A program made the translations under genes and the position numbers. DNA of 64,000 nt from the NCBI RefSeq assembly GCF_900104765.1, contig NZ_LT629737.1, positions 372,001-436,000 on the forward strand, written 5' to 3'. Positions 1 to 64,000 of the stretch are shown here, one piece after another (within the stretch, counting starts at the first letter, position 1; each line of letters starts with the position of its first letter). The DNA is from Gillisia sp. Hel1_33_143. Its GTDB lineage: Bacteria; Bacteroidota; Bacteroidia; Flavobacteriales; Flavobacteriaceae. The notes under the pieces were generated by a model. It saw nothing but the letters and a program-made list of their open reading frames with translations, did no database searches and was not told where the DNA came from.

Positions 1-72
1 CCTGCAACCAACCAAACTGCACCTGCAGCTTCTCCTGTTCAACAACAGACGGAGGCTCAAGACAACCAGTAG
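1..72 (+). CDS. secG: Preprotein translocase subunit SecG, C-terminal end (partial)
   Basis: Only the last 23 codons are present; the frame is open from base 1 and stops at 70-72. The visible tail is rich in Ala, Pro, Gln and Thr and has no domain of its own. I call it SecG because Flavobacteriaceae commonly carry secG directly before groES and because SecG in this group ends in a low-complexity Gln/Pro/Ala tail. That is positional inference; the membrane helices that would prove it lie outside the window. A hairpin terminator follows, so it is transcribed apart from groESL. Confidence 0.5.
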   Translation, partial: PATNQTAPAASPVQQQTEAQDNQ

Positions 73-97
73 ATCATTCAAAAGCTTTATATACAGG

Positions 98-128
98 AAT
101 GCCAGCTTATGACAAGCTGGCATTTTTT
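98..128 (+). terminator. Intrinsic terminator after secG
   Basis: A GC-containing hairpin (stem about 99-108 pairing with 114-123, short loop) is followed by a run of T. It separates the upstream gene from groES. Confidence 0.85.
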
Positions 129-218
129 GTTTATATATGTCAGTAATATGGTAGTGGCATAATTTTAGTCAGTTATAGCAATACGAGATAAAAACTAATT
201 AAATAAAAATAATTACAC

Positions 219-494
219 ATGGCATTAAACATTAAACCGCTTTCAGACAGAGTTCTTATTGAGCCTGCTGCAGCCGAAACCAAAACCGCTTCAGGAATTT
301 ACATTCCAGAAACTGCAAAAGAAAAACCTCAAAAAGGTAAAGTAGTAGCTGTTGGGAAAGGATCTAAAAAGCATGAAATGACTGTTAAGGTTGGAGATGA
401 AGTACTTTATGGTAAATATGCTGGAACCGAGCTAAAACTAGAAGGTAAAGATTATCTAATTATGCGAGAAGACGATATTCTTGCAATTGTGTAA
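219..494 (+). CDS. groES: Co-chaperonin GroES
   Basis: GroES is the heptameric lid of the GroEL folding chamber in the cytoplasm. The 91-residue product has the full family length, starts [12 protein letters not shown], carries the mobile-loop region (about 17-35) and ends in the usual hydrophobic ILAIV. The ATG at 219 matches the family start. groEL follows after about 110 bases, so the two probably form the usual operon. A TAATTTTA sequence at 160-167 resembles a Bacteroidota -7 box but lacks the final G and has no matching -33 element. I found no CIRCE-type inverted repeat upstream, so HrcA control is not supported by the sequence. Confidence 0.97.
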
Positions 495-564
495 ACTTCA
501 CAAAAATTCATACCACTGTTATAAGTTGGATATGAAAAAAACCAAATAAAATACAATTAACTAA

Positions 565-2241
<1,677 letters not shown>

Positions 2242-2272
2242 GACTATCATCATAAGCCCTAAATATTTTATC

Positions 2273-2312
2273 AATACCCGCTTTATTTATTTAGAGCGGG
2301 TATTTTTTTTTA
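2273..2312 (+). terminator. Intrinsic terminator of groESL
   Basis: A ten-base-pair stem (2273-2282 with 2295-2304) is followed by a long T run to 2310. Confidence 0.9.
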
Positions 2313-2361
2313 TAATTTGCTAACTTCTGAAGATCAAACATCAGAATTTCAATTTTTATAT

Positions 2362-3369
2362 ATGAATAGACAATATTGGATCTTACTTGTTTTAATTGGT
2401 ATTCTAGCGATTACTTACTTTACAGGACCAACAATACCAACTCCCAAATATTCCACTACGACTCCTGTTTACCCCGAAAATCTACAAGAGTTAGAAGAGA
2501 AAATAACAACATCTGAAGCCTCGTTTCAAACCAGAGAGGATAATGAAGCTAGGATAATTTGGCAGGATAGTATTCCAAAAAAAACAGAATATAGTATAGT
2601 GTATCTCCATGGATTTGCGGGGAGCTACCAGGATGGCTTTCCTGTTAATGTGAATATCGCAGATACTTTACATGCAAACATCTATTTAGCAAGATGGTCT
2701 GGCCATGGATTAAAACCACCGCATTCTTTAAACGATTTTACTCCAGATAATGCCTGGATGTCTGCAAAAGAGGCGCTTGAAATAGGAAAAACAATAGGAA
2801 AGAAAGTAATTATTATGAGCACCTCAACCGGAGGAACCTTAGCTTTGAATTTAGCTGCTACCTACCCAGAATCTGTTTATGCCATAATAAACATGGGGCC
2901 TAATGTAGAAGATGATATGCCGGGAACTTTTATATTAAATTCGCATTGGGGATATGAAATAGCCAATTTGATCTCTCTTGGCTCCAATAAAAAAATAGAA
3001 CACGAACAGGAAATTGCTAGAAATTATTGGGATACTATTTATCCATCTAAAGCGCTGGTAGATCTTCAGGTTTTAGTTGAAAGTACTATGACACCAAAAA
3101 CTTTCAAAAAAATTAATTCTCCTGTACTTACATTATTTTATAAGAAAAATGCTTTTGAAAAAGATGAACATGTTGAAGTAAGCGTCTATCCGGAGATGTA
3201 TGAACTATTATCTACTCCAAGCTCTAAAAAGAAATTGGTAGCTTTAAAAACGCCGGAAACTCATTTTGTGGGTAGTGAGATAAAATCTAAAGACACAAAG
3301 ATCGTTGAAAAGGAAATTGTAAAATTTCTAACGGAGAATCTAAAAATAGATTTAAACACTCTGAAATAA
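2362..3369 (+). CDS. Membrane-anchored alpha/beta hydrolase
   Basis: A 335-residue protein of the alpha/beta hydrolase fold; substrate unknown. Residues 5-22 form one hydrophobic anchor helix, so the catalytic domain probably faces the periplasm. An oxyanion-type segment YLHGFAGS lies at 81-88. The likely nucleophile is Ser155 in STSTGG (153-158), where the usual first Gly of GxSxG is Ser. The likely catalytic His is H301 in THFVG. I chose the ATG at 2362 because it starts right at the anchor; a TTG at 2317 would add 15 unrelated residues. It stands alone after groEL and converges on clpX across a shared terminator. It could be a lysophospholipase-like or carboxylesterase enzyme. Confidence 0.8.
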   Translation: MNRQYWILLVLIGILAITYFTGPTIPTPKYSTTTPVYPENLQELEEKITTSEASFQTREDNEARIIWQDSIPKKTEYSIVYLHGFAGSYQDGFPVNVNIADTLHANIYLARWSGHGLKPPHSLNDFTPDNAWMSAKEALEIGKTIGKKVIIMSTSTGGTLALNLAATYPESVYAIINMGPNVEDDMPGTFILNSHWGYEIANLISLGSNKKIEHEQEIARNYWDTIYPSKALVDLQVLVESTMTPKTFKKINSPVLTLFYKKNAFEKDEHVEVSVYPEMYELLSTPSSKKKLVALKTPETHFVGSEIKSKDTKIVEKEIVKFLTENLKIDLNTLK

Positions 3370-3385
3370 ATTTAAGTTTACACCA

Positions 3386-3422
3386 TAAAAAAAGCCACCT
3401 TTAAAAGTGGCTTTTTTTTTAT
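3386..3422. terminator. Bidirectional terminator between hydrolase and clpX
   Basis: Stem 3392-3398 with 3407-3413, with an A run on its left and a T run on its right, so it can stop transcription from both converging genes. Confidence 0.85.
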
Positions 3423-3436
3423 TTTATAAGAACATC

Positions 3437-4669
3437 TTAAGATACTGCTTTCAACTTATTAATGGTTGAGTTATTAAGCATATTCTCCGCATACTCTTTT
3501 GTAACATTAAGTTTATGTTCTCCACTTTCTGGAAGTTCGAACATAGCATCTGTAAGAATAGCTTCACATAATGAACGTAGCCCTCTAGCACCTAACTTAT
3601 ATTCTATTGCTTTCTCTACGATAAAATCTAAGGCATCATCTGTAATATCAAACTCGATATCATCCATTTCAAACAACTTTTGATATTGTTTGATAATAGC
3701 ATTTTTAGGCTCCGTAAGAATTGCTCTTAAAGTTCCTTTATCTAAAGGATTCATATATGTTAATGCCGGCAATCTACCAATGATCTCAGGAATCAGTCCA
3801 AAATCTTTAAGATCTTTAGGAATGATATACTTTAAAAGGTTGGTACGCTCTATCTCATCATCTCCTTTAGACGCGCTAAAACCTACCGCTTGCATATTTA
3901 AACGCTTACTAATATTTCTTTCGATACCATCAAAAGCACCACCAGCAATGAATAAGATATTTTCTGTATCTACTTCAATAAACTTTTGATCTGGATGCTT
4001 ACGCCCTCCTTTTGGTGGAACATTAACGGTAGTTCCTTCCAAAAGTTTTAAAAGTGCCTGTTGCACTCCTTCTCCAGAAACATCTCTTGTAATAGAAGGA
4101 TTGTCACTTTTTCGTGCAATCTTATCTATCTCATCTATAAATACAATTCCGTGTTGAGCTTTCTCTAAATTATAATCTGCAGCTTGTAATAGCTTAGTTA
4201 AAATTCCTTCTACATCCTCCCCAACATATCCTGCTTCTGTAAGTACAGTTGCATCTACAATTGCTAAAGGAACATTAAGCATCTTAGAAATTGTCTTAGC
4301 CATAAGGGTTTTTCCTGTTCCGGTCTCCCCTACCATGATAATATTACTTTTTTGGATCTCTATATCATCATCAGACTTTGGCTGCAGTAAACGCTTGTAG
4401 TGATTATAAACCGCTACAGACATTACTTTCTTTGTTGCTTCCTGACCGATGATATATTCATCTAAAAAGGCTTTAATAGCCTTTGGTTTGCTTAACATTA
4501 GATCTGCAGACAATTCTTTAGCCTCACCCTGTTTAGACTCTTCTATAACAATACCGTGAGCCTGCTCTATACACTTATCACATATATGAGCATCCAGTCC
4601 TGCAATTAATAGATTGGTTTCTGGTTTTTTCCTTCCACAAAAGGAACATTCTAAATCATCTTTCGCCAT
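3437..4669 (-). CDS. clpX: ATP-dependent Clp protease ATP-binding subunit ClpX
   Basis: ClpX is the AAA+ unfoldase that feeds substrates into ClpP. The 410-residue product has an N-terminal zinc-binding domain (Cys8, Cys11, Cys30, Cys33), Walker A GETGTGKT at 114-121, Walker B VFIDEID at 176-182, and a C-terminal sensor-2 region around [10 protein letters not shown] chose the ATG at 4669, which gives the family start [11 protein letters not shown]; a TTG at 4684 would add five residues. It lies 68 bases after clpP, with a 12-base-pair hairpin in between. It appears to be the last gene of a tig-clpP-clpX unit. Confidence 0.97.
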
Positions 4670-4687
4670 TGGTTGTCTTTTCAAATT

Positions 4688-4729
4688 TTAAATACCATCA
4701 CTACATAACTTATTAGCGATGGTATTTAA
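4688..4729 (-). other. Intergenic hairpin between clpP and clpX
   Basis: An inverted repeat of about 12 base pairs (4688-4699 with 4718-4729, 18-base loop) fills most of the gap just before the clpX start. No T run follows on the minus strand, so a plain terminator is unlikely; an mRNA processing or stabilising element is possible. Confidence 0.6.
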
Positions 4730-4737
4730 GATATGTA

Positions 4738-5415
4738 TTATGATTCTCTCTTTAAAACTTCATCAATCATCCCGTACTCCTTAGCTTTTTCTGCTCTCAT
4801 CCAGAAATCTCTATCACTATCATCTGCGATCTTTTCATAAGGTTGCCCAGTGTGCTTAGCAATGATATCATACAACTCTTTTTTAAGCGTTAGGATCTCG
4901 CGCGCTGTGATCTCAATATCACTTGCCTGTCCTTGTGCTCCACCAAGAGGCTGATGAATCATAACTCTAGAATGTGGAAGTCCACTTCTTTTTCCTTTTG
5001 CACCAGCACATAATAATACTGCTCCCATAGATGCAGCCATACCTGTACAAATAGTAGCAACATCTGGCTTTATGAACTGCATGGTATCGTAAATTCCCAA
5101 ACCTGCATATACACTTCCTCCCGGAGAGTTAATATAAATCTGAATATCTTTGGATGCGTCTGTACTCTCTAAGAACAATAGTTGAGCTTGTATAATATTA
5201 GCTACCTGGTCATTGATCCCGGTGCCCATAAATATAATTCTATCCATCATTAACCTTGAAAATACATCCATGGCTACTGCATTCATTTGACGTTCTTCTA
5301 TAATATTTGGAGTCATACCAACCGGCATCATGCTACTTACTATTTGGTTATAGTAATTGCTATTTATACCGCGATCCTTAATGGCATATTTCTCGAATTC
5401 TTTTCCGTAATCCAT
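4738..5415 (-). CDS. clpP: ATP-dependent Clp protease proteolytic subunit ClpP
   Basis: ClpP is the serine peptidase chamber of the ClpXP protease. The 225-residue product has the catalytic triad Ser129 (in GMAASMG), His154 (in MIHQP) and Asp203 (in DRDFW), with the spacing seen in the family. The NSPGG turn at 96-100 forms the oxyanion region. The N-terminus is about 30 residues longer than in E. coli, which probably includes the self-processed propeptide. It lies between tig and clpX, and the co-location of trigger factor with the protease is the usual bacterial arrangement. A hairpin sits in the 86-base gap after tig. Confidence 0.97.
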
Positions 5416-5444
5416 AGCTTTTAAAGTTCTTTTTTTTAAGTAAA

Positions 5445-5475
5445 TAAGGCGTTACCCTTATTGGTTAACGCCTTA
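5445..5475 (-). other. Intergenic hairpin between tig and clpP
   Basis: A perfect ten-base-pair stem (5445-5454 with 5466-5475) with an 11-base loop. On the minus strand it is followed by TTTACTT and then A residues, so it is at best a weak terminator. It could lower clpPX expression relative to tig or mark a processing site. Confidence 0.65.
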
Positions 5476-5501
5476 AAGATATGATTAAATATCAAGAAAG
5501 A

Positions 5502-6824
5502 CTACTTGTAGATCTCTTTAACAAAGTCTTCATAAGTTACTTCTTTCTCTTTCAATTTGATATTCTCTTTGTAGAAACCAAGAAGTTTTTCATTCATGAT
5601 CTGCTCAGATAAACGCTTTACTTCATCTTGATTAGATAAAACTCTAGCAGCAATGTCATCCAATTCTTTTTCTGCAGGATCGGTTTGACCGAACTGAGCC
5701 ATTTGTTCTTTAATTCTTTCTACAGTAAAGGCCTTAAGATCTTCAAATTTAACTTCTAATTTATTCTCCTGAATTAATTTTCCTTCAATAAGTTGAAAGC
5801 GTAATCCTTGCTCGCTCTTGGTATATTCTTCTACCGCTTCCTCTTGAGTTAGTGGCTTTTCTCCAACTGTTTGAATCCATTTTTGTAAGAATTCTTTTGG
5901 AAGGTCAAATTTGTTGTTTTCAATTAATGCTTCAGTAACATCATTTAACAATTGCTGATCGCTCTGTTGCTTGAATTGTTTTGCAGCATCTTCTTTGATC
6001 TTTTCTTTAAGATCTTCTACAGATTTCACTTCTTCGTTCGCAAATAACTTATCGAACAATTCTTTATTCAATTCTGCTAATTCCTGCTTATTGATCTCTT
6101 TAATAGTAAATTCTACAGCAACATCAAGATCATGAGCTTTATCGTGTTCTACTTTAAGTAGTTCCACCAATTGGTGATCATCTTCAAAAAGACCTTTAGT
6201 TTTAAGGCTTATGACATCTCCAACCTTTGCTCCTAAAAATTTATTAAGGTTTTTCTTTCCTTTTAAATTTTCTAATGGAAGTGAAGTTTCATTATCAATA
6301 CCTTCTTCTTCATTCTTAAAAGTCCCGGTAAGAATATCATTTTCTTCTGCAACTTCTTTAGAAACAAGTTTTCCATATTGCTTTTGGATTTGGGTTACCT
6401 GATTGTCTATCATCTCTTCCCCAGCTACAATATTATAATGCGTAATTGGCTCTTTAGTCTTAAGATCTAAATCAAATTTAGGAGATAATCCTAATTCAAA
6501 TTCAAAGCTATAATCATCTTTATTCCAATCAAAATTTTTCTGTTCTTTTGGAAGTGGATTTCCTAAAACATCTAATTTTTCTTCGGTTAAATATTTATTA
6601 AGTGCATCTTGCAATAACTTATTCACCTCGTCTACCAGAACGGCTTGTCCATATTGTTTTTTCACCATTCCCATTGGAACATGACCTTTTCTAAAACCAG
6701 GAATATTTGCATTTTTCCTGTAATCTTTTAGAATCTTATCAACTTTCTCGTTATAGTCTTCCTTTGCGATTTCTACTTTAACTACCGCATTCAATTCATC
6801 AATATTCTCTCTGGTAATATTCAT
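5502..6824 (-). CDS. tig: Trigger factor
   Basis: Trigger factor is the ribosome-bound chaperone that meets nascent chains at the exit tunnel. The 440-residue product has the ribosome-binding signature PGFRKGHVPMGMV near residues 42-55, a central region corresponding to the FKBP-like domain (about 150-245) and a long helical C-terminal domain. The ATG at 6824 fits the family start. It is the first gene of tig-clpP-clpX and has a very clear Bacteroidota promoter at 6851-6880. The central domain looks diverged from the E. coli form, which is common in Bacteroidota, so prolyl isomerase activity should not be assumed. Confidence 0.95.
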   Translation of the reverse strand: MNITRENIDELNAVVKVEIAKEDYNEKVDKILKDYRKNANIPGFRKGHVPMGMVKKQYGQAVLVDEVNKLLQDALNKYLTEEKLDVLGNPLPKEQKNFDWNKDDYSFEFELGLSPKFDLDLKTKEPITHYNIVAGEEMIDNQVTQIQKQYGKLVSKEVAEENDILTGTFKNEEEGIDNETSLPLENLKGKKNLNKFLGAKVGDVISLKTKGLFEDDHQLVELLKVEHDKAHDLDVAVEFTIKEINKQELAELNKELFDKLFANEEVKSVEDLKEKIKEDAAKQFKQQSDQQLLNDVTEALIENNKFDLPKEFLQKWIQTVGEKPLTQEEAVEEYTKSEQGLRFQLIEGKLIQENKLEVKFEDLKAFTVERIKEQMAQFGQTDPAEKELDDIAARVLSNQDEVKRLSEQIMNEKLLGFYKENIKLKEKEVTYEDFVKEIYK

Positions 6825-6850
6825 CTTAACTTTTTATAAAAATTGGTGTG

Positions 6851-6880
6851 CAAAAGTACACATTTTTTGATTCTTCTCAA
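6851..6880 (-). promoter_or_regulatory. Promoter of tig-clpP-clpX
   Basis: On the minus strand the -33 TTG (6878-6880) is followed after 19 bases by the -7 box TACTTTTG (6851-6858), a match to the Bacteroidota consensus TTG-N19-TAnnTTTG. The tig ATG lies 26 bases downstream of the box. Confidence 0.8.
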
Positions 6881-6908
6881 AGTTTCAAATAGCTGAATTA
6901 CAGCTAGC

Positions 6909-7250
6909 TTAATCTGATCCTAATAACGAATAAAGTACAGATTGAAATAGCGAAAGCAATAAGCTAAAAATTAATGCAACCCAAAAACCATCTACTGCAA
7001 AGCCTGTAATAAATCCATCTGCAAGTAATATGATAACTGCATTAATTACAAGTAGGAATAACCCAAGGGTTATAATAGTTACAGGCAGGGTAAAGAGTAC
7101 TAAGATTGGCTTTACAATGAGATTTAAAAGCGCCAACACTATCGCTACAATAATTGCAGTGCCATATCCTGCTACACTTACGCCAGGTAAAAATTGTGAT
7201 AATAAAATTACCGCCACCGCAGTAAGTAATATTCTTAGAATGAACTTCAT
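6909..7250 (-). CDS. Phage holin family 4-type small membrane protein
   Basis: A 113-residue integral membrane protein with four hydrophobic segments, resembling the family often annotated as phage holin family 4 / DUF360 (YvlD-like). These are housekeeping bacterial membrane proteins of unknown function; no phage genes are near. I chose the ATG at 7250 because the product then begins MKFILRILL, a typical first helix; a longer frame to 7322 runs into the upstream terminator and is rejected. It stands alone between tig and the SGNH lipoprotein gene. Confidence 0.75.
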   Translation of the reverse strand: MKFILRILLTAVAVILLSQFLPGVSVAGYGTAIIVAIVLALLNLIVKPILVLFTLPVTIITLGLFLLVINAVIILLADGFITGFAVDGFWVALIFSLLLSLFQSVLYSLLGSD

Positions 7251-7285
7251 AATAATTCTATTTGAATTGATTCGAAACAAAATTG

Positions 7286-7317
7286 CAAAAAAAACGCCGG
7301 AAAAGTTCCGGCGTTTT
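7286..7317 (-). terminator. Intrinsic terminator of the FadL-SGNH operon
   Basis: A perfect twelve-base-pair stem (7291-7302 with 7306-7317), three-base loop, followed on the minus strand by eight T residues. Confidence 0.9.
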
Positions 7318-7374
7318 AACAATTTAAGATTTAATTATAATTAAGACATTTTCCCCTTAAATCATAGGTATTAT

Positions 7375-8937
7375 TTACTGTACGTTATTACTTACAGTTA
7401 TAGTATTATAGTTACCAATATTTACTTTAGGAACCGTAGAACCATACTTAGCATTTACTACATCTAAAATTCTATTTGCAATAAGGGCGTATCCACGAGG
7501 TGTTGGATGTACTCCATCTAAAGAAAAAGCACCACCAGTAGCAAACGTAGAAGTAACCATACCAGCATCATAAGCAACACCACCATTAGCAACCTTAGTT
7601 AATAATGCTCTTGTATCTAAATATGCTAAACCATTAGCATCGGCAAGACCTTTTATAGTTGCATTATAACTAGCTGTAGCTGTAGAAATATTAAGCAACT
7701 CATCTCTATCTAACGCATCTTTATCGTCTATCCCGCTAACTGCATCAATAACCATCTGAGCTTGTTCTGCAGTTGGCTGACCACCAGTTTGAAGAATTCC
7801 CAATACTTGCATTACCTCTGGAGATAATACTACAGAACCGTAACCTTGCGCTAATGCACCCTGATTGATAGTAAGAAGTAGTAATTCATCATCTGTCATC
7901 TGACGGAAACCTAAAGGATTGGTATCTGATTTAGGCACATCTATTAAAAATCTATTTGGACCTGCATTAAATGTAATTGCATATTGTGCAGCTAGGGCTT
8001 GAGCTTGTGGCCCAGGAACTCCTTTTAACATTAAGCTTTGAGTAGTGATTCCTGTTACAGCCTGAAAAAATCCAGTTAAACTAGCAGCTGTACCAGCATC
8101 TAATACCAAGGCATTGTTAGGAACCGTAGTAAAGAAAGGAACAGAAGTTACATCAGGAATATTCAACAACACCCCATCTGCACCATTTCCAGTTAAAGCT
8201 GAAACTAATTGAGAATACACAGCTCCAAATACACTAGGATCTGTAATATCATTTGCTCCATACCCAGCAAAATTTTGATCTCCAGTTCTATCTTCTCCTA
8301 TTCCTCCAGAAGTAGCGTATGCCAACACATCATTATTCCCTATAAACAATGAAAAGAAAGTAGGATTTTGTGCTACTGCATCTGCAATAACGGTTGTTCC
8401 TGGTGTTGAAGCAAATCTAACAAAATATGGGTTGGCTGTTCCAACTGCAACTCCAGATACATCTCCATATCCTGGAGCTAATAAATGAAAACTTTTTGCA
8501 CCCGGCACACCCATATTATTAAAAGGACCTGCCAAAACGTTAGTAATATCTGTAGTAGAAGTTCCTGCTAAAACTCTAGGAGCAGGATTTCCATTCGCAT
8601 CTACAGCTAAAACTCTTCTATTCGAAGTAATTTGATTTCCAGCTAACAATAATCCTCCAAGATTATCAGACATTAGAGGTTGCTTAAATTCTGAAGTTTC
8701 CTGAACCAATGAGAATTGTTGCGCTAAAATGTTTGGGTAAGAGGTTTCTTGTCCCGTAATGTAAAGTGCTCCATCTGCGTATCCAGCAGTAAGGGAATTA
8801 CCAAGAGCAACATAATTTGTAAAATCTGCATCTCCGTTAGAGTAAAAACCAGGTTCATCTATAGGATTGTCTAATTCTGGTTCGCATGAAACTACCCCAA
8901 GAGCTAGAAACGGTAAATATTTTAAATAATTTTTCAT
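7375..8937 (-). CDS. SGNH/GDSL hydrolase family lipoprotein
   Basis: A 520-residue surface or periplasmic lipoprotein; the lipobox ends at Cys18 (LGVVSC), implying signal peptidase II processing. SGNH blocks are visible: block I with Ser48 in GNSL (46-49), a block II Gly near 144, block III GNND at 200-203, and block V with Asp474 and His477 in DGVHP. This predicts an esterase or lipase; the substrate is not deducible. A large insertion between blocks III and V makes it much longer than typical GDSL enzymes. It lies 22 bases after a FadL-type channel gene, which suggests that it releases or handles a lipid that the channel imports. Confidence 0.85.
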   Translation of the reverse strand: MKNYLKYLPFLALGVVSCEPELDNPIDEPGFYSNGDADFTNYVALGNSLTAGYADGALYITGQETSYPNILAQQFSLVQETSEFKQPLMSDNLGGLLLAGNQITSNRRVLAVDANGNPAPRVLAGTSTTDITNVLAGPFNNMGVPGAKSFHLLAPGYGDVSGVAVGTANPYFVRFASTPGTTVIADAVAQNPTFFSLFIGNNDVLAYATSGGIGEDRTGDQNFAGYGANDITDPSVFGAVYSQLVSALTGNGADGVLLNIPDVTSVPFFTTVPNNALVLDAGTAASLTGFFQAVTGITTQSLMLKGVPGPQAQALAAQYAITFNAGPNRFLIDVPKSDTNPLGFRQMTDDELLLLTINQGALAQGYGSVVLSPEVMQVLGILQTGGQPTAEQAQMVIDAVSGIDDKDALDRDELLNISTATASYNATIKGLADANGLAYLDTRALLTKVANGGVAYDAGMVTSTFATGGAFSLDGVHPTPRGYALIANRILDVVNAKYGSTVPKVNIGNYNTITVSNNVQ

Positions 8938-8959
8938 TTTTATAAACTGGTTTATAATA

Positions 8960-10207
8960 TTATAGTTTGTAAGTAATTCCTAATCCAGGTATAAAAGCGC
9001 TAGATTTATAGGTTCCAGAGAAAGGTACTGCCACTCCATTTTCAAAGTAATAATCATAAGAAGCGTCAACTTCTTTGAATCTTGAATAAAGGAAAGCTGC
9101 ATCTATAGCAAAATGATCACTTATGTTAAGCGAAAGACCTGCTGTAAAGTTGTTTGAATCATTACGAGGAGTTTCCGGAGCAAAATATCCTTCCTGAACA
9201 GGAGACTCATCAAAGTAGTAACCAGCTCTTAAAGTAATCCAATCTGTAGCTTCGTACTGAAGTCCGAATCTATAGTTAGAACTATCCTTATAGTTTCTAG
9301 GATTTGTAGAATCTGGAGTTGCATTTGCGAAGTCTATATCTAAAGAGTTATAAACGCTCCATAAGGTTTGATTATAATCAAAAGCAAATAACCACTTATC
9401 CATAAATTCATAAGATAGACCAACTGTTAATTCTGCAGGCATAGGTAAAGTTGCATCAAATTTAGTATCTGAGAACGGAGTTAAAGGAGAATTAGGAACA
9501 TTTTCAAATGTTGCATCCCCAGCTTCTGCCTCTAAAAGTATTTCAGAACGATAGTTAAAACCTACTCTTAAATTTTCTGTTGGAGAGAACATAGCACTTG
9601 CAGACCATCCCCAGTTTGTAACACCACTAGCATCTACAGTTACATTACTTCTATTTCCGTCAATATCTGTAACAGTTCTGTTCAGGTTTCTATTAAAGTT
9701 AACGCTTCCAGTTACAAAAATAGGCCCCCCTCCAACGCTAAAGTATTCTGATAATTTTACAGATACTAAAGGCTGAATATAGATAGCAGCTAAATCTATA
9801 TTATTTACTAAGTGTGAACCTGCCCAATCCTGTTCCCAATCTACAGCACTTCCGTAAGGCGTATACGCACTTAACCCCACTGCTAACCAGTCATTCACTT
9901 TATAAGTTGCATAAAGGTAAAAAGGAGTTCCAACAGGACTATCGGTTTCTGACGTTTGTCCAAATTCATCATTTTGAAATACCACTTTAGAGAATACTCC
10001 ACTCACCCCAGCAGAAACATTTAATCTGTTTTCTAGATACACAATACCAGATGGATTAAAGAAGCCCAATTCTGCACTGTTAACTACGGCCACACCGGTA
10101 TGCCCCATTGCCAAGGCACGCTGTCCTTGCAAACTCACACGATATCCTCCAGCGTAGATGGCAGATGTTGCCAAAACAAACACCGTTAGAAATAATAGTT
10201 TTTTCAT
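8960..10207 (-). CDS. FadL/OmpP1/TodX family outer membrane transporter
   Basis: A 415-residue outer membrane beta-barrel of the family that takes up long-chain fatty acids and other hydrophobic compounds. Residues 1-19 are a signal peptide ending in YAG. The mature protein opens with GGYRVSLQGQRALAMG and a NPSGIVYL segment, hallmarks of the family's plug region, and the rest shows alternating aromatic beta-strands up to a C-terminal hydrophobic strand. It is the first gene of a two-gene operon with an SGNH lipoprotein and has a near-consensus promoter. The exact substrate cannot be read from sequence. Confidence 0.9.
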   Translation of the reverse strand: MKKLLFLTVFVLATSAIYAGGYRVSLQGQRALAMGHTGVAVVNSAELGFFNPSGIVYLENRLNVSAGVSGVFSKVVFQNDEFGQTSETDSPVGTPFYLYATYKVNDWLAVGLSAYTPYGSAVDWEQDWAGSHLVNNIDLAAIYIQPLVSVKLSEYFSVGGGPIFVTGSVNFNRNLNRTVTDIDGNRSNVTVDASGVTNWGWSASAMFSPTENLRVGFNYRSEILLEAEAGDATFENVPNSPLTPFSDTKFDATLPMPAELTVGLSYEFMDKWLFAFDYNQTLWSVYNSLDIDFANATPDSTNPRNYKDSSNYRFGLQYEATDWITLRAGYYFDESPVQEGYFAPETPRNDSNNFTAGLSLNISDHFAIDAAFLYSRFKEVDASYDYYFENGVAVPFSGTYKSSAFIPGLGITYKL

Positions 10208-10250
10208 AATTTAATTTGGATTAGTTTTCGTTTTTGAAAAATGTACACCT

Positions 10251-10280
10251 CAAATTTAGCATAAAATACATATTACGCAA
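10251..10280 (-). promoter_or_regulatory. Promoter of the fadL-like/SGNH operon
   Basis: On the minus strand a -33 TTG (10278-10280), 19 bases, then -7 box TAAATTTG (10251-10258). The ATG is 43 bases downstream. Confidence 0.8.
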
Positions 10281-10321
10281 TAAATATGGCATTTTTATTA
10301 TGCGTACATAATATATCCACC

Positions 10322-11092
10322 CTAAGGCTGTAAAAATCGCATTACATTGGCATAAAAATCCTTCATGTTTTCAGCGTGCACCCAGTGCCCAGCCTTAGCA
10401 ATTACAACGATTTCGTTATTTGGAAAGTGAAGAGATATTAGAGGCTCATCTTCAGAAGTTATATAATTTGATCGCTCTCCTTTTATAAATAATGTTTGTT
10501 TTTTGAACCTAATTCCTGCAGGTAAAGCTTCTCCAATCTCTTCGGAAGCATCTTTGAGCACCTCTAAGTTCATTCTTAAAGCCAGCTTCTCTTTTGTCTT
10601 CCAATACAAATTTTTCAGCAAGAACAATCTAGTACCTTTATCTTTAATATAGGTTTCTAAAAAATCTTCAGCGTCACCTCTAGAGGTAAGCACTTGATTG
10701 CTTAAGGCATCCAACCCACCAAGAATCTCTTGATGATGTGGTGCATAATATTTTGGTCCGATATCCACAATTATGACTTTCTCTATAAGATCTGGATATT
10801 CTCCAGCAGCCCTCATAGCCACTTTTCCTCCCATAGAGTGCCCCAATAGAATTATATTTTTGAGATCATTCTTTTCACAATATTCTTTAAGATCCTGAGC
10901 CATCACCCTATAACTCATTTCTTCAGTATGCGGACTTCTACCGTGGTTTCTTTGATCTAAGAGATGAACCTGATATCCTTGCTCTGCAAATTTCCCCCCC
11001 AGAGTTTTCCAGTTATCGCTCATTCCCAAAAATCCGTGCAATATGATAAGAGGTTGCCCCTCACCTATTATTGTAGATTTTAAATCTATCAT
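10322..11092 (-). CDS. Alpha/beta fold hydrolase (YbfF-like esterase)
   Basis: A 256-residue soluble esterase of the alpha/beta hydrolase fold with a standard nucleophile elbow GHSMGG (Ser86), an LHGFLG oxyanion segment (18-23) and the likely catalytic His236 in AGHWVHAE. The [10 protein letters not shown] segment (46-55) is typical of the YbfF subgroup that hydrolyses acyl-CoA or small esters. Its ATG overlaps the pdxJ stop as ATGA, so translation is probably coupled. The link with vitamin B6 synthesis is positional only. There is no signal peptide. Confidence 0.88.
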
Positions 11093-11805
11093 CGTTTAAG
11101 AAGGTTTAAATATTTCTGAATGGTGGTTTCTAATCCGAAGTATAAAGATTCTGTAATTAAAGCATGTCCTATAGAGACTTCTAAAAGATCTGGAAGTTGT
11201 TGTGCAAAATATTCAATGTTCTTTAGGGACAGATCATGACCAGCATTTACTCCCATGCCCAAACTTGTAGCCAATCTTGAACATTCTGCATATATATTCA
11301 CCGCTTCTTTATTCCCCTTTTCATATTGTTCTGCAAAGGCTTCTGTATATAACTCTACCCTGTCTGTGCCAGTTGCCACCGCATTTTTTATTTTCTCCAC
11401 ATCTGGATCTATAAAAATGGAAGTTCTAATCCCATTGCTCTTAAATTCTGAGATCACCTCCGTTAAAAAGTCTTTATGTTTTAAAGTATCCCAACCTGCG
11501 TTAGAAGTAATAGCATCTTCTGCATCCGGAACAAGTGTCACCTGCTCTGGCTTAACTTTAAGAACTAGATCTATAAATGAGGAAACAGGATTCCCCTCCA
11601 TATTAAATTCTGTAGTAACAATAGGCTTTAGATCTATACAATCCTGATATTTAATATGTCTTTCATCGGGTCTTGGATGTACAGTAATACCTTGCGCTCC
11701 AAATTTTTCTATATCCTTAGTAAATTGCAAAAGATCTGGAACATTCCCACCACGTGCGTTACGCAAAGTGGCTATTTTATTAATGTTTACGCTTAAATGA
11801 GTCAT
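11089..11805 (-). CDS. pdxJ: Pyridoxine 5'-phosphate synthase
   Basis: PdxJ condenses 1-deoxyxylulose 5-phosphate with 3-amino-2-oxopropyl phosphate to give pyridoxine 5'-phosphate, the last ring-forming step of DXP-dependent vitamin B6 synthesis. The 238-residue product begins with the conserved [16 protein letters not shown] and contains [13 protein letters not shown] (about 39-51), the QVTLVPD strand and the VNAGHDL segment near residue 190. Length and start match the family. A TATTTTTG -7-like box lies just upstream. It is the first gene of a pair with an esterase. Confidence 0.96.
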
Positions 11806-11824
11806 TATAATTATCTTTGATTAA

Positions 11825-11832
11825 CAAAAATA
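11825..11832 (-). promoter_or_regulatory. Candidate -7 box of pdxJ
   Basis: TATTTTTG on the minus strand, 19 bases before the pdxJ ATG. No good TTG is seen at the expected distance, so confidence is moderate. Confidence 0.45.
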
Positions 11833-11895
11833 CAAAGTTGAGCCTGCCCTATTGAATTTTATTTTAATTAATTTGCACAAAAATGAAGAGGAATT

Positions 11896-12552
11896 ATGAG
11901 TATTGAGAGTCATATAATTAACGATGTAGGCATCCAAAATCTAGGCACTTCAGTTAAGGAATTACAGAAATTATTCAACAAACTAACGTACTCTCATTTG
12001 CCGGTGCAAAATGAAGGCGTTTACCTGGGAAGCATTTCTGAAAATGATATTAGATGTTTCGAGACCGATAGAACTATTAAAGATTATCAATACTCTTTAG
12101 AAGGTTTTTTTGTTCGAGATACAGATTATTGGCTAGATACTTTAGAGACATTTGCTCAAAACCAAACCAATATCCTGCCTGTTCTAAATTCTGAAAACAA
12201 ATATCTTGGCTATTTGGAACTGAGCGATATTATTAACTTCTTTAATGAAACTCCATTTTTAAATGAACCAGGAGGAATTTTAGTAATAGAAAAATTAAAT
12301 AAAGATATTTCCTTTAGTGAGATTAGTCAAATTGTAGAATCTCATAATGCAGCATTTTTAGGTATGTTTGTATCTTCAAGATCTGCAGATCTCACTCAGG
12401 TAACCATTAAGCTAAGCACCTCTGTTTTAAATGATATTCTTCAAACTTTTAGAAGGTATGGATACTCAATTATTTCAGAACATCAGGAAGATAGCTTTCA
12501 AAAGAATCTTGATGACAGGTCTGACTATCTTGATAAATATTTAAACATTTAA
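11896..12552 (+). CDS. CBS domain-containing protein
   Basis: A 218-residue cytoplasmic protein with two CBS motifs (about residues 15-135; the second contains NILPVLNSENKYLGYLELSDI) followed by an ACT-like C-terminal segment (about 140-205, starting with GGILVIEKL). CBS pairs usually bind adenine nucleotides and regulate a partner. It lies two bases before nadK, so coupled expression is near certain, and its nucleotide-sensing role may relate to NAD(P) supply; that is inference. A purine-rich GAAGAGGA sits before the ATG. The same gene order is widespread in Flavobacteriaceae by memory. Confidence 0.85.
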   Translation: MSIESHIINDVGIQNLGTSVKELQKLFNKLTYSHLPVQNEGVYLGSISENDIRCFETDRTIKDYQYSLEGFFVRDTDYWLDTLETFAQNQTNILPVLNSENKYLGYLELSDIINFFNETPFLNEPGGILVIEKLNKDISFSEISQIVESHNAAFLGMFVSSRSADLTQVTIKLSTSVLNDILQTFRRYGYSIISEHQEDSFQKNLDDRSDYLDKYLNI

Positions 12553-12554
12553 TT

Positions 12555-13439
12555 ATGAAAGTCGGCATCTACGGTCAATTTTACCATAAAGACTCTGGTA
12601 TTTATATAGAAAAATTATTAGACGTTCTGGAGCAGCAAAACATCAATGTTGTAATTGAAGAAAACTTTTTGGAGATCATTAATGCAAATAAATCATTTCA
12701 AAAAGAGTATCTCAATTTTAGCACTTTTACTGAATTGGATGAAAGCTACGATCTTTTCTTTAGTATAGGTGGAGACGGTACCATTCTAAAATCTATCAAT
12801 TTCATAAAAGATCTAAATATTCCAATTTTAGGTATCAATACAGGAAGATTGGGATTTTTGGCTACTATTCAGAAAGAAGAGATCGAACAAACGATTTCTT
12901 TCATACTCGAAAAAAAATTCAGCATTTCAGAAAGAACAGTACTTGCTATAGAAACAGATCCTAAGAGCAGTGAAATTGAAGAAAGTGATTTTGCGCTAAA
13001 TGAGATAGCGGTTAGCAGAAAGAACACTACTTCTATGATCACTGTAGAAACTTGGTTGAATGACCAATACTTAACCTCCTACTGGGCAGATGGTTTAATT
13101 ATTTCCACACCCACAGGATCTACCGGCTATTCATTAAGCTGCGGAGGACCGGTAATTGTACCCAATACCGATGCATTGGTTATTACACCAATTGCACCAC
13201 ACAATTTAAATGCAAGACCACTTGTAATTAAAGATAATACCAAGATCACCCTAAAGGTCTCTGGAAGAGAAGATTTCTATCTTGTATCTATGGATTCTCG
13301 CATTGCAACCCTAAGCAATGAGACAACCATTATCATTAAAACAGCTCCATTTAAGATAAGCATGGTAGAGCTTCATACAGATAGTTTTCTAAAAACATTG
13401 AGAAAAAAGCTTTTATGGGGAGAAGACAAAAGGAATTAA
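12555..13439 (+). CDS. nadK: NAD kinase
   Basis: NadK phosphorylates NAD+ to NADP+ using ATP or polyphosphate. The 294-residue product has the catalytic GGDG motif at 72-75 (Asp74) in SIGGDGTIL, the NTGRLGFLA segment near 95-103, and the Gly-rich TPTGSTGYSLS second motif near residue 190. Length and start are typical. It follows the CBS protein by two bases; the next operon begins after a 100-base gap with its own promoter. Confidence 0.97.
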   Translation: MKVGIYGQFYHKDSGIYIEKLLDVLEQQNINVVIEENFLEIINANKSFQKEYLNFSTFTELDESYDLFFSIGGDGTILKSINFIKDLNIPILGINTGRLGFLATIQKEEIEQTISFILEKKFSISERTVLAIETDPKSSEIEESDFALNEIAVSRKNTTSMITVETWLNDQYLTSYWADGLIISTPTGSTGYSLSCGGPVIVPNTDALVITPIAPHNLNARPLVIKDNTKITLKVSGREDFYLVSMDSRIATLSNETTIIIKTAPFKISMVELHTDSFLKTLRKKLLWGEDKRN

Positions 13440-13493
13440 ACAATAATTTCCCCCAAACATTGTTTAATAAGATATACTAAACCACACAAATTA

Positions 13494-13522
13494 TTGTAGG
13501 GCAAACATTATTGTTATATTTG
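13494..13522 (+). promoter_or_regulatory. Promoter of the DUF6089-uppS-bamA-ompH operon
   Basis: TTG at 13494-13496, an 18-base spacer, then the -7 box TATATTTG at 13515-13522; the first ATG follows 17 bases later. This is a good match to the Bacteroidota consensus. Confidence 0.75.
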
Positions 13523-13539
13523 CAAACTTTTGAAATTCT

Positions 13540-14244
13540 ATGAGGCACCTTATTGTATTAGTTTTTATGTTTGCTTGCTGCTCCACGGCAATCGCTCAAA
13601 GATTTGAAATAGGACCATTTGTTGGCGGCGCCAATTATATTGGTGATGTGGGAAGCACTGCTTACATTAACCCGAGCGGTCTTGTTGTTGGAGGTATTGC
13701 TAAATGGAATGCTCATCCAAGATATAGCTTTAGAGGCTCTATAATGTATGGATTTGTAAGTGGAGATGATGCAAAATCTAATGAAATTAGAAGGCAACAA
13801 AGAGGCTATACTTTTGACAATAAAATAGCTGAGGCTTCTTTAGGTCTGGAATTCAATTTCTGGGAGTTTGACCTTACAGATGCTGTTCAACAAGGTACTC
13901 CATACTTATATTCTGGAATAACTTATTTCCATTCTAACCATCAAATTCTAACCACTAGCCTACCAACTGTAGGAAATCTAAGAGAATCTAGCGGAAACTG
14001 GGAGTTTTCTGTACCTATTATTTTTGGGTATAAACAAACAATCACATCAAAGATCATTGGAGCTATAGAGGTGGGTGCTAGATATACCTTTACAGACAAT
14101 TTAGATGGAAGTAATCCTCAAGAACTTTTAGGAAGAAGAGAGCCTGCAAAAGAATTTGGGAATAAAAACACGAATGACTGGTACATTTTTTCCGGTATCA
14201 GCCTTACCTTTACGTTCGGGCAAAAACCCTGTTACTGCAATTAA
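13540..14244 (+). CDS. DUF6089 family outer membrane protein
   Basis: A 234-residue protein with a signal peptide (1-19, ending IAQ) followed by amphipathic beta-strands consistent with a small eight-strand outer membrane barrel. It matches the DUF6089 type found upstream of uppS and bamA in Flavobacteriaceae. Repeated Gly/aromatic strand patterns and a segment near the end (GISLTFTFG) support a barrel. Its place at the head of an operon that makes the undecaprenyl carrier and the BAM complex suggests an envelope assembly role, but no function is established. Confidence 0.75.
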   Translation: MRHLIVLVFMFACCSTAIAQRFEIGPFVGGANYIGDVGSTAYINPSGLVVGGIAKWNAHPRYSFRGSIMYGFVSGDDAKSNEIRRQQRGYTFDNKIAEASLGLEFNFWEFDLTDAVQQGTPYLYSGITYFHSNHQILTTSLPTVGNLRESSGNWEFSVPIIFGYKQTITSKIIGAIEVGARYTFTDNLDGSNPQELLGRREPAKEFGNKNTNDWYIFSGISLTFTFGQKPCYCN

Positions 14245-14251
14245 GAAAATA

Positions 14252-14989
14252 ATGTTCAAAGAGAAATTAAACCCTGACAGCCTTCCTAAACATATCTCCA
14301 TAATCATGGATGGTAATGGTAGGTGGGCTAAGCAAAAAGGTTTTTTAAGAGCGCTTGGCCATGAAGAAGGAACCATTGCCGTAAGAGATGTGGTAGAAGG
14401 ATGTGCAGAAATTGGGGTAGAGAATCTAACACTTTATGCTTTCTCCACAGAAAACTGGAATAGACCTAAGCTTGAAGTAGACACCTTAATGAGACTGTTA
14501 GTATCTTCTTTAAAGAAGGAGATCAAAACTCTGGTTAAGAATAATATTAAACTACAAGCTATTGGTAACCTTGGGAATCTCCCTAAAAAAGCTCAAAAAG
14601 AATTAACCGAAGTAATAGAGAAAACTAAGGAAAACGAGCGTATGACGCTTACTTTAGCGCTTAGTTATGGTTCTAGAGAAGAGCTAATTCAAGTTGTGAA
14701 ACAAATTAGCGAGAAAGTAAAAAACAATGAATTAATGCCCGATGCTATTGATGAATCAATTATAAATCAGCATCTTTACACCCAAAATTTACCAGACGTA
14801 GATTTACTTATCCGAACTAGTGGCGAGCAACGGATAAGCAATTTTTTATTGTGGCAAATAGCTTACGCCGAACTATATTTTACAAATATACTGTGGCCCG
14901 ATTTTCGTAAAGAAAATTTATACGAGGCCATTTATAATTATCAAACCAGAGAAAGAAGATTTGGAAAAACCAGTGAGCAGATCAGTTAG
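14252..14989 (+). CDS. uppS: Isoprenyl transferase (undecaprenyl diphosphate synthase)
   Basis: UppS builds the C55 carrier lipid for peptidoglycan and other glycans by cis-condensation of isopentenyl diphosphate units onto farnesyl diphosphate. The 245-residue product carries the catalytic IIMDGNGRWA motif (Asp20), the FSTENW segment and the C-terminal RTSGEQRISNFL substrate-binding motif. I chose the ATG at 14252, seven bases after the upstream stop; a longer frame overlaps the barrel gene by about 90 bases and has no family counterpart. bamA follows after seven bases. Confidence 0.95.
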   Translation: MFKEKLNPDSLPKHISIIMDGNGRWAKQKGFLRALGHEEGTIAVRDVVEGCAEIGVENLTLYAFSTENWNRPKLEVDTLMRLLVSSLKKEIKTLVKNNIKLQAIGNLGNLPKKAQKELTEVIEKTKENERMTLTLALSYGSREELIQVVKQISEKVKNNELMPDAIDESIINQHLYTQNLPDVDLLIRTSGEQRISNFLLWQIAYAELYFTNILWPDFRKENLYEAIYNYQTRERRFGKTSEQIS

Positions 14990-14996
14990 TGCAGAA

Positions 14997-17630
14997 ATGA
15001 CCAGAAAATGGTTAATCCTTTTGTCATTTTGTTTATTTACCCTGTCATTTCAAGCCCAGGATTTACCCCTGGCAGACGGAAAGAAATACACCATAGGAAA
15101 TATAAATGTTACCGGTACCGTAACTTATAACGAGCAAACCGTTATAGCTTACACGGGCCTTAAGAAAGGTGATGAACTTTATATTCCCGGAGATAGACTT
15201 AGTAAAGTGCTTAAGAAACTTTGGGATCTTGGCCTATTTAGCGATATCAATTTTTATGTTACGAACATAGACGGTGATGTGGCAGATCTGGAACTGGAGA
15301 TCCAAGAAGTTCCTGAACTTGCTGAAGTAAGAGTACAAGGAATCAAAAGAAAGTCTGATAAAGAAGACCTTATAAAAGAGAGCAATCTTACTCCCGGAAC
15401 TAAGGTTACAGAGAATCTAACCACTACCACCAAGAATTATATAGAGAACAAGTATAAAAAAGAGGGTTATTTTAACTCTAAAGTTGCCATTAATACAAGC
15501 GAAGTTAAAGATACCACCGGCGGAAATAAAGTTAACATGGTTGTTAACATAGATAAAGGCCAAAAGGTAAAGATCACCGATATTGAATTTATTGGTAATG
15601 AAAAATTTAGCGATTCAAAATTAAAAGGAGCTTTAGGAAAAACTAAAGAGAAAAATTTCTTTAGATTTTGGAAGCGCTCTAAATTTATTGAAGCAGATTA
15701 TGAAGCAGATAAGATCAGCTTAATAAATAAGTATAAGGAGAATGGATTTAGAGATGCTAGAATAGTTTCTGATACCCTTATCAAAAAAGACGCAGATAAT
15801 GTAGCTCTTAATATCAGCCTAGAAGAAGGAAACAAATATTATATTGGTAATATAGATTTTATTGGAAATACGGTATATACAGATGATTTTCTTGGAAGAG
15901 TAGTTGGTCTTAGAAAAGGAGATGTTTATAACGGAGTATTGCTTAAGAAAAGAATTGCAGATGATTCTAAACCAGACGCACAAGATCTTTCTAATCTTTA
16001 CAAAAATAACGGATATCTTTTCGCCAATATCAATACTGTAGAGACTAATGTTTATAATGATACTATAGACTTTGAAATTAGAATAGTTGAAGGGAAAGAA
16101 GCTTATTTTAATAATATTAGTGTTATTGGAAACGATAAAACAAAAGATCATGTAATCTACAGAGAGCTTTACACAAAACCAGGACAGAAATATAGCCAGG
16201 AGAACGTAATTAGAACTATAAGAGAACTTGGACAATTAGGTTTCTTTGACGCAGAATCTATCATTCCTAACTTTCAGAACGTAGATCCAGATAATGGTAC
16301 TTTAGACATGGAGTATTCTGTGGTTGAAGCCGGAGGTAGTCAAATTGAACTACAAGGTGGTTATGGTGGAGGAGGTTTTATTGGTACCTTAGGTTTATCA
16401 TTTAACAACTTTTCTCTTGCAGGAATTTTTGATAAAGAATCTTATAAGCCTCTTCCTATGGGAGATGGTCAATCTTTGTCTTTAAGAGCTCAGGCCAGTA
16501 TTTTCTACCAGACCTATAGTCTTTCTTTCGTAGAACCATGGTTAGGTGGTGTAAAGCCAGTGAGCTTGTCTACTTCCTTTTCTTACACAAGACAATTCTT
16601 CTATGATTATCAAAGAAGAAAAGCAGATAGAGATAGAAGTTTTGATATTTTAGGTGTAAATGTTGGACTTGCAAAACGTTTAAACTGGCCAGATGATTAC
16701 TTTACATTATCTCAAGCTGTAGGTTACCAACGTTATGACCTTAACAATTATAACACCGGTCTATTCTCATTTGGAGATGGATTCTCAAACAGTTTAACCT
16801 ATACAATTGGGTTAAGCAGAGATAGCAGAAGAATTAACCCAATTTTCCCTACCGGAGGTTCATTATTTAGCTTTACTGCAAAACTTACCCCTCCATACTC
16901 ACTAATAAACGGAACAGATTATGCAGACCTTGCTAATCAAAGAGAATTCCAATTAGAAGACGAAAATGGAAATCTAATCCTAACAGACGGAACAAGATTG
17001 AAACCAGGAGAAGAACCTGTTGGAGATCAAACTAAAATAGATCAAGAGAAATTCAAATGGCTAGAATATTACAAAGTGAAATTCTCTGCAGAATGGTTCA
17101 ACACTCTTTTCAACTTTGGTGGTAACAGTAACCTAGTATTAAGAACTAAAGCTGAATACGGTTTCTTAGGAGCCTATAATAATGATCGAGGAATTCCTCC
17201 TTTTGAAAGATTTTACTTAGGTGGATCTGGACTTGGTGCATTTAGTATGGATGGGAGAGAAACAATTGGTTTAAGAGGATATCCAGATAATCAAATCGTA
17301 CCAATAGATAGAAATGGTTTAAGCGCTGCTACAGATAATGATGGAGCGGTTATCTACAATAAATATTCCTTAGAGTTAAGATTCCCTATAACATTAAAAC
17401 CTATGGCATCTATCTACGCTCTTACCTTCCTAGAAGCAGGAGCTAACTATGATAACTTTAGAGATTTTAATCCATTTATCTTAAATAGATCTGCTGGAGC
17501 TGGTTTAAGAATCTACATGCCTCAATTTGGACTATTAGGAATTGACTTCGGATATGGATTTGATCCACTTCCGGGAGAAACATCTGCACATGGATGGGAA
17601 ACTCACTTTATTATAGGGCAACAGTTTTAA
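14997..17630 (+). CDS. bamA: Outer membrane protein assembly factor BamA
   Basis: BamA is the core barrel of the BAM complex, which inserts outer membrane proteins. The 877-residue product has a signal peptide (ending FQAQ near residue 21), a run of five POTRA-like repeats (about 30-430; recurring G-N-x-x-x-x-D/S and LxDLGLFSDI patterns) and a C-terminal 16-strand barrel ending in Phe. I chose the ATG at 14997, seven bases after uppS, because the signal peptide follows at once; a TTG at 14961 would overlap uppS. The two OmpH chaperones downstream deliver its clients. Confidence 0.94.
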   Translation: MTRKWLILLSFCLFTLSFQAQDLPLADGKKYTIGNINVTGTVTYNEQTVIAYTGLKKGDELYIPGDRLSKVLKKLWDLGLFSDINFYVTNIDGDVADLELEIQEVPELAEVRVQGIKRKSDKEDLIKESNLTPGTKVTENLTTTTKNYIENKYKKEGYFNSKVAINTSEVKDTTGGNKVNMVVNIDKGQKVKITDIEFIGNEKFSDSKLKGALGKTKEKNFFRFWKRSKFIEADYEADKISLINKYKENGFRDARIVSDTLIKKDADNVALNISLEEGNKYYIGNIDFIGNTVYTDDFLGRVVGLRKGDVYNGVLLKKRIADDSKPDAQDLSNLYKNNGYLFANINTVETNVYNDTIDFEIRIVEGKEAYFNNISVIGNDKTKDHVIYRELYTKPGQKYSQENVIRTIRELGQLGFFDAESIIPNFQNVDPDNGTLDMEYSVVEAGGSQIELQGGYGGGGFIGTLGLSFNNFSLAGIFDKESYKPLPMGDGQSLSLRAQASIFYQTYSLSFVEPWLGGVKPVSLSTSFSYTRQFFYDYQRRKADRDRSFDILGVNVGLAKRLNWPDDYFTLSQAVGYQRYDLNNYNTGLFSFGDGFSNSLTYTIGLSRDSRRINPIFPTGGSLFSFTAKLTPPYSLINGTDYADLANQREFQLEDENGNLILTDGTRLKPGEEPVGDQTKIDQEKFKWLEYYKVKFSAEWFNTLFNFGGNSNLVLRTKAEYGFLGAYNNDRGIPPFERFYLGGSGLGAFSMDGRETIGLRGYPDNQIVPIDRNGLSAATDNDGAVIYNKYSLELRFPITLKPMASIYALTFLEAGANYDNFRDFNPFILNRSAGAGLRIYMPQFGLLGIDFGYGFDPLPGETSAHGWETHFIIGQQF

Positions 17631-17663
17631 TATTTTGGCACGATTATTTCTAACATTATTAAT

Positions 17664-18491
17664 ATGAATCACCTTAGGCTAATTCTTATTTCTTGCGCGC
17701 TAGGATTGGGATTGCAAATGCAAGCTCAAAAGCCAAACAGGATTGCTTATATAGATATGGAATACATTTTACAAAATGTTCCGGAATATCAACAAGCCTC
17801 TGTGCAATTAGAAACAAGAGTTCAGCAATGGAAAAATGAGTTAGATACAGATCTTAAAAAAGTTGAAGGCATGAAAATTGCTTTAGAACAAGAAAGACCT
17901 TTATTAACAAAAGAACTTATTGAAGAGAGAGAAGCAACCATAAGTTTTGAAGAATCTAAAATAGCAGAATACCAGCAAAAAAGATTTGGACCTAATGGAG
18001 ATCTTATCCTTCAAAAAAAGCAATTGATCAAACCAATCCAGGATCAGGTTTTTAATGCTATTCAGGAAATGGGAGAGCTTAGAAAATATGATTTCATTTT
18101 TGATAGAACCTCAAATATGGGTATGGTTTTTTCTGCGGAGAAGCATAACATAAGTGATCAAGTACTTAGAATTATTACGAGATCTGCCAATAGAGAGCAA
18201 TTAAGCACTAGAAAGGAAATTGCTAAAATGGAAGAGGAAGAAGGTCGTACTGTTGAAGAAGATCTGGAAATAACAGAAAAGAAACAGGCTGCAGAATCTG
18301 CTCAAAATGAAAGAGAAGCTTATATAGAGCAGCGTAAAAAAGAAAGAGATTCTATAAGATCTGAAAAGCAGAGAGCTTTTGAAGAACGAAGAGCTAAGGT
18401 TCTGGAAGAAAGACAAAGAAAGAAAGATTCTATAGATAACGTTAGAAAGCAAAAAATAGAAGCCGTACAAAAATCAGAAAACAATAATTAA
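17664..18491 (+). CDS. OmpH/Skp family periplasmic chaperone, first copy
   Basis: A 275-residue secreted protein: signal peptide to about residue 22 (LQMQAQ), then the Skp/OmpH start RIAYIDMEYILQNVPEY, then long charged coiled-coil helices. Skp trimers hold unfolded outer membrane proteins with helical tentacles. This copy is about 100 residues longer than a typical Skp because of a strongly charged Glu/Lys/Arg C-terminal tail (about 170-270). It lies between bamA and a second, shorter OmpH gene that begins within 41 bases. Confidence 0.9.
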   Translation: MNHLRLILISCALGLGLQMQAQKPNRIAYIDMEYILQNVPEYQQASVQLETRVQQWKNELDTDLKKVEGMKIALEQERPLLTKELIEEREATISFEESKIAEYQQKRFGPNGDLILQKKQLIKPIQDQVFNAIQEMGELRKYDFIFDRTSNMGMVFSAEKHNISDQVLRIITRSANREQLSTRKEIAKMEEEEGRTVEEDLEITEKKQAAESAQNEREAYIEQRKKERDSIRSEKQRAFEERRAKVLEERQRKKDSIDNVRKQKIEAVQKSENNN

Positions 18492-18531
18492 AATGAGTAA
18501 AATTAACACCTTAACACTTAATAATTCAAAA

Positions 18532-19041
18532 ATGAAACAATTTAGAACATTTTTTATAGCCTTGGCTTTAACAATTGGAGCAACTGCTTTTACAAACGCT
18601 CAAACTAAGATTTCTCACATAGCTTCTCAAGAATTAGTAGAATCTATGCCAGCTTTTAAGGAAGCTCAAGCACAACTTGAAAAACTTCAGAAAACTTATG
18701 ATGCTGAGATTAGAGATATGATGACTGAAGCTCAAAAAACGATGAAACGTTACGAGTCTGAAGCTGCTACAAAAACAGAAGAAGAAAACTCTAAAAGAGC
18801 ACAAGAACTACAAACTACACAAAGAAGAATTCAAGAGCACGGACAAAATGCTCAACAGGATCTTCAGAAAAAAGAAGTAGATCTTCTAAAGCCTATCTAC
18901 GAGAAAGCTAGAGTAGCTATTCAAAAAGTTGCTAGAGCTAAAGGATATAACTACGTATTAGATTCTTCAAATGGATCTGGAGTAATTATGGCAGATGGTT
19001 ATAATTTAATGCCAGATGTAAAGAAGGAATTAGGAATGTAA
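18532..19041 (+). CDS. OmpH/Skp family periplasmic chaperone, second copy
   Basis: A 169-residue protein of normal Skp length. The signal peptide ends near residue 22 (FTNAQ) and the mature part begins KISHIASQELVESMPAF, followed by coiled-coil helices and a conserved end VLDSSNGSGVIMADGYNLMPDVKKELG. I chose the ATG at 18532 because the signal peptide starts there; an upstream ATG at 18493 adds 13 polar residues. It closes the bamA operon, with a strong terminator after it. Confidence 0.9.
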   Translation: MKQFRTFFIALALTIGATAFTNAQTKISHIASQELVESMPAFKEAQAQLEKLQKTYDAEIRDMMTEAQKTMKRYESEAATKTEEENSKRAQELQTTQRRIQEHGQNAQQDLQKKEVDLLKPIYEKARVAIQKVARAKGYNYVLDSSNGSGVIMADGYNLMPDVKKELGM

Positions 19042-19063
19042 TATTTCTTTAAATAATCTTATA

Positions 19064-19098
19064 AAACTGCGCTCCATTGGGGCGCAGTTTTTATTTTT
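19064..19098 (+). terminator. Intrinsic terminator of the bamA-ompH operon
   Basis: A stem of about 12 pairs (19064-19075 with 19079-19090, one G-T pair), three-base loop, then a T-rich run. The T run also contains a TATTTTTG box that may serve murI. Confidence 0.9.
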
Positions 19099-19099
19099 G
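19092..19099 (+). promoter_or_regulatory. Candidate -7 box of murI inside the terminator tail
   Basis: TATTTTTG matches TAnnTTTG and lies only five bases before the murI ATG, which would give a leaderless or nearly leaderless transcript. No clear -33 TTG is at the right distance. Confidence 0.35.
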
Positions 19100-19104
19100 T
19101 AGCA

Positions 19105-19896
19105 ATGAGCAATTCACAACCTATTGGATTTTTTGATTCGGGAGTTGGAGGAACTTCCATCTGGAAAGAAGTGATTCAATTACTTCCAATGGAAAATTCT
19201 ATTTATTTAGCAGATAGCAAGAATGCTCCTTATGGAGAAAAATCTAAGAAAGAGATCATAGACTTAAGTGTTAAGAATACAGACAAACTCTTAGACATGG
19301 GCTGCAAAATTATTGTGGTTGCCTGTAATACCGCTACCACCAATGCTATTAAATGGCTCAGGGCAAATTACGACGTTCCTTTTATAGGTATTGAACCCGC
19401 TATTAAGCCTGCCGCTTTACAATCAAAAACAAAATCTATTGGTATTTTAGCCACTAAAGGAACACTCTCTAGCGATCTTTTCGCTAAAACTTCAGAACTT
19501 TATTCTAAAGATATAGAGATCACCGAAGTGGTTGGACATGGATTGGTAAAACTTATTGAAGAAGGCAATCTAGAAAGTATAGAAATGAATGCCCTTTTAA
19601 TAGATCTAGTTCAACCATTCCTAAAGAAAGAAATAGACTGCCTTGTTTTAGGCTGTAGTCACTACCCCTACTTACTACCTCAACTCAAAAGTATTCTACC
19701 AAAGGAAGTGGCTATTATAGATTCTGGAGAAGCGGTTGCAAAGCAAACTAGAAATGTACTTAAAGAGCTCGATCTGTTAAACCTATCAATAGAAACTCCT
19801 AATCATCTACTATATACCAACTCAGACAAGGAAGTTTTGGCAAATTTAGCACACACGTCTAATATTAATGCACAAATATTTGAGGCAGAATTTTAA
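19105..19896 (+). CDS. murI: Glutamate racemase
   Basis: MurI converts L- to D-glutamate for peptidoglycan. The 263-residue product has the FDSGVGG motif at 10-16 and both catalytic cysteines: Cys74 in ACNTATT and Cys184 in GCSHYP. Length is typical. It completes the envelope gene run but is separated from bamA-ompH by a terminator. Its stop codon overlaps the stop codon of the convergent PorP/SprF gene. Confidence 0.96.
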   Translation: MSNSQPIGFFDSGVGGTSIWKEVIQLLPMENSIYLADSKNAPYGEKSKKEIIDLSVKNTDKLLDMGCKIIVVACNTATTNAIKWLRANYDVPFIGIEPAIKPAALQSKTKSIGILATKGTLSSDLFAKTSELYSKDIEITEVVGHGLVKLIEEGNLESIEMNALLIDLVQPFLKKEIDCLVLGCSHYPYLLPQLKSILPKEVAIIDSGEAVAKQTRNVLKELDLLNLSIETPNHLLYTNSDKEVLANLAHTSNINAQIFEAEF

Positions 19897-20915
19897 TTGA
19901 TAGCAGGACATTCACATTCCCATCTTTCCCTATTCTTTCCAAAATTATATCCCAAGGTAATTTGATGAAACCCGGAATTACTAAGTACCAAAGAATTCAT
20001 TTGGTAACTATAGGTATAGGCAAATACAAATCGCTTATAGTCATAACCTAAAAACGGAGTTAAATATTGTAGTTTTTGATTCTCAACCTTTTCACCATCC
20101 AACGTATATTCTGCACCTTCAAAACTACGTCTAAAAGAAGCTCCACCCCATAGACTTCCATTTTCCAGTTCTTTATATACTTTAAAGTTTACATCTACAG
20201 ATGCCTCTTTAGTTGCATCTCTTAATTGTAGCATTACAGAAGGCTCATACCCCCAGTCACTATTATTCTTAGTAAATAGGTATCCGGCAGAAAATAGATA
20301 CTTACGCTGATTGCTAGGTACCGCATCAGAAAAGAATAGATCTCTTCTTACATTCAATATATTCTTTACGGTAGCATGAGCGTAGAATTCATGATAATAG
20401 TAAGACATCCCTACATCCATATTGGCATAATAATCAGATTGATTATTACCGCTTACCAAAGGGTCAAATTCCCTAAAATTACTTTGATCTAAAGAATGCT
20501 GAATTAACCCCCCACTTATTCCAAAAGATAACTGATTTAAGTCGAATTCACTTCTAGACATTAATAAATGGTAGGCAAAGGTTCCATAGAATCCTCGTGT
20601 AGAAAAGTTTCCGTTTTCATCATTAAAGGCGATTACGCCCAACCCTATTTTATCCCAAACTCTTCCATGCACATTTAAGGTTTGTAAGCTTGGAGCATCT
20701 TCCACGTCAAACCACTGTTGTCTTGCGGTAAGCCTAATTTTATTATAATTGGAAGCTCCAGCCATAGATGGATGTAGCAAGTAAAGGTTATCTGTAAGAT
20801 AGTCTGAATAGGTTGGAATAACTTCCTGAGCCGTTGTTTGAAGACAGCCGCCAAAAAAAAACAACGCGCAAAGAAACAAACCTTTAAAAAGGTTTAATAA
20901 TAGTTTGAAATTCAT
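19893..20915 (-). CDS. PorP/SprF family type IX secretion system membrane protein
   Basis: A 340-residue outer membrane barrel of the PorP/SprF family, which in Bacteroidota works with the type IX secretion system and often with a specific large adhesin. Residues 1-29 are a signal peptide (a Cys at 24 might act in lipidation but the cleavage after TTAQ looks more likely). The mature start EVIPTYSDYLTDNLYLLHPSMAG is the family hallmark. There is no adhesin or OmpA-like gene beside it, so it is an orphan copy. Convergent with murI, with overlapping stop codons. Confidence 0.88.
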   Translation of the reverse strand: MNFKLLLNLFKGLFLCALFFFGGCLQTTAQEVIPTYSDYLTDNLYLLHPSMAGASNYNKIRLTARQQWFDVEDAPSLQTLNVHGRVWDKIGLGVIAFNDENGNFSTRGFYGTFAYHLLMSRSEFDLNQLSFGISGGLIQHSLDQSNFREFDPLVSGNNQSDYYANMDVGMSYYYHEFYAHATVKNILNVRRDLFFSDAVPSNQRKYLFSAGYLFTKNNSDWGYEPSVMLQLRDATKEASVDVNFKVYKELENGSLWGGASFRRSFEGAEYTLDGEKVENQKLQYLTPFLGYDYKRFVFAYTYSYQMNSLVLSNSGFHQITLGYNFGKNRERWECECPAIN

Positions 20916-21018
20916 GTATACTTTTAATCGGTCCCCAATAAGTTAGAAATATAAGGAAATTTTAGAGGTCTCCACCAATATCAATTATGAATATGTAGCT
21001 AAGCCTACTTTCTTTTAG

Positions 21019-21026
21019 TAATTTTG
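21019..21026 (+). promoter_or_regulatory. Candidate -7 box of the NifU-like gene
   Basis: TAATTTTG, 15 bases before the ATG, matches TAnnTTTG. No convincing -33 element is visible. Confidence 0.45.
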
Positions 21027-21041
21027 CAAAAAATAATAACT

Positions 21042-21980
21042 ATGAATCCATATACCATCCATATACAACCCACCACTAATCCTGCTATCGTAAAATTTGA
21101 GACCAATCAATTCTTAACGAGGCACGATAGTTTTGAGTTTAAGAATATTGAAGAGGCTGCAAAGTCTCCATTGGCACAACAACTTTTTTACCTTCCTTTT
21201 GTAAAGACGGTTTTTATTACTCAAAACTTTATTGCAATAGAAAAATATAATATTGTTGAATGGAGCGATGTTCAAGAAGAAGTAGCAGATCAGCTTAAAG
21301 AATATTTAAATAGCGGAAGTGAGATCATAAAAACGGAAGAGGTGTCTACTTCTAAGAAAGTACCTGTAACAGTTTATGCAGAAAGCACTCCAAATCCTTC
21401 TGTGATGAAATTTGTTGCCAATAAAAAGCTGGTAATAGCTCCCATAGAATTTAAGAATATAGACGACACTAAAAATGCTCCAATGGCGAGAAAATTATTC
21501 AATTTTCCATTCGTTAAAGAGATCTTTATGGATGAGAACTATATCTCTGTAAACAAATATGATGTAGCAGATTGGAATGAGATCACCATGGAGATCCGAG
21601 AGTTTATCAGAATCTATATTGAAGAGGGAAATGAGGTAATGACCAAGCAGGAATTAGAAACAGAGACCTCCGAAGAAAATGTTTCTCAAAGTAATAAACC
21701 TTCTGCCAAAGTACAAGCAGTAGAACCTAGAGATCTAGATGAGATCTCCCAACAAGTAGTAGATATTCTAGATGAGTATATTAAACCTGCTGTTGCTAGT
21801 GATGGAGGTAATATTATGTTCGATTCATACAATCCAGAGACCAAGACCGTAAAAGTTATTTTACAGGGTGCTTGCAGCGGTTGTCCGTCTTCTACTGCCA
21901 CTTTAAAGAGCGGAATAGAAACAATGATGAGAGACATGCTTCACGGCCATGTGAGCTATGTAGAAGCGGTTAACGGATAA
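21042..21980 (+). CDS. NifU-type iron-sulfur scaffold with duplicated Nfu N-domain
   Basis: A 312-residue protein. Two tandem Nfu N-terminal domains are visible (about 1-95 and 113-205); both contain a TxNPxxxKF start and an FxxxPFVKxxF motif. The C-terminal NifU domain (about 225-312) carries the Fe-S-binding CSGC (Cys278 and Cys281) in GACSGCPSS. Nfu proteins carry or repair iron-sulfur clusters. I chose the ATG at 21042; a TTG at 21024 adds six residues. It stands alone and ends three bases from the convergent phosphate transporter gene. Confidence 0.9.
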   Translation: MNPYTIHIQPTTNPAIVKFETNQFLTRHDSFEFKNIEEAAKSPLAQQLFYLPFVKTVFITQNFIAIEKYNIVEWSDVQEEVADQLKEYLNSGSEIIKTEEVSTSKKVPVTVYAESTPNPSVMKFVANKKLVIAPIEFKNIDDTKNAPMARKLFNFPFVKEIFMDENYISVNKYDVADWNEITMEIREFIRIYIEEGNEVMTKQELETETSEENVSQSNKPSAKVQAVEPRDLDEISQQVVDILDEYIKPAVASDGGNIMFDSYNPETKTVKVILQGACSGCPSSTATLKSGIETMMRDMLHGHVSYVEAVNG

Positions 21981-21983
21981 TCT

Positions 21984-24248
21984 CTAAAAGGTTCTTTTAG
22001 CTTCTTTATGAAACTCCTGAAATAAGATTAATAGACTCATTGTAGAAGAAATCAGATCTTTGATCTCTAATAATAAGCCAAAATATAATTTAGAGTTCTT
22101 TGGGCTGGTTTCTGATGTTCTAATTCTATTGATCTGTTTTTGGATAAGATCTGACACATGATCCATTAAAAATTGTTTTTCTGAGATCACCTTATCAATA
22201 TTATGGAAGCTGTGCGTATCAAAGATAAGTTTGATATCATCAAACAATCCTTGTGTTTTCTCATCAATACCCTTAAGATCTCTAATTTGATTAAATTTTA
22301 GATTCTTATGATTGTTATGTACATGATTATAACTATTTCTGGTTATAAACCCAATAGACTGCACCATGTCCTGCAAATGATCTAAAATTAGGATATAGAA
22401 TTTACTGGCTTCCACAGAATCGTCATCTAAAGATTTAATAAAGTAGAAAATATTGCCTTTAAGTTCATCGATATCAGATTCTAATTTATCTATTTGTTTA
22501 CTTGTCTTTTTAAGCTTTCCAAGATCATGATATCCTAGATTATCTACTGTTTTAGTGAACATCTTATTAATACCTCCTATAACGCTAGATATATTTTCTG
22601 AAGTTTCTACTGTAATTTCATTTATGGTGATGATATCTCTTCTATTATATCTTTTCTGCTTTTTCTCTTCTTTCATTTTACGAGAATGAACTATAGCGCT
22701 TCTTACAATTAAGATCACTGCAATAAGAATTAGTCCCGCTATGGCGATAATACCTCCAAAGTAAATGATTGCCGCAAATAATGCTGCTCCAAAAAAGGCT
22801 ATTAGTGCGGTTACAAACCAACCTCCAATAACATTAAGAACTCCAGCAACCCTATAAACGGCGCTATCTCTATCCCAGGCTCTATCTGAAAGCGATGTAC
22901 CCATAGCAACCATAAAAGTTACATAAGTTGTGGATAGTGGTAGCTTTAGATTTGTTGCCATAGAAATAAGAATACTTGCTACTACCAAATTTACAGAGGC
23001 TCGCACAAGATCAAAAGATGGAGCATCCAATCGTTTAGCACGTTCATGATTGTCTGTCTTTTGAAATTTAGCATCTATCTTTTTAGATAATGTAACAGGA
23101 ATAAGGCCTTCCACAAAATTGCTAATCCCAATGAAATATCTAACTATACCTCTAGAAATAATATTAGGCTCAAAACGTTCATCTCCTCCAGTTTGTCTTC
23201 CCAGGTTGATCTCTGTATCTGTAACCTTCATAGCTTTACTAGAAAACCATAAAGTGATTACCATTATAAGACCCGCAAAAACCAATAGAAATACAGGAGT
23301 TTGCACTTCCCCGGTTAAACCATCCATTAATAATTGGGAAGGTAGCACCCCGGTAGCCTGATAAGCTGTCTGCCAAATTTCGAATGATTGCCATGCAGCA
23401 ATAGGAACTCCAATAAAATTTACAAGATCATTCCCTGCAAACGCTAGTGCCAATGCAAAAGTTCCCACAACAATAATCACTTTAAGAATATTGATGTTTA
23501 ACAGCTTTATAGCCATTTGCGAGAGGGCGGTAAAGATCACAAAACTGGCTCCAACGATAATAAGGGTATTATCATTTACATAATCTAAAAATCCATCTGG
23601 CAATCCTGAAATACTTTTAAGGCCTTTTAATAAGATAAAATAAAGAATTGCAGAAAGTGAAACTCCTCCGAATACAGCACCTACGTATTTTAATTTCTTT
23701 TCATATTGAAAAGAAAAAACCATTCTAGAAAAATACTGAACCACAGCACCAACGGTGAATGCTATAACTACAGAAAGCAAGATCCCTGTAACAATCTCTG
23801 TTGCCTTAGTGGTATTAATATAACTAAAAAGCGTTCCATAATCTCCCGTGGTATGATAGATCTTTAGTAAAGAAATGCAAACAGCCGCCCCTAACAGTTC
23901 AAAAACAATGGAGACGGTTGTTGAGGTTGGCAGGCCTATAGAATTAAAGAAATCTAAGAGCAGGATGTCTGCTATCATCACAGCCATGAAGATGATCATG
24001 ATCTCTTCAAAATAGAACTTACCGGGAACAAAAATTCCTTCACGAGCAACTTCCATTAAACCGCTAGAGAAAATGGCTCCTACTCCAACTCCCAAGCTAG
24101 CAACAATAAGTATGGTTCTTAAAGGCACCGCTTTAGACCCTATAGCAGAATTCAGGAAATTTACAGCATCATTGCTCACTCCTACCACAAGATCTGTGAT
24201 AGCTAATGCAAACAAACCAACAAGCATTACAATATAAACGTCTTCCAT
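21984..24248 (-). CDS. PiT family inorganic phosphate transporter with PhoU-like C-terminus
   Basis: A 754-residue inner membrane protein. The N-terminal part (about 1-530) has many transmembrane helices and two PHO4 halves; NDAVNF near residue 25 and AGNDLVNFIG near residue 270 are the duplicated phosphate/cation signatures. The last 200 residues are a cytoplasmic helical domain resembling PhoU/DUF47, which usually controls PiT transport. In many bacteria this regulator is a separate gene. I chose the ATG at 24248; a TTG three codons upstream is possible. It is transcribed alone. Confidence 0.9.
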   Translation of the reverse strand: MEDVYIVMLVGLFALAITDLVVGVSNDAVNFLNSAIGSKAVPLRTILIVASLGVGVGAIFSSGLMEVAREGIFVPGKFYFEEIMIIFMAVMIADILLLDFFNSIGLPTSTTVSIVFELLGAAVCISLLKIYHTTGDYGTLFSYINTTKATEIVTGILLSVVIAFTVGAVVQYFSRMVFSFQYEKKLKYVGAVFGGVSLSAILYFILLKGLKSISGLPDGFLDYVNDNTLIIVGASFVIFTALSQMAIKLLNINILKVIIVVGTFALALAFAGNDLVNFIGVPIAAWQSFEIWQTAYQATGVLPSQLLMDGLTGEVQTPVFLLVFAGLIMVITLWFSSKAMKVTDTEINLGRQTGGDERFEPNIISRGIVRYFIGISNFVEGLIPVTLSKKIDAKFQKTDNHERAKRLDAPSFDLVRASVNLVVASILISMATNLKLPLSTTYVTFMVAMGTSLSDRAWDRDSAVYRVAGVLNVIGGWFVTALIAFFGAALFAAIIYFGGIIAIAGLILIAVILIVRSAIVHSRKMKEEKKQKRYNRRDIITINEITVETSENISSVIGGINKMFTKTVDNLGYHDLGKLKKTSKQIDKLESDIDELKGNIFYFIKSLDDDSVEASKFYILILDHLQDMVQSIGFITRNSYNHVHNNHKNLKFNQIRDLKGIDEKTQGLFDDIKLIFDTHSFHNIDKVISEKQFLMDHVSDLIQKQINRIRTSETSPKNSKLYFGLLLEIKDLISSTMSLLILFQEFHKEAKRTF

Positions 24249-24419
24249 ATAGGACAATTTCTAACTAGCAAATGTGCTAAATTTTTAATCAACAAAACCA
24301 TTTACAAGGTTATCAAAACTTTAAGAAGATTTCATTTAACAAAGCTTTGTAAAAATTATGTTTTAATAATTGTAATTTCAATTAAAATTAATAGTTATTA
24401 ACCAATTAAACCAAAAAAC

Positions 24420-24620
24420 ATGTCAGTTATCAAAGTTATTGAAGTAATGGCCAGTTCTACTAAAGGATGGGAAGATGCAGCTCAAAACGCTGTTAAACAT
24501 GCCTCCAAAACAGTAAAGAACATTAAATCTGTATATGTAAGAGATCAGACTGCAACTGTTTCTGGAGAAAATATCACCGAGTATAGAGTTAACCTGAAGA
24601 TCTCTTTTGAGATAAGCTAG
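24420..24620 (+). CDS. Dodecin family flavin-binding protein
   Basis: A 66-residue dodecin, the small protein that forms hollow dodecamers storing or buffering riboflavin, FMN or related flavins. The family pattern is complete: VIKVIEVMASSTKGWEDA at the start with the flavin-stacking Trp17, then VKNIKSVYVRDQTATV and a final strand EYRVNLKISFEI. It has its own terminator and no operon partner. The 160-base AT-rich gap upstream holds no other gene; I could not assign a consensus promoter in it. Confidence 0.93.
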   Translation: MSVIKVIEVMASSTKGWEDAAQNAVKHASKTVKNIKSVYVRDQTATVSGENITEYRVNLKISFEIS

Positions 24621-24640
24621 TTCCATTTATAAAAGTTTAT

Positions 24641-24668
24641 ACGCTCCCAATTGGGGGCGTTTTTTATT
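24641..24668 (+). terminator. Intrinsic terminator of the dodecin gene
   Basis: An eight-pair stem (24641-24648 with 24653-24660), AATT loop, followed by a T run. Confidence 0.88.
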
Positions 24669-24686
24669 TATTTAAACCTTCAACTT

Positions 24687-26732
24687 ATGTCTACCCATCC
24701 ATATACCAATTCCCTAATTAATGAAACTAGCCCTTATCTCTTACAGCATGCGCACAATCCTGTTAATTGGTTTCCGTGGAAAGATGAGATCTTAGACAAG
24801 GCTAAGTCTGAGGAAAAATTGATAATTATTAGCGTTGGTTATGCGGCATGCCACTGGTGCCATGTAATGGAACATGAAAGCTTTGAAGATGAAGCGGTTG
24901 GTGATGTTATGAACGAAAATTACATCAGTATAAAGGTAGATAGAGAAGAAAGACCTGATGTAGACCAGGCGTATATGAATGCAGTGCAACTTATGACGGG
25001 TAGTGGAGGCTGGCCTATGAATATTATTGCACTCCCAGATGGCAGACCAGTTTGGGGAGGTACCTATTTCAAAAAAGAACAATGGATGAGTGTCCTCAAA
25101 CAGATCTCAGACCTCTATAAAAAAGAGGCTGAGCAATTATTTGAATATGCAGATAAATTAGAAAAAGGCTTACATCAACTGCAAATTATTCCCCCACCTC
25201 AAGAAGAACAAAATTTAAAAAAAGAAGATTTCACTGCTGTTCTAAATACCTTCAAACGCAATTTCGATCATAGAGACGGTGGGATGAGCCAGGTTCCAAA
25301 ATTTGTAATTCCTTCAAACTTCCAATTTCTTTTGAGGTATGCTTTTCAGAATGAAGACCAAGGTTTAAAAGATTTTGTATTTAAAAGTCTGGATAAAATA
25401 TCCTACGGAGGGATTTTCGATCATATTGAAGGAGGATTTTCGAGATATTCTGTAGATGAACGCTGGCACATTCCTCATTTTGAAAAGATGCTTTATGATA
25501 ATGCACAAATGGTAAGTTTGTACAGTGAGGCGTATAAAGTAACTAAAAATAAGTGGTACAAAGAAGTTGTGTTGCAAACTTTAGGATTTATAAAAAATGA
25601 ACTTACTTCTCCTGAAGGTGGCTTTTATTCTTCTCTGGATGCCGATAGTTTGAACGCTGAAGGAAAGTTGATTGAAGGCGCTTATTATAGCTGGACCAAA
25701 ACAGAATTAAAGCAAGTATTACAAGATGATTTTGAACTCTTTTCTATGTATTACAACATAAATCCCACAGGTAAATGGGAAAAAGATCTATATGTTCCAA
25801 TAAGAACACTTTCTAACAAACAGCTATTCAAAGAGCAAAATCTAACTTTAGAAGAACTGGAAATTAAGAAAAAGGGCTGGATCGATATCTTAAGAGAACG
25901 GCGCACCTTCAGAAGCAAACCCAGATTAGATAATAAACAACTTACTTCATGGAATGCTCTTATGATTTCAGGTTATGTCTCAGCATATAAAGCTTTCAGC
26001 ATAGCAGAGCATCTTGAAATTGCTAAAACCAATGCGTCATTTATTCTTGAAAATCTACAAAAGAAAGATGGTGGCCTTTATCATTCTTATAAAGATGGGG
26101 CTAGTAATATAAATGGGTTCTTAGAAGATTATGCATTTACAATAGAAGCATTTATACATATTTATGAAGTTACTCTAGAAGAAACATGGCTAGACAAGGC
26201 ATCTCAATTATCAGAATATTGTATAGCTAAATTTTATTCTGAAGAACGATCGGCATTCTATTTTACATCTATAGATGATAGAGCTCTTATTACTAGAAAT
26301 GTAGATCTTAATGATAATGTAATGCCCGCTGCTAATTCTGTAATGGCAAAAAATCTACATCAACTTTCGAAGTATTTTGATAATTCTAGCTATTTCAACA
26401 TAGCAAAAAAAATGCTTTTGAATATGAATCATCAACTTGAAGAATACCCCCAAGGCTATTCCAATTGGCTAGATCTAAAAATGGATCTCACTTATAATTT
26501 TTATGAGGTTGTAATTACCGGGAAAAAGGCGCTTAGCAATTTAAAAGAATTGAACACTCACTATTTAGCAAACATTTTAATTGATGGAACATTAAAAGAC
26601 AATTCAGATAGGCCACTCTTAAAGGACCGTTACAAATCTAATGAGGATCTATTTTATGTTTGTGAGAATAGTGCTTGCAAGCTACCTGTAAGGTCTATGA
26701 AGGCATGCCTGGAACATTTTAACAAAAATTAA
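24687..26732 (+). CDS. DUF255/YyaL-type thioredoxin domain protein
   Basis: A 681-residue protein of the family annotated as thioredoxin domain-containing, YyaL or SPATA20-like. The N-terminal thioredoxin-like DUF255 domain (about 1-165) starts [17 protein letters not shown] and has the redox-type CHWC at 55-58. The rest resembles an (alpha/alpha)6 barrel of the glycosidase/epimerase type, with an [11 protein letters not shown] segment near 265. The biochemical role is unknown. I chose the ATG at 24687 because the family start follows at once; a longer frame overlaps the dodecin terminator. No signal peptide is visible. Confidence 0.88.
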
Positions 26733-26787
26733 ACATCAAAAATTCTAATTTCTTTCCTAAAAAAGCTCAATTTGCAAAAAAGATACT

Positions 26788-27633
26788 ATGGATAAATTAA
26801 ATGACTGGGAAGCATACGCAAAAGATTATACTGAAAAGTTTATAGATTATTTACCGACACTCATTGGTGCATTAGCCATTTTGTTAATTGGGTGGTGGGT
26901 TATTAAATTAGTAGTAAGTTATACGAGAAAACTCTTTAATAAGACCGATTACGACCAAAATCTTGAAAATTTTGTTCTAAACTTATTGAGCTGGACTTTA
27001 AAGATTCTTTTATTCATAGTAGTAGTTACTCAATTAGGTATCGAGACAACTTCTCTAGTTGCTGTAGTTGGTGCGGCGGGATTAGCAGTGGGTCTGGCAT
27101 TGCAGGGATCATTGTCTAATTTTGCAGGTGGTGTTCTAATAATAGTTTTAAAACCTTTTAGAATTGGAGACTGGATAGAAGCTCAGGGAGTTTCTGGTAC
27201 GGTTAAAGAAACCACTTTGTTCTACACTAAGCTAAATACTTTTGGTAATCAACTAGCAGTTATACCAAACGGCCAATTAACTAATGATAATATCATTAAT
27301 TATACTGTAGAAGGTAAAAGAAAAGATGCCATTACTATTGGGATTTCTTATGATAGTGATATAAAACAGGCCAAAGATATTCTTCTGAATTTAATGCAAG
27401 AGCAAAAAGAGATCTTCACAGATCCTGCTCCACAAGTTGTAGTTACAGAGCTTGCAGATAGCGCTGTAAATCTTTCTGCTAGATTTTGGGCAAATAACGA
27501 AGACTTCTGGAATTGCCACTGGTATACAATAGAAGAAGCAAAAACAAGACTAGAAGGTGCAGGTATTGGAATTCCATTCCCACAAAGAGATATTCATTTC
27601 TTTGATCATTCTAAAGAAAATAAATCTGAATAA
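26788..27633 (+). CDS. Small-conductance mechanosensitive channel (MscS family)
   Basis: A 281-residue inner membrane channel that opens under membrane tension. Three transmembrane helices lie at about 22-42, 66-86 and 90-112; the third is the Gly/Ala-rich pore helix GAAGLAVGLALQGSLSNFAGG. The MscS beta-domain signature FRIGDWIEAQGVSGTV follows, then the alpha/beta C-terminal domain. Size is that of the minimal MscS group. It converges on tsaB with only two bases between stop codons, and its terminator lies inside tsaB. Confidence 0.93.
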   Translation: MDKLNDWEAYAKDYTEKFIDYLPTLIGALAILLIGWWVIKLVVSYTRKLFNKTDYDQNLENFVLNLLSWTLKILLFIVVVTQLGIETTSLVAVVGAAGLAVGLALQGSLSNFAGGVLIIVLKPFRIGDWIEAQGVSGTVKETTLFYTKLNTFGNQLAVIPNGQLTNDNIINYTVEGKRKDAITIGISYDSDIKQAKDILLNLMQEQKEIFTDPAPQVVVTELADSAVNLSARFWANNEDFWNCHWYTIEEAKTRLEGAGIGIPFPQRDIHFFDHSKENKSE

Positions 27634-27635
27634 GA

Positions 27636-28304
27636 TTAACCTGCCATAAAATCTTTAAGATAATAAGGTTCAAAATAAGCGACATCTTCATGGTCGCTTA
27701 TTTTGTTTTTAGCCGAAGCTATAGCAACCATTTCTTTTGCTGAAGGCATTTTATTATCGATAAATAGTGCATTTTCATGCTGGCAGATCGCTTTGAACTT
27801 ATCTACTCCACTACCAATAAAATAAACTTTCCCTTTTTCTAAATATTCAGAATAGGAAGTGTCATCTAAGATCTTAGCAGAGGTGTCTTCCAGTTGTTTT
27901 CCCGAAGCGTCGAAAACGGCAGTGTAAACTTCCATTCTACGAGCATCTAACATGGGAATCACAAATTCTCCTTTTGTTTCTAAGGTATTTACCTGATAAG
28001 CTAAAGCAGTTAAGGTAGGTACAGAAATAAGCGGAATGCTCAAAGAAAAGCACAGTCCTTTAGCGGCAGAAACACCAATTCTCAATCCTGTATAAGAACC
28101 CGGACCTTTACTAATGGCAATTGCATCCAAATTGGAAAGTTCCAGGTTATTATCTTTTAAAATATCATTTATAAAGAGATGCAATCTTTCGGCATGAGAA
28201 TAGCCTTGATCGTAATCTTCTTTTACAGCTACAACTTTTCCATTTACTCCAAGAGCAACAGAGCAGTTGGTAGATGCGGTTTCAATACAAAGTATATTAG
28301 ACAA
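27636..28304 (-). CDS. tsaB: tRNA threonylcarbamoyladenosine biosynthesis protein TsaB
   Basis: TsaB is the non-catalytic partner of TsaD in making t6A37 on ANN-decoding tRNAs. The 222-residue product starts ILCIETASTNCSVALG and contains the SKGPGSYTGLRIGVSAAKG motif (about 65-83), both family hallmarks. The reading frame has no ATG near the start; the TTG at 28304 is the only choice that keeps the family N-terminus and does not overlap the upstream adaptor gene. It follows that gene by 11 bases, so it is probably cotranscribed with the export cluster. The C-terminal coding region contains an antisense terminator for mscS. Confidence 0.94.
   Translation of the reverse strand: MSNILCIETASTNCSVALGVNGKVVAVKEDYDQGYSHAERLHLFINDILKDNNLELSNLDAIAISKGPGSYTGLRIGVSAAKGLCFSLSIPLISVPTLTALAYQVNTLETKGEFVIPMLDARRMEVYTAVFDASGKQLEDTSAKILDDTSYSEYLEKGKVYFIGSGVDKFKAICQHENALFIDNKMPSAKEMVAIASAKNKISDHEDVAYFEPYYLKDFMAG
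27672..27710 (+). terminator. Intrinsic terminator of mscS, embedded in tsaB
   Basis: On the plus strand a perfect twelve-pair stem (27672-27683 with 27693-27704), nine-base loop, followed by G and five T residues. It begins about 40 bases after the mscS stop, entirely within the tsaB coding sequence on the other strand. Confidence 0.8.
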
Positions 28305-28315
28305 AATTTGTGCTT

Positions 28316-29584
28316 TTATTCGGCAGGTTTCGCATCGTTAGCTACTGATACCTCATCACCATTATCCAAACCTTTGGTAACAGTGTTATAAGGTCCTGTA
28401 ATAATAGTTTCTCCGTCTTTTAAACCAGAGATAATTTCAATATTTCGATCGTCCTGTATGCCTGTTTTTACAACACGCAATTTAGCTCGATTTCCATCCT
28501 TAACAAAGACAGTTTCAAATTTTTCATCAGTAGATACTGTAGGCTTATTTACTGTTCTTTTAGAAGAAGTATCACTCTTAATAACAATTGCACTAATAGG
28601 GATTCCTATAACCTTATCTTTTCTTCGTGTAATAATATCTACAGTTGCCGTCATTCCAGGTCTAAAAGGAGAATAGTTCTCAGATTTTCCTTCTAAAAGA
28701 TCCTGATACGAAGATTCTAAAATTCTTACTTTAACCTTAAAATTAGTAACCTGATCTGCTGTTAAACCTTCAATTGCAGAGTTTGATATTTCAGTAACTA
28801 TTCCTTTAAATTCTCTTTTTAAATAGGCATCTACCTCTACCACGGTAGAATCTCCTACAGAAACTTTAACAATATCGTTTTCATTTACATCAACCTCAAC
28901 CTCCATATTAGCCAGATTCGCCACTCTCATGATCTCTGTTCCTGCCATTTGTTGAGTACCTACTACTCTTTCTCCTAGTTCTACATCTAATTTAGATATT
29001 GTTCCTCGCATTGGAGCATAAATTGTAGTTCTTGCCAAGTTATCTGTAGCCTCAGTAACACTTGCAGAAGCACTTTGCATGCTGTAGTAAGCTGCATTTT
29101 TAGAAGCCTGAGCTACTTCATAAGATGCTACGATCTTATCCCACTCTGCTTTAGAGATCACCCCTTTTTCAAATAATTTCATATTTCTTTCAAAATTAGA
29201 TGTGGCTTCTTTTAAACTAGCTTCAGATTGGGCATATCCAGCTTTTACGTTGGATAATCCTGCGCGAGATCTTTGCAAACTAGATTGATAGATGTCAGGG
29301 TTTATTCTAACTAATAAATCTCCCTTTTCTACCATCTGTCCTTCCATAATTGGTAGATCTATGATCTCTCCAGATACTTCTGAAGAAAGTTTAACTTCTA
29401 CTTCCGGCTGAATCTTTCCGGTAGCAGAAACCGTTTCAATAATACTTAGAGGTTCAATCTTGGTGATCTCAACCTCTTTTAAATTAGCGTTAGAACCAAA
29501 CCAACCTGCTTTCTTTCCAACAATTAATAAAGCAATAAGTACAACGGCTATTACACCAATGATAAGAAGTGTTTTTTTCTTCAT
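28316..29584 (-). CDS. Efflux periplasmic adaptor (HlyD/MacA-like), second copy
   Basis: A 422-residue membrane fusion protein with one N-terminal anchor helix (about 4-22), a biotinyl-lipoyl-like half-motif (SGEIIDLPIMEGQMVEKGDLL), a long alpha-helical hairpin (about 105-200), the second lipoyl half (TIYAPMRGTISKLDVELGERV) and beta-barrel and membrane-proximal domains. Such adaptors link an inner membrane pump to TolC. It is the second adaptor in the cluster and lies directly after the TolC gene (gap 4 bases). It has no private pump nearby, so it may share the ABC permeases or act with a pump encoded elsewhere. Confidence 0.88.
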   Translation of the reverse strand: MKKKTLLIIGVIAVVLIALLIVGKKAGWFGSNANLKEVEITKIEPLSIIETVSATGKIQPEVEVKLSSEVSGEIIDLPIMEGQMVEKGDLLVRINPDIYQSSLQRSRAGLSNVKAGYAQSEASLKEATSNFERNMKLFEKGVISKAEWDKIVASYEVAQASKNAAYYSMQSASASVTEATDNLARTTIYAPMRGTISKLDVELGERVVGTQQMAGTEIMRVANLANMEVEVDVNENDIVKVSVGDSTVVEVDAYLKREFKGIVTEISNSAIEGLTADQVTNFKVKVRILESSYQDLLEGKSENYSPFRPGMTATVDIITRRKDKVIGIPISAIVIKSDTSSKRTVNKPTVSTDEKFETVFVKDGNRAKLRVVKTGIQDDRNIEIISGLKDGETIITGPYNTVTKGLDNGDEVSVANDAKPAE

Positions 29585-29588
29585 GTTT

Positions 29589-30923
29589 TTAAAATTTTAG
29601 ATCGGTTACCGGAATTCCGAAGTATAACTCGATCACTTTCAATTTAAATATATAATCGTATTTAGTTCTAATTACTTGTGTCTGCGCATTCTCTAATCTA
29701 GATTTAGATTGACTGTAATCAAATGCATTTGTTAATCCAACTTCATACCTTTCTGTAGCATAATCGTTAGCTTGTTGTTGAGCCTCTAAAGCTATCTTAG
29801 CAGCTTCCAGAGCCTTAGCAGCACCTTTTGCATCTACATAAGCCTGATAAACATTTGCCTCTAGATCTAATTCTGCCTGATCTAACTGAAATTCTGCACG
29901 TTTTACATTAATTTCGCTTCTCTTAACCTGATTTCTGGTAGCAAAACCATTAAAAATAGGAACACTTAATTGTAAACCATAGGAAGTTCCATCATTTTGA
30001 TACAACTGCGTAGTGAAGTTTCTATTAAATGGAGAGTCATTATCAGAATATCTGGTATTGTAGTTGTAGAAAGCATTTAGCGTAGGATAGTAAGCTCCTC
30101 TTGCAATTTGAACATTTTTTACTGCTATCGCTTTATTCTCTTCTGCGATCTTGATCTCAAAACGTTCCTTCTTAGCCTGAGCAATTAATTCTTCAGCAGA
30201 ATTAGAAAGAATATCTTCTGTAATAACATCATAACCCTCATCTGCTATATCAAAATTCTCATAATCTTTAATAAGTAAAATCTGAGCTAAGCTTATAAGT
30301 GAGATCCTAATATTATTTTCTGCAACTATAATACGTTGTTGCTCATCTGCATTGGTAGCTTTAATCTCCATAAGATCTCCCTTTGGAAGAGATCCAGCTT
30401 CTACCAATTGTCCGGTTCTGTCTAATTGATCTGAAGTAACCTGATTTTGTGATCTTAGCACCTCCAGATTTTGCTTATTGAACAATACGTCTAAATAGGC
30501 ATTAGCAACAAAAAGCGCGATGTTGTCTTTCATTAATTCCAACGAATACTCATTAGAAAGTTGAGTTAACTTTGAACGCTGATATTGTCTTAGATTTCTA
30601 AGTCCGTCAAAAAGCGTAACCGCAGCTGTTGCTCCTCCAGAGAAAGAGGTAAACCTTGTATTTTCAAACCTGTTATTGGTTGGATTAATACTCAAACCTC
30701 CGTTACTAGATAAACTTGCCTGACCGTTTAAAGAAGGTAGAAAGTTTCCAATAGCATCACTTCTATTGATTTTTGCTTCTTCTACATCTAAAGCAGATTG
30801 TTTAATAGAGATATTATTTTCTAATGCGTATGCAACACATTCCTGTAAAGTCCATTTTTTCTCCTGTGCCTGAATCGAAAAACCGAAACCCAGAATAAAA
30901 AGTAATAAGCTTAATTTCTTCAT
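29589..30923 (-). CDS. TolC family outer membrane efflux protein
   Basis: A 444-residue outer membrane channel subunit. A signal peptide ends near residue 20 (SIQAQ), followed by two homologous halves of long alpha-helices with short beta segments, typical of the OEP family (ALENNISIKQSALDVEEAKI start; repeat near YPTLNAFYNYNTRY). TolC trimers give an exit duct for substrates across the outer membrane. I chose the ATG at 30923; a longer frame from 30953 adds ten residues ahead of the signal peptide. It lies between two adaptor genes, about 60 bases after the first. Confidence 0.9.
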   Translation of the reverse strand: MKKLSLLLFILGFGFSIQAQEKKWTLQECVAYALENNISIKQSALDVEEAKINRSDAIGNFLPSLNGQASLSSNGGLSINPTNNRFENTRFTSFSGGATAAVTLFDGLRNLRQYQRSKLTQLSNEYSLELMKDNIALFVANAYLDVLFNKQNLEVLRSQNQVTSDQLDRTGQLVEAGSLPKGDLMEIKATNADEQQRIIVAENNIRISLISLAQILLIKDYENFDIADEGYDVITEDILSNSAEELIAQAKKERFEIKIAEENKAIAVKNVQIARGAYYPTLNAFYNYNTRYSDNDSPFNRNFTTQLYQNDGTSYGLQLSVPIFNGFATRNQVKRSEINVKRAEFQLDQAELDLEANVYQAYVDAKGAAKALEAAKIALEAQQQANDYATERYEVGLTNAFDYSQSKSRLENAQTQVIRTKYDYIFKLKVIELYFGIPVTDLKF

Positions 30924-30981
30924 AGTTATGATTGTGAATGATAAGTCTAACAAAATTATGAGATGTTACAAATTCTAGTTA

Positions 30982-32100
30982 CTAGTTTGCAGAAAAGTCT
31001 TGAGCGGGTTTGAGTTGATTCCAAACCTTGATCTTATCATCTTTAGTAAGACCTTCCAGAACCTGCACATAAATACCATCACTTACTCCCAGCTTAATAT
31101 CTTTTCTTACAAAGTCCTGATCCCCCTTTTCCAACTCTACAAAAGCCTGTTGTGTCTTAGGATCAAATTGAACTAAAGCTTCTTTTATTGCAAGAGCATC
31201 TACCGCTTTATCTAAGATAATAGATGCGTTTGCACTAAGCCCAGCTCTTATAAATGTTGTATCTGCTTTATTTAAGGTCCCTTTTATATTGAACTGGATT
31301 GCACCATTCTCACTCACTCCTTTTGGAGCAATATAATCTAGTACTGCATCAAAGGTTTTATTTTCTATAGCTCCAACGGTAATTTCTAAAGGAAGATCTT
31401 CTTTTATTTTTCCTACTTCACTCTCATCAACCTTCCCATCAAAGATCATAAGATTTACATCTGCAAGGGTTGCCAGAGTAGTACCATCATTAAAGTTATT
31501 ACTCTCAATTACTTGATTCCCTGTTTTTACAGGAACATCGAGCACCATACCGTCTATGGTAGATCTTATAAGTGTATTTGCAGCACTTCCAAGACCGCTG
31601 GTGGTACCGGTTCTAACTATTTCAAAGTTCTGTTGTGCAGATTTGTAGTTTTGTTGTGCTCTTTTATAAGTTACATCTGCACTTTCAAAATCGTTGGCAG
31701 ATATTACGCCTTTATCAAACAAAGATTTTTGACGATCATAAGATTTCTTCTCGTTATCTACATTAATCCTGGCAGTAGCAACTGCATCCTTAGCAGATTG
31801 CAAAGAAGAGACATTAGGGATTACTCTAATTTTAGCAATTAGATCTCCAGATTTAATTCTATCTCCGGCTTCAATATAGATCTCATCTATAATTCCAGAA
31901 ATATTCGGTTTTATTAAGATCTCTTCTCTAGGAACGATACTTCCAGTAGCAACCGTTTTCTTAACGATTGTTTGCATAGAAGGGCTCTCTGTTTCATAAA
32001 CTATTGGATCTTCCTGATTCTTTTGGTACAGATAATACAAAGCTCCCACAAAAGTGACTGCTATAAGTAATAGGATGATGATGGTGACTATCTTTTTCAT
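30982..32100 (-). CDS. Efflux periplasmic adaptor (HlyD/MacA-like), first copy
   Basis: A 372-residue membrane fusion protein: anchor helix at about 4-22, lipoyl half-motif SGIIDEIYIEAGDRIKSGDLI, coiled-coil hairpin (about 95-165), second half STIDGMVLDVPVKTGNQV, then barrel domains. It follows the second permease gene by 24 bases and is the best candidate for the MacA-type partner of this ABC exporter. It is clearly related to, but not the same as, the second adaptor downstream. Confidence 0.88.
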   Translation of the reverse strand: MKKIVTIIILLLIAVTFVGALYYLYQKNQEDPIVYETESPSMQTIVKKTVATGSIVPREEILIKPNISGIIDEIYIEAGDRIKSGDLIAKIRVIPNVSSLQSAKDAVATARINVDNEKKSYDRQKSLFDKGVISANDFESADVTYKRAQQNYKSAQQNFEIVRTGTTSGLGSAANTLIRSTIDGMVLDVPVKTGNQVIESNNFNDGTTLATLADVNLMIFDGKVDESEVGKIKEDLPLEITVGAIENKTFDAVLDYIAPKGVSENGAIQFNIKGTLNKADTTFIRAGLSANASIILDKAVDALAIKEALVQFDPKTQQAFVELEKGDQDFVRKDIKLGVSDGIYVQVLEGLTKDDKIKVWNQLKPAQDFSAN

Positions 32101-32124
32101 TTCTTGATTGGTTAGTTTTTGAAT

Positions 32125-33390
32125 TTATTCTGTTCTTAAAGCATCTACTGGATGGATCTTTATGGCATTTTGAGCAGGTATTAAACCTGCCAGTAAACCT
32201 GATATTATTAATATAGTAAGCGCTGTAAATACCACTCTTAGATCTACACTAGGATTTAGAAACATCATTTCTGAAGTATCCATGCCAGATAACTGTGCAT
32301 TTACCAAAGCTATTACTCCGGTAGCTAAAGCAATTCCCGCCATTCCAGAAATAATAGTAAGGAATATAGACTCCATTAAAATCTGCCCTCTAATTGCCCA
32401 TGGAGTTGCCCCCAACGCTCTACGTATTCCAATTTCATTGGTACGTTCTTTAACTACTATGAGCATTATGTTGCTTATTCCAATAATTCCTGATAATAAC
32501 ACAAGTATACCTACAAAATACGCCACTGCTTTTAGCGCTATAAAAAGACCATTTACTTTGCTGAATTCCTGAAAAAGATCAAAATTCCCCACCGCTCTAT
32601 CATCATCCGGGTGAATGTTATGTCTTTCTTTAATTACATCTATAATTTGAGATTTTACACTGGTAATGGAGGTTCCATCTAATGCTGTTATAGCCATCCA
32701 ACCTACTCGATCTCCCATATTAAAAGCCTGAGAAAATGCGGTGAATGGAACATAGATCTGTTTTTGTCCTTCTTCTGCGTTTCCATTATTGTTACCTTTT
32801 TTCTTATAAGTACCAATTACCATAAAATTCACTCCTTGAATCTTGATATAACTTCCTATAACTTCCTCATTAGCTTCATACATCTCCCTTTTAACTCCTT
32901 CGCCTATAACCGCTACTTTTCTATTATCTTTAATATCTGACTGATTTACAAAACGCCCTGAGGTAATATCCATAGGTTCTTGCTGAATAACTTCCGGATA
33001 ATCTCCATACACGTTGTAAGCCCCCGTTTTTAAGCCTCTAACAACATTGTTATTTCCTCCAAAACCTCCTAATTGATTTCTAGGTGATACAAATCTAAGA
33101 TCTGGAACATTTTGCCATATGGCTTCCACATCTCCTGTCTTAAAATTATAATTTCTTCCCTTTGGTAATCCTTTATACGGTTTGGATGGTGTTTGCGTCC
33201 ACATGAACATTGTATTGGTAGCTATTCCACCAAAACCCTGTTTCACCCCATTTTCTAACCCCTTCCCTGCCGCTAAAAGAATAACAAGGATAAATATTCC
33301 CCAAAGCACACCAAAGGCTGTTAGCAAGGTTCTAAACCAATTTGCTGTTAGCGCTTCTAAAATTTCGTTCCAGTTATCTCTACTAAACAT
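32125..33390 (-). CDS. MacB-type ABC transporter permease, second subunit
   Basis: A 421-residue FtsX/MacB-type permease: one N-terminal transmembrane helix (about 20-42), a periplasmic MacB core domain (about 50-280), then three C-terminal helices (about 290-410) with the motif VKERTNEIGIRRALGA and the end IHPVDALR. The topology is that of mechanotransmission ABC proteins, which use cytoplasmic ATP hydrolysis to drive periplasmic events. It lies one base from the related first permease. The pair probably forms a heterodimer. Confidence 0.9.
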   Translation of the reverse strand: MFSRDNWNEILEALTANWFRTLLTAFGVLWGIFILVILLAAGKGLENGVKQGFGGIATNTMFMWTQTPSKPYKGLPKGRNYNFKTGDVEAIWQNVPDLRFVSPRNQLGGFGGNNNVVRGLKTGAYNVYGDYPEVIQQEPMDITSGRFVNQSDIKDNRKVAVIGEGVKREMYEANEEVIGSYIKIQGVNFMVIGTYKKKGNNNGNAEEGQKQIYVPFTAFSQAFNMGDRVGWMAITALDGTSITSVKSQIIDVIKERHNIHPDDDRAVGNFDLFQEFSKVNGLFIALKAVAYFVGILVLLSGIIGISNIMLIVVKERTNEIGIRRALGATPWAIRGQILMESIFLTIISGMAGIALATGVIALVNAQLSGMDTSEMMFLNPSVDLRVVFTALTILIISGLLAGLIPAQNAIKIHPVDALRTE

Positions 33391-33391
33391 A

Positions 33392-34639
33392 TTATTCGTC
33401 TCTTAAGGCAACTATAGGTTTAATCTTGGCAGCACGCCATGCCGGAAAGAATCCTGCTATGGCTCCTGCTATTATCAAAATGAATACCGTGGTAATAGCC
33501 ACCTGAAAATCTACAGATGGATTGGTAATATATTGCGTCTCTATCATTGGCCCGGCTAGCTCTAGAAGACCTAAACTAAAAATGAGACCTGTAAATCCGG
33601 CAATTGTTGTAACAAAAATAGATTCATGAAGCACCATAACAATTATAGACAAGGGTTCTGCTCCCAATGCTTTTCTTACCCCAATTTCTCGGGTTCGTTC
33701 TTTTACAATAATAAGCATGATATTGCTTACCCCAACAATACCGGCAACAATAGTACAAATACCTACTCCCCAGAAGAAGTATTTTATCATATCCATAAGG
33801 TCATAGAACCTTTTAGCATTCTCTAAAGAATTTTGGATGGTAATTGCACTATCATCATCTGGAGCTACAGTATGCTTTTCTTTTAAATGAGATTCTAATT
33901 CTTCTGAAAATTTTTGAGAAGAAGCTAAAGCAGCTTCAAAATTCTCTTCCGGCTTAAGCGTAAAGGAGAGAAAATTTAACTCGTTCTTACCTCCAAAAAC
34001 TCTGTTGGCTGTAGATAAAGGCAAAAATACTCTAGCTTCTTCTCTTTCGCCTCCCGGATCTGTATATACTCCAACTACCTTAAAGTTAATACCGGAAACC
34101 TCAATGAATTTTCCAATTGGATCTTCCCCATCTTTAAATAGATCTGTTTTAACCTTATTCCCAACAACTACCACTTTTTCATAGCCTTCCTGATCAGTAT
34201 AGTTCAAAAATCTTCCACTTACCATAGAAGCATTTTCCAGAAATTGATAATCTGGCCATACTCCTTCAACTCTATAAGTACCAGCTTCTTTTTTATAATT
34301 TACAATCCCGCCCCAAATTCTATAGATGGAAGATTTATACTCTAGCTCATCCTGATATTTGTTAACCGCATAATCATAATCATCATTTTTCATTCTAATC
34401 ATCCTTCCTGGGTTAAGACCCTTGTACTCTTTAGAAGTAACACCAGTAAAAACAAATAAAATATTAGTAGCATCATTCTGAAACTCTCGTGAGATCCCGT
34501 TGCTCATTCCTTGACCAATACCTAAAAGAATCACCAATATAAATATCCCCGAAGCTACCGAAAGCCCGGTTAGAAACGTTCGCAATTTATTTTTGCTTAT
34601 CGTTTCAAAGATCTCCTGCCATCTTTCAAGATCAAACAT
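33392..34639 (-). CDS. MacB-type ABC transporter permease, first subunit
   Basis: A 415-residue paralogue of the next gene with the same plan: N-terminal helix (FLTGLSVASGIFILVILLGIG), periplasmic MacB domain, three C-terminal helices and the motif VKERTREIGVRKALGAEP. It overlaps the ATPase gene by eight bases. The nucleotide-binding domain is a separate protein, unlike E. coli MacB where it is fused. The exported substrate cannot be told from the sequence; related systems export antimicrobial peptides, macrolides or lipoproteins. Confidence 0.9.
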   Translation of the reverse strand: MFDLERWQEIFETISKNKLRTFLTGLSVASGIFILVILLGIGQGMSNGISREFQNDATNILFVFTGVTSKEYKGLNPGRMIRMKNDDYDYAVNKYQDELEYKSSIYRIWGGIVNYKKEAGTYRVEGVWPDYQFLENASMVSGRFLNYTDQEGYEKVVVVGNKVKTDLFKDGEDPIGKFIEVSGINFKVVGVYTDPGGEREEARVFLPLSTANRVFGGKNELNFLSFTLKPEENFEAALASSQKFSEELESHLKEKHTVAPDDDSAITIQNSLENAKRFYDLMDMIKYFFWGVGICTIVAGIVGVSNIMLIIVKERTREIGVRKALGAEPLSIIVMVLHESIFVTTIAGFTGLIFSLGLLELAGPMIETQYITNPSVDFQVAITTVFILIIAGAIAGFFPAWRAAKIKPIVALRDE

Positions 34640-35333
34640 TACTTAAAGCTCTTACCTGATTAACCTTTGTATCATCTATAATTAAACCATCTTTCAGGTT
34701 TACTATTCGCTTGGTCATTTGAGCAATATCATGCTCATGCGTAACTATAAGTATCGTACGCCCTTCATCATTTATTCCCTGAATAAGATCCATTACCTCA
34801 TAAGAAGTTTTGGTATCTAATGCACCTGTAGGCTCATCGGCTAATAATACTTTAGGATTGGAAGCTAAAGCTCTGGCTATAGCCACTCTTTGTTTTTGCC
34901 CTCCAGAAAGTTCATTAGGCAAGTGCCCGGACCATTTTGCGAGACCAACTTTTTCCAGATACCCCATTGCAATATCTATGCGCTCTCCTCTACCCACACC
35001 TTGATAGTATAAGGGAAGAGCCACATTATCTAGTGCACTTTTGTAATTTATAAGGTTGAAAGATTGAAAAATAAATCCGAGGAACTTATTTCGGTATCTG
35101 GCTGCTATCTTCTCATTCAAATTTTTGATCAATAAACCATCTAGCGTATAGGTGCCAGAATCTGCTTCATCCAGCATTCCTAATATATTAAGTAGTGTAG
35201 ATTTTCCTGAACCTGAAGAACCCATGATAGAAACAAGCTCACCTTCTGCTACATTAAAGTTTATCCCCTTCAAAACATGAAGAGAATTAGAACCCATCTT
35301 ATAAGATTTGTGCAAGTCTTTAATTTCAATCAT
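34632..35333 (-). CDS. ABC transporter ATP-binding protein (MacB/LolD type)
   Basis: A 233-residue ATPase with Walker A GSSGSGKS at 38-45, a Q-loop (FIFQSFNLI), signature LSGGQ at 142-146, Walker B LLADEP at 163-168 and a switch His in VTHEHD near 198. It powers the two MacB-type permeases that follow. It is the first gene of the export cluster; the 120 bases upstream contain a perfect 12-base palindrome that could be an operator. Confidence 0.94.
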   Translation of the reverse strand: MIEIKDLHKSYKMGSNSLHVLKGINFNVAEGELVSIMGSSGSGKSTLLNILGMLDEADSGTYTLDGLLIKNLNEKIAARYRNKFLGFIFQSFNLINYKSALDNVALPLYYQGVGRGERIDIAMGYLEKVGLAKWSGHLPNELSGGQKQRVAIARALASNPKVLLADEPTGALDTKTSYEVMDLIQGINDEGRTILIVTHEHDIAQMTKRIVNLKDGLIIDDTKVNQVRALSNV

Positions 35334-35360
35334 AACAGCCTAATATTAAATATATTCTGA

Positions 35361-35372
35361 ATACTTAAGTAT
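35361..35372. promoter_or_regulatory. Perfect 12-base palindrome upstream of the export operon
   Basis: ATACTTAAGTAT at 35361-35372, 27 bases upstream of the ATPase start. It could be a regulator binding site; no regulator gene is adjacent and the region is AT-rich, so chance is possible. Confidence 0.35.
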
Positions 35373-35454
35373 ACAAAACTCTATTCATAAGACCACTAAG
35401 ATTTGGTTATGTTACAAACCTAGATGTTAGGAAAATGTTAATTTTAACTGAATA

Positions 35455-35688
35455 TTAAGATTCTTCAGTTGATTTACCCTTTTTGTATAGGCGATAAATA
35501 AAGAATCCGATACCACCAATAAGGATATAAGGAAAGACCATTAAGTATAATATACCATCGTTAATACCTTCCGCAGTAGATTGCGATCCTTCACTTTCTA
35601 ATACCGCTCTACACATAGCACACTGAGCTTCTGCCATTATAGGGAAGAGGCACAAAACGACTAAAAGAAAAATGATCTTAAATTTCAT
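35455..35688 (-). CDS. Small CxxC membrane protein, oxidase module
   Basis: A 77-residue protein. Signal-type helix (about 3-19, ending AEA), then a QCAMCRAVLES segment with a CxxC just after it, a short polar linker, one transmembrane helix (about 47-66) and a basic tail. I do not recognise a named family. The CxxC would lie in the periplasm. It is the last gene of the block SCO-DUF420-this gene, about 50 bases after the DUF420 gene, so a role in metal or thiol handling during oxidase assembly is plausible but inferred. Confidence 0.7.
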   Translation of the reverse strand: MKFKIIFLLVVLCLFPIMAEAQCAMCRAVLESEGSQSTAEGINDGILYLMVFPYILIGGIGFFIYRLYKKGKSTEES

Positions 35689-35736
35689 ATGCTATCAAAA
35701 ATAATTAAACTTCAAGTTACGCATTTAGGCTCAAAT

Positions 35737-36270
35737 CTAATAATAAGGAAACATAAATACATAGACCAAAACCCCCGTAACCGCCACATATAACCATATT
35801 GGGAACGTCCATCTGGCTATTTTTACATGTTTGTCATATTGCCCGGTTAATCCTCTATACATCGTAAATAATACTAATGGAACAATTATAGCTGAAAGTA
35901 CAATATGGGTAATTAAGATAAAAAAGTACAAGTACTTAACAAAACCTTCTCCACCATAAGGAACAGGAGCATTACTTATCTTAGAGATAACATAACTAAT
36001 TAGAAAAACACTGGACAATGCAAAAGCAGTGATCATAAAATTGCGATGCCATTTGTATTCTTTAATAGACATACAATAATAACCAGCTATTAGTAACAAT
36101 GCGGTACTACCATTTAAAACTGCGTGGAACAGCGGAAAAGTTCCTGCTTGAACTCCAAGAAAATTATACCTTTCTGGTAAATAAATTAAGATAAGCACCA
36201 GTACCGGCACCACTATAGAAAGGGTAATAATTGTAGGAACTGCAATTTTATCTATTTTAGTTGAAGCCAT
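35737..36270 (-). CDS. DUF420 domain membrane protein (CtaM-like)
   Basis: A 177-residue protein with five predicted membrane helices. It matches the DUF420 family, of which Staphylococcus CtaM is needed to mature haem-copper oxidases. Conserved polar positions inside helices are visible (FHAVLNGSTALLL; KEYKWHRNFM; ITHIVLSAIIVP). It follows the SCO gene by three bases and lies in the same strand block as ctaB and the oxidase subunits, which supports an oxidase assembly role. Confidence 0.85.
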   Translation of the reverse strand: MASTKIDKIAVPTIITLSIVVPVLVLILIYLPERYNFLGVQAGTFPLFHAVLNGSTALLLIAGYYCMSIKEYKWHRNFMITAFALSSVFLISYVISKISNAPVPYGGEGFVKYLYFFILITHIVLSAIIVPLVLFTMYRGLTGQYDKHVKIARWTFPIWLYVAVTGVLVYVFMFPYY

Positions 36271-36273
36271 TCT

Positions 36274-37008
36274 TTATTTCAATAATGTTTTAATGTCTGC
36301 TATTAGCTCCTCTATCTCTGCCTTTTCTTCACCTTCAGTTATAGAATTTTCAGGATCTATAGAGCCTCTGTAATAGATGATAGGATTTCCATACTGATCG
36401 TTTCTAGATCTAATAAAACCTTCCTGATCTATTAGGGCAAATAATCCTGAATGAGCAAAACCTCCCGGAACAGTTTGATCTTTATCTGCAAATATTCCAA
36501 AACCAGAATTTGCAACTTTGTAGATCTCTTCTCTATCTCCAGTTAAAAAATTCCAGTTTTTATTAGAAATACCGTGACCTTCTTTGTACTCTTTTAATAC
36601 CTCTGGAGTATCGTGCTCAGGATCTATAGTAAAGGAGGCAATTCCAAAATCATCATTCCCTTTAAATTCCTTTTGAACATTAATTAAATTAGCATTCATT
36701 ATAGGACAAATTGACGGGCAGGTACTAAAGAAAAATTCTACAACATACACCTTTCCAAGGTAGTCCTCATTAGAAATAGTATCTCCATCCTGATTTATGA
36801 ATTGAAAGTCTGGCACACGTTTATTCTTACCATACTGCTCTATATAGCCTACTTCAGAATTATCACCATTGGCGCGCTTTACATTTAACCTATCGGTTTC
36901 CACAATATCATCACTACCAATTCTATCAACGATCTTTGGAATAAAGATAATTCCAAAAATCAAAATGATTAATGATATTCCTATATAAGATGAGTTCTTC
37001 TTATTCAC
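36274..37008 (-). CDS. SCO family copper chaperone
   Basis: SCO proteins bind copper in the periplasm and help metallate the CuA site of oxidase subunit II. The 244-residue product has an N-terminal anchor helix (about 8-25), a thioredoxin-like fold with the copper-binding CxxxC (Cys97, Cys101 in STCPSIC) and the third ligand His186 in GGFAHSG. The start is a GTG at 37008, overlapping the upstream gene by eight bases; no ATG gives the anchor helix. The overlap implies coupled translation with the cysteine-free SCO-like protein. Confidence 0.93.
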   Translation of the reverse strand: MNKKNSSYIGISLIILIFGIIFIPKIVDRIGSDDIVETDRLNVKRANGDNSEVGYIEQYGKNKRVPDFQFINQDGDTISNEDYLGKVYVVEFFFSTCPSICPIMNANLINVQKEFKGNDDFGIASFTIDPEHDTPEVLKEYKEGHGISNKNWNFLTGDREEIYKVANSGFGIFADKDQTVPGGFAHSGLFALIDQEGFIRSRNDQYGNPIIYYRGSIDPENSITEGEEKAEIEELIADIKTLLK

Positions 37009-37645
37009 TTTCGAGTTTTTTATATTTTTTAAGTGCTAACCTATATTCTGCCAAAAGAACTTTTACATCATCATTCATTTTGTTATTTAATTCTGAAACC
37101 GATCTAGAATCATAACCATATAAAAGATCACTATCCTCATCTTCATCTCTACCTCTTAGGTTTCTATCTTTATCTATTAAAAACACATAAGGTGTTTGAA
37201 GATTTTCATCTAATTGCAGATTGGTCTTAAAACTGTTAAAGACACTCATTACTAAAGCCGGAGGAGCATATACAAACTTCCAGTGTTGTGAATTTGTAAT
37301 TCCTTCAAATTCTTGCACAAAAGAGTTTACATCTCCTTTAGCACTCTCTGGAAGAACTACTACAAATTGAAAATCTTGAAAACCGTAAAATTTTTGAAGT
37401 ATCTTCTGGTCTAGATTGAAAGTATTACCTTTTAAAGATTCAGGATCATTACCAAAGAAGGCAACTACACTAATCTTATCCTGAAAGCTAACTAAGGAAT
37501 CTGATCTAAACTCCAGGTTTGAAATGTCTTCTACCTGTTCTGTTAAGATAGGAAGTTTCGCAAAGTGATTAATGCCAGAAGCAAAGAAAAGATAAGCTAC
37601 TATAGGCAGTAAGAATAAAACACCAAGTATGAGAAACTTCTTCAT
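37001..37645 (-). CDS. Cysteine-free SCO-like protein
   Basis: A 214-residue protein, probably membrane-anchored by a helix at about 4-22. It contains no cysteine at all. By eye it aligns with the SCO protein encoded next to it: VVAFFGNDPES sits where SCO has VVEFFFSTCPS, SQHWKFV matches NKNWNFL, and TPYVFLIDKDRNLRGR matches AHSGLFALIDQEGFIRSR. All three SCO copper ligands are therefore lost. It may be a structural partner of SCO or of the oxidase. A terminator with a TATTTTTG box lies just upstream. Database annotation is probably 'hypothetical'. Confidence 0.7.
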   Translation of the reverse strand: MKKFLILGVLFLLPIVAYLFFASGINHFAKLPILTEQVEDISNLEFRSDSLVSFQDKISVVAFFGNDPESLKGNTFNLDQKILQKFYGFQDFQFVVVLPESAKGDVNSFVQEFEGITNSQHWKFVYAPPALVMSVFNSFKTNLQLDENLQTPYVFLIDKDRNLRGRDEDEDSDLLYGYDSRSVSELNNKMNDDVKVLLAEYRLALKKYKKLESE

Positions 37646-37668
37646 TTAAAAGCCTTTATTAGGGGGTA

Positions 37669-37676
37669 CAAAAATA
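37669..37676 (-). promoter_or_regulatory. Candidate -7 box of the SCO-like gene within a terminator tail
   Basis: TATTTTTG on the minus strand, 23 bases before the ATG and within the T run of the terminator of the oxidase subunit genes. No clear -33 TTG. Confidence 0.4.
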
Positions 37677-37700
37677 AAAAGACGATTATAAATAATCGTC
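37670..37700 (-). terminator. Intrinsic terminator after oxidase subunit IV
   Basis: Stem 37681-37688 with 37693-37700, extended by A-T pairs, followed on the minus strand by TTTTTATTTTTG. It divides the ctaB-cox block from the assembly-factor block. Confidence 0.82.
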
Positions 37701-37720
37701 TTTTCTTGTGTTTTTAACTT

Positions 37721-38086
37721 TTAGAAGTCCCAGGCAACATAACCATGCTTATAGACCTCGTAAATATAGTCTCCTTCTGTTAGTAAGATAAACATTAGGT
37801 AACTTATTAAGAATACTGCGGTCCAAACTACAGATCTTCTAAGACCTTTAGACTCGCCTTCCAAGTGCATAAATGCCCAGGCAATATAATATGCTTTATA
37901 AATTGTAAGAAGAATAAAGATCCAGTTAAGCAATTTCATTGCTAGAAAGTGAGTTTCAATAAGAAACGCTGGTCTTATAATTCCTAAGATTACTTCAACA
38001 ATAGTTACTACAGAAAGAATAGCGAAAACCATCCATATTCTTTTTGCATTAGATTCGTGATGTGTATGTGTAGTATCGTGTGCCAT
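37721..38086 (-). CDS. Cytochrome c oxidase subunit IV (prokaryotic type)
   Basis: A 121-residue protein with three membrane helices (about 16-38, 47-68, 85-105), matching the small subunit IV of bacterial haem-copper oxidases (COX4_pro/CyoD-like). The WIFILLTIYKAYYIAWAFMHLE segment is typical. The N-terminus is His-rich (four His in the first ten residues). It follows the larger subunit III gene by 17 bases and ends the structural part of the operon. Confidence 0.85.
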   Translation of the reverse strand: MAHDTTHTHHESNAKRIWMVFAILSVVTIVEVILGIIRPAFLIETHFLAMKLLNWIFILLTIYKAYYIAWAFMHLEGESKGLRRSVVWTAVFLISYLMFILLTEGDYIYEVYKHGYVAWDF

Positions 38087-38103
38087 TTTCTAAAATATCT
38101 AAA

Positions 38104-39084
38104 TTATACCAGGTAAAAGAAAGTAAATACAAATACCCAAACTAAATCTACAAAGTGCCAGTAAAGCCCAACTTTTTCTACCATTTCGTAACTTCCTCTG
38201 CGCTCATAAGTACCTAAGATCACATTAAAGAATATAATAATATTCAAAATAACCCCAGAGAATACGTGGAAACCGTGAAATCCTGTAATAAAGAAAAAGA
38301 AGTCTGCAAATAATGGCGGACCATATTCATTGTGTGTTAGGTTTGCACCTTCTACAACTCCAATAGCTTCATTATTAAATTTAGCCAAAGATTCCTCTCT
38401 GTTTAATATGATCTTGTGACCATCTTCACCAGTTATCTGCGTCTTAATCAATAGATCCGGATTAGCAACAAATCCTGCTTTCACCTGTTCTAAAGAATAA
38501 TCTGTTACTGTTTCATTTGAATTGAACCATACCTCTGAACTTCTACCAATAGCAGTTCTTTCAGATGGTATAGATGCAGCGATATCTTCTAAAGCTACTC
38601 TTTCTCCTTCCGCATTAACAAATTGTAGAACATTCCCACCTTTGGTAGTAACTGCTCCATATTCACCCTGTATGAAATTTGCCCATTCCCAAGCTTGAGA
38701 ACCAACAAATATAAGCCCACCAATAATGGTAAGGAACATATAAAGTGTTACTTTACTTTTGTCTAATCTATGACCTGCATCTACCCCTAGCACCATCGTT
38801 ACCGATGAAAATATCAGGATAAAAGTCATAAACGCCACATAATACATTGGTGCATCTACACCGTGTAAAAATGGAAAGTGATTAAATACCTGGTCGGCAA
38901 TTGGCCAGGATTCGATAAATTTGAATCGGGAAAATCCGTAAGCCGCTAAGAATCCAGAAAATGTAAGTGCATCGGAAACGATGAAGAACCACATCATCAT
39001 TTTACCGTAACTGGCTTTTAAAGGCTCATTCCCACCACCCCAGGTTTTACCTTCGGTGCCTGTTCTAATAACAGTAGCTTCCAT
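38104..39084 (-). CDS. Cytochrome c oxidase subunit III, long form
   Basis: A 326-residue subunit III of a haem-copper oxidase. Helices at about 28-50, 80-102, 112-132 and the conserved C-terminal part (FFFFITGFHGFHVFSGVIL and the final YWHFVDLVWVFVF) identify the family. A hydrophilic insertion of about 110 residues (roughly 141-252) splits the protein between the third helix and the FHGFHV segment, which explains the extra length. A shorter subunit III gene lies just upstream, so the operon encodes two paralogues. Confidence 0.9.
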   Translation of the reverse strand: MEATVIRTGTEGKTWGGGNEPLKASYGKMMMWFFIVSDALTFSGFLAAYGFSRFKFIESWPIADQVFNHFPFLHGVDAPMYYVAFMTFILIFSSVTMVLGVDAGHRLDKSKVTLYMFLTIIGGLIFVGSQAWEWANFIQGEYGAVTTKGGNVLQFVNAEGERVALEDIAASIPSERTAIGRSSEVWFNSNETVTDYSLEQVKAGFVANPDLLIKTQITGEDGHKIILNREESLAKFNNEAIGVVEGANLTHNEYGPPLFADFFFFITGFHGFHVFSGVILNIIIFFNVILGTYERRGSYEMVEKVGLYWHFVDLVWVFVFTFFYLV

Positions 39085-39129
39085 ATGGAGAAATTGATTT
39101 TAAATGATGCGCAAAAATACGCAAATTAA

Positions 39130-39711
39130 TTATCTAAAGAAATATAAAAATACAAACAGGTAAACCCAAAGGATATCTAAAAAGTGCCAAAACGTGGCAC
39201 CTAGCTCTATTCCAAGCATTTGCCCCGGATAGTAACGTTGTTTAAAATGGTTATAAATTACAACCAAAAGCACTATGATACCTGCCGCTAAATGCGCAAG
39301 GTGAGCTAAAACCACTACATAAATAAACGAAGTAGTAATAGTGCTTTCACTACCGGTAAAATAATACCCTGCAGCTATGATCTCCGAAAAACTTTGAAAT
39401 TGAAGAATTATAAAAATAACAGCCAGCACCAAAGTTGCGGTTAAGAACATAGTTCCTCCGCTTCTATTGCCTTCTCCAATCTTCTTTTTAGCCATTATAA
39501 AAGTTAAACTACTTATCATTATAGTTAACGTACTCCAGTAAAGACTTGCAGGCAATACAAAATCTCCAACCCAATCTGGTCTATTCTTACTAACTACATA
39601 AGCACTGGTAAGCCCGGCAAACATCATTACCATGCTAATAATCCCAAACCAAAGCATCATTTTCTTTGCTCTGCCTATTTTATGATCTACGGTTCCCTGT
39701 GTTAAATCCAT
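39130..39711 (-). CDS. Cytochrome c oxidase subunit III, short form
   Basis: A 193-residue subunit III-like protein with five helices. The family end is clear: LAHLAHLAAGIIVLL near 135 and the final FWHFLDILWVYLFVFLYF. It lacks the first two helices and the insertion seen in longer forms. Its ATG overlaps the ctaB stop by ten bases, so translation is probably coupled. With the long-form paralogue downstream it presumably builds the oxidase core together with coxA and coxB, which lie 20 kb away. Confidence 0.9.
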   Translation of the reverse strand: MDLTQGTVDHKIGRAKKMMLWFGIISMVMMFAGLTSAYVVSKNRPDWVGDFVLPASLYWSTLTIMISSLTFIMAKKKIGEGNRSGGTMFLTATLVLAVIFIILQFQSFSEIIAAGYYFTGSESTITTSFIYVVVLAHLAHLAAGIIVLLVVIYNHFKQRYYPGQMLGIELGATFWHFLDILWVYLFVFLYFFR

Positions 39712-40604
39712 TGTCTTATAAATTTATCTAAAACGTATACAATTTGCAGTAGTGTGATGTAAGACACACTAGCAAACATTAATTTCTTTGCCGAGGCAAC
39801 ATCTCTTTTCTTATAAAGATTGAACGCATAGTAAAGCATTCCTAATCCTAATACTAATATAATAGCTCCAGAGACCGGAGTTAAATATAACCTTCCAGTA
39901 ACTCCAAATACAGGAATTAAAGAAACAGCTATGGTCCATATAGTATAAAGAATTACCTGAATTGCAGTTCCTTTATCCCGCTTACCGGTTGGCAGCATAA
40001 AGAATCCTCCTTTTTTATAATCATCAAATAACCACCAACCAATAGCCCAAAAGTGAGGGAACTGCCAGAAGAATTGAATCATAAAAAGCGTACCCGGCTC
40101 TATACTAAATTCGTTAGTGGCAGCCACCCATCCCAACATGAATGGAATTGCTCCAGGAAATGCTCCCACAAATACAGAAAGTGGTGTTCTTGTTTTCAAC
40201 GGCGTATAAACACTTACATAAAGAAAGATACTTATAGCACCAAACATTGCAGTCTTCGGGTTAATAATATAAAGCACTACCAAACCTAGAACAGTAAATG
40301 TGCTGGCAATAATAAAAGCTGTTGTGGTTGTCATTCTCCCAGAGGGAATAGGACGATTTTTAGTTCTATCCATCAAAGCATCAAGATCTCTCTCGATGAT
40401 CTGGTTGTAAGCATTAGACGCTCCAACCATAAAATACCCTCCAATAGCTAGTAGTAGAACGGTAACAAAATCGATAACTTCAGCTCCTAGAAAATATCCT
40501 GCCACAGAAGAAAAAACCACACTTATTGCCAAACGCATTTTAGTGATTTCTTTAAAATCTGAAAGGATTGATACTGAAGGAGTATGTACGCTGGTATTAC
40601 TCAA
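39702..40604 (-). CDS. ctaB: Protohaem IX farnesyltransferase (haem O synthase)
   Basis: CtaB/CyoE adds a farnesyl group to haem B to make haem O, the precursor of haem A for the oxidase. The 300-residue product has about nine helices and the prenyltransferase motif NAYNQIIERDLDALMDRTKNRP (about 64-85). The start is a TTG at 40604: the next in-frame ATG would cut into the conserved KMRLAISVVFSS segment, and the promoter lies only about 20 bases upstream. It is the first gene of the oxidase operon. Confidence 0.94.
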   Translation of the reverse strand: MSNTSVHTPSVSILSDFKEITKMRLAISVVFSSVAGYFLGAEVIDFVTVLLLAIGGYFMVGASNAYNQIIERDLDALMDRTKNRPIPSGRMTTTTAFIIASTFTVLGLVVLYIINPKTAMFGAISIFLYVSVYTPLKTRTPLSVFVGAFPGAIPFMLGWVAATNEFSIEPGTLFMIQFFWQFPHFWAIGWWLFDDYKKGGFFMLPTGKRDKGTAIQVILYTIWTIAVSLIPVFGVTGRLYLTPVSGAIILVLGLGMLYYAFNLYKKRDVASAKKLMFASVSYITLLQIVYVLDKFIRQWI

Positions 40605-40626
40605 AAAAGCGATTTAAATATTGGCG

Positions 40627-40656
40627 CAAAGATACTCCTTCTTTATGTTTTTTCAA
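40627..40656 (-). promoter_or_regulatory. Promoter of the ctaB-cox operon
   Basis: On the minus strand the -33 TTG (40654-40656), 19 bases, then the -7 box TATCTTTG (40627-40634). The TTG start codon of ctaB is 22 bases downstream of the box, giving a very short leader. Confidence 0.8.
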
Positions 40657-40689
40657 GGAGGTACAAACGTTAAATTTGAAAACTAGTTC

Positions 40690-42795
40690 TTAGTAGTCAA
40701 AATACCAATTAAAAATATCTGTTCTCACCCCAAAATTAAGCCATACGGTATTGTTATTAAAGGTGGTTGAAGTATTCTGAGAAGGATCAAAATCTCTATA
40801 GATAACATTTCCAAATATCTTTAAATTTGTTACCGGATTAATTATATAACCTCCTTCCAATTCAGAGTAGAGAGAAGTAGTAGTATTTCCCTGACCAATT
40901 TTTACCCCATATTCATAAGGACGTTGCTTTTCACTGGTGTAAATATCTCCTCCATATGCAACCGGCTCGAAAGTATTATTGAAGTCGAACCCGCGCTTAC
41001 CTATAATAACTTTCGCACTTCCATAGATTCTATCTTTTCTATACCTAGCAATGGCTATAAATTCTCTAAAATTTGATCCCCATTGATGAGCCAAAGATTG
41101 ATTATTATGTCCATAATTCAAAACTATAGAATTATGAGAATAGGTATAAGGCCTTACCTGATTGTATTCTGCCTGCAAATAAAGGTTCGGCACATTAAAT
41201 GCATCAAAATATTTAATACCTAATTGATATCCTAACTTATTCTTCCAGCTTTGCTGTCCGCCAAAGATCTCTGAAGTAGAAAATTCATCTATAACCCACT
41301 GCCCATAAGCATTTATATTATTTGAAAATTTAAATTTTCCCGTAAGTCCGATAATAGCATTCCCTCCATTTTGACCTGTAGAGAACTCTATAGACCTATA
41401 AAAAATGACAGGATTTAGGTAAGCCACATCAAAACCTCTTCCATTATCATTTTGCCATATAACAGATTCAAACAAACCAATATTCAATCTTTTGGTAAGA
41501 TTTAAACTCAGGTAATGGTTGGCCATATATTTTACTCTATAAGAACCTTCTCCGGAAACCTCTTCCCGAACATCCCTCAATGCCATCCATGTATTTGAAT
41601 ATTTAAGCTTCCAAAACGATGTATTTAATTTTAGATACGGATACGGACTAGCTCCATCGCTCATTAGTAAAGATCTATACCCATCTCCTATAAAATTATC
41701 TCCCTGCCCAAACTGAATTGAGAAGAATTCTGATGGCTTATAAGAGATATAACCTTCTGCTACGGGATAATCATATCCATCATCCATAAATTCTTTTGCT
41801 ACTCCTCTCCCGGGAATTGTTGCAGGACCGCCACTATAAGGAGCTATACTCTCTGCATACCTGTTAAAATAATCTGCGAACCTACCTTGACTTTCATACA
41901 CTACCGTGTAAAAATTAAAGTTCTTCCCTAGCCCACCTTGAAAAATTGCACCACGGGTATTGTTATAAGTATAATCTAGATCACTTTGAAAATCTTTTCC
42001 TACTTGAAGATCCAAAACTACATCTCCTGTAAACCAATAATTATCCCCTTGAAAAGTTACTAGGTGCTCATTCCATAATTTCCTACCAAACCAAGATTTT
42101 TTGTCTTTTAACATTACTTCTGTTTCAGCATCAATATCATAATTTACTGCTACTTCACTATATAAAAAAGGTTTAGAAGCTGTATGAGCATTATTCCCAA
42201 CTGCATTCATGGCAGCATCAAATCTATTGTAGCGCTCATGAGAAAGTGGAACAAAGAGATTGCTGCTGGGAACCTCACTTTTAAAAGGCTTAGATTTAAT
42301 TTTTGAGTAAGTGTCTAGAGACTTTTCCTCCTTACTATTTTCTAGAGATGTAGCAACCACGCTGCTAGACACCGAAGAAGTCCTTAGATTTTGATCTAAC
42401 GGTATTCTTAATGGCATTCTAAACTGCACATACGTAGGTTCACTATTATAAGTAGCTGGCTTTATTGTAGGTAATTCAGCAAAAACTCTTTTTATCTCCT
42501 CTTTTAATTCTGAATATACCGCTTCAGTATACAACACTTTAAACTCCCCCTCTTGAGTTACTTCAAATAACACCATGATCTCCCCAGCGTAATTCTCTTC
42601 AGAAACTATTTCAGGAAGCACAAATTCTGAAAGGATCTTAGCTCGTAAAGAATTTTTAAAACATGATTCTTGAAGTTCAAAACTAGAATTTTCACATGAT
42701 GTGAATTCTGGATAGGTTTCAAAATTAGAAAGGTCTTCCTGTGAGTAAGCAGAGATACAAATTAGGAGAAGGAGTAGACTTCCAATATATTTCAT
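40690..42795 (-). CDS. RemB/Wzi-like outer membrane protein with TonB-C-like N-domain
   Basis: A 701-residue outer membrane protein. Signal peptide to about residue 18 (ISAYS). Residues about 25-135 resemble a TonB C-terminal domain: a CENS...ESCF start, a GEIMVLFEVTQEGEF strand, VYSELKEEIKRVF helix and LPTIKP, matching the tonB product next door. The remainder (about 190-701) has the pattern of a Wzi/capsule-assembly type barrel (DRGYRSLLMSDGASPYPYL-like segment, many YxxGxxYxN strands) and resembles proteins annotated as gliding motility protein RemB. The name is from memory and the role is unproven. It lies 135 bases after tonB. Confidence 0.7.
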   Translation of the reverse strand: MKYIGSLLLLLICISAYSQEDLSNFETYPEFTSCENSSFELQESCFKNSLRAKILSEFVLPEIVSEENYAGEIMVLFEVTQEGEFKVLYTEAVYSELKEEIKRVFAELPTIKPATYNSEPTYVQFRMPLRIPLDQNLRTSSVSSSVVATSLENSKEEKSLDTYSKIKSKPFKSEVPSSNLFVPLSHERYNRFDAAMNAVGNNAHTASKPFLYSEVAVNYDIDAETEVMLKDKKSWFGRKLWNEHLVTFQGDNYWFTGDVVLDLQVGKDFQSDLDYTYNNTRGAIFQGGLGKNFNFYTVVYESQGRFADYFNRYAESIAPYSGGPATIPGRGVAKEFMDDGYDYPVAEGYISYKPSEFFSIQFGQGDNFIGDGYRSLLMSDGASPYPYLKLNTSFWKLKYSNTWMALRDVREEVSGEGSYRVKYMANHYLSLNLTKRLNIGLFESVIWQNDNGRGFDVAYLNPVIFYRSIEFSTGQNGGNAIIGLTGKFKFSNNINAYGQWVIDEFSTSEIFGGQQSWKNKLGYQLGIKYFDAFNVPNLYLQAEYNQVRPYTYSHNSIVLNYGHNNQSLAHQWGSNFREFIAIARYRKDRIYGSAKVIIGKRGFDFNNTFEPVAYGGDIYTSEKQRPYEYGVKIGQGNTTTSLYSELEGGYIINPVTNLKIFGNVIYRDFDPSQNTSTTFNNNTVWLNFGVRTDIFNWYFDY

Positions 42796-42876
42796 AATTA
42801 AAACGGCAGTTAATGGGGTAGTAACAGGCGAAAGATAACAAAATTTTTAATGAAGCATTAATTGGTATAAAACGAA

Positions 42877-42907
42877 AAATTCCCGAATCTAACAGATCCG
42901 GGAATTT
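42877..42907 (-). terminator. Intrinsic terminator of tonB
   Basis: Stem 42877-42885 with 42899-42907, continued after one mismatch by 42887-42890 with 42894-42897; followed on the minus strand by a T-rich run. Confidence 0.8.
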
Positions 42908-42930
42908 ATATATTTAAAAGTAATTTTTAC

Positions 42931-43653
42931 TTAGTCTTGTACTTGGAATACAATAGGTAAAGAGTACATTACTCCTACCGGCTTACCACGTTGCTTACCT
43001 GGTTTCATCTTAGGCAATGCATTTATTACTCTAGCTGCTTCTTGTTCTAATCTTGGGTGTGGAGCTCTAGAACGAACTTCTGTAATATTACCGTTCTTAT
43101 CTATTTTGAACTGAACGATAATTCTATTAACTCCGCTAAGACCTAACTGACTACCAAGATCTATATTAAATTTCTTATTAACGAAATCCTGAACTTTTTC
43201 ACTCATACATTTCTTACGCTGATCGTTGTTGCTCAAATTTTCACAACCTGGGAAAATCGGCACATCTTCAATAACAGCAAAAGGAACATCTGCAATTTCT
43301 TCTTCTACAGGAGCTTCTACTACATCTACTACCTCAACAATTTCTTCCTGACTGGTTTCTGTAGATTGAATTTCAGTTTCTTCAACTTCTTTTTCATCTT
43401 CTACAACCTCAATGATTTCCGGCGCCGGTGGTGGTGGCGGTGGAGGTGGTGGAGTATTCAACAATTCTGTAATTGGTATTACTTCATCATCTAGATCTCC
43501 TAAATCGAGCTGTCCTGCATCTATATCACTTTTATCATATGTTTTCCATTCAATAGAAACATAAGTTATTGCTAGCACCAGGATAAGACCCAATTGTAGA
43601 AAGAGGACACTTCGTTTGGTTAAATCGGCTTTTGGATTTTTCTTGGGTTCCAT
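42931..43653 (-). CDS. Energy transducer TonB
   Basis: A 240-residue TonB: a cytoplasmic Lys-rich start (MEPKKNPKADLTKR), one transmembrane helix (about 16-33), a periplasmic linker with nine consecutive prolines (about 68-76) and Glu/Val-rich repeats, and the C-terminal domain (about 125-240: VPIFPGCEN, a VQFKIDKNGNITEV strand, RVINALPKMKPGKQ). It transmits proton-motive force to outer membrane receptors. No exbB or exbD is next to it, so it relies on motor proteins encoded elsewhere. A strong terminator follows. Confidence 0.92.
   Translation of the reverse strand: MEPKKNPKADLTKRSVLFLQLGLILVLAITYVSIEWKTYDKSDIDAGQLDLGDLDDEVIPITELLNTPPPPPPPPPAPEIIEVVEDEKEVEETEIQSTETSQEEIVEVVDVVEAPVEEEIADVPFAVIEDVPIFPGCENLSNNDQRKKCMSEKVQDFVNKKFNIDLGSQLGLSGVNRIIVQFKIDKNGNITEVRSRAPHPRLEQEAARVINALPKMKPGKQRGKPVGVMYSLPIVFQVQD
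43426..43452 (-). repeat. Polyproline codon run in tonB
   Basis: Nine proline codons in a row (mixed CCA, CCT and CCG) form a G/C-skewed low-complexity tract. It gives the stiff TonB linker and could vary in length by slippage, though the mixed codons limit that. Confidence 0.85.
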
Positions 43654-43697
43654 AATTCGTTAATAATTAATAAGGGTTGCTAAAGTAAAATTTTTTT

Positions 43698-44102
43698 TCA
43701 TAAAAATAAATTAATCTTCTGTTTTAAGTGATTAAAAGATTTTTTAAAAAATATAAAGATCAAAAATGCTATTAGAACTCCCAAGCTATTTGCTAGCATA
43801 TCATACCAATCTGGTGTTCTATAACTAGTTAGAGTTCCTTGTAAAACCTCAATTAACATACCAAAGAGGATTACTAGCACCGCAATTTTTAAAAGATCGG
43901 CTTTATAGTTACGTTGTTGTGAATTTTTCATTACGTAATAAAAGAACCAAACGCAACCTAAGACTAGATAGGCAGAGGTATGCATCATTTTATCTGTAGG
44001 ATTAAAGTCTCCCACAGAGATCTTTCCGAGTTTAATAAGTGAGAGGGTAGTTACCACACCGGTATACACCATCGCAATTATTAAAAATATTTTATCCGCC
44101 AA
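43698..44102 (-). CDS. VanZ family membrane protein
   Basis: A 134-residue membrane protein with four helices and the VanZ-like pattern [19 protein letters not shown] (helix 2 start) and [34 protein letters not shown]. The TTG at 44102 is taken as start because the first helix begins directly after it; an ATG at 44072 would cut that helix. It overlaps gcvH by 11 bases. VanZ proteins were named in glycopeptide resistance clusters, but lone copies such as this have no known role. Confidence 0.8.
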
Positions 44103-44472
44103 TTAATTCTTTATAATCTGCTGCACTCAACAAAGAATCTACTTCGCTTTTATCAGTAAAGTTCATTTTAACCATCCATCCGTCTCCGTAAGGATCTGTA
44201 TTCACCTTTTCTGGAGCATCTTCAAGGCTTTCGTTGAATTCTATGATCTCACCTGTAAGTGGTAAAAAAAGGTCTGATACGGTCTTAACTGCTTCCACAG
44301 TTCCAAAAACCTCTTCTTTCTCTAAACTATCACCAACTGTTTCAACTTCTACGTATACTATATCACCCAATTCTCCTTGAGCAAAATCTGTAACTCCAAT
44401 AGTTGCAACATTACCTTCAATTTTCACCCATTCGTGATCTTTGGTATACTTTAATTCTTGCGGAATATTCAT
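44092..44472 (-). CDS. gcvH: Glycine cleavage system H protein
   Basis: GcvH shuttles the methylamine group of glycine on a lipoyl arm between the P, T and L proteins. The 126-residue product has the lipoyl attachment site Lys63 in EAVKTVSD and the family start YTKDHEWV. I chose the ATG at 44472; a longer frame from 44523 adds 17 residues and reaches into the sprA gap. It follows sprA by about 60 bases. The order sprA-gcvH is a known flavobacterial arrangement, with no evident functional link. Confidence 0.95.
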
Positions 44473-44534
44473 AAAATTTGTTTTATAAGATGACAAAGTT
44501 AATTTTTTATTATGTCTGTTCAAAGAGCATTTAA

Positions 44535-47500
44535 TTAATTTCCGAAATTATATCTAAGGGTGATCCCAGACCTAATAGTGGTTTGAGGAAAAGCTGTAGA
44601 TACTGCGTATTCAGAAAAGGTATGTTCGTAATAAAATAGCGCTGTTAGGTTCTTGGAAAGTGCATAATCTGTCTTAAAGTTCACTGCCCAAATGTCTTGT
44701 CCTGCAACAACTTGATTATTATCCAGATCTAAATATCTAATTATATTAATGTTCTTTCTGTAAGATACATCTGCTTTAAAATTAAGGTCACTGCTCAATA
44801 ACCTATTCTTACCTCCTATTTTAGTAGAGATCTTTAGATCTTTTATTCTATACCCTAAACCTAAAATATATTCATTTCCCTTAATCTCTGTGAGCAGGTT
44901 ATTATCAAAACTTAAGGATAATGCTCTGTCTTTCCTAACCTCTGCCAAAATTCGAATAGCATTGGTAGTTTCCATATCTAATTTAACTAGGGGACTAAAC
45001 ATTTCTGTAAGGTTTACATTGGCGAATAGGGTTTTATTCTTATAATCTCCAGCTTGATTTAGTTCTAAAGGGTTGGAATTGTTATAATCTAAATTAGTTT
45101 GAAATTGATTGATAGTATAACCCGCCTTATAGCCATGATTTAATGAGAATCTTCTGAAATTCTTTTTAAACCAATCTACTCGCATTAGTCCGGTATATTT
45201 TATATCCCAGTTTGGTAATGGAAAACTTCTAAAAGCACCCAATTTAACACTCGATGCATTTTGACCGGAATATGCAGCAATAAATGCAGGTAGTAGTACT
45301 GCCTGATTGGTCTTACCATAACCTATAGGATACCCCTCTTCATCTACATCATTAGGATTTGCTCCATTCTGCGCTGCAAGTCTTTTTGCTACTGATATTC
45401 TGTTGTCTCTAAAGGTTTGAAAGGTTTCAGAAAAATCTTCAGTATTACTATCAAAAGCAGAACCTATAAGGATAGTTGAAATATTAAAATTCCCATAGGT
45501 GTAAGGATTCAAAGATCTATACTGAAAACTTACAGGGTCTACCTGATAATTTTCAGAATAACTTTCTGAATAAATTCTATTAGCACTAAGATCTATTGTA
45601 AGATCTGGTATAAAGCTGATGGAACTTTGAAGGTCTAATTGAGTATTCTTAACAGCAGTATATTGTTGATTGAACTCCTGGTACATAGTAAGCCAACCTT
45701 TTCGTGCTGCCAAGTATCTAACATCTGCCTGAGAACCCAGCGTAAAACCAGTAGTTGGCATAAGCGTTCCCATAAAACCAACACTTGGCGTATATCCTGG
45801 TATATAAATACCTTCATTCTTTCTATAATTAACCTGCAATCTTTTAATGGCCGTAACCAATCCTATAAAAGTATTATAAGATCTATCACTCTTTCTTGTC
45901 TCCGGCTCTTTCTTAACATTAGATTTTTTACCATCTAAGGTTGGAACTCCAGAGTTTCTATCTTTTATACTAGCAGTTTTAGAGGTTCTAGGCGTAAGAT
46001 CAAAATATTTATAAAGATCTGGCATATTCAAACTAGCATTAATTTGATGTACGTTAGAATTCTGAACAGAATTTCCAAGATCTGGAATGCCTTCTAGATC
46101 ATCAAAGATCTGAGATCCACGTTGCCATTGAAAATCTGCTGTATAAGAATAGGTAGCTTTTACAAATCTTAGCACAGGGATCTTAGCAAATGGCAGCTCG
46201 TAATTAACCTGTAAAGTCTGGAAATGCTGGTTAGGGGTTCCTATATTAAAAAAGCCATCCCAAACGTCTACACTGTTATCTACATTGTTATCTTCATCTA
46301 TATAATTTCTAATGATCCTGTTATTGGTAGCATTAAAACTGAATTGTAAAGATCTTGTTAGGTTGTAATTTACACGATATTGCCAATCGAACATATAATT
46401 TCTTTGATATAAAGTTGGGATACCTATATCATTGTTATCTAAACTGAGTTCTCTAAACTTCTGCTCGTTATATTGTCTTATGATATTAGAACCAAAGGAA
46501 ATATTACTTGGCAGCGGATTGATATTGAAATCTCTAAAAACTGCATAATAATCGCTGCTATCTAGTGCTTTCACATTTTTTAAAGGTTCTAATTGCCATG
46601 GAGCAAAGCTGTAATCGTAAGTTGCACCCGCTCTCACATTCTGACTCAAAGATTCTTCTACTTCAAAATCTCTATGATCTACCTGATTATAAGAAGTTGA
46701 AACTGTAAAATTCTCAATATCATAAGGCATAGGCTTTTTTTCACCTACACGATCTTTTCGAAGACCAATCACATTTACACTTTCTCGTTTTGTGTAATAT
46801 TGAGATTGTTCTTTTACCTTTTTTCTTTCATCTGCATCTGTAATACCATCCAGTCTTGCATCTAGTTCCAGATCAAGAAATTCCTGATCGTACTTTGGAG
46901 TAATCAATTCTTCTCCTCGACTATAGTTAAAAGGAATTCTTACTCCCCACTGTTGAGGCAATACCTGCCCAACGTTAATATTGGTAACAACATCATATTG
47001 CTGGAGATCTTCTCTACTACGCTGATTTGGACCTTGATCCAAAGTCCCAAAACCTATAGTACTTCTTTTTCCGGTAGCAGAAATAGTTGCAAAATCTGCA
47101 ATATTAGCATCCATATTAATGATACCTGCCCATCCACCTTTGTTATCTAACTCAGAAAGTCTAAGCTCATTGAACCACACTTCACCACAAAGGTCTGTTG
47201 CACTTGTATTTGGAGAACCATTTTTAACTCCTAACATTAATAGTCTTACATTTCCAAAGCTTGGGTTTCCCTTTATACCAATTCTAAGTTCTCCCATTTG
47301 ATAAGGATCATTTGCTTCTACAGAACTTAGGTCTTCATTAAAGTAATTTACTTCTGTAGGTCTATAAATAGGATTTCCTAAAACGGTGGTTTTTACTTGT
47401 TGTAATAATTCTAAAGAAAGTTCTAATCTATTGTCTTCCGGCCAGATCTCAGAATCTTGATTAGCTCCAAATCGAGTTGCCGCTAAAGGAATTTCAATTT

Positions 47501-50500
47501 GATAATAGTTATCGGTAAAATCTGTTCCCATTCTAATAAATGCAACTAATTGCCCGTCTTTTAAAGCAATTTCATTCACCAAAGATTCTGCATGCAGAAA
47601 CATTTCCAAATTTTTGTATTGACGCATGTCTATTTGAAAATTCTTATACACCGCTCTAGCATCCTGGGCCTCAAGCCCACATGTTCTTAGCGATAGCGAT
47701 TGCTCGTTCTGTCTTATATTGGTATTGTTACTAAAAAGCTCTTCTCTTTGCACTCCCGGAGGCAATACATAAGGAACAGGCTCTCTATTTTCATTTTCTT
47801 CGATATTTACAGAGGAAACTTCAAAAAGAGTACCCTCATCATTTACAGGTTGATTAAGATTTTCTTCATCTAAGCTCTGATTATATCTTCTATAATCTCC
47901 TCGCACTAAATCCATAGTACCAAAACGCAAGATGGTCTTTTGATTGAAATCTGAAAGTAACAATCTCATAAATCTGATAGATCTAAAATCTGCAATTCCT
48001 CCTACAGCATCTGTAGGTTTAAAGATTGGCACCTTAAACTGAACCCATCTCACCGGAAGATCCTGCCCATTTGGTAAAGGTGCAGTCACTTCTTTAACAT
48101 CTGTAATATAAGGGCTGTTGTCTATATTCATTCCAGGAAATACGCGAACATCATATTTAAAATAACTGTTGATGGTATTCATCGTGTTATCTCTATTCAA
48201 ATCTTCTGTAGTAGGCAGTGTAGTATTCCCGCGATCTGTGTCTCCTAAATTTGGTGGTGAATCCCCATCTGTTCCGTTGTAATTTCTATATCTATCTATA
48301 ATACTTCCCGTACTATTTAAAAAATACTGATAATTATCTGCAGCTGGATCTGGTAAACTGGCGAAATTTGGAAATCTCAAGGCCTCTCCTGTATCATCCA
48401 AACCATCAAAACCTACATCTTGATTAGTTCTTTCTTGCCCTTGCGTATCAAAAGCATATATTAAAGATTGGTCTGCAGGAACTCTACCAAAATCTGTAGT
48501 AACCACATCCTGATCTCCACCATTTGCTGGTAATCCATTTTCATATTGCTTTCTTCCGTCTTTTAAAACATCTTCAGAAATATTACCTAAGTTAAAAGTG
48601 ATAGTACCTCCAGAATTGGTAGCATTTTCAGAATATATAAATGGATCCATCATCCAGAATTCTATAAACTCAACGTTAGATTGTTCAAAATTGGTAGAAT
48701 TCAAGGCTTTAGAAATACCTCCAAAGTTCCCTTTTGGGTTATCTAGGGTATTGCTATTTGCTGCTGCTGGTCTAAAGTTATAAGGCCCACGCTCCGTTGG
48801 GAAATAGGCAAGATCCATCGTATAGATAACTTGCGGTTGCCCCTGAATAACATCGGTATTTGGAAAGATCTCATTTAAGAAAACTCTTCTAGAAGCATAG
48901 CTTGAAAGGTCTACATCTGTTATTCCATCTGGTCTTCGACTGCTGTAAAAAACAGGATCTATGGTGTACCAAGACATTTTCGCTCTCTTATATCCCGAAG
49001 CCAGATCTCCATTAGCAAGATTACCTCCAAATTCTAATGGCACACTAGAAAGCTCCCAACTTAATGGGTTGTTGATAGAAATTGAGGTTTGAGATGCCTC
49101 AAAATCGTCTATGTAAGTAGTAGCTTTTTGATCAAAATCATTAACATTTGGTGCTCCCGGTTGCAAGTATGCAAACTCTCCACGAATAGAGAAATTAGAA
49201 GGAACATCGGTATCTATATTAGGTAACTTATTTACCAATCTTGTTAAGAATGGTACCTCTGTACTATATGCAGCATTTAGTCCATAAATACTATTATTAA
49301 CTGGCTCATAACTGTAATTGGCTTTTTGTGTTAGAGGCCGTTCTCTTAAATTTAAGAACGTTCCTCCTACCAATAAATTTTCATTGAATTGATGCTCTAC
49401 ATTAATTCCTGTAAATCTTTTGGATTGCTGACCGAATAATGCGTTATTCTCTGTAGAAACCTGAATAGGAATATTAGAAGCTAACAACGCATCATCTAGG
49501 ATCTGAACTCTACCCAACTGATAATTCACTACATAATCTACACCTTCTTGTAATATCCTACCTCCAGCCGTTACCGTTACAGAACCTTGTGGCAAATTAA
49601 AACCAATAGGAATTCCTTCAACCTCAGAAGACTTATAACGTCCTTTTAACTGAAACTTATTCTTGTCTGCTCCTTCTTGCTCTGCCTGGATCTTAGTTGT
49701 TCTATATAATGATCTAAACACATACTCTGCCTGGTTGGGATTGTATGTCTCCGGAAGGTTATAATCTTCTCCACCACTGTTAGGCGTATTGTCTAATTTA
49801 TTAAAAAGGTACTCTCCAAAAGGTTCTACCGTGGTAAATATTGCCAATCCATTTCTAGGATTAATTGTAATCCCTGGCACATAATCAAAGAAACCATCTC
49901 CTCCATTTACAGGATCATTATTAGTATTTAAATTATCTAAATTGAATACTCTTAATAAGGTTGTTTGATCTACATCTTCTGGCAACGGTGCTCCATTTAC
50001 CGGAGAAATATAGTTTTGCGGTTGTGGATCTGTGTAAAGAATATTTAATCTGAAATCGTCATTCTCAAGATTAAAAGCCCCAAGACTATAGATGTTCTTC
50101 ATCATCAAATCCCATATTGGTTCCTTTACATTGGTAACCGTACTCTTTAAAAGCTTTACTACCAGGTTTTGATTTATCCTTGCACCATTGGCATCTGCCT
50201 GCGTATTAGCATCTACTCCATCATTTGCAAATTCTCCAACCTGATAGACCTGGCCATTTACAGTGTATTGATAAGCAACTGCTAAAACCTCATCATTGCT
50301 TAATTTTTGATTAAGCGAGATATACCCCAGACGTTTATCAATAGTATATTCATTTGGTTGAAGTTGTCTGGCATTTTCCAATTTGGCATAATCTGTACCT
50401 TCTGAAACTATTAAGCTACCAAAACCACTTTGCACAGTTGAGATCTCTCTAATCGCCGAATTTAAAATAGATTCTGCAGCCCCATTAATTCCAAAAGGGT

Positions 50501-51671
50501 TAAGATCGTTGTTAGAGTTATTTGGAAATGCTCCAGCAGGTTTATTAAAGAACCCTCCCGGAAGATTTTCCAATCCAATATTCCCAGGAATGTTTGTTTC
50601 CCCAAGATCCTGAATACCTACAATATTTCTGGTGTCATTTAAATTCTGAACATTATTGGTTCGGTTTGTTACCCATACCTGTATTCTCTGAATTTGAATA
50701 TTGTTGTTTATAAATGGATAATTCTCCAAAGATCTATCATAGTTATCTCTAAAATAATGAGCTAAAAAAAAGTGCCTGTCCTGATCGTAATCTATTGCAA
50801 ATTTCTCGAACTCTTCAATAGTAGCTCCACCTTCAACATTCACTGTTCTTCTTTCTGATTTTTGTTCAGAAAAAACTCCGGTAATCCTAGTCTTTCCAAA
50901 TTGCAATTCAGTTTTGAAACCAAACAGACTTTGAGCACCTTGAATTAACGCGCTGTTTAAAGGCATATTTACGTTTCCTACTTCTATCTTTTGAATGATA
51001 TCATCTTCATTTGGAGTGTATTCCAATTTCAGCTGATTTTGAAAATCGAAGGTAGACTCAGTATCATAATTTGCAAGAACCTGTAGCCTGGTTCCAACCT
51101 TACCCAATAAACTCAACTGAATTCTTTGATCAAAATCGAAGGTAAGATTGCTTCTGTTTCTTGGTGAGAAAGCAGGATTATCTTGCTTGGTGTACAGTAA
51201 ACCAAGATCCATGGCTACACTACCCTGAGGCACTACTTCTATCTCTCTTCCTCCAAAAATACTTTCAAAAAAACCTGAGTTTACATAATAACTTGGTAAC
51301 GCATCTCGTTGCGCATCTGGATCTGCATCTCTATTTTGGGCAATAGCATTGTTCTTCTGCTTAAAATAGTCTCGTATCTCTTCCTGAATTACTAATTGCT
51401 GATACTCATCTGGAGTTAGCACTAATGGAATGGAAAGATTATAAGCCCCTAATTTTTCTGTATAGATATATCTATCCAGCACAGGATCATATTCATACCC
51501 GGAAGAAATATTGGCAGGATTAGGCAGATTTAAAGTACCACGAACATAACCGGTTCTGGTAGAATCTTGTGCAACTTCTGGCTCCTGAGCATATAAATGA
51601 AGAGGAAACGCAAGAAACAAGAAGGCGCCAAGCAGATAAAAATGATGCAAGTTCAGGTAATTATTCCTCAA
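44535..51671 (-). CDS. sprA: Cell surface protein SprA, type IX secretion translocon
   Basis: SprA (Sov in Porphyromonas) is the giant outer membrane barrel that forms the translocon of the type IX secretion system, which exports adhesins and enzymes and supports gliding. The 2378-residue product has a signal peptide to about residue 28 (LHLYAQ), many tyrosine/asparagine-rich beta-strands throughout and a final barrel strand ending YNFGN. The size is right for the family and no frameshift interrupts 7.1 kb. There is no usable ATG; a TTG at 51671 precedes the signal peptide and a stop lies three codons upstream. It follows ruvA by 17 bases and precedes gcvH. Confidence 0.95.
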
Positions 51672-51688
51672 TTTTAATCAAAATGAAA

Positions 51689-52273
51689 TTATAAATTCTT
51701 TAAGGCTAATTTGATGATCGTCTCCACCGTAGGGTCTGTGGTTTCTTTCATTATTTTGTCTACAACTTTCTCGGCTGGTTTTCGAGCAAAACCTAAAGTT
51801 TCTAAAGCAGATAACGCTTCTTCTTTGTTGGTATTGCTCTGAGAAATGAAAACTTCTCCTTCTCCAAACACTTTTAACACCTTGTCTTTTAGATCTAAAA
51901 TAACTCGTTGAGCAGTTTTTGCACCTATTCCTTTTATACTTTGTATGGTTGCTGCATCCCCAGATGCAATAGCGTCCATAATATTTTTAGGCTCCAAAGA
52001 AGATAACATAGTTCTTGCTATACTAGCACCAATCCCAGATACAGAGATCAATAATCTAAACAATTCTCGTTCAGATTTTTCCATAAACCCAAATAGAGTC
52101 TGTGAATCTTCTTTTACTTGTAAATGAGTATATATGCTAATAGCTTCTGAAGCGCTATTTAGAAGTGAAAATGTATGTAAGGATATATGTACAAAATATC
52201 CCACCCCGTTGCAGTCTATTACAACATGGGTGGGATTTTTCTCTATCAATTGCCCCTTTAAATGATGAATCAT
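51689..52273 (-). CDS. ruvA: Holliday junction branch migration protein RuvA
   Basis: RuvA binds Holliday junctions and loads the RuvB motor. The 194-residue product starts MIHHLKGQLIEK and has the N-terminal OB fold (1-62), the helix-hairpin-helix domain (about 70-140, with SGIGASIARTMLS and IKGIGAKTAQRVI) and domain III that contacts RuvB (about 150-194). It lies directly before sprA and probably shares its transcript. ruvB is 7 kb away on the same strand. Confidence 0.95.
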   Translation of the reverse strand: MIHHLKGQLIEKNPTHVVIDCNGVGYFVHISLHTFSLLNSASEAISIYTHLQVKEDSQTLFGFMEKSERELFRLLISVSGIGASIARTMLSSLEPKNIMDAIASGDAATIQSIKGIGAKTAQRVILDLKDKVLKVFGEGEVFISQSNTNKEEALSALETLGFARKPAEKVVDKIMKETTDPTVETIIKLALKNL

Positions 52274-52295
52274 GTATGGATAAAATGTTAGTATC

Positions 52296-52325
52296 CAAAT
52301 GTACTAAAATAATACGGAGCTCCAA
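52296..52325 (-). promoter_or_regulatory. Promoter of ruvA-sprA
   Basis: On the minus strand a -33 TTG (52323-52325), 19 bases, then the -7 box TACATTTG (52296-52303). The ruvA ATG follows 22 bases later. This is probably also the promoter for sprA and gcvH. Confidence 0.75.
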
Positions 52326-52360
52326 GAAAATATCAAAATTCAGAAAAAAGCTTAAATAGC

Positions 52361-54643
52361 TTATTTACTGCGCTTTTGCTTTTCCTGAGCATCAATAACT
52401 GCAATGGCAGCCATATTTACAATTTCTTCAACACTAGCACCTAATTGAAGGATGTGAACCGGCTTGTTCATCCCCATCATAATAGGTCCTATAGAGTCTG
52501 TTTTATTCAACTCTTTAATAAGCTTGTAAGTTCCATTTGCAGATTCTAAGTTTGGAAAGATCAAAGTATTTACTTTTTTACCCACCAATTTAGAGAATGG
52601 AAACTTACTTTCTAGCATTTCTCTATTAAGTGCAAAGTCTACCTGTATCTCACCATCTACTTTTAGATCTGGAAAAGCTCTATGTAAATACTTTACAGCG
52701 GTCTTAACTTTTTGAGCTCTCTCATGTTTGGAAGACCCAAAATTGGCATAAGAGATCATTCCTATAACCGGCTCCATACCAAATAATTTTACCGTTTTAG
52801 CGGTCATCTGAGCGATCTTAGCTAGATCTTTGGCAGAAGGATCTATGTTTATAGAAGTATCGCTTATAAATAAAGGCCCCCTAGAAGTATTCATAAGGTT
52901 GGTTGCTGCAACTCTATCTATACCTTTAGCCATCCCAATAAGCTCTAACATAGGTTTTACCACTGTTGGATAAGCTCTAGAATACCCAGAAAGGAGCGCA
53001 TCTGCATCTCCAACATTCACCATCATTGCTGCGAAATAATCCCGTTGGCGCATTAACTTCTGAGCATCATATTTGGTAACGCCATTTCTATATCGTGCTT
53101 TCCAGTATACATCTGCATAAGAATTTCGTCTCTCTTTTTCTTCATCTGATTTTGGATCTACAATTAAAATATTGTCATGATCAAAATCTATTTCATTCAT
53201 CAATTCTATAATAACCTCTTTGCTACCTAAAAGTATAGGTACCGCAATTCCCTCCTCATGAACAATTTGGGCTGCTTTAAGTACATCCAAGTGATCTGCT
53301 TCTGCAAAAACCACCATTTTAGGTTGAGATTTTGCTCGGTTCATCAACAACCTGGAAACCTTATTATCATTCCCCATTCTTTCCAGTAGCTCGTCTTCAT
53401 AACGCTCCCAATCTAGAATAGGACTTTTCGCCACTCCACTTTCCATTGCTGCTCTTGCTACTGCAGGAGGAACTTTAGCTATCAATCGAGGATCAAAAGG
53501 TTTCGGAATGATATATTCCGGACCAAAATTAAGTTTGGTTTCGTTATAAGCAATGTTCACTTGCTCCGGCACAGGCTCTTTTGCCATAGCTGCCAATGCT
53601 TTTACTGCCGCCATTTTCATAGCTTCATTGATCTTTGTGGCTCTAACATCTAAAGCTCCCCTAAAGATATATGGAAATCCAAGAACATTATTTACCTGAT
53701 TAGGATGATCACTTCTTCCTGTTGCCATTATAAGATCTTTACGTGTAGCAACAGCAAGATTATATTCAATCTCTGGATCTGGATTTGCCATTGCAAAAAC
53801 AATGGGCCTTTTAGCCATGGTCTTTAGCATAGCTGGAGTTACAATATCTTTAACCGAAAGTCCTACAAAAACATCGGCATCTTTCATAGCCTCTGTTAGC
53901 GTATCTATTTTTCTTTTAGTTGCAAATTCTAATTTTTCAACAGAAAGATTAGTTCTATCTGCACGAATCACACCTTTACTATCTAACATTACGATATTCT
54001 CAGACTTCGCACCAAAGGCTTTGTACAGTTTAGTACAGGAAACAGCAGCTGCTCCGGCTCCACTAATTACTATTTTAACCTTTTCTATTTTTTTCTTAGC
54101 AAGTTCTAAGGCATTTATAAGAGCTGCGGCAGAAATGATAGCAGTACCGTGCTGATCATCATGCATCACCGGAATATCCAATTCTTCTTTTAATCTTCTT
54201 TCTATCTCAAAAGCTTCCGGAGCTTTAATATCTTCTAAATTGATGCCTCCAAAGGTTGGAGCAATATTCTTAACAGTTGCTATAAAAGATTCTACATCTT
54301 TAGTATCTACCTCAATATCAAAAACATCTATATCTGCAAAGATCTTGAACAAAAGTCCCTTTCCTTCCATTACAGGTTTAGATGCTAATGGACCAATATC
54401 TCCTAATCCAAGAACTGCTGTTCCGTTTGAAATAACAGCTACTAAATTTCCTTTAGCGGTATATTTATAAGCATTTTCTTTATCTTTTTCTATCTCCAAA
54501 CATGGTACTGCAACACCTGGAGAATAAGCCAAAGAAAGATCTCGTTGGGTTGCATATTTTTTGGTGGGAACTACTTCAATTTTTCCCGGTTTTGGTTTGG
54601 CGTGATAAACCAGTGCCTCTCGTCTTTTACTATCCTTACTCAT
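52361..54643 (-). CDS. maeB: NADP-dependent malic enzyme with phosphotransacetylase-like domain
   Basis: MaeB decarboxylates malate to pyruvate with NADP+. The 760-residue product has the malic enzyme domain (about 1-430: LAYSPGVAVPC, MHDDQHGTAIISAAALINAL, the nucleotide motif ISGAGAAAVSC near residue 195) and a C-terminal phosphotransacetylase-like domain (about 430-760) that usually acts as an allosteric acetyl-CoA sensor. Length is typical of MaeB. It is transcribed alone. A -7-like TACCTTTG lies at 54667-54674, 24 bases before the ATG. Confidence 0.95.
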   Translation of the reverse strand: MSKDSKRREALVYHAKPKPGKIEVVPTKKYATQRDLSLAYSPGVAVPCLEIEKDKENAYKYTAKGNLVAVISNGTAVLGLGDIGPLASKPVMEGKGLLFKIFADIDVFDIEVDTKDVESFIATVKNIAPTFGGINLEDIKAPEAFEIERRLKEELDIPVMHDDQHGTAIISAAALINALELAKKKIEKVKIVISGAGAAAVSCTKLYKAFGAKSENIVMLDSKGVIRADRTNLSVEKLEFATKRKIDTLTEAMKDADVFVGLSVKDIVTPAMLKTMAKRPIVFAMANPDPEIEYNLAVATRKDLIMATGRSDHPNQVNNVLGFPYIFRGALDVRATKINEAMKMAAVKALAAMAKEPVPEQVNIAYNETKLNFGPEYIIPKPFDPRLIAKVPPAVARAAMESGVAKSPILDWERYEDELLERMGNDNKVSRLLMNRAKSQPKMVVFAEADHLDVLKAAQIVHEEGIAVPILLGSKEVIIELMNEIDFDHDNILIVDPKSDEEKERRNSYADVYWKARYRNGVTKYDAQKLMRQRDYFAAMMVNVGDADALLSGYSRAYPTVVKPMLELIGMAKGIDRVAATNLMNTSRGPLFISDTSINIDPSAKDLAKIAQMTAKTVKLFGMEPVIGMISYANFGSSKHERAQKVKTAVKYLHRAFPDLKVDGEIQVDFALNREMLESKFPFSKLVGKKVNTLIFPNLESANGTYKLIKELNKTDSIGPIMMGMNKPVHILQLGASVEEIVNMAAIAVIDAQEKQKRSK

Positions 54644-54666
54644 AATCTAATTTTGTGGCTGAGAAA

Positions 54667-54674
54667 CAAAGGTA
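54667..54674 (-). promoter_or_regulatory. Candidate -7 box of maeB
   Basis: TACCTTTG on the minus strand matches TAnnTTTG. The -33 region has only a partial match. Confidence 0.5.
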
Positions 54675-54750
54675 ACAAGCTTTACTTTTTTCAGGTATAT
54701 AAATATCAAATACTTTACACCTAATATTTATCAAGAAATTAGGTCAACTC

Positions 54751-55365
54751 TTAAATATCCAATTTCTCTAGCTCCTCCATATCATGAATAATTGCCTCAA
54801 TTCGTTTAATTAATTTACCATAGACTACATGAGTACTTAATTTATAACTGAGCACTCCTAAACCAGACAATAGAAGCGCAATAGCTACTACTATAAGAAT
54901 TTGAAAAGACATATCTGCGCCCATAAAACCAGATATTAAAGGTGTACCTTGAAAATACAACCAATAAGCCGGAATAATAAGTATAGGCAGCCCTATTGCT
55001 AATAATTTGGTATAAAACCTCTGAATAGCTTTTAACTGTGTATCATAATTTATTAAATACAAATAGGTGTTCGCGCTTGAATTAAATCCGTCCACTTTCT
55101 TCAACATTTTTTTATTCAGAAAGAATAATAAAATCAGTAAAGCTCCTAAATAAAACCCTAGTAGCATCTTACCTAAAAAAACAAATAATCCAAATAGAAC
55201 TAGAGCCATTGGAATAAGACTAAGGTTATCCCATTTAGATGCGGACTTGATCTTATCAATTATCAGCTTGGATTTTTTCGTATAGAGATCCTTAACTAAA
55301 GGTGATTTTAAACTTTTATCAGATTCAAAACCTTCTTTCCATATATTTTCAATAGATCTTTCCAT
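54751..55365 (-). CDS. Four-helix membrane protein paired with an ECF sigma factor
   Basis: A 204-residue protein with a soluble N-terminal part (about 1-45), two close membrane helices (about 50-85), a middle polar segment, two more helices (about 120-180) and a polar C-terminal tail ending in an acidic helix (HDMEELEKLD). I do not recognise a named family and there is no zinc-binding anti-sigma motif. The ATG at 55365 lies inside the sigma factor gene (overlap about 17 bases), so expression is coupled. It may act as the membrane regulator of that sigma factor; this is inferred from position. Confidence 0.65.
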   Translation of the reverse strand: MERSIENIWKEGFESDKSLKSPLVKDLYTKKSKLIIDKIKSASKWDNLSLIPMALVLFGLFVFLGKMLLGFYLGALLILLFFLNKKMLKKVDGFNSSANTYLYLINYDTQLKAIQRFYTKLLAIGLPILIIPAYWLYFQGTPLISGFMGADMSFQILIVVAIALLLSGLGVLSYKLSTHVVYGKLIKRIEAIIHDMEELEKLDI

Positions 55366-55843
55366 CAAGTAGTGTTTTTAATTTTTTCTTAATTCTAGTG
55401 ATTTTAACTCCGATGTTATTGGGCGATAAACCTATTATTTCTGCTATTTCTTGGTATGAATTTTCTTCTAAGTAAAGCAGTATGATCGCTCTGTCTAGTT
55501 CTGAAAGCTTTTTTATAGCTATGTAAAGAAGTTTAAGAGATTCGTCATTGAAGGGATTCAGATCATTAGGTGTAACAGTAGCAAGATCTTTTAGTTCCAC
55601 ACTTTTCTTATTTACTTTCTTATCCTTCTTAAGCAGGGAAAGTGAAACATTTAAAGAAATTCGGTAAACCCAAGTAGACCATTTGGAATCACCCTTAAAA
55701 TTCTCCCGACTTTTCCATAGCTGAAGACAAACTTCTTGGTAGTAATCCTGAAAATCTTCTTCGGTATCCGTATATGCACGACATATCTTAATGATTATTC
55801 CGGCATAAGGCAAAATGAACTGTGTATAGAAATCTTTACTCAA
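55349..55843 (-). CDS. ECF-type RNA polymerase sigma factor
   Basis: A 164-residue sigma-70 family protein. Region 2 (about 10-75) has DTEEDFQDYYQEVCLQLWKS and WSTWVYRISLNVSLSLLKK; region 4 (about 105-160) has the helix-turn-helix LSELDRAIILLYLEENSYQEIAEIIGLSPNNIGVKITRIKKKL. The length is that of ECF (group 4) sigma factors. The start is a TTG at 55843 preceded by a purine-rich AGAAGG. It sits upstream of, and overlaps, a four-helix membrane protein gene. Target genes cannot be predicted here. Confidence 0.9.
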   Translation of the reverse strand: MSKDFYTQFILPYAGIIIKICRAYTDTEEDFQDYYQEVCLQLWKSRENFKGDSKWSTWVYRISLNVSLSLLKKDKKVNKKSVELKDLATVTPNDLNPFNDESLKLLYIAIKKLSELDRAIILLYLEENSYQEIAEIIGLSPNNIGVKITRIKKKLKTLLDGKIY

Positions 55844-55911
55844 ACCTTCTTTTAATAGATTAGTTATAAAAAGTTGAGTTTATTACAGTTGTGTACATAA
55901 AAATTAAAATC

Positions 55912-56835
55912 TTACTTTTTCAAGAAATCAATATTCCTTCTAAGACCTTCAAACTTGGTTCTTTTTACTGCAGATTTTTTAAAAATTTCATTGAAAGTTT
56001 CTTTGGTAAGTTCTTCCCAGTCTTTCTTAGAATTATCTAATAACCGTAGATTCGGATTGAATAATGGTTCGTTATGAGGTTGTGAAAATTTATTCCATGG
56101 ACAAACATCTTGGCAAACATCACATCCAAACATCCAATCGTTAAATTGATCTTTATAGGAATTTGGTAATTCATTTTTCAATTCTATGGTAAAGTAGGAA
56201 ATACATTTACTGCCATCTACTTTATAGGGTTCTACTATGGCCTGCGTTGGGCATGCATCTATACAAGCAGTACAACTTCCACAGTGGTCTGTAACCGGAG
56301 TGTCATATTCCAGCTCGAGATCTACAATAAGTTCAGCTATAAAATAAAAAGAACCTACTTGCTTTGTTAAGAGATTAGCATTCTTTCCTATCCAGCCTAA
56401 CCCGCTTCTTGCTGCCCATGCTTTATCTAATACCGGAGCTGAATCAACAAAAGCTCTTCCATCTACCTCTCCAATTTCATCCTGAATGTACTTGAGTAGA
56501 TTTTTGAGCTTATCTTTTATTACAAAATGATAATCTGTACCAAAGGCATATTTACTGATCTTATAAGTATCCTCTCGCTGAAATTCTGAAGGATAATAAT
56601 TAAGCAATAAAGAGATCACACTTTTTGATCCTTCTACCAGTTTTGTTGGATCTAACCGCTTATCAAAATGATTTTCCATGTAACTCATTTCACCATGCAT
56701 ATTCTTTTGAAGCCAAGTTTCCAATCTTGGAGCCTCTTCTTCTAAAAATTCTGCTTTGGAAATACCACAAGACATAAAACCGAGGCGTTTCGCTTCGGTT
56801 TTTATCAATTCTGAATATTTAGATTTTTGCAACAT
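55912..56835 (-). CDS. queG: Epoxyqueuosine reductase
   Basis: QueG reduces epoxyqueuosine to queuosine at tRNA position 34, using cobalamin and two 4Fe-4S clusters. The 307-residue product has the ferredoxin-type motifs [16 protein letters not shown] (about 186-201) and [12 protein letters not shown] (about 238-249), and the conserved [13 protein letters not shown] segment near 95. It ends slightly shorter than QueG forms that carry HEAT repeats. It follows the P450 gene by four bases, so the two are cotranscribed. Confidence 0.93.
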
Positions 56836-56839
56836 TTAG

Positions 56840-58171
56840 CTATCGCTTTTGAAACTTCAAAATAGCATTTTTAGGCTTTAAAGTTATGAGAGGTAAAATT
56901 TCTATAGGTGTTGTTTTTGGTTCTATTTTGTAATTGCTTACCATCTCTGAGACTGCAAGTATCATTTCAAACATAGCAAAGTTGTTTCCAATACATTTCC
57001 TTGGACCTGCTCCAAAAGGTGCGTAATACGGTGTGTGCAAATATGGATCTGAATCTGAAAATCTTTCAGGATCAAATTTCTCCGGATTTTCCCAATGCTC
57101 TTTGTGCTTATGGATCTCGTGAAAAGAGAATAGCAAATTGGAACCTTTAGGTATTTCCAAGCCTTCAAAAGAATCATCTTCTAAATTTATCCTATCTATA
57201 AAATAAGCCGGAGGATATAATCGCATAGTCTCCTCGATAACCTTCTTGGTATAACTACAAGCCTGAATAAATTCCATTAATGTATGAGTTTCTTGCTTAG
57301 CCTTCAAACTCTCCTCATAGATCTTCTGTTGAGATTCTGGATTTCTAGCTAACAACTCTGCAGCAAAAGTGAGCGCATTAGAAGTAGTTTCATGACCAGC
57401 AGTAAACAATATCAAGATCTCATCTATTAATTGTTCTTCATCCATTTCATTACCATCCTCATAGCGTGCATCTAACAGCATATCTAAAAGATCGTTCTCT
57501 CTTATACCGCTTTCTTTTCTGGCTTTTACCAGCTTTTTAAGGATCACTCTTGCTTCATCTGTAAGATCTGTGTGCTTTTTAATTTCACCTCCATACTTAA
57601 ACCATAAACTCAAGAAAGGTTGACGCAGTTCTCTCACTAACATTTTCTGGGCTGCTTCTGTGATAAATTGTAGCCTAGCAATGTCTTTATCTCCAACTGC
57701 ACTGCTAAACAAAGATTTGACAACTGTCTGAAAAGCAAGATCATTAAAAACTGGAAATATATCAACATCCTTATCGATTTGGATCTTATCCAGTTCTGTA
57801 AGTATCGCTTTGTGAATACTCTCCAATAGTAAAGTGAGCTGCTTTTTATGAAAGGCAGGCTGTATCAATTTTCGTTGCTTTTTCCAATGATCTCCCTCTG
57901 CAGTAAGCAATCCTCTCCCTACATATTTTACCAGATCTTTGGTTTGAATAGGAGACTTTGTATAATTTTTTTGATTTTTTTGAAGTACATATTCCGCCAG
58001 ATAGGCATCTCTAGAAAAAATTACAGATTTTCCGGGACCTATAATCAATCTAAATGTATCTCCATGCTTCTCAAAATTACTGTGATGAAAAGGCAACGGA
58101 TTCTTAAGAATATTGGAAGCATGTTTTAAGAACTCTAAAAATGAAACCTTGGGGATGTTCCTTTTATTCAT
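56840..58171 (-). CDS. Cytochrome P450
   Basis: A 443-residue soluble P450 monooxygenase. All core motifs are present: the I-helix oxygen-binding AGHETTSNAL (about 253-262), the K-helix ExxR in EETMRLYPPA, and the haem-ligand loop FGAGPRKCIG with Cys393. No membrane anchor is seen. There is no ferredoxin or ferredoxin reductase gene nearby, so the electron donor is encoded elsewhere. The substrate is unknown; the sequence resembles fatty acid/terpene-type bacterial P450s. It is cotranscribed with queG. Confidence 0.93.
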   Translation of the reverse strand: MNKRNIPKVSFLEFLKHASNILKNPLPFHHSNFEKHGDTFRLIIGPGKSVIFSRDAYLAEYVLQKNQKNYTKSPIQTKDLVKYVGRGLLTAEGDHWKKQRKLIQPAFHKKQLTLLLESIHKAILTELDKIQIDKDVDIFPVFNDLAFQTVVKSLFSSAVGDKDIARLQFITEAAQKMLVRELRQPFLSLWFKYGGEIKKHTDLTDEARVILKKLVKARKESGIRENDLLDMLLDARYEDGNEMDEEQLIDEILILFTAGHETTSNALTFAAELLARNPESQQKIYEESLKAKQETHTLMEFIQACSYTKKVIEETMRLYPPAYFIDRINLEDDSFEGLEIPKGSNLLFSFHEIHKHKEHWENPEKFDPERFSDSDPYLHTPYYAPFGAGPRKCIGNNFAMFEMILAVSEMVSNYKIEPKTTPIEILPLITLKPKNAILKFQKR

Positions 58172-58252
58172 TACAATACTATATTTAACAGTTAATTTAA
58201 AGCTATGAGCTGGTTCAACTAATTGATATTTCGAGTAAGAATCTGCTAAATA

Positions 58253-58927
58253 TTAATTTTCTTCCACTTCTTCTATAGCACTCTCCCAATTTGAAGCAAT
58301 AATTTCTTCTTTCTTTATCAGATTCCCTGAAGTAGTAAGTTGATATTGATCTTTTCCTGAGTTCTTGAGTTCCCAAATGATATCTTCTGCTTCCGGAAAC
58401 GCAACCTTCCCTTCCATTTGATCTGCAAACAATCTCTTAACGATATTTCTATCAGACAAACCATCATTAAACAATCTTAAGATCTCCTCCTTAGTAAGGC
58501 TCGAATCTTTAGTATCTGCTGATGTTATGGAGCAGTTTATAATTGTAGCACTAGAACTTGGAAACTTACCGTTATATGCTTTAAATAATAATTGTGTAAT
58601 ATGAAACAATGGAGCCTGTAGGTCCATATCTGGATACTCTTCACAAACCGTATCCATTAACATGTCGTTTGAAATCTGCTCGATCTGACCATCAGATAAC
58701 TGATCACCCAATTTATACTCTAAAACTACCTTTGCAGCTTCAGATGGTTCAAAATCTGTAATTGCCATGAAGAGCAATTCTCTCAAATTTTCAGGTTTCG
58801 AATCTTGGGCGTCTGGATAATTAAATTTATCTAGTAAAGAAATATAATCTTCATTACTCCAATATTCTCGAATCTCATCTACAGTCTGAACGTTCGCTAT
58901 ATTTATTATGTATTTCGTCTTCATCAT
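58253..58927 (-). CDS. Protein of unknown function
   Basis: A 224-residue acidic, soluble protein with no signal peptide or membrane helix. I recognise no family. Helical segments dominate the first half (NLRELLFMAITDFEPSEAAKVVLEY, LSDGQIEQISNDMLMD); the second half has a SLTKEEILRLFNDGLSDRNIVKRLF helix-rich piece and a short beta region. Two adjacent ATG codons begin the frame (58927 and 58924). Codon use looks like its neighbours. It stands alone between the P450 and ruvB genes. Confidence 0.65.
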   Translation of the reverse strand: MMKTKYIINIANVQTVDEIREYWSNEDYISLLDKFNYPDAQDSKPENLRELLFMAITDFEPSEAAKVVLEYKLGDQLSDGQIEQISNDMLMDTVCEEYPDMDLQAPLFHITQLLFKAYNGKFPSSSATIINCSITSADTKDSSLTKEEILRLFNDGLSDRNIVKRLFADQMEGKVAFPEAEDIIWELKNSGKDQYQLTTSGNLIKKEEIIASNWESAIEEVEEN

Positions 58928-59075
58928 TAATTTCTTGTTGATAGATTTACAATCTTTTCCTAAGAATAACCATTTAAAATCAACTAACTATTAATATAAT
59001 GCCAAATTTCAATTGAAGTTAAACATAGAAGGTTTATCATTTATATAATAAAGATGTACAGGTTCTATACAACCA

Positions 59076-60098
59076 TTAAAACAAGCCACCTTGAGTAGCT
59101 CCTTTTATCCTGCCTAAATGTCTATAAGCAGCTTCTGTTACTTCCCTACCGCGTGGTGTTCTAAAGATAAATCCTTGCTGAATGAGAAAAGGCTCATAAA
59201 CTTCCTCAATAGTTTCAGCATTCTCACTAACCGCAGTTGCAAGAGTAGTAATACCCACCGGCCCTCCTTTAAATTTATCTATAATGGTGGTTAATATTTT
59301 ATTATCCATTTCATCTAATCCATGAGCATCTACATTCAATGCTTTTAAGCTGAATTTAGAGATCTCCATATCAATCTTTCCATTGCCTTTAATCTGAGCG
59401 AAATCACGAACTCTCCTTAGTAGTGCGTTCGCAATTCTTGGTGTGCCCCTACTTCTACCCGCAATCTCTATGGCTGCGTCCATAGTTATTGGCACTCTTA
59501 AGATCTCTGCGCTACGTTCTAAAATGGTAGAAAGCAATTCTGTAGTGTAATACTGAAGTCTACTAGAAATACCAAATCTTGCTCTCATAGGAGCAGTAAG
59601 CAAGCCAGATCTTGTGGTAGCTCCAATTAAGGTAAATGGATTCAGGTTTATCTGAACTGTCCTTGCGTTAGGCCCACTTTCGATCATGATGTCTATCTTA
59701 TAATCTTCCATCGCAGAGTATAGATATTCTTCTACTATAGGACTTAATCTATGGATCTCGTCTATAAATAGAACATCTCTTTCTTCAAGATTGGTAAGTA
59801 ACCCTGCAAGATCTCCTGGTTTGTCTATAACAGGACCTGAGGTAACTTTTATCCCAACTTGCAATTCATTGGCTAAAATATGGGCTAGAGTTGTCTTACC
59901 AAGTCCCGGAGGACCATGAAATAAGGTATGATCTAAAGCTTCACCACGCTGATTTGCAGCTTCAACAAAGATCTTAAGATTCTCCAATACTTGATCCTGA
60001 CCAGCAAAATCATCAAAACTTAAAGGCCTTAAAGCTCTTTCAATATCAAACTCTTCTGAAGAAAAATTATCTCCTGATGCGTCCAGATTCTCGTTCAT
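59076..60098 (-). CDS. ruvB: Holliday junction branch migration helicase RuvB
   Basis: RuvB is the AAA+ motor that drives branch migration with RuvA. The 340-residue product has the start [12 protein letters not shown], Walker [12 protein letters not shown] (about 63-73), Walker [10 protein letters not shown], sensor 1 [19 protein letters not shown], and the C-terminal winged helix with [16 protein letters not shown]. It is transcribed on its own; a -7 box lies in the tail of the coxA terminator. ruvA is separate, next to sprA. Confidence 0.97.
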
Positions 60099-60137
60099 AC
60101 AATGTGGTATATTTTAATATCTAAAATGAGATGCTAA

Positions 60138-60167
60138 CAAAGATAAAAGAAAAAAGCCTCTTCAAAA
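60138..60167 (-). promoter_or_regulatory. Promoter of ruvB overlapping the coxA terminator
   Basis: On the minus strand TTTTG (60163-60167) lies 17 bases upstream of the -7 box TATCTTTG (60138-60145). The -33 element falls in the loop of the oxidase terminator hairpin and the -7 box just beyond its T run. Confidence 0.6.
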
Positions 60168-60180
60168 TGAAAAGGCTTTT
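60146..60180 (-). terminator. Intrinsic terminator of the coxB-coxA operon
   Basis: Stem 60152-60159 with 60173-60180, followed on the minus strand by a T-rich run. Confidence 0.82.
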
Positions 60181-60201
60181 ATATTATAAGTAGAGAATTT
60201 T

Positions 60202-62022
60202 CTAATGATTCATCTCTTCTTCATTCTCTTGAAGTGGTACGTCCTGCGGGACGAAATCCTGACCAGCAATTACATATTCTCCATCTTCGTTGACCTTAGA
60301 ATAATCGTAAGGCCATCTGTATACTGATGGTATAGCTCCAGGCCAGTTACCGTGAATATGCTCTACCGGAGTAGTCCATTCTAATGTGGTTGCATTCCAA
60401 GGATTCTGAGTAGCCTTCTTTCCGAAGAACATAGAACTAAAGAAATTATATAAGAATACTAATTGAACGATTGCAGTTATAATAGCAAAAACAGTTATAA
60501 TAACATTTACATCTGCCAAATCATCAAAGTATGGAAATGCTGTATTCGTATAATATCTTCTTGGAAGACCTGCCATTCCAATAAAGTGCATTGGGAAGAA
60601 TACCCCATACGCTCCAACAGCAGTTACCCAGAAATGAATATATCCTAAGTTCTTATTCATCATTCTACCAAACATTTTTGGAAACCAGTGGTATACACCA
60701 GCTAACAAACCGTAAAGTGCAGATATCCCCATTACAAGGTGGAAGTGAGCAATTACGAAATAAGTATCATGAACGTTGATATCTAAAGTACTATCTCCCA
60801 AAATAATTCCTGTTAGACCTCCAGTAATGAAGGTAGAAACGAAACCTATAGAAAATAACATGGCAGGGTTCATTTGCAGATTTCCCTTCCATAAAGTTGT
60901 GATCCAGTTAAAAGCTTTTACAGCAGATGGAATTGCAATTAACAAAGTTGTAAAGGTAAAAACAGATCCTAAGAAAGGATTCATACCAGACACGAACATG
61001 TGGTGTCCCCATACAATTGTAGATAGAAATGCAATTGCCAATATAGATGCTACCATGGCTCTATAACCAAATATTGGTTTACGTGCGTTGGTTGCCATAA
61101 TTTCTGATACAAGCCCCATTGCCGGAAGTATAACGATATAAACTTCAGGGTGCCCTAAGAACCAAAATAAGTGCTCAAATAATACTGGAGAACCACCTTG
61201 ATGACTCAACACTTCTCCTTGAATAAAAATATCACTTAAGAAGAACGAGGTACCAAAACTTCTATCCATTATAAGTAACAATGCTGCAGATAATAATACA
61301 GGGAAAGAAACAACCCCAATAATAGCTGTTACAAAGAATGCCCAAATTGTAAGAGGAAGTCTAGTCATAGACATTCCAATAGTTCTCATATTGATAACGG
61401 TAACTATATAGTTTAAAGATCCTAATAAAGAGGAAGCAATAAATACAGCCATAGCACTTAACCAAAGAGTCATACCAAGACCAGAACCTCCAATAGCCTG
61501 TGGCAATGCACTAAGCGGCGGATAAATGGTCCAACCTGCTGAAGCGGGTCCTGCCTCCACGAAAAGAGAACTAAGCATAATTACACAAGAAACAAAGAAT
61601 AACCAGTAAGATACCATGTTCAGAAATCCTGACGCCATATCTCTTGCACCAATTTGAAGTGGTATTAAAAGGTTACTAAATGTTCCACTTAAACCTGCGG
61701 TTAATACAAAAAATACCATGATAGTACCATGTATAGTAACAAGCGCTAAGTAGATCTCCGGAGACATAACACCATCTGGTGCCCATTTTCCTAAAAGTGC
61801 CTTAAAGATCCAGAAAGATTGCTCTGGCCATGCCAGTTGCATTCTAAAAAGAATCGACATTAATATACCGATAACACCCATTAACAAACCTGTTATAAGG
61901 TATTGCTTAGAGATCATCTTATGGTCTGTACTAAAAATGTACTTTGTAATAAAGGTTTGCTTATGATGATGCCCATGATCATCATGTGCGTGATCTAGCG
62001 TTGCGTGTCCTGCTGCTGACAT
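60202..62022 (-). CDS. coxA: Cytochrome c oxidase subunit I
   Basis: The catalytic subunit of the haem-copper oxidase, with twelve or more helices in 606 residues. Ligand motifs are visible: LVTIHGTIMVFF (haem a His), FLGHPEVYI (CuB His and the cross-linked Tyr), WGHHMFVSG (CuB His pair) and HDTYFVIAHFHLVMG (haem His pair). The N-terminus is His-rich, with seven His in the first 20 residues. It follows coxB by 19 bases. Subunits III and IV and ctaB are in a second block 20 kb away. Confidence 0.96.
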   Translation of the reverse strand: MSAAGHATLDHAHDDHGHHHKQTFITKYIFSTDHKMISKQYLITGLLMGVIGILMSILFRMQLAWPEQSFWIFKALLGKWAPDGVMSPEIYLALVTIHGTIMVFFVLTAGLSGTFSNLLIPLQIGARDMASGFLNMVSYWLFFVSCVIMLSSLFVEAGPASAGWTIYPPLSALPQAIGGSGLGMTLWLSAMAVFIASSLLGSLNYIVTVINMRTIGMSMTRLPLTIWAFFVTAIIGVVSFPVLLSAALLLIMDRSFGTSFFLSDIFIQGEVLSHQGGSPVLFEHLFWFLGHPEVYIVILPAMGLVSEIMATNARKPIFGYRAMVASILAIAFLSTIVWGHHMFVSGMNPFLGSVFTFTTLLIAIPSAVKAFNWITTLWKGNLQMNPAMLFSIGFVSTFITGGLTGIILGDSTLDINVHDTYFVIAHFHLVMGISALYGLLAGVYHWFPKMFGRMMNKNLGYIHFWVTAVGAYGVFFPMHFIGMAGLPRRYYTNTAFPYFDDLADVNVIITVFAIITAIVQLVFLYNFFSSMFFGKKATQNPWNATTLEWTTPVEHIHGNWPGAIPSVYRWPYDYSKVNEDGEYVIAGQDFVPQDVPLQENEEEMNH

Positions 62023-62041
62023 AACTTTAAATCTTTAACTT

Positions 62042-63184
62042 TTAGTTTTCTTCTTTTTCTTCTACTGCTGATGCCACTTCTACGTTCTCTTTTGGAGCAT
62101 CTCCAACAGAATCTTCAGTATCTTGTGGTGCCATAGCATCCTTAAATGTTTGCTGTTCTTTTATCCAAGCATCATAATCTTCTTGAGACTCAACAACAAT
62201 CTTCATTTGCATATTATAGTGACCTTGTCCACAAATCTTATTACATAAAAGATAGTAATCAAATTCGTAAGAATCTAAAGGAGCTTCACCTTCAGCCATT
62301 AACTTTTTAGAATTGTCTTTTCTAATTTCGTTAATGTTATCAACCTTTTCTACCATATATTCAGATGCTCTCATCTCTTCCGTAGTGATAGAAGGAGTAA
62401 AACCAAACTGAGTGATCATTCCAGGAACTACGTTCATTTGAGCTCTAAAGTGAGGAAAATAAGCAGAGTGTAAAACATCTTGAGATCTAAGTTTAAAAAC
62501 TACTGGCTTCCCAACTGGTAAGTGTAATTCTGTTGTAACCTTGTCATCCATAGCATAAGGATCGCTTTCATCTACCCCTAATTGATTTACACCCTCAATA
62601 AACCTAACATTAGCTTTACCTAAAGTATTATCATCACCAGAATATCTAGCTCTCCATGCAAATTGATATGCATAAAGCTCTACAACCATTGGATCTTCGT
62701 CTTCATTAATGTTCATAATATCAGACCAGGTGAACAACCCGTAGATTATAAGTCCGGCTAATACAATTACAGGTATAATGGTCCAGATGAATTCTAACTT
62801 ATCATTATCTGCAAAGAACAAAGCCTTCTGCCCTTTCTTACCTGTATACTTTATAGCGAAGAAATGCAATAAAGCTTGAGTAAGAACCTGTACGAACATA
62901 ATGATACCTATTGAAAGGAACATTAAGTTATCTACTGCTCCACCATGTTCTGAAGCAGCTTCCGGAAGATAGAATTTACTGTAATGCCAGAAACACCAGA
63001 TCATCAAGGCATAAAAGAACACAACAAAACCAACCATGATATAAGCCTGGCTTTTGTTATCCTTATCATTGGCAACCTGTGATGAATCTACATCACTGCT
63101 TTTGGATAACTGGAATATCTTGGATATTTGCCACATGGTTACGGCAAAAAGTGCTAATACTATGATTACTAAAAATACAGTCAT
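62042..63184 (-). CDS. coxB: Cytochrome c oxidase subunit II
   Basis: Subunit II carries CuA, the entry point for electrons from cytochrome c. The 380-residue product has four hydrophobic helices (about 1-20, 47-69, 87-111, 131-152), two more than the usual pair, then the cupredoxin domain with DVLHSAYFPHFRAQ and the CuA loop CNKICGQGHYNM, which has both Cys, the His and the Met. The usual Glu between the cysteines is Lys; its backbone is the ligand, so CuA should still form. No fused cytochrome c domain. The tail is acidic and low in complexity. Confidence 0.94.
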   Translation of the reverse strand: MTVFLVIIVLALFAVTMWQISKIFQLSKSSDVDSSQVANDKDNKSQAYIMVGFVVFFYALMIWCFWHYSKFYLPEAASEHGGAVDNLMFLSIGIIMFVQVLTQALLHFFAIKYTGKKGQKALFFADNDKLEFIWTIIPVIVLAGLIIYGLFTWSDIMNINEDEDPMVVELYAYQFAWRARYSGDDNTLGKANVRFIEGVNQLGVDESDPYAMDDKVTTELHLPVGKPVVFKLRSQDVLHSAYFPHFRAQMNVVPGMITQFGFTPSITTEEMRASEYMVEKVDNINEIRKDNSKKLMAEGEAPLDSYEFDYYLLCNKICGQGHYNMQMKIVVESQEDYDAWIKEQQTFKDAMAPQDTEDSVGDAPKENVEVASAVEEKEEN

Positions 63185-63214
63185 TTTTATAATATCTACT
63201 TTTAATACTAATTG

Positions 63215-64000
63215 TTAATAATGGTAATTTTCACTTTCTACAATGAATGGGTTACCTTTTGGTCTTAACGCTACTTTCCCAAGACCAGCACCTACAACCA
63301 AGATGAACAGACCAAGGAAGAACAATAATCCTCCAATTTCAGTAATTCCAAAGAACCAGTATGGACCAACCGTAGAAGGCATAACTAGTAAGAAAACATC
63401 AATATAGTGACCAGCTAATAACAAAACTCCTGCCATAATTACGAACCATGGAATACGTTTGTAATCACTATTTATTAATATTAAAATTGGGAATACAAAA
63501 TTAAGCACTAGCATTCCAAAAAACAATAGATTATACTCTTGAATTCTAATAATAAAATAAGTTACTTCTTCAGGAATATTCGCATACCATATTAGCATAA
63601 ATTGACTAAACCATAAGTAAGTCCAGAATACACTAAAAGCAAACATGAATTTTGCAAGATCATGTAAATGACTATCGTTAATGAAAGGAACTAAGTTCAA
63701 TTTCTTCAACATTATAGTTACCAATGCTATAACTGTTATAGCAGATACGAACATAGTAGCAAAAATGTACCATGCAAACAAAGTACTATACCAGTGAGGC
63801 GTCATAGACATGAACCAGTCCCAAGCCATAGTAGATTCTGTTACAATAAAGAACATCAAAAAGAAAACAGCTAATTTAAAGTTCCTTTTATAAGGAGCTA
63901 GATCTAACGCAGTTTCTTGAGCTAATGAATTTTTTCTAGAGAAGTGACGATATAAGTTCCAACCTATAATATAGATAATTCCTCTAATTAGAAAGAATGG
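63215..64000 (-). CDS. actF: Quinol:cytochrome c oxidoreductase quinone-binding subunit 2 (ActF), partial
   Basis: The last 261 residues of an integral membrane protein; the frame is open to the right edge and the start lies outside. It has several helices, including WYSTLFAWYIFATMFVSAITV and FSVFWTYLWFSQFMLIWYANIPEEV, and a C-terminal LFILVVGAGLGKVALRPKGNP. These fit ActF of alternative complex III, which oxidises menaquinol and passes electrons toward the oxidase. It precedes coxB by 30 bases, the usual Bacteroidota arrangement of act and cox genes, so the respiratory chain is genetically joined here. Confidence 0.85.
   Translation of the reverse strand, partial: PFFLIRGIIYIIGWNLYRHFSRKNSLAQETALDLAPYKRNFKLAVFFLMFFIVTESTMAWDWFMSMTPHWYSTLFAWYIFATMFVSAITVIALVTIMLKKLNLVPFINDSHLHDLAKFMFAFSVFWTYLWFSQFMLIWYANIPEEVTYFIIRIQEYNLLFFGMLVLNFVFPILILINSDYKRIPWFVIMAGVLLLAGHYIDVFLLVMPSTVGPYWFFGITEIGGLLFFLGLFILVVGAGLGKVALRPKGNPFIVESENYHY

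Follow-up and report, generated by a model that had tools for sequence, protein, structure and literature searches.

A conserved SCO homologue without a copper site beside a canonical SCO in the cytochrome oxidase assembly operon of Flavobacteriaceae

SCO proteins (SCO1/SenC, also Sco, PrrC and YpmQ) are copper chaperones of the CuA centre, and it is still debated whether they act on CuA as copper donor, as thiol reductase or as docking factor. Their copper and redox site is defined as CXXXCXnH in a review whose accessible part also considers Sco as perhaps bifunctional, serving both as reductant and as copper chaperone (PMC9145763). A further protein, CtaM, is needed for the haem-copper oxidases of Bacillus (PMC13344008, PMC9145763), and the label CtaM for the DUF420 protein treated below is taken from the excerpted text of these two sources. 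One of them, from 2026, proposes in its accessible part that CtaM exports copper that is then used by Sco, and it mentions planctomycete Sco-CtaM fusions, known here by this mention only, in which an SCO domain is physically joined to DUF420 (PMC13344008). An SCO homologue without the cysteines and the histidine has been described from plants, namely the mitochondrial HCC2 of Arabidopsis, which according to the accessible part of the report is not required for COX, has been tied to UV-B stress, exists next to the normal SCO HCC1 and retains five other cysteines (PMC3971200). For Bacteroidota and other bacteria, no description of a cysteine-free or degenerate SCO was found in the accessible text of the open-licence PMC literature, and the term SCO does not occur in the accessible part of PMC8552683, a study with deletions of actA and actE in Flavobacterium johnsoniae. 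The loss of the copper site in an SCO is thus already known in plants, and the bacterial counterpart described here is without a precedent found in that literature.

The window, that is, the whole analysed stretch of 64,000 nucleotides from Gillisia sp. Hel1_33_143, contains an oxidase assembly operon (Table 1), in which an SCO-like protein, here called S2, precedes a canonical SCO and the DUF420 protein. The initial annotation had read S2 as a protein of 214 residues that has no cysteine and overlaps a normal SCO by eight bases; the open reading frame has exactly the proposed limits, and the overlap (37001-37008) exists if the GTG start of the SCO holds. The order of S2, SCO and DUF420 recalls the planctomycete fusions, which differ in that a single fused protein carries the SCO domain. 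The UbiA-type protein at the upstream end is presumably CyoE, a name that we assign from its operon context. The genes for COX1, COX2 and ActF (60202-64000, minus strand) lie about 20 kb from the operon with COX3, COX4, S2 and SCO. The best match of ActF is chain F of 6btm (E 4.6e-112), and at this distance the oxidase genes appear to be split between an alternative complex III (ACIII) cluster and an assembly cluster. In the whole genome there are three matches to PF02630; the two SCOs encoded elsewhere (L032 and L033, at G000:C1:814486 and 223149) carry CVTIC and CPTIC, and one of them has a lipobox-like N-terminus.

Table 1. Genes of the oxidase assembly operon and of the separate COX1/COX2 cluster, with the predicted domains of S2
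Feature	Position in the window	Strand	Basis and remarks
Secreted or membrane protein with CxxC (QCAMCR), 77 aa	35455..35688	-	final gene of the operon
DUF420/CtaM-like membrane protein	35737..36270	-	PF04238, E 1.5e-41
Canonical SCO (SCO1/SenC)	36274..37008	-	CPSIC and His186; PF02630, E 8.4e-30
S2, Cys-free SCO-like protein	37001..37645	-	214 aa, ATG start
S2 domains	residues 2-23, 33-157, 183-213		predicted structure: TM helix (motif LPxxxY), thioredoxin/SCO-like core, long C-terminal helix
Oxidase subunit IV (COX4_pro)	37721..38086	-	PF03626, E 6.8e-13
COX3-family subunit, 326 aa	38104..39084	-	PF00510, E 1.4e-10
COX3-family subunit, 193 aa	39130..39711	-	PF00510, E 3.2e-13
UbiA-type protein, probably haem O synthase (CyoE/CtaB-like)	39702..40604	-	PF01040, E 2.7e-59
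COX1	60202..62022	-	open reading frame recognised by eye
COX2, presumed client	62042..63184	-	CuA motif intact (H...CNKICGQGHYNM); PF00116 match; phmmer to 1ar1_B, E 9.5e-17

That S2 and the neighbouring SCO are related had first been proposed from an alignment by eye, and the same segments are recovered by BLASTP (E 0.001, 24% identity over 104 columns), which pairs ITNSQHWKFVY of S2 with ISNKNWNFLTG of the SCO, and LIDKDRNLRGR with LIDQEGFIRSR. Comparison of the two family profiles by hhalign (A1 for S2 and A2 for SCO, 41 sequences each) gave a probability of 97.4% and an E-value of 1.1e-11 over 198 aligned columns that extend from the anchor to the C-terminus. This match is well past chance, and on the strength of these profiles S2 is homologous to SCO. 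The AlphaFold model of S2 (mean pLDDT 89.4, pTM 0.81) has the thioredoxin/SCO-like fold that the initial annotation led one to expect: Foldseek placed BsSco 1xzo (E 3.1e-6) and the SCO lipoprotein 4hde on top, and VIA-align ranked 4hde first (Z 14.1, 154 residues, rmsd 2.8 A), followed by 1xzo (Z 13.7). For comparison, the model of the neighbouring SCO found 4hde with E 2.1e-16 and 1xzo with E 8.7e-14. By the rule of the VIA tool, a PDI-like protein from Bacteroides (2ls5, Z 13.2) counts as tied, and the next places, at 12-13, go to peroxiredoxins and further thioredoxin-like proteins, so that the modelled fold is thioredoxin-like with SCO ranked first, rather than exclusively that of SCO. As these other proteins score so close, it is the profile comparison and the operon, and not the fold alone, that set SCO apart. 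The Pfam profile of SCO1/SenC did not detect S2: PF02630 is not listed for S2 at E <= 10, the sole listed Pfam match being Redoxin below the cut-off (E 0.092), and at E <= 0.01 it matches 0 of 41 S2 sequences.

With the SCO chaperones, S2 has in common the fold of 4hde and 1xzo, a predicted N-terminal membrane anchor, the WxF and LID...R motifs and the place in an oxidase operon, but it differs from them in that CxxxC and the His ligand are absent and in that PF02630 misses it. The predicted N-terminal helix is hydrophobic and follows a KK pair; a single anchor with a periplasmic domain is the topology that the positive-inside rule would predict. The C-terminal helix of S2 is longer than that predicted for the partner SCO, which spans residues 232-243.

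The replacement of the metal site, as noted initially, holds across the family sample. CxxxC is absent from the S2 of the window and of 40 out of 40 relatives fetched from Flavobacteriaceae, loci that were hand-picked from match lists for spread of score and family, while all 40 partner SCOs possess it; the tree alignment includes 12 S2 sequences of Flavobacteriaceae, and these have S, G, Q, F, Y or A in the column of the His ligand. Among these relatives 24 have no cysteine, 15 have one and a single protein has two (positions 14 and 167), and a shifted C...C motif is impossible from these counts and positions in all 40. A replacement copper site of His, Met or Cys was also sought at 80% conservation in 41 sequences, and none was found, M190 being the sole Met of this kind. 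Of the H, M, C, D and E positions, only D158, D168, D169, M190, D193 and E200 reach this level; with neither a His nor a Cys among them, copper binding and CuA delivery by S2 appear unlikely. Because the defining CxxxC-His site is absent, S2 is not classed as an SCO copper chaperone.

Ten columns of S2 are invariant in the 41 sequences (F11, P14, L31, F63, G65, N77, Q93, W122, R164 and D193), and the mean pairwise identity is 52% in the TM anchor, 50% in the C-terminal helix and 43-60% in the core strands. The dN/dS ratio, calculated by the method of Nei and Gojobori and unreliable where dS is near or above 1, is 0.04-0.067 in the eight closest pairs listed and 0.04-0.542 (median 0.082) over 22 pairs, some of which are one genome fetched twice; SCO pairs gave 0.033-0.349. 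Judged by these ratios, S2 is under purifying selection.

S2 was matched in 189 of 199 Flavobacteriaceae genomes (160 of 165 of good quality), and the 34 S2-bearing genomes that were searched all contain at least one PF02630 match over the cut-off. A search of a plasmid collection with S2 gave no match. The location of the pair in the oxidase assembly operon is confirmed by the order COX4-S2-SCO-DUF420(CtaM), which is present in all 40 fetched loci. Further loci came from named records (Gillisia, Christiangramia, Salinimicrobium, Aequorivita, Maribacter and unnamed Flavobacteriaceae, several of them MAGs): S2 is ahead of SCO in 22/22 and lacks CxxxC in 22/22, with no cysteine in 20 proteins and one in two. 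As to the translational coupling suggested in the initial annotation, the first possible SCO start is at most 5 nt from the S2 stop in 19 of these 22 loci, and the spacing by longest open reading frame varies from -53 to +91 nt in the 40 fetched loci; tight linkage is the rule, and the exact overlap is not conserved. The ten genomes without an S2 match include five that are less than 90% complete, six with a COX2 match and eight without a DUF420 match. In one of them, G181, a diverged Cys-free protein occupies the slot after COX4. G128, which is 99% complete, has COX2, DUF420 and SCO, and S2 was not found in it; four incomplete genomes have COX2 and neither DUF420 nor S2. S2 may therefore be dispensable for some such oxidases.

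In most of the other Bacteroidia examined, the operon position between COX4 and DUF420, here called the slot, is held by a single SCO with CxxxC. An order-level search with S2 matched 126 of 196 genomes, which is not a count of S2, as many weak matches are ordinary CxxxC SCOs. From these match lists 20 loci of other Flavobacteriales families were hand-picked for spread of score and family; 13 have a single slot SCO with CxxxC and His, five are S2-SCO tandems from four families (f10, f12, f13 and f15), and two are SCOs outside the operon. COX4 is visible in 12 of the 13 unpaired loci and DUF420 is next in 8, L109 being cut by a contig end. Like S2, these slot SCOs have an LPxxxY-type anchor (e.g. 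LPSAIYIFFSYGNHNFAHLP) and in many cases also the C-terminal DDIKxLxAEY tail (DDIKVLMAEYNLAKK); they differ in having no adjoining second SCO and in keeping CxxxC and His, in 13/13 unpaired loci of the order and in 29/40 of the class.

A model of the anchor (S2 residues 1-40, trained on Flavobacteriaceae S2 only, with no match entered as -5) scored 3.1 to 33.1 bits (median 21.1) on all 46 CxxxC slot proteins, 13 from other Flavobacteriales and 33 from the class. On the paired SCOs of Flavobacteriaceae it scored -5.3 to -0.4 bits (40/40), which is a complete separation. Its highest scores were -1.6 among five paired SCOs from other families and 0.3 among four SCOs outside the slot. The scores of the tail model overlap, with -5.0 to 31.5 (median 5.7) for the CxxxC slot proteins versus -5.2 to 4.7 (median -2.0) for the paired SCOs. 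As the slot proteins score with the S2 anchor and often with its tail, and the paired SCOs do not with the anchor and mostly not with the tail, the anchor and tail found in the slot protein live on in S2 and not in the neighbouring SCO. By its sequence S2 looks like the successor of the slot protein, and the adjacent SCO would do the catalysis. This modifies the initial view of a duplicated chaperone that has lost its metal site: SCO homology and site loss stand, but S2 is probably more than an inactive copy of its neighbour, which has no anchor motif and mostly no tail. Homologues with CxxxC, which the initial annotation had named as evidence against its reading, do exist in part: the proteins at this position in other families keep the motif, as the ancestor of S2 would have done, and none of the 40 Flavobacteriaceae S2 has it. 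In the tandems of f13 and f15 (L117, L118 and L119), the N-terminus of the catalytic SCO is lipoprotein-like by eye and has no TM anchor, and the partner SCO may have switched its membrane attachment there.

The slot protein has lost its copper site in other Bacteroidia as well. Here, 40 loci were chosen by hand out of 178 matched genomes so as to vary in score and family; the slot was recognised by a COX4 and/or DUF420 match adjoining the gene in 39 (L171 has neither). CxxxC and the aligned His are retained in 29. Seven proteins are without CxxxC (L169, L173, L175, L179, L187, L188 and L197), among them L175 and L179 of one genus, which have lost different cysteines; four more have C...C without the His (L184, L185, L194 and L201, with Tyr instead in L194 and L201). 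Family f53 presents a graded decay, as L194 and L201 combine CxxxC with Tyr for His and everything is lost in L197. In the genomes of the seven proteins without CxxxC and of L184 and L185, a further SCO with CxxxC and His is found elsewhere (9/9); one of these, L213, fell outside the search pattern, and its His was seen on reading (IHQGYLVLVD). With the second full-length PF02630 match in the genomes of L194 and L201, 11 of 11 site-loss genomes have another full-length SCO, compared with 15 of the 29 genomes whose slot protein is intact, the other 14 having none (Fisher p 0.0036, relatedness ignored). A second full-length SCO means a PF02630 match of more than 50 bits outside the slot, CxxxC having been read for nine genomes only. 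On the core tree described below, the loss of CxxxC needs six changes, or three if the four His-less sites also count as lost, and well-supported branches require a minimum of two. CxxxC looks to have been lost more than once in Bacteroidia, the exact number being unsure because of long branches. The AU test rejects a tree in which the 25 rows without CxxxC form one clade (p 0.024); its groups were defined by Cys state once a quick tree was known, and the four His-less rows were counted as intact.

The origin of the pair was addressed with a tree of 98 core sequences, from which the active-site columns were removed and the near-duplicates L107 and L112 excluded. The Flavobacteriaceae partner SCOs fall into a group of 39 rows (96/92) together with the slot SCOs of other families and the partners of the other tandems; two non-slot SCOs of f5 are also inside this group, and L032 and L033 of the window genome are outside. 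S2 is on a long branch apart (82/85), with the long Cys-less slot proteins L173 and L187 of other families, and is the sister neither of the partner SCO nor of the Flavobacteriales slot SCOs, in a tree whose bootstrap had not yet settled. As the partner groups with slot SCOs while L032 and L033 do not, a tandem duplication is favoured over the recruitment of another SCO of the genome; since the tree puts S2 away from its partner, we infer this duplication from position and partner affinity. The competing account, in which the slot SCO decayed into S2 and an SCO from another place moved in alongside without any tandem duplication, agrees with the separate branch of S2, with the lipoprotein-like adjacent SCO in f13 and f15 and with the site losses of slot proteins in other Bacteroidia, whose genomes have a second SCO elsewhere. 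We nevertheless regard it as somewhat unlikely, given that the partner groups with the slot SCOs of other families and not with the two non-slot SCOs of its own genome.

As to function, S2 is an SCO homologue that probably works alongside the SCO, and we lean towards the view that it is a pseudo-SCO without a copper site, the anchored but catalytically inactive member of a pair of proteins that assembles CuA. The operon SCO would have been duplicated in tandem in an ancestor within Flavobacteriales, after which the two copies would have specialised, the neighbour keeping copper binding and thiol chemistry and S2 whatever the slot protein does without copper. Most likely S2 would dock or position the SCO, and with it CtaM/DUF420, on COX2 or other oxidase subunits, by way of its anchor, its SCO-like face and its C-terminal helix; what is reported on CtaM and Sco fits this picture. 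Retention in 189/199 genomes, the fixed order in 40/40 loci, homology, fold, anchor scores, the grouping of the partner with slot SCOs in the core tree, selection and the lack of an alternative metal site count for such a docking role, as do the eight of ten S2-less genomes that also lack DUF420 and the diverged slot protein of G181; the intact CuA motif of COX2 fits a role in CuA assembly. Against it count the overlapping tail scores, the S2 dN/dS values of up to 0.54, the position of S2 off its partner in the tree, the two non-slot SCOs of f5 inside the partner group, and the genomes with COX2 in which S2 was not found, G128 among them.

Alternatively, S2 could have turned into an additional structural subunit that stays bound, via its TM and C-terminal helices, to the aa3/caa3 oxidase or to a supercomplex of it with alternative complex III. 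Its place beside COX4 in 40/40 fetched loci and near the COX3 genes, the roughly equal conservation of anchor, C-terminal helix and core strands, and the missing metal site would all suit a subunit, but S2 stands with the assembly genes of the operon, ahead of SCO and DUF420, and we consider this unlikely. The S2 profile found no solved chain (best E 0.25), a result that is uninformative here, as the searched set includes ActF of 6btm and no close relative of COX2 or COX4. It is quite improbable that S2 now serves in copper or redox stress instead of in oxidase assembly, as the plant HCC2 would suggest with its equivalent loss of Cys and His: S2 is in the oxidase operon, eight of the ten S2-less genomes are also without a DUF420 match, and 24 of 40 S2 relatives have no cysteine at all, whereas HCC2 keeps its five others. 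HCC2, which is compared here by description, and S2 are alike in having lost CxxxC and His while a normal SCO is kept, and differ in that S2 is bacterial, often Cys-free and placed in an oxidase operon beside its partner; our guess is that they arose independently, as the loss looks repeated even within Bacteroidia. That S2 is a decaying, functionless relic, as the loss of every catalytic residue might suggest, is hardly credible and is contradicted by the low dN/dS of the closest pairs, the ten invariant columns and the occurrence of a stop in only one S2 match among the matches listed.

A conserved SCO relative that has no copper ligands and retains anchor and tail suggests that the SCOs of this group also do a copper-free job. 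Tentatively, we consider it quite possible that the operon SCO of Bacteroidia has a second, copper-independent function, residing in anchor, fold and C-terminal helix and separable from copper delivery, which would be repeatedly uncovered where another full-length SCO lets the slot protein drop its metal site; pairs of a catalytic and a copper-free docking SCO would result, fixed nearly family-wide in Flavobacteriaceae. An SCO stripped of its metal and thiol site and conserved beside an active one makes such a function testable by gene deletion, and the graded losses in other Bacteroidia (His only, one Cys, both Cys) provide natural intermediates.

Two further proteins of the operon deserve mention. 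The 77-aa CxxC protein has a signal-like N-terminus and a TM-like stretch; a homologue is present in 40/40 fetched Flavobacteriaceae loci, immediately 3' of DUF420 in 39, and homologues also follow DUF420 in many other Bacteroidia loci. A thiol or metal step in oxidase assembly is possible for it. In the COX3-family subunit of 326 aa, PF00510 is matched twice, with the better match at 259-325, and the long middle, outside this better stretch, may be an insertion.
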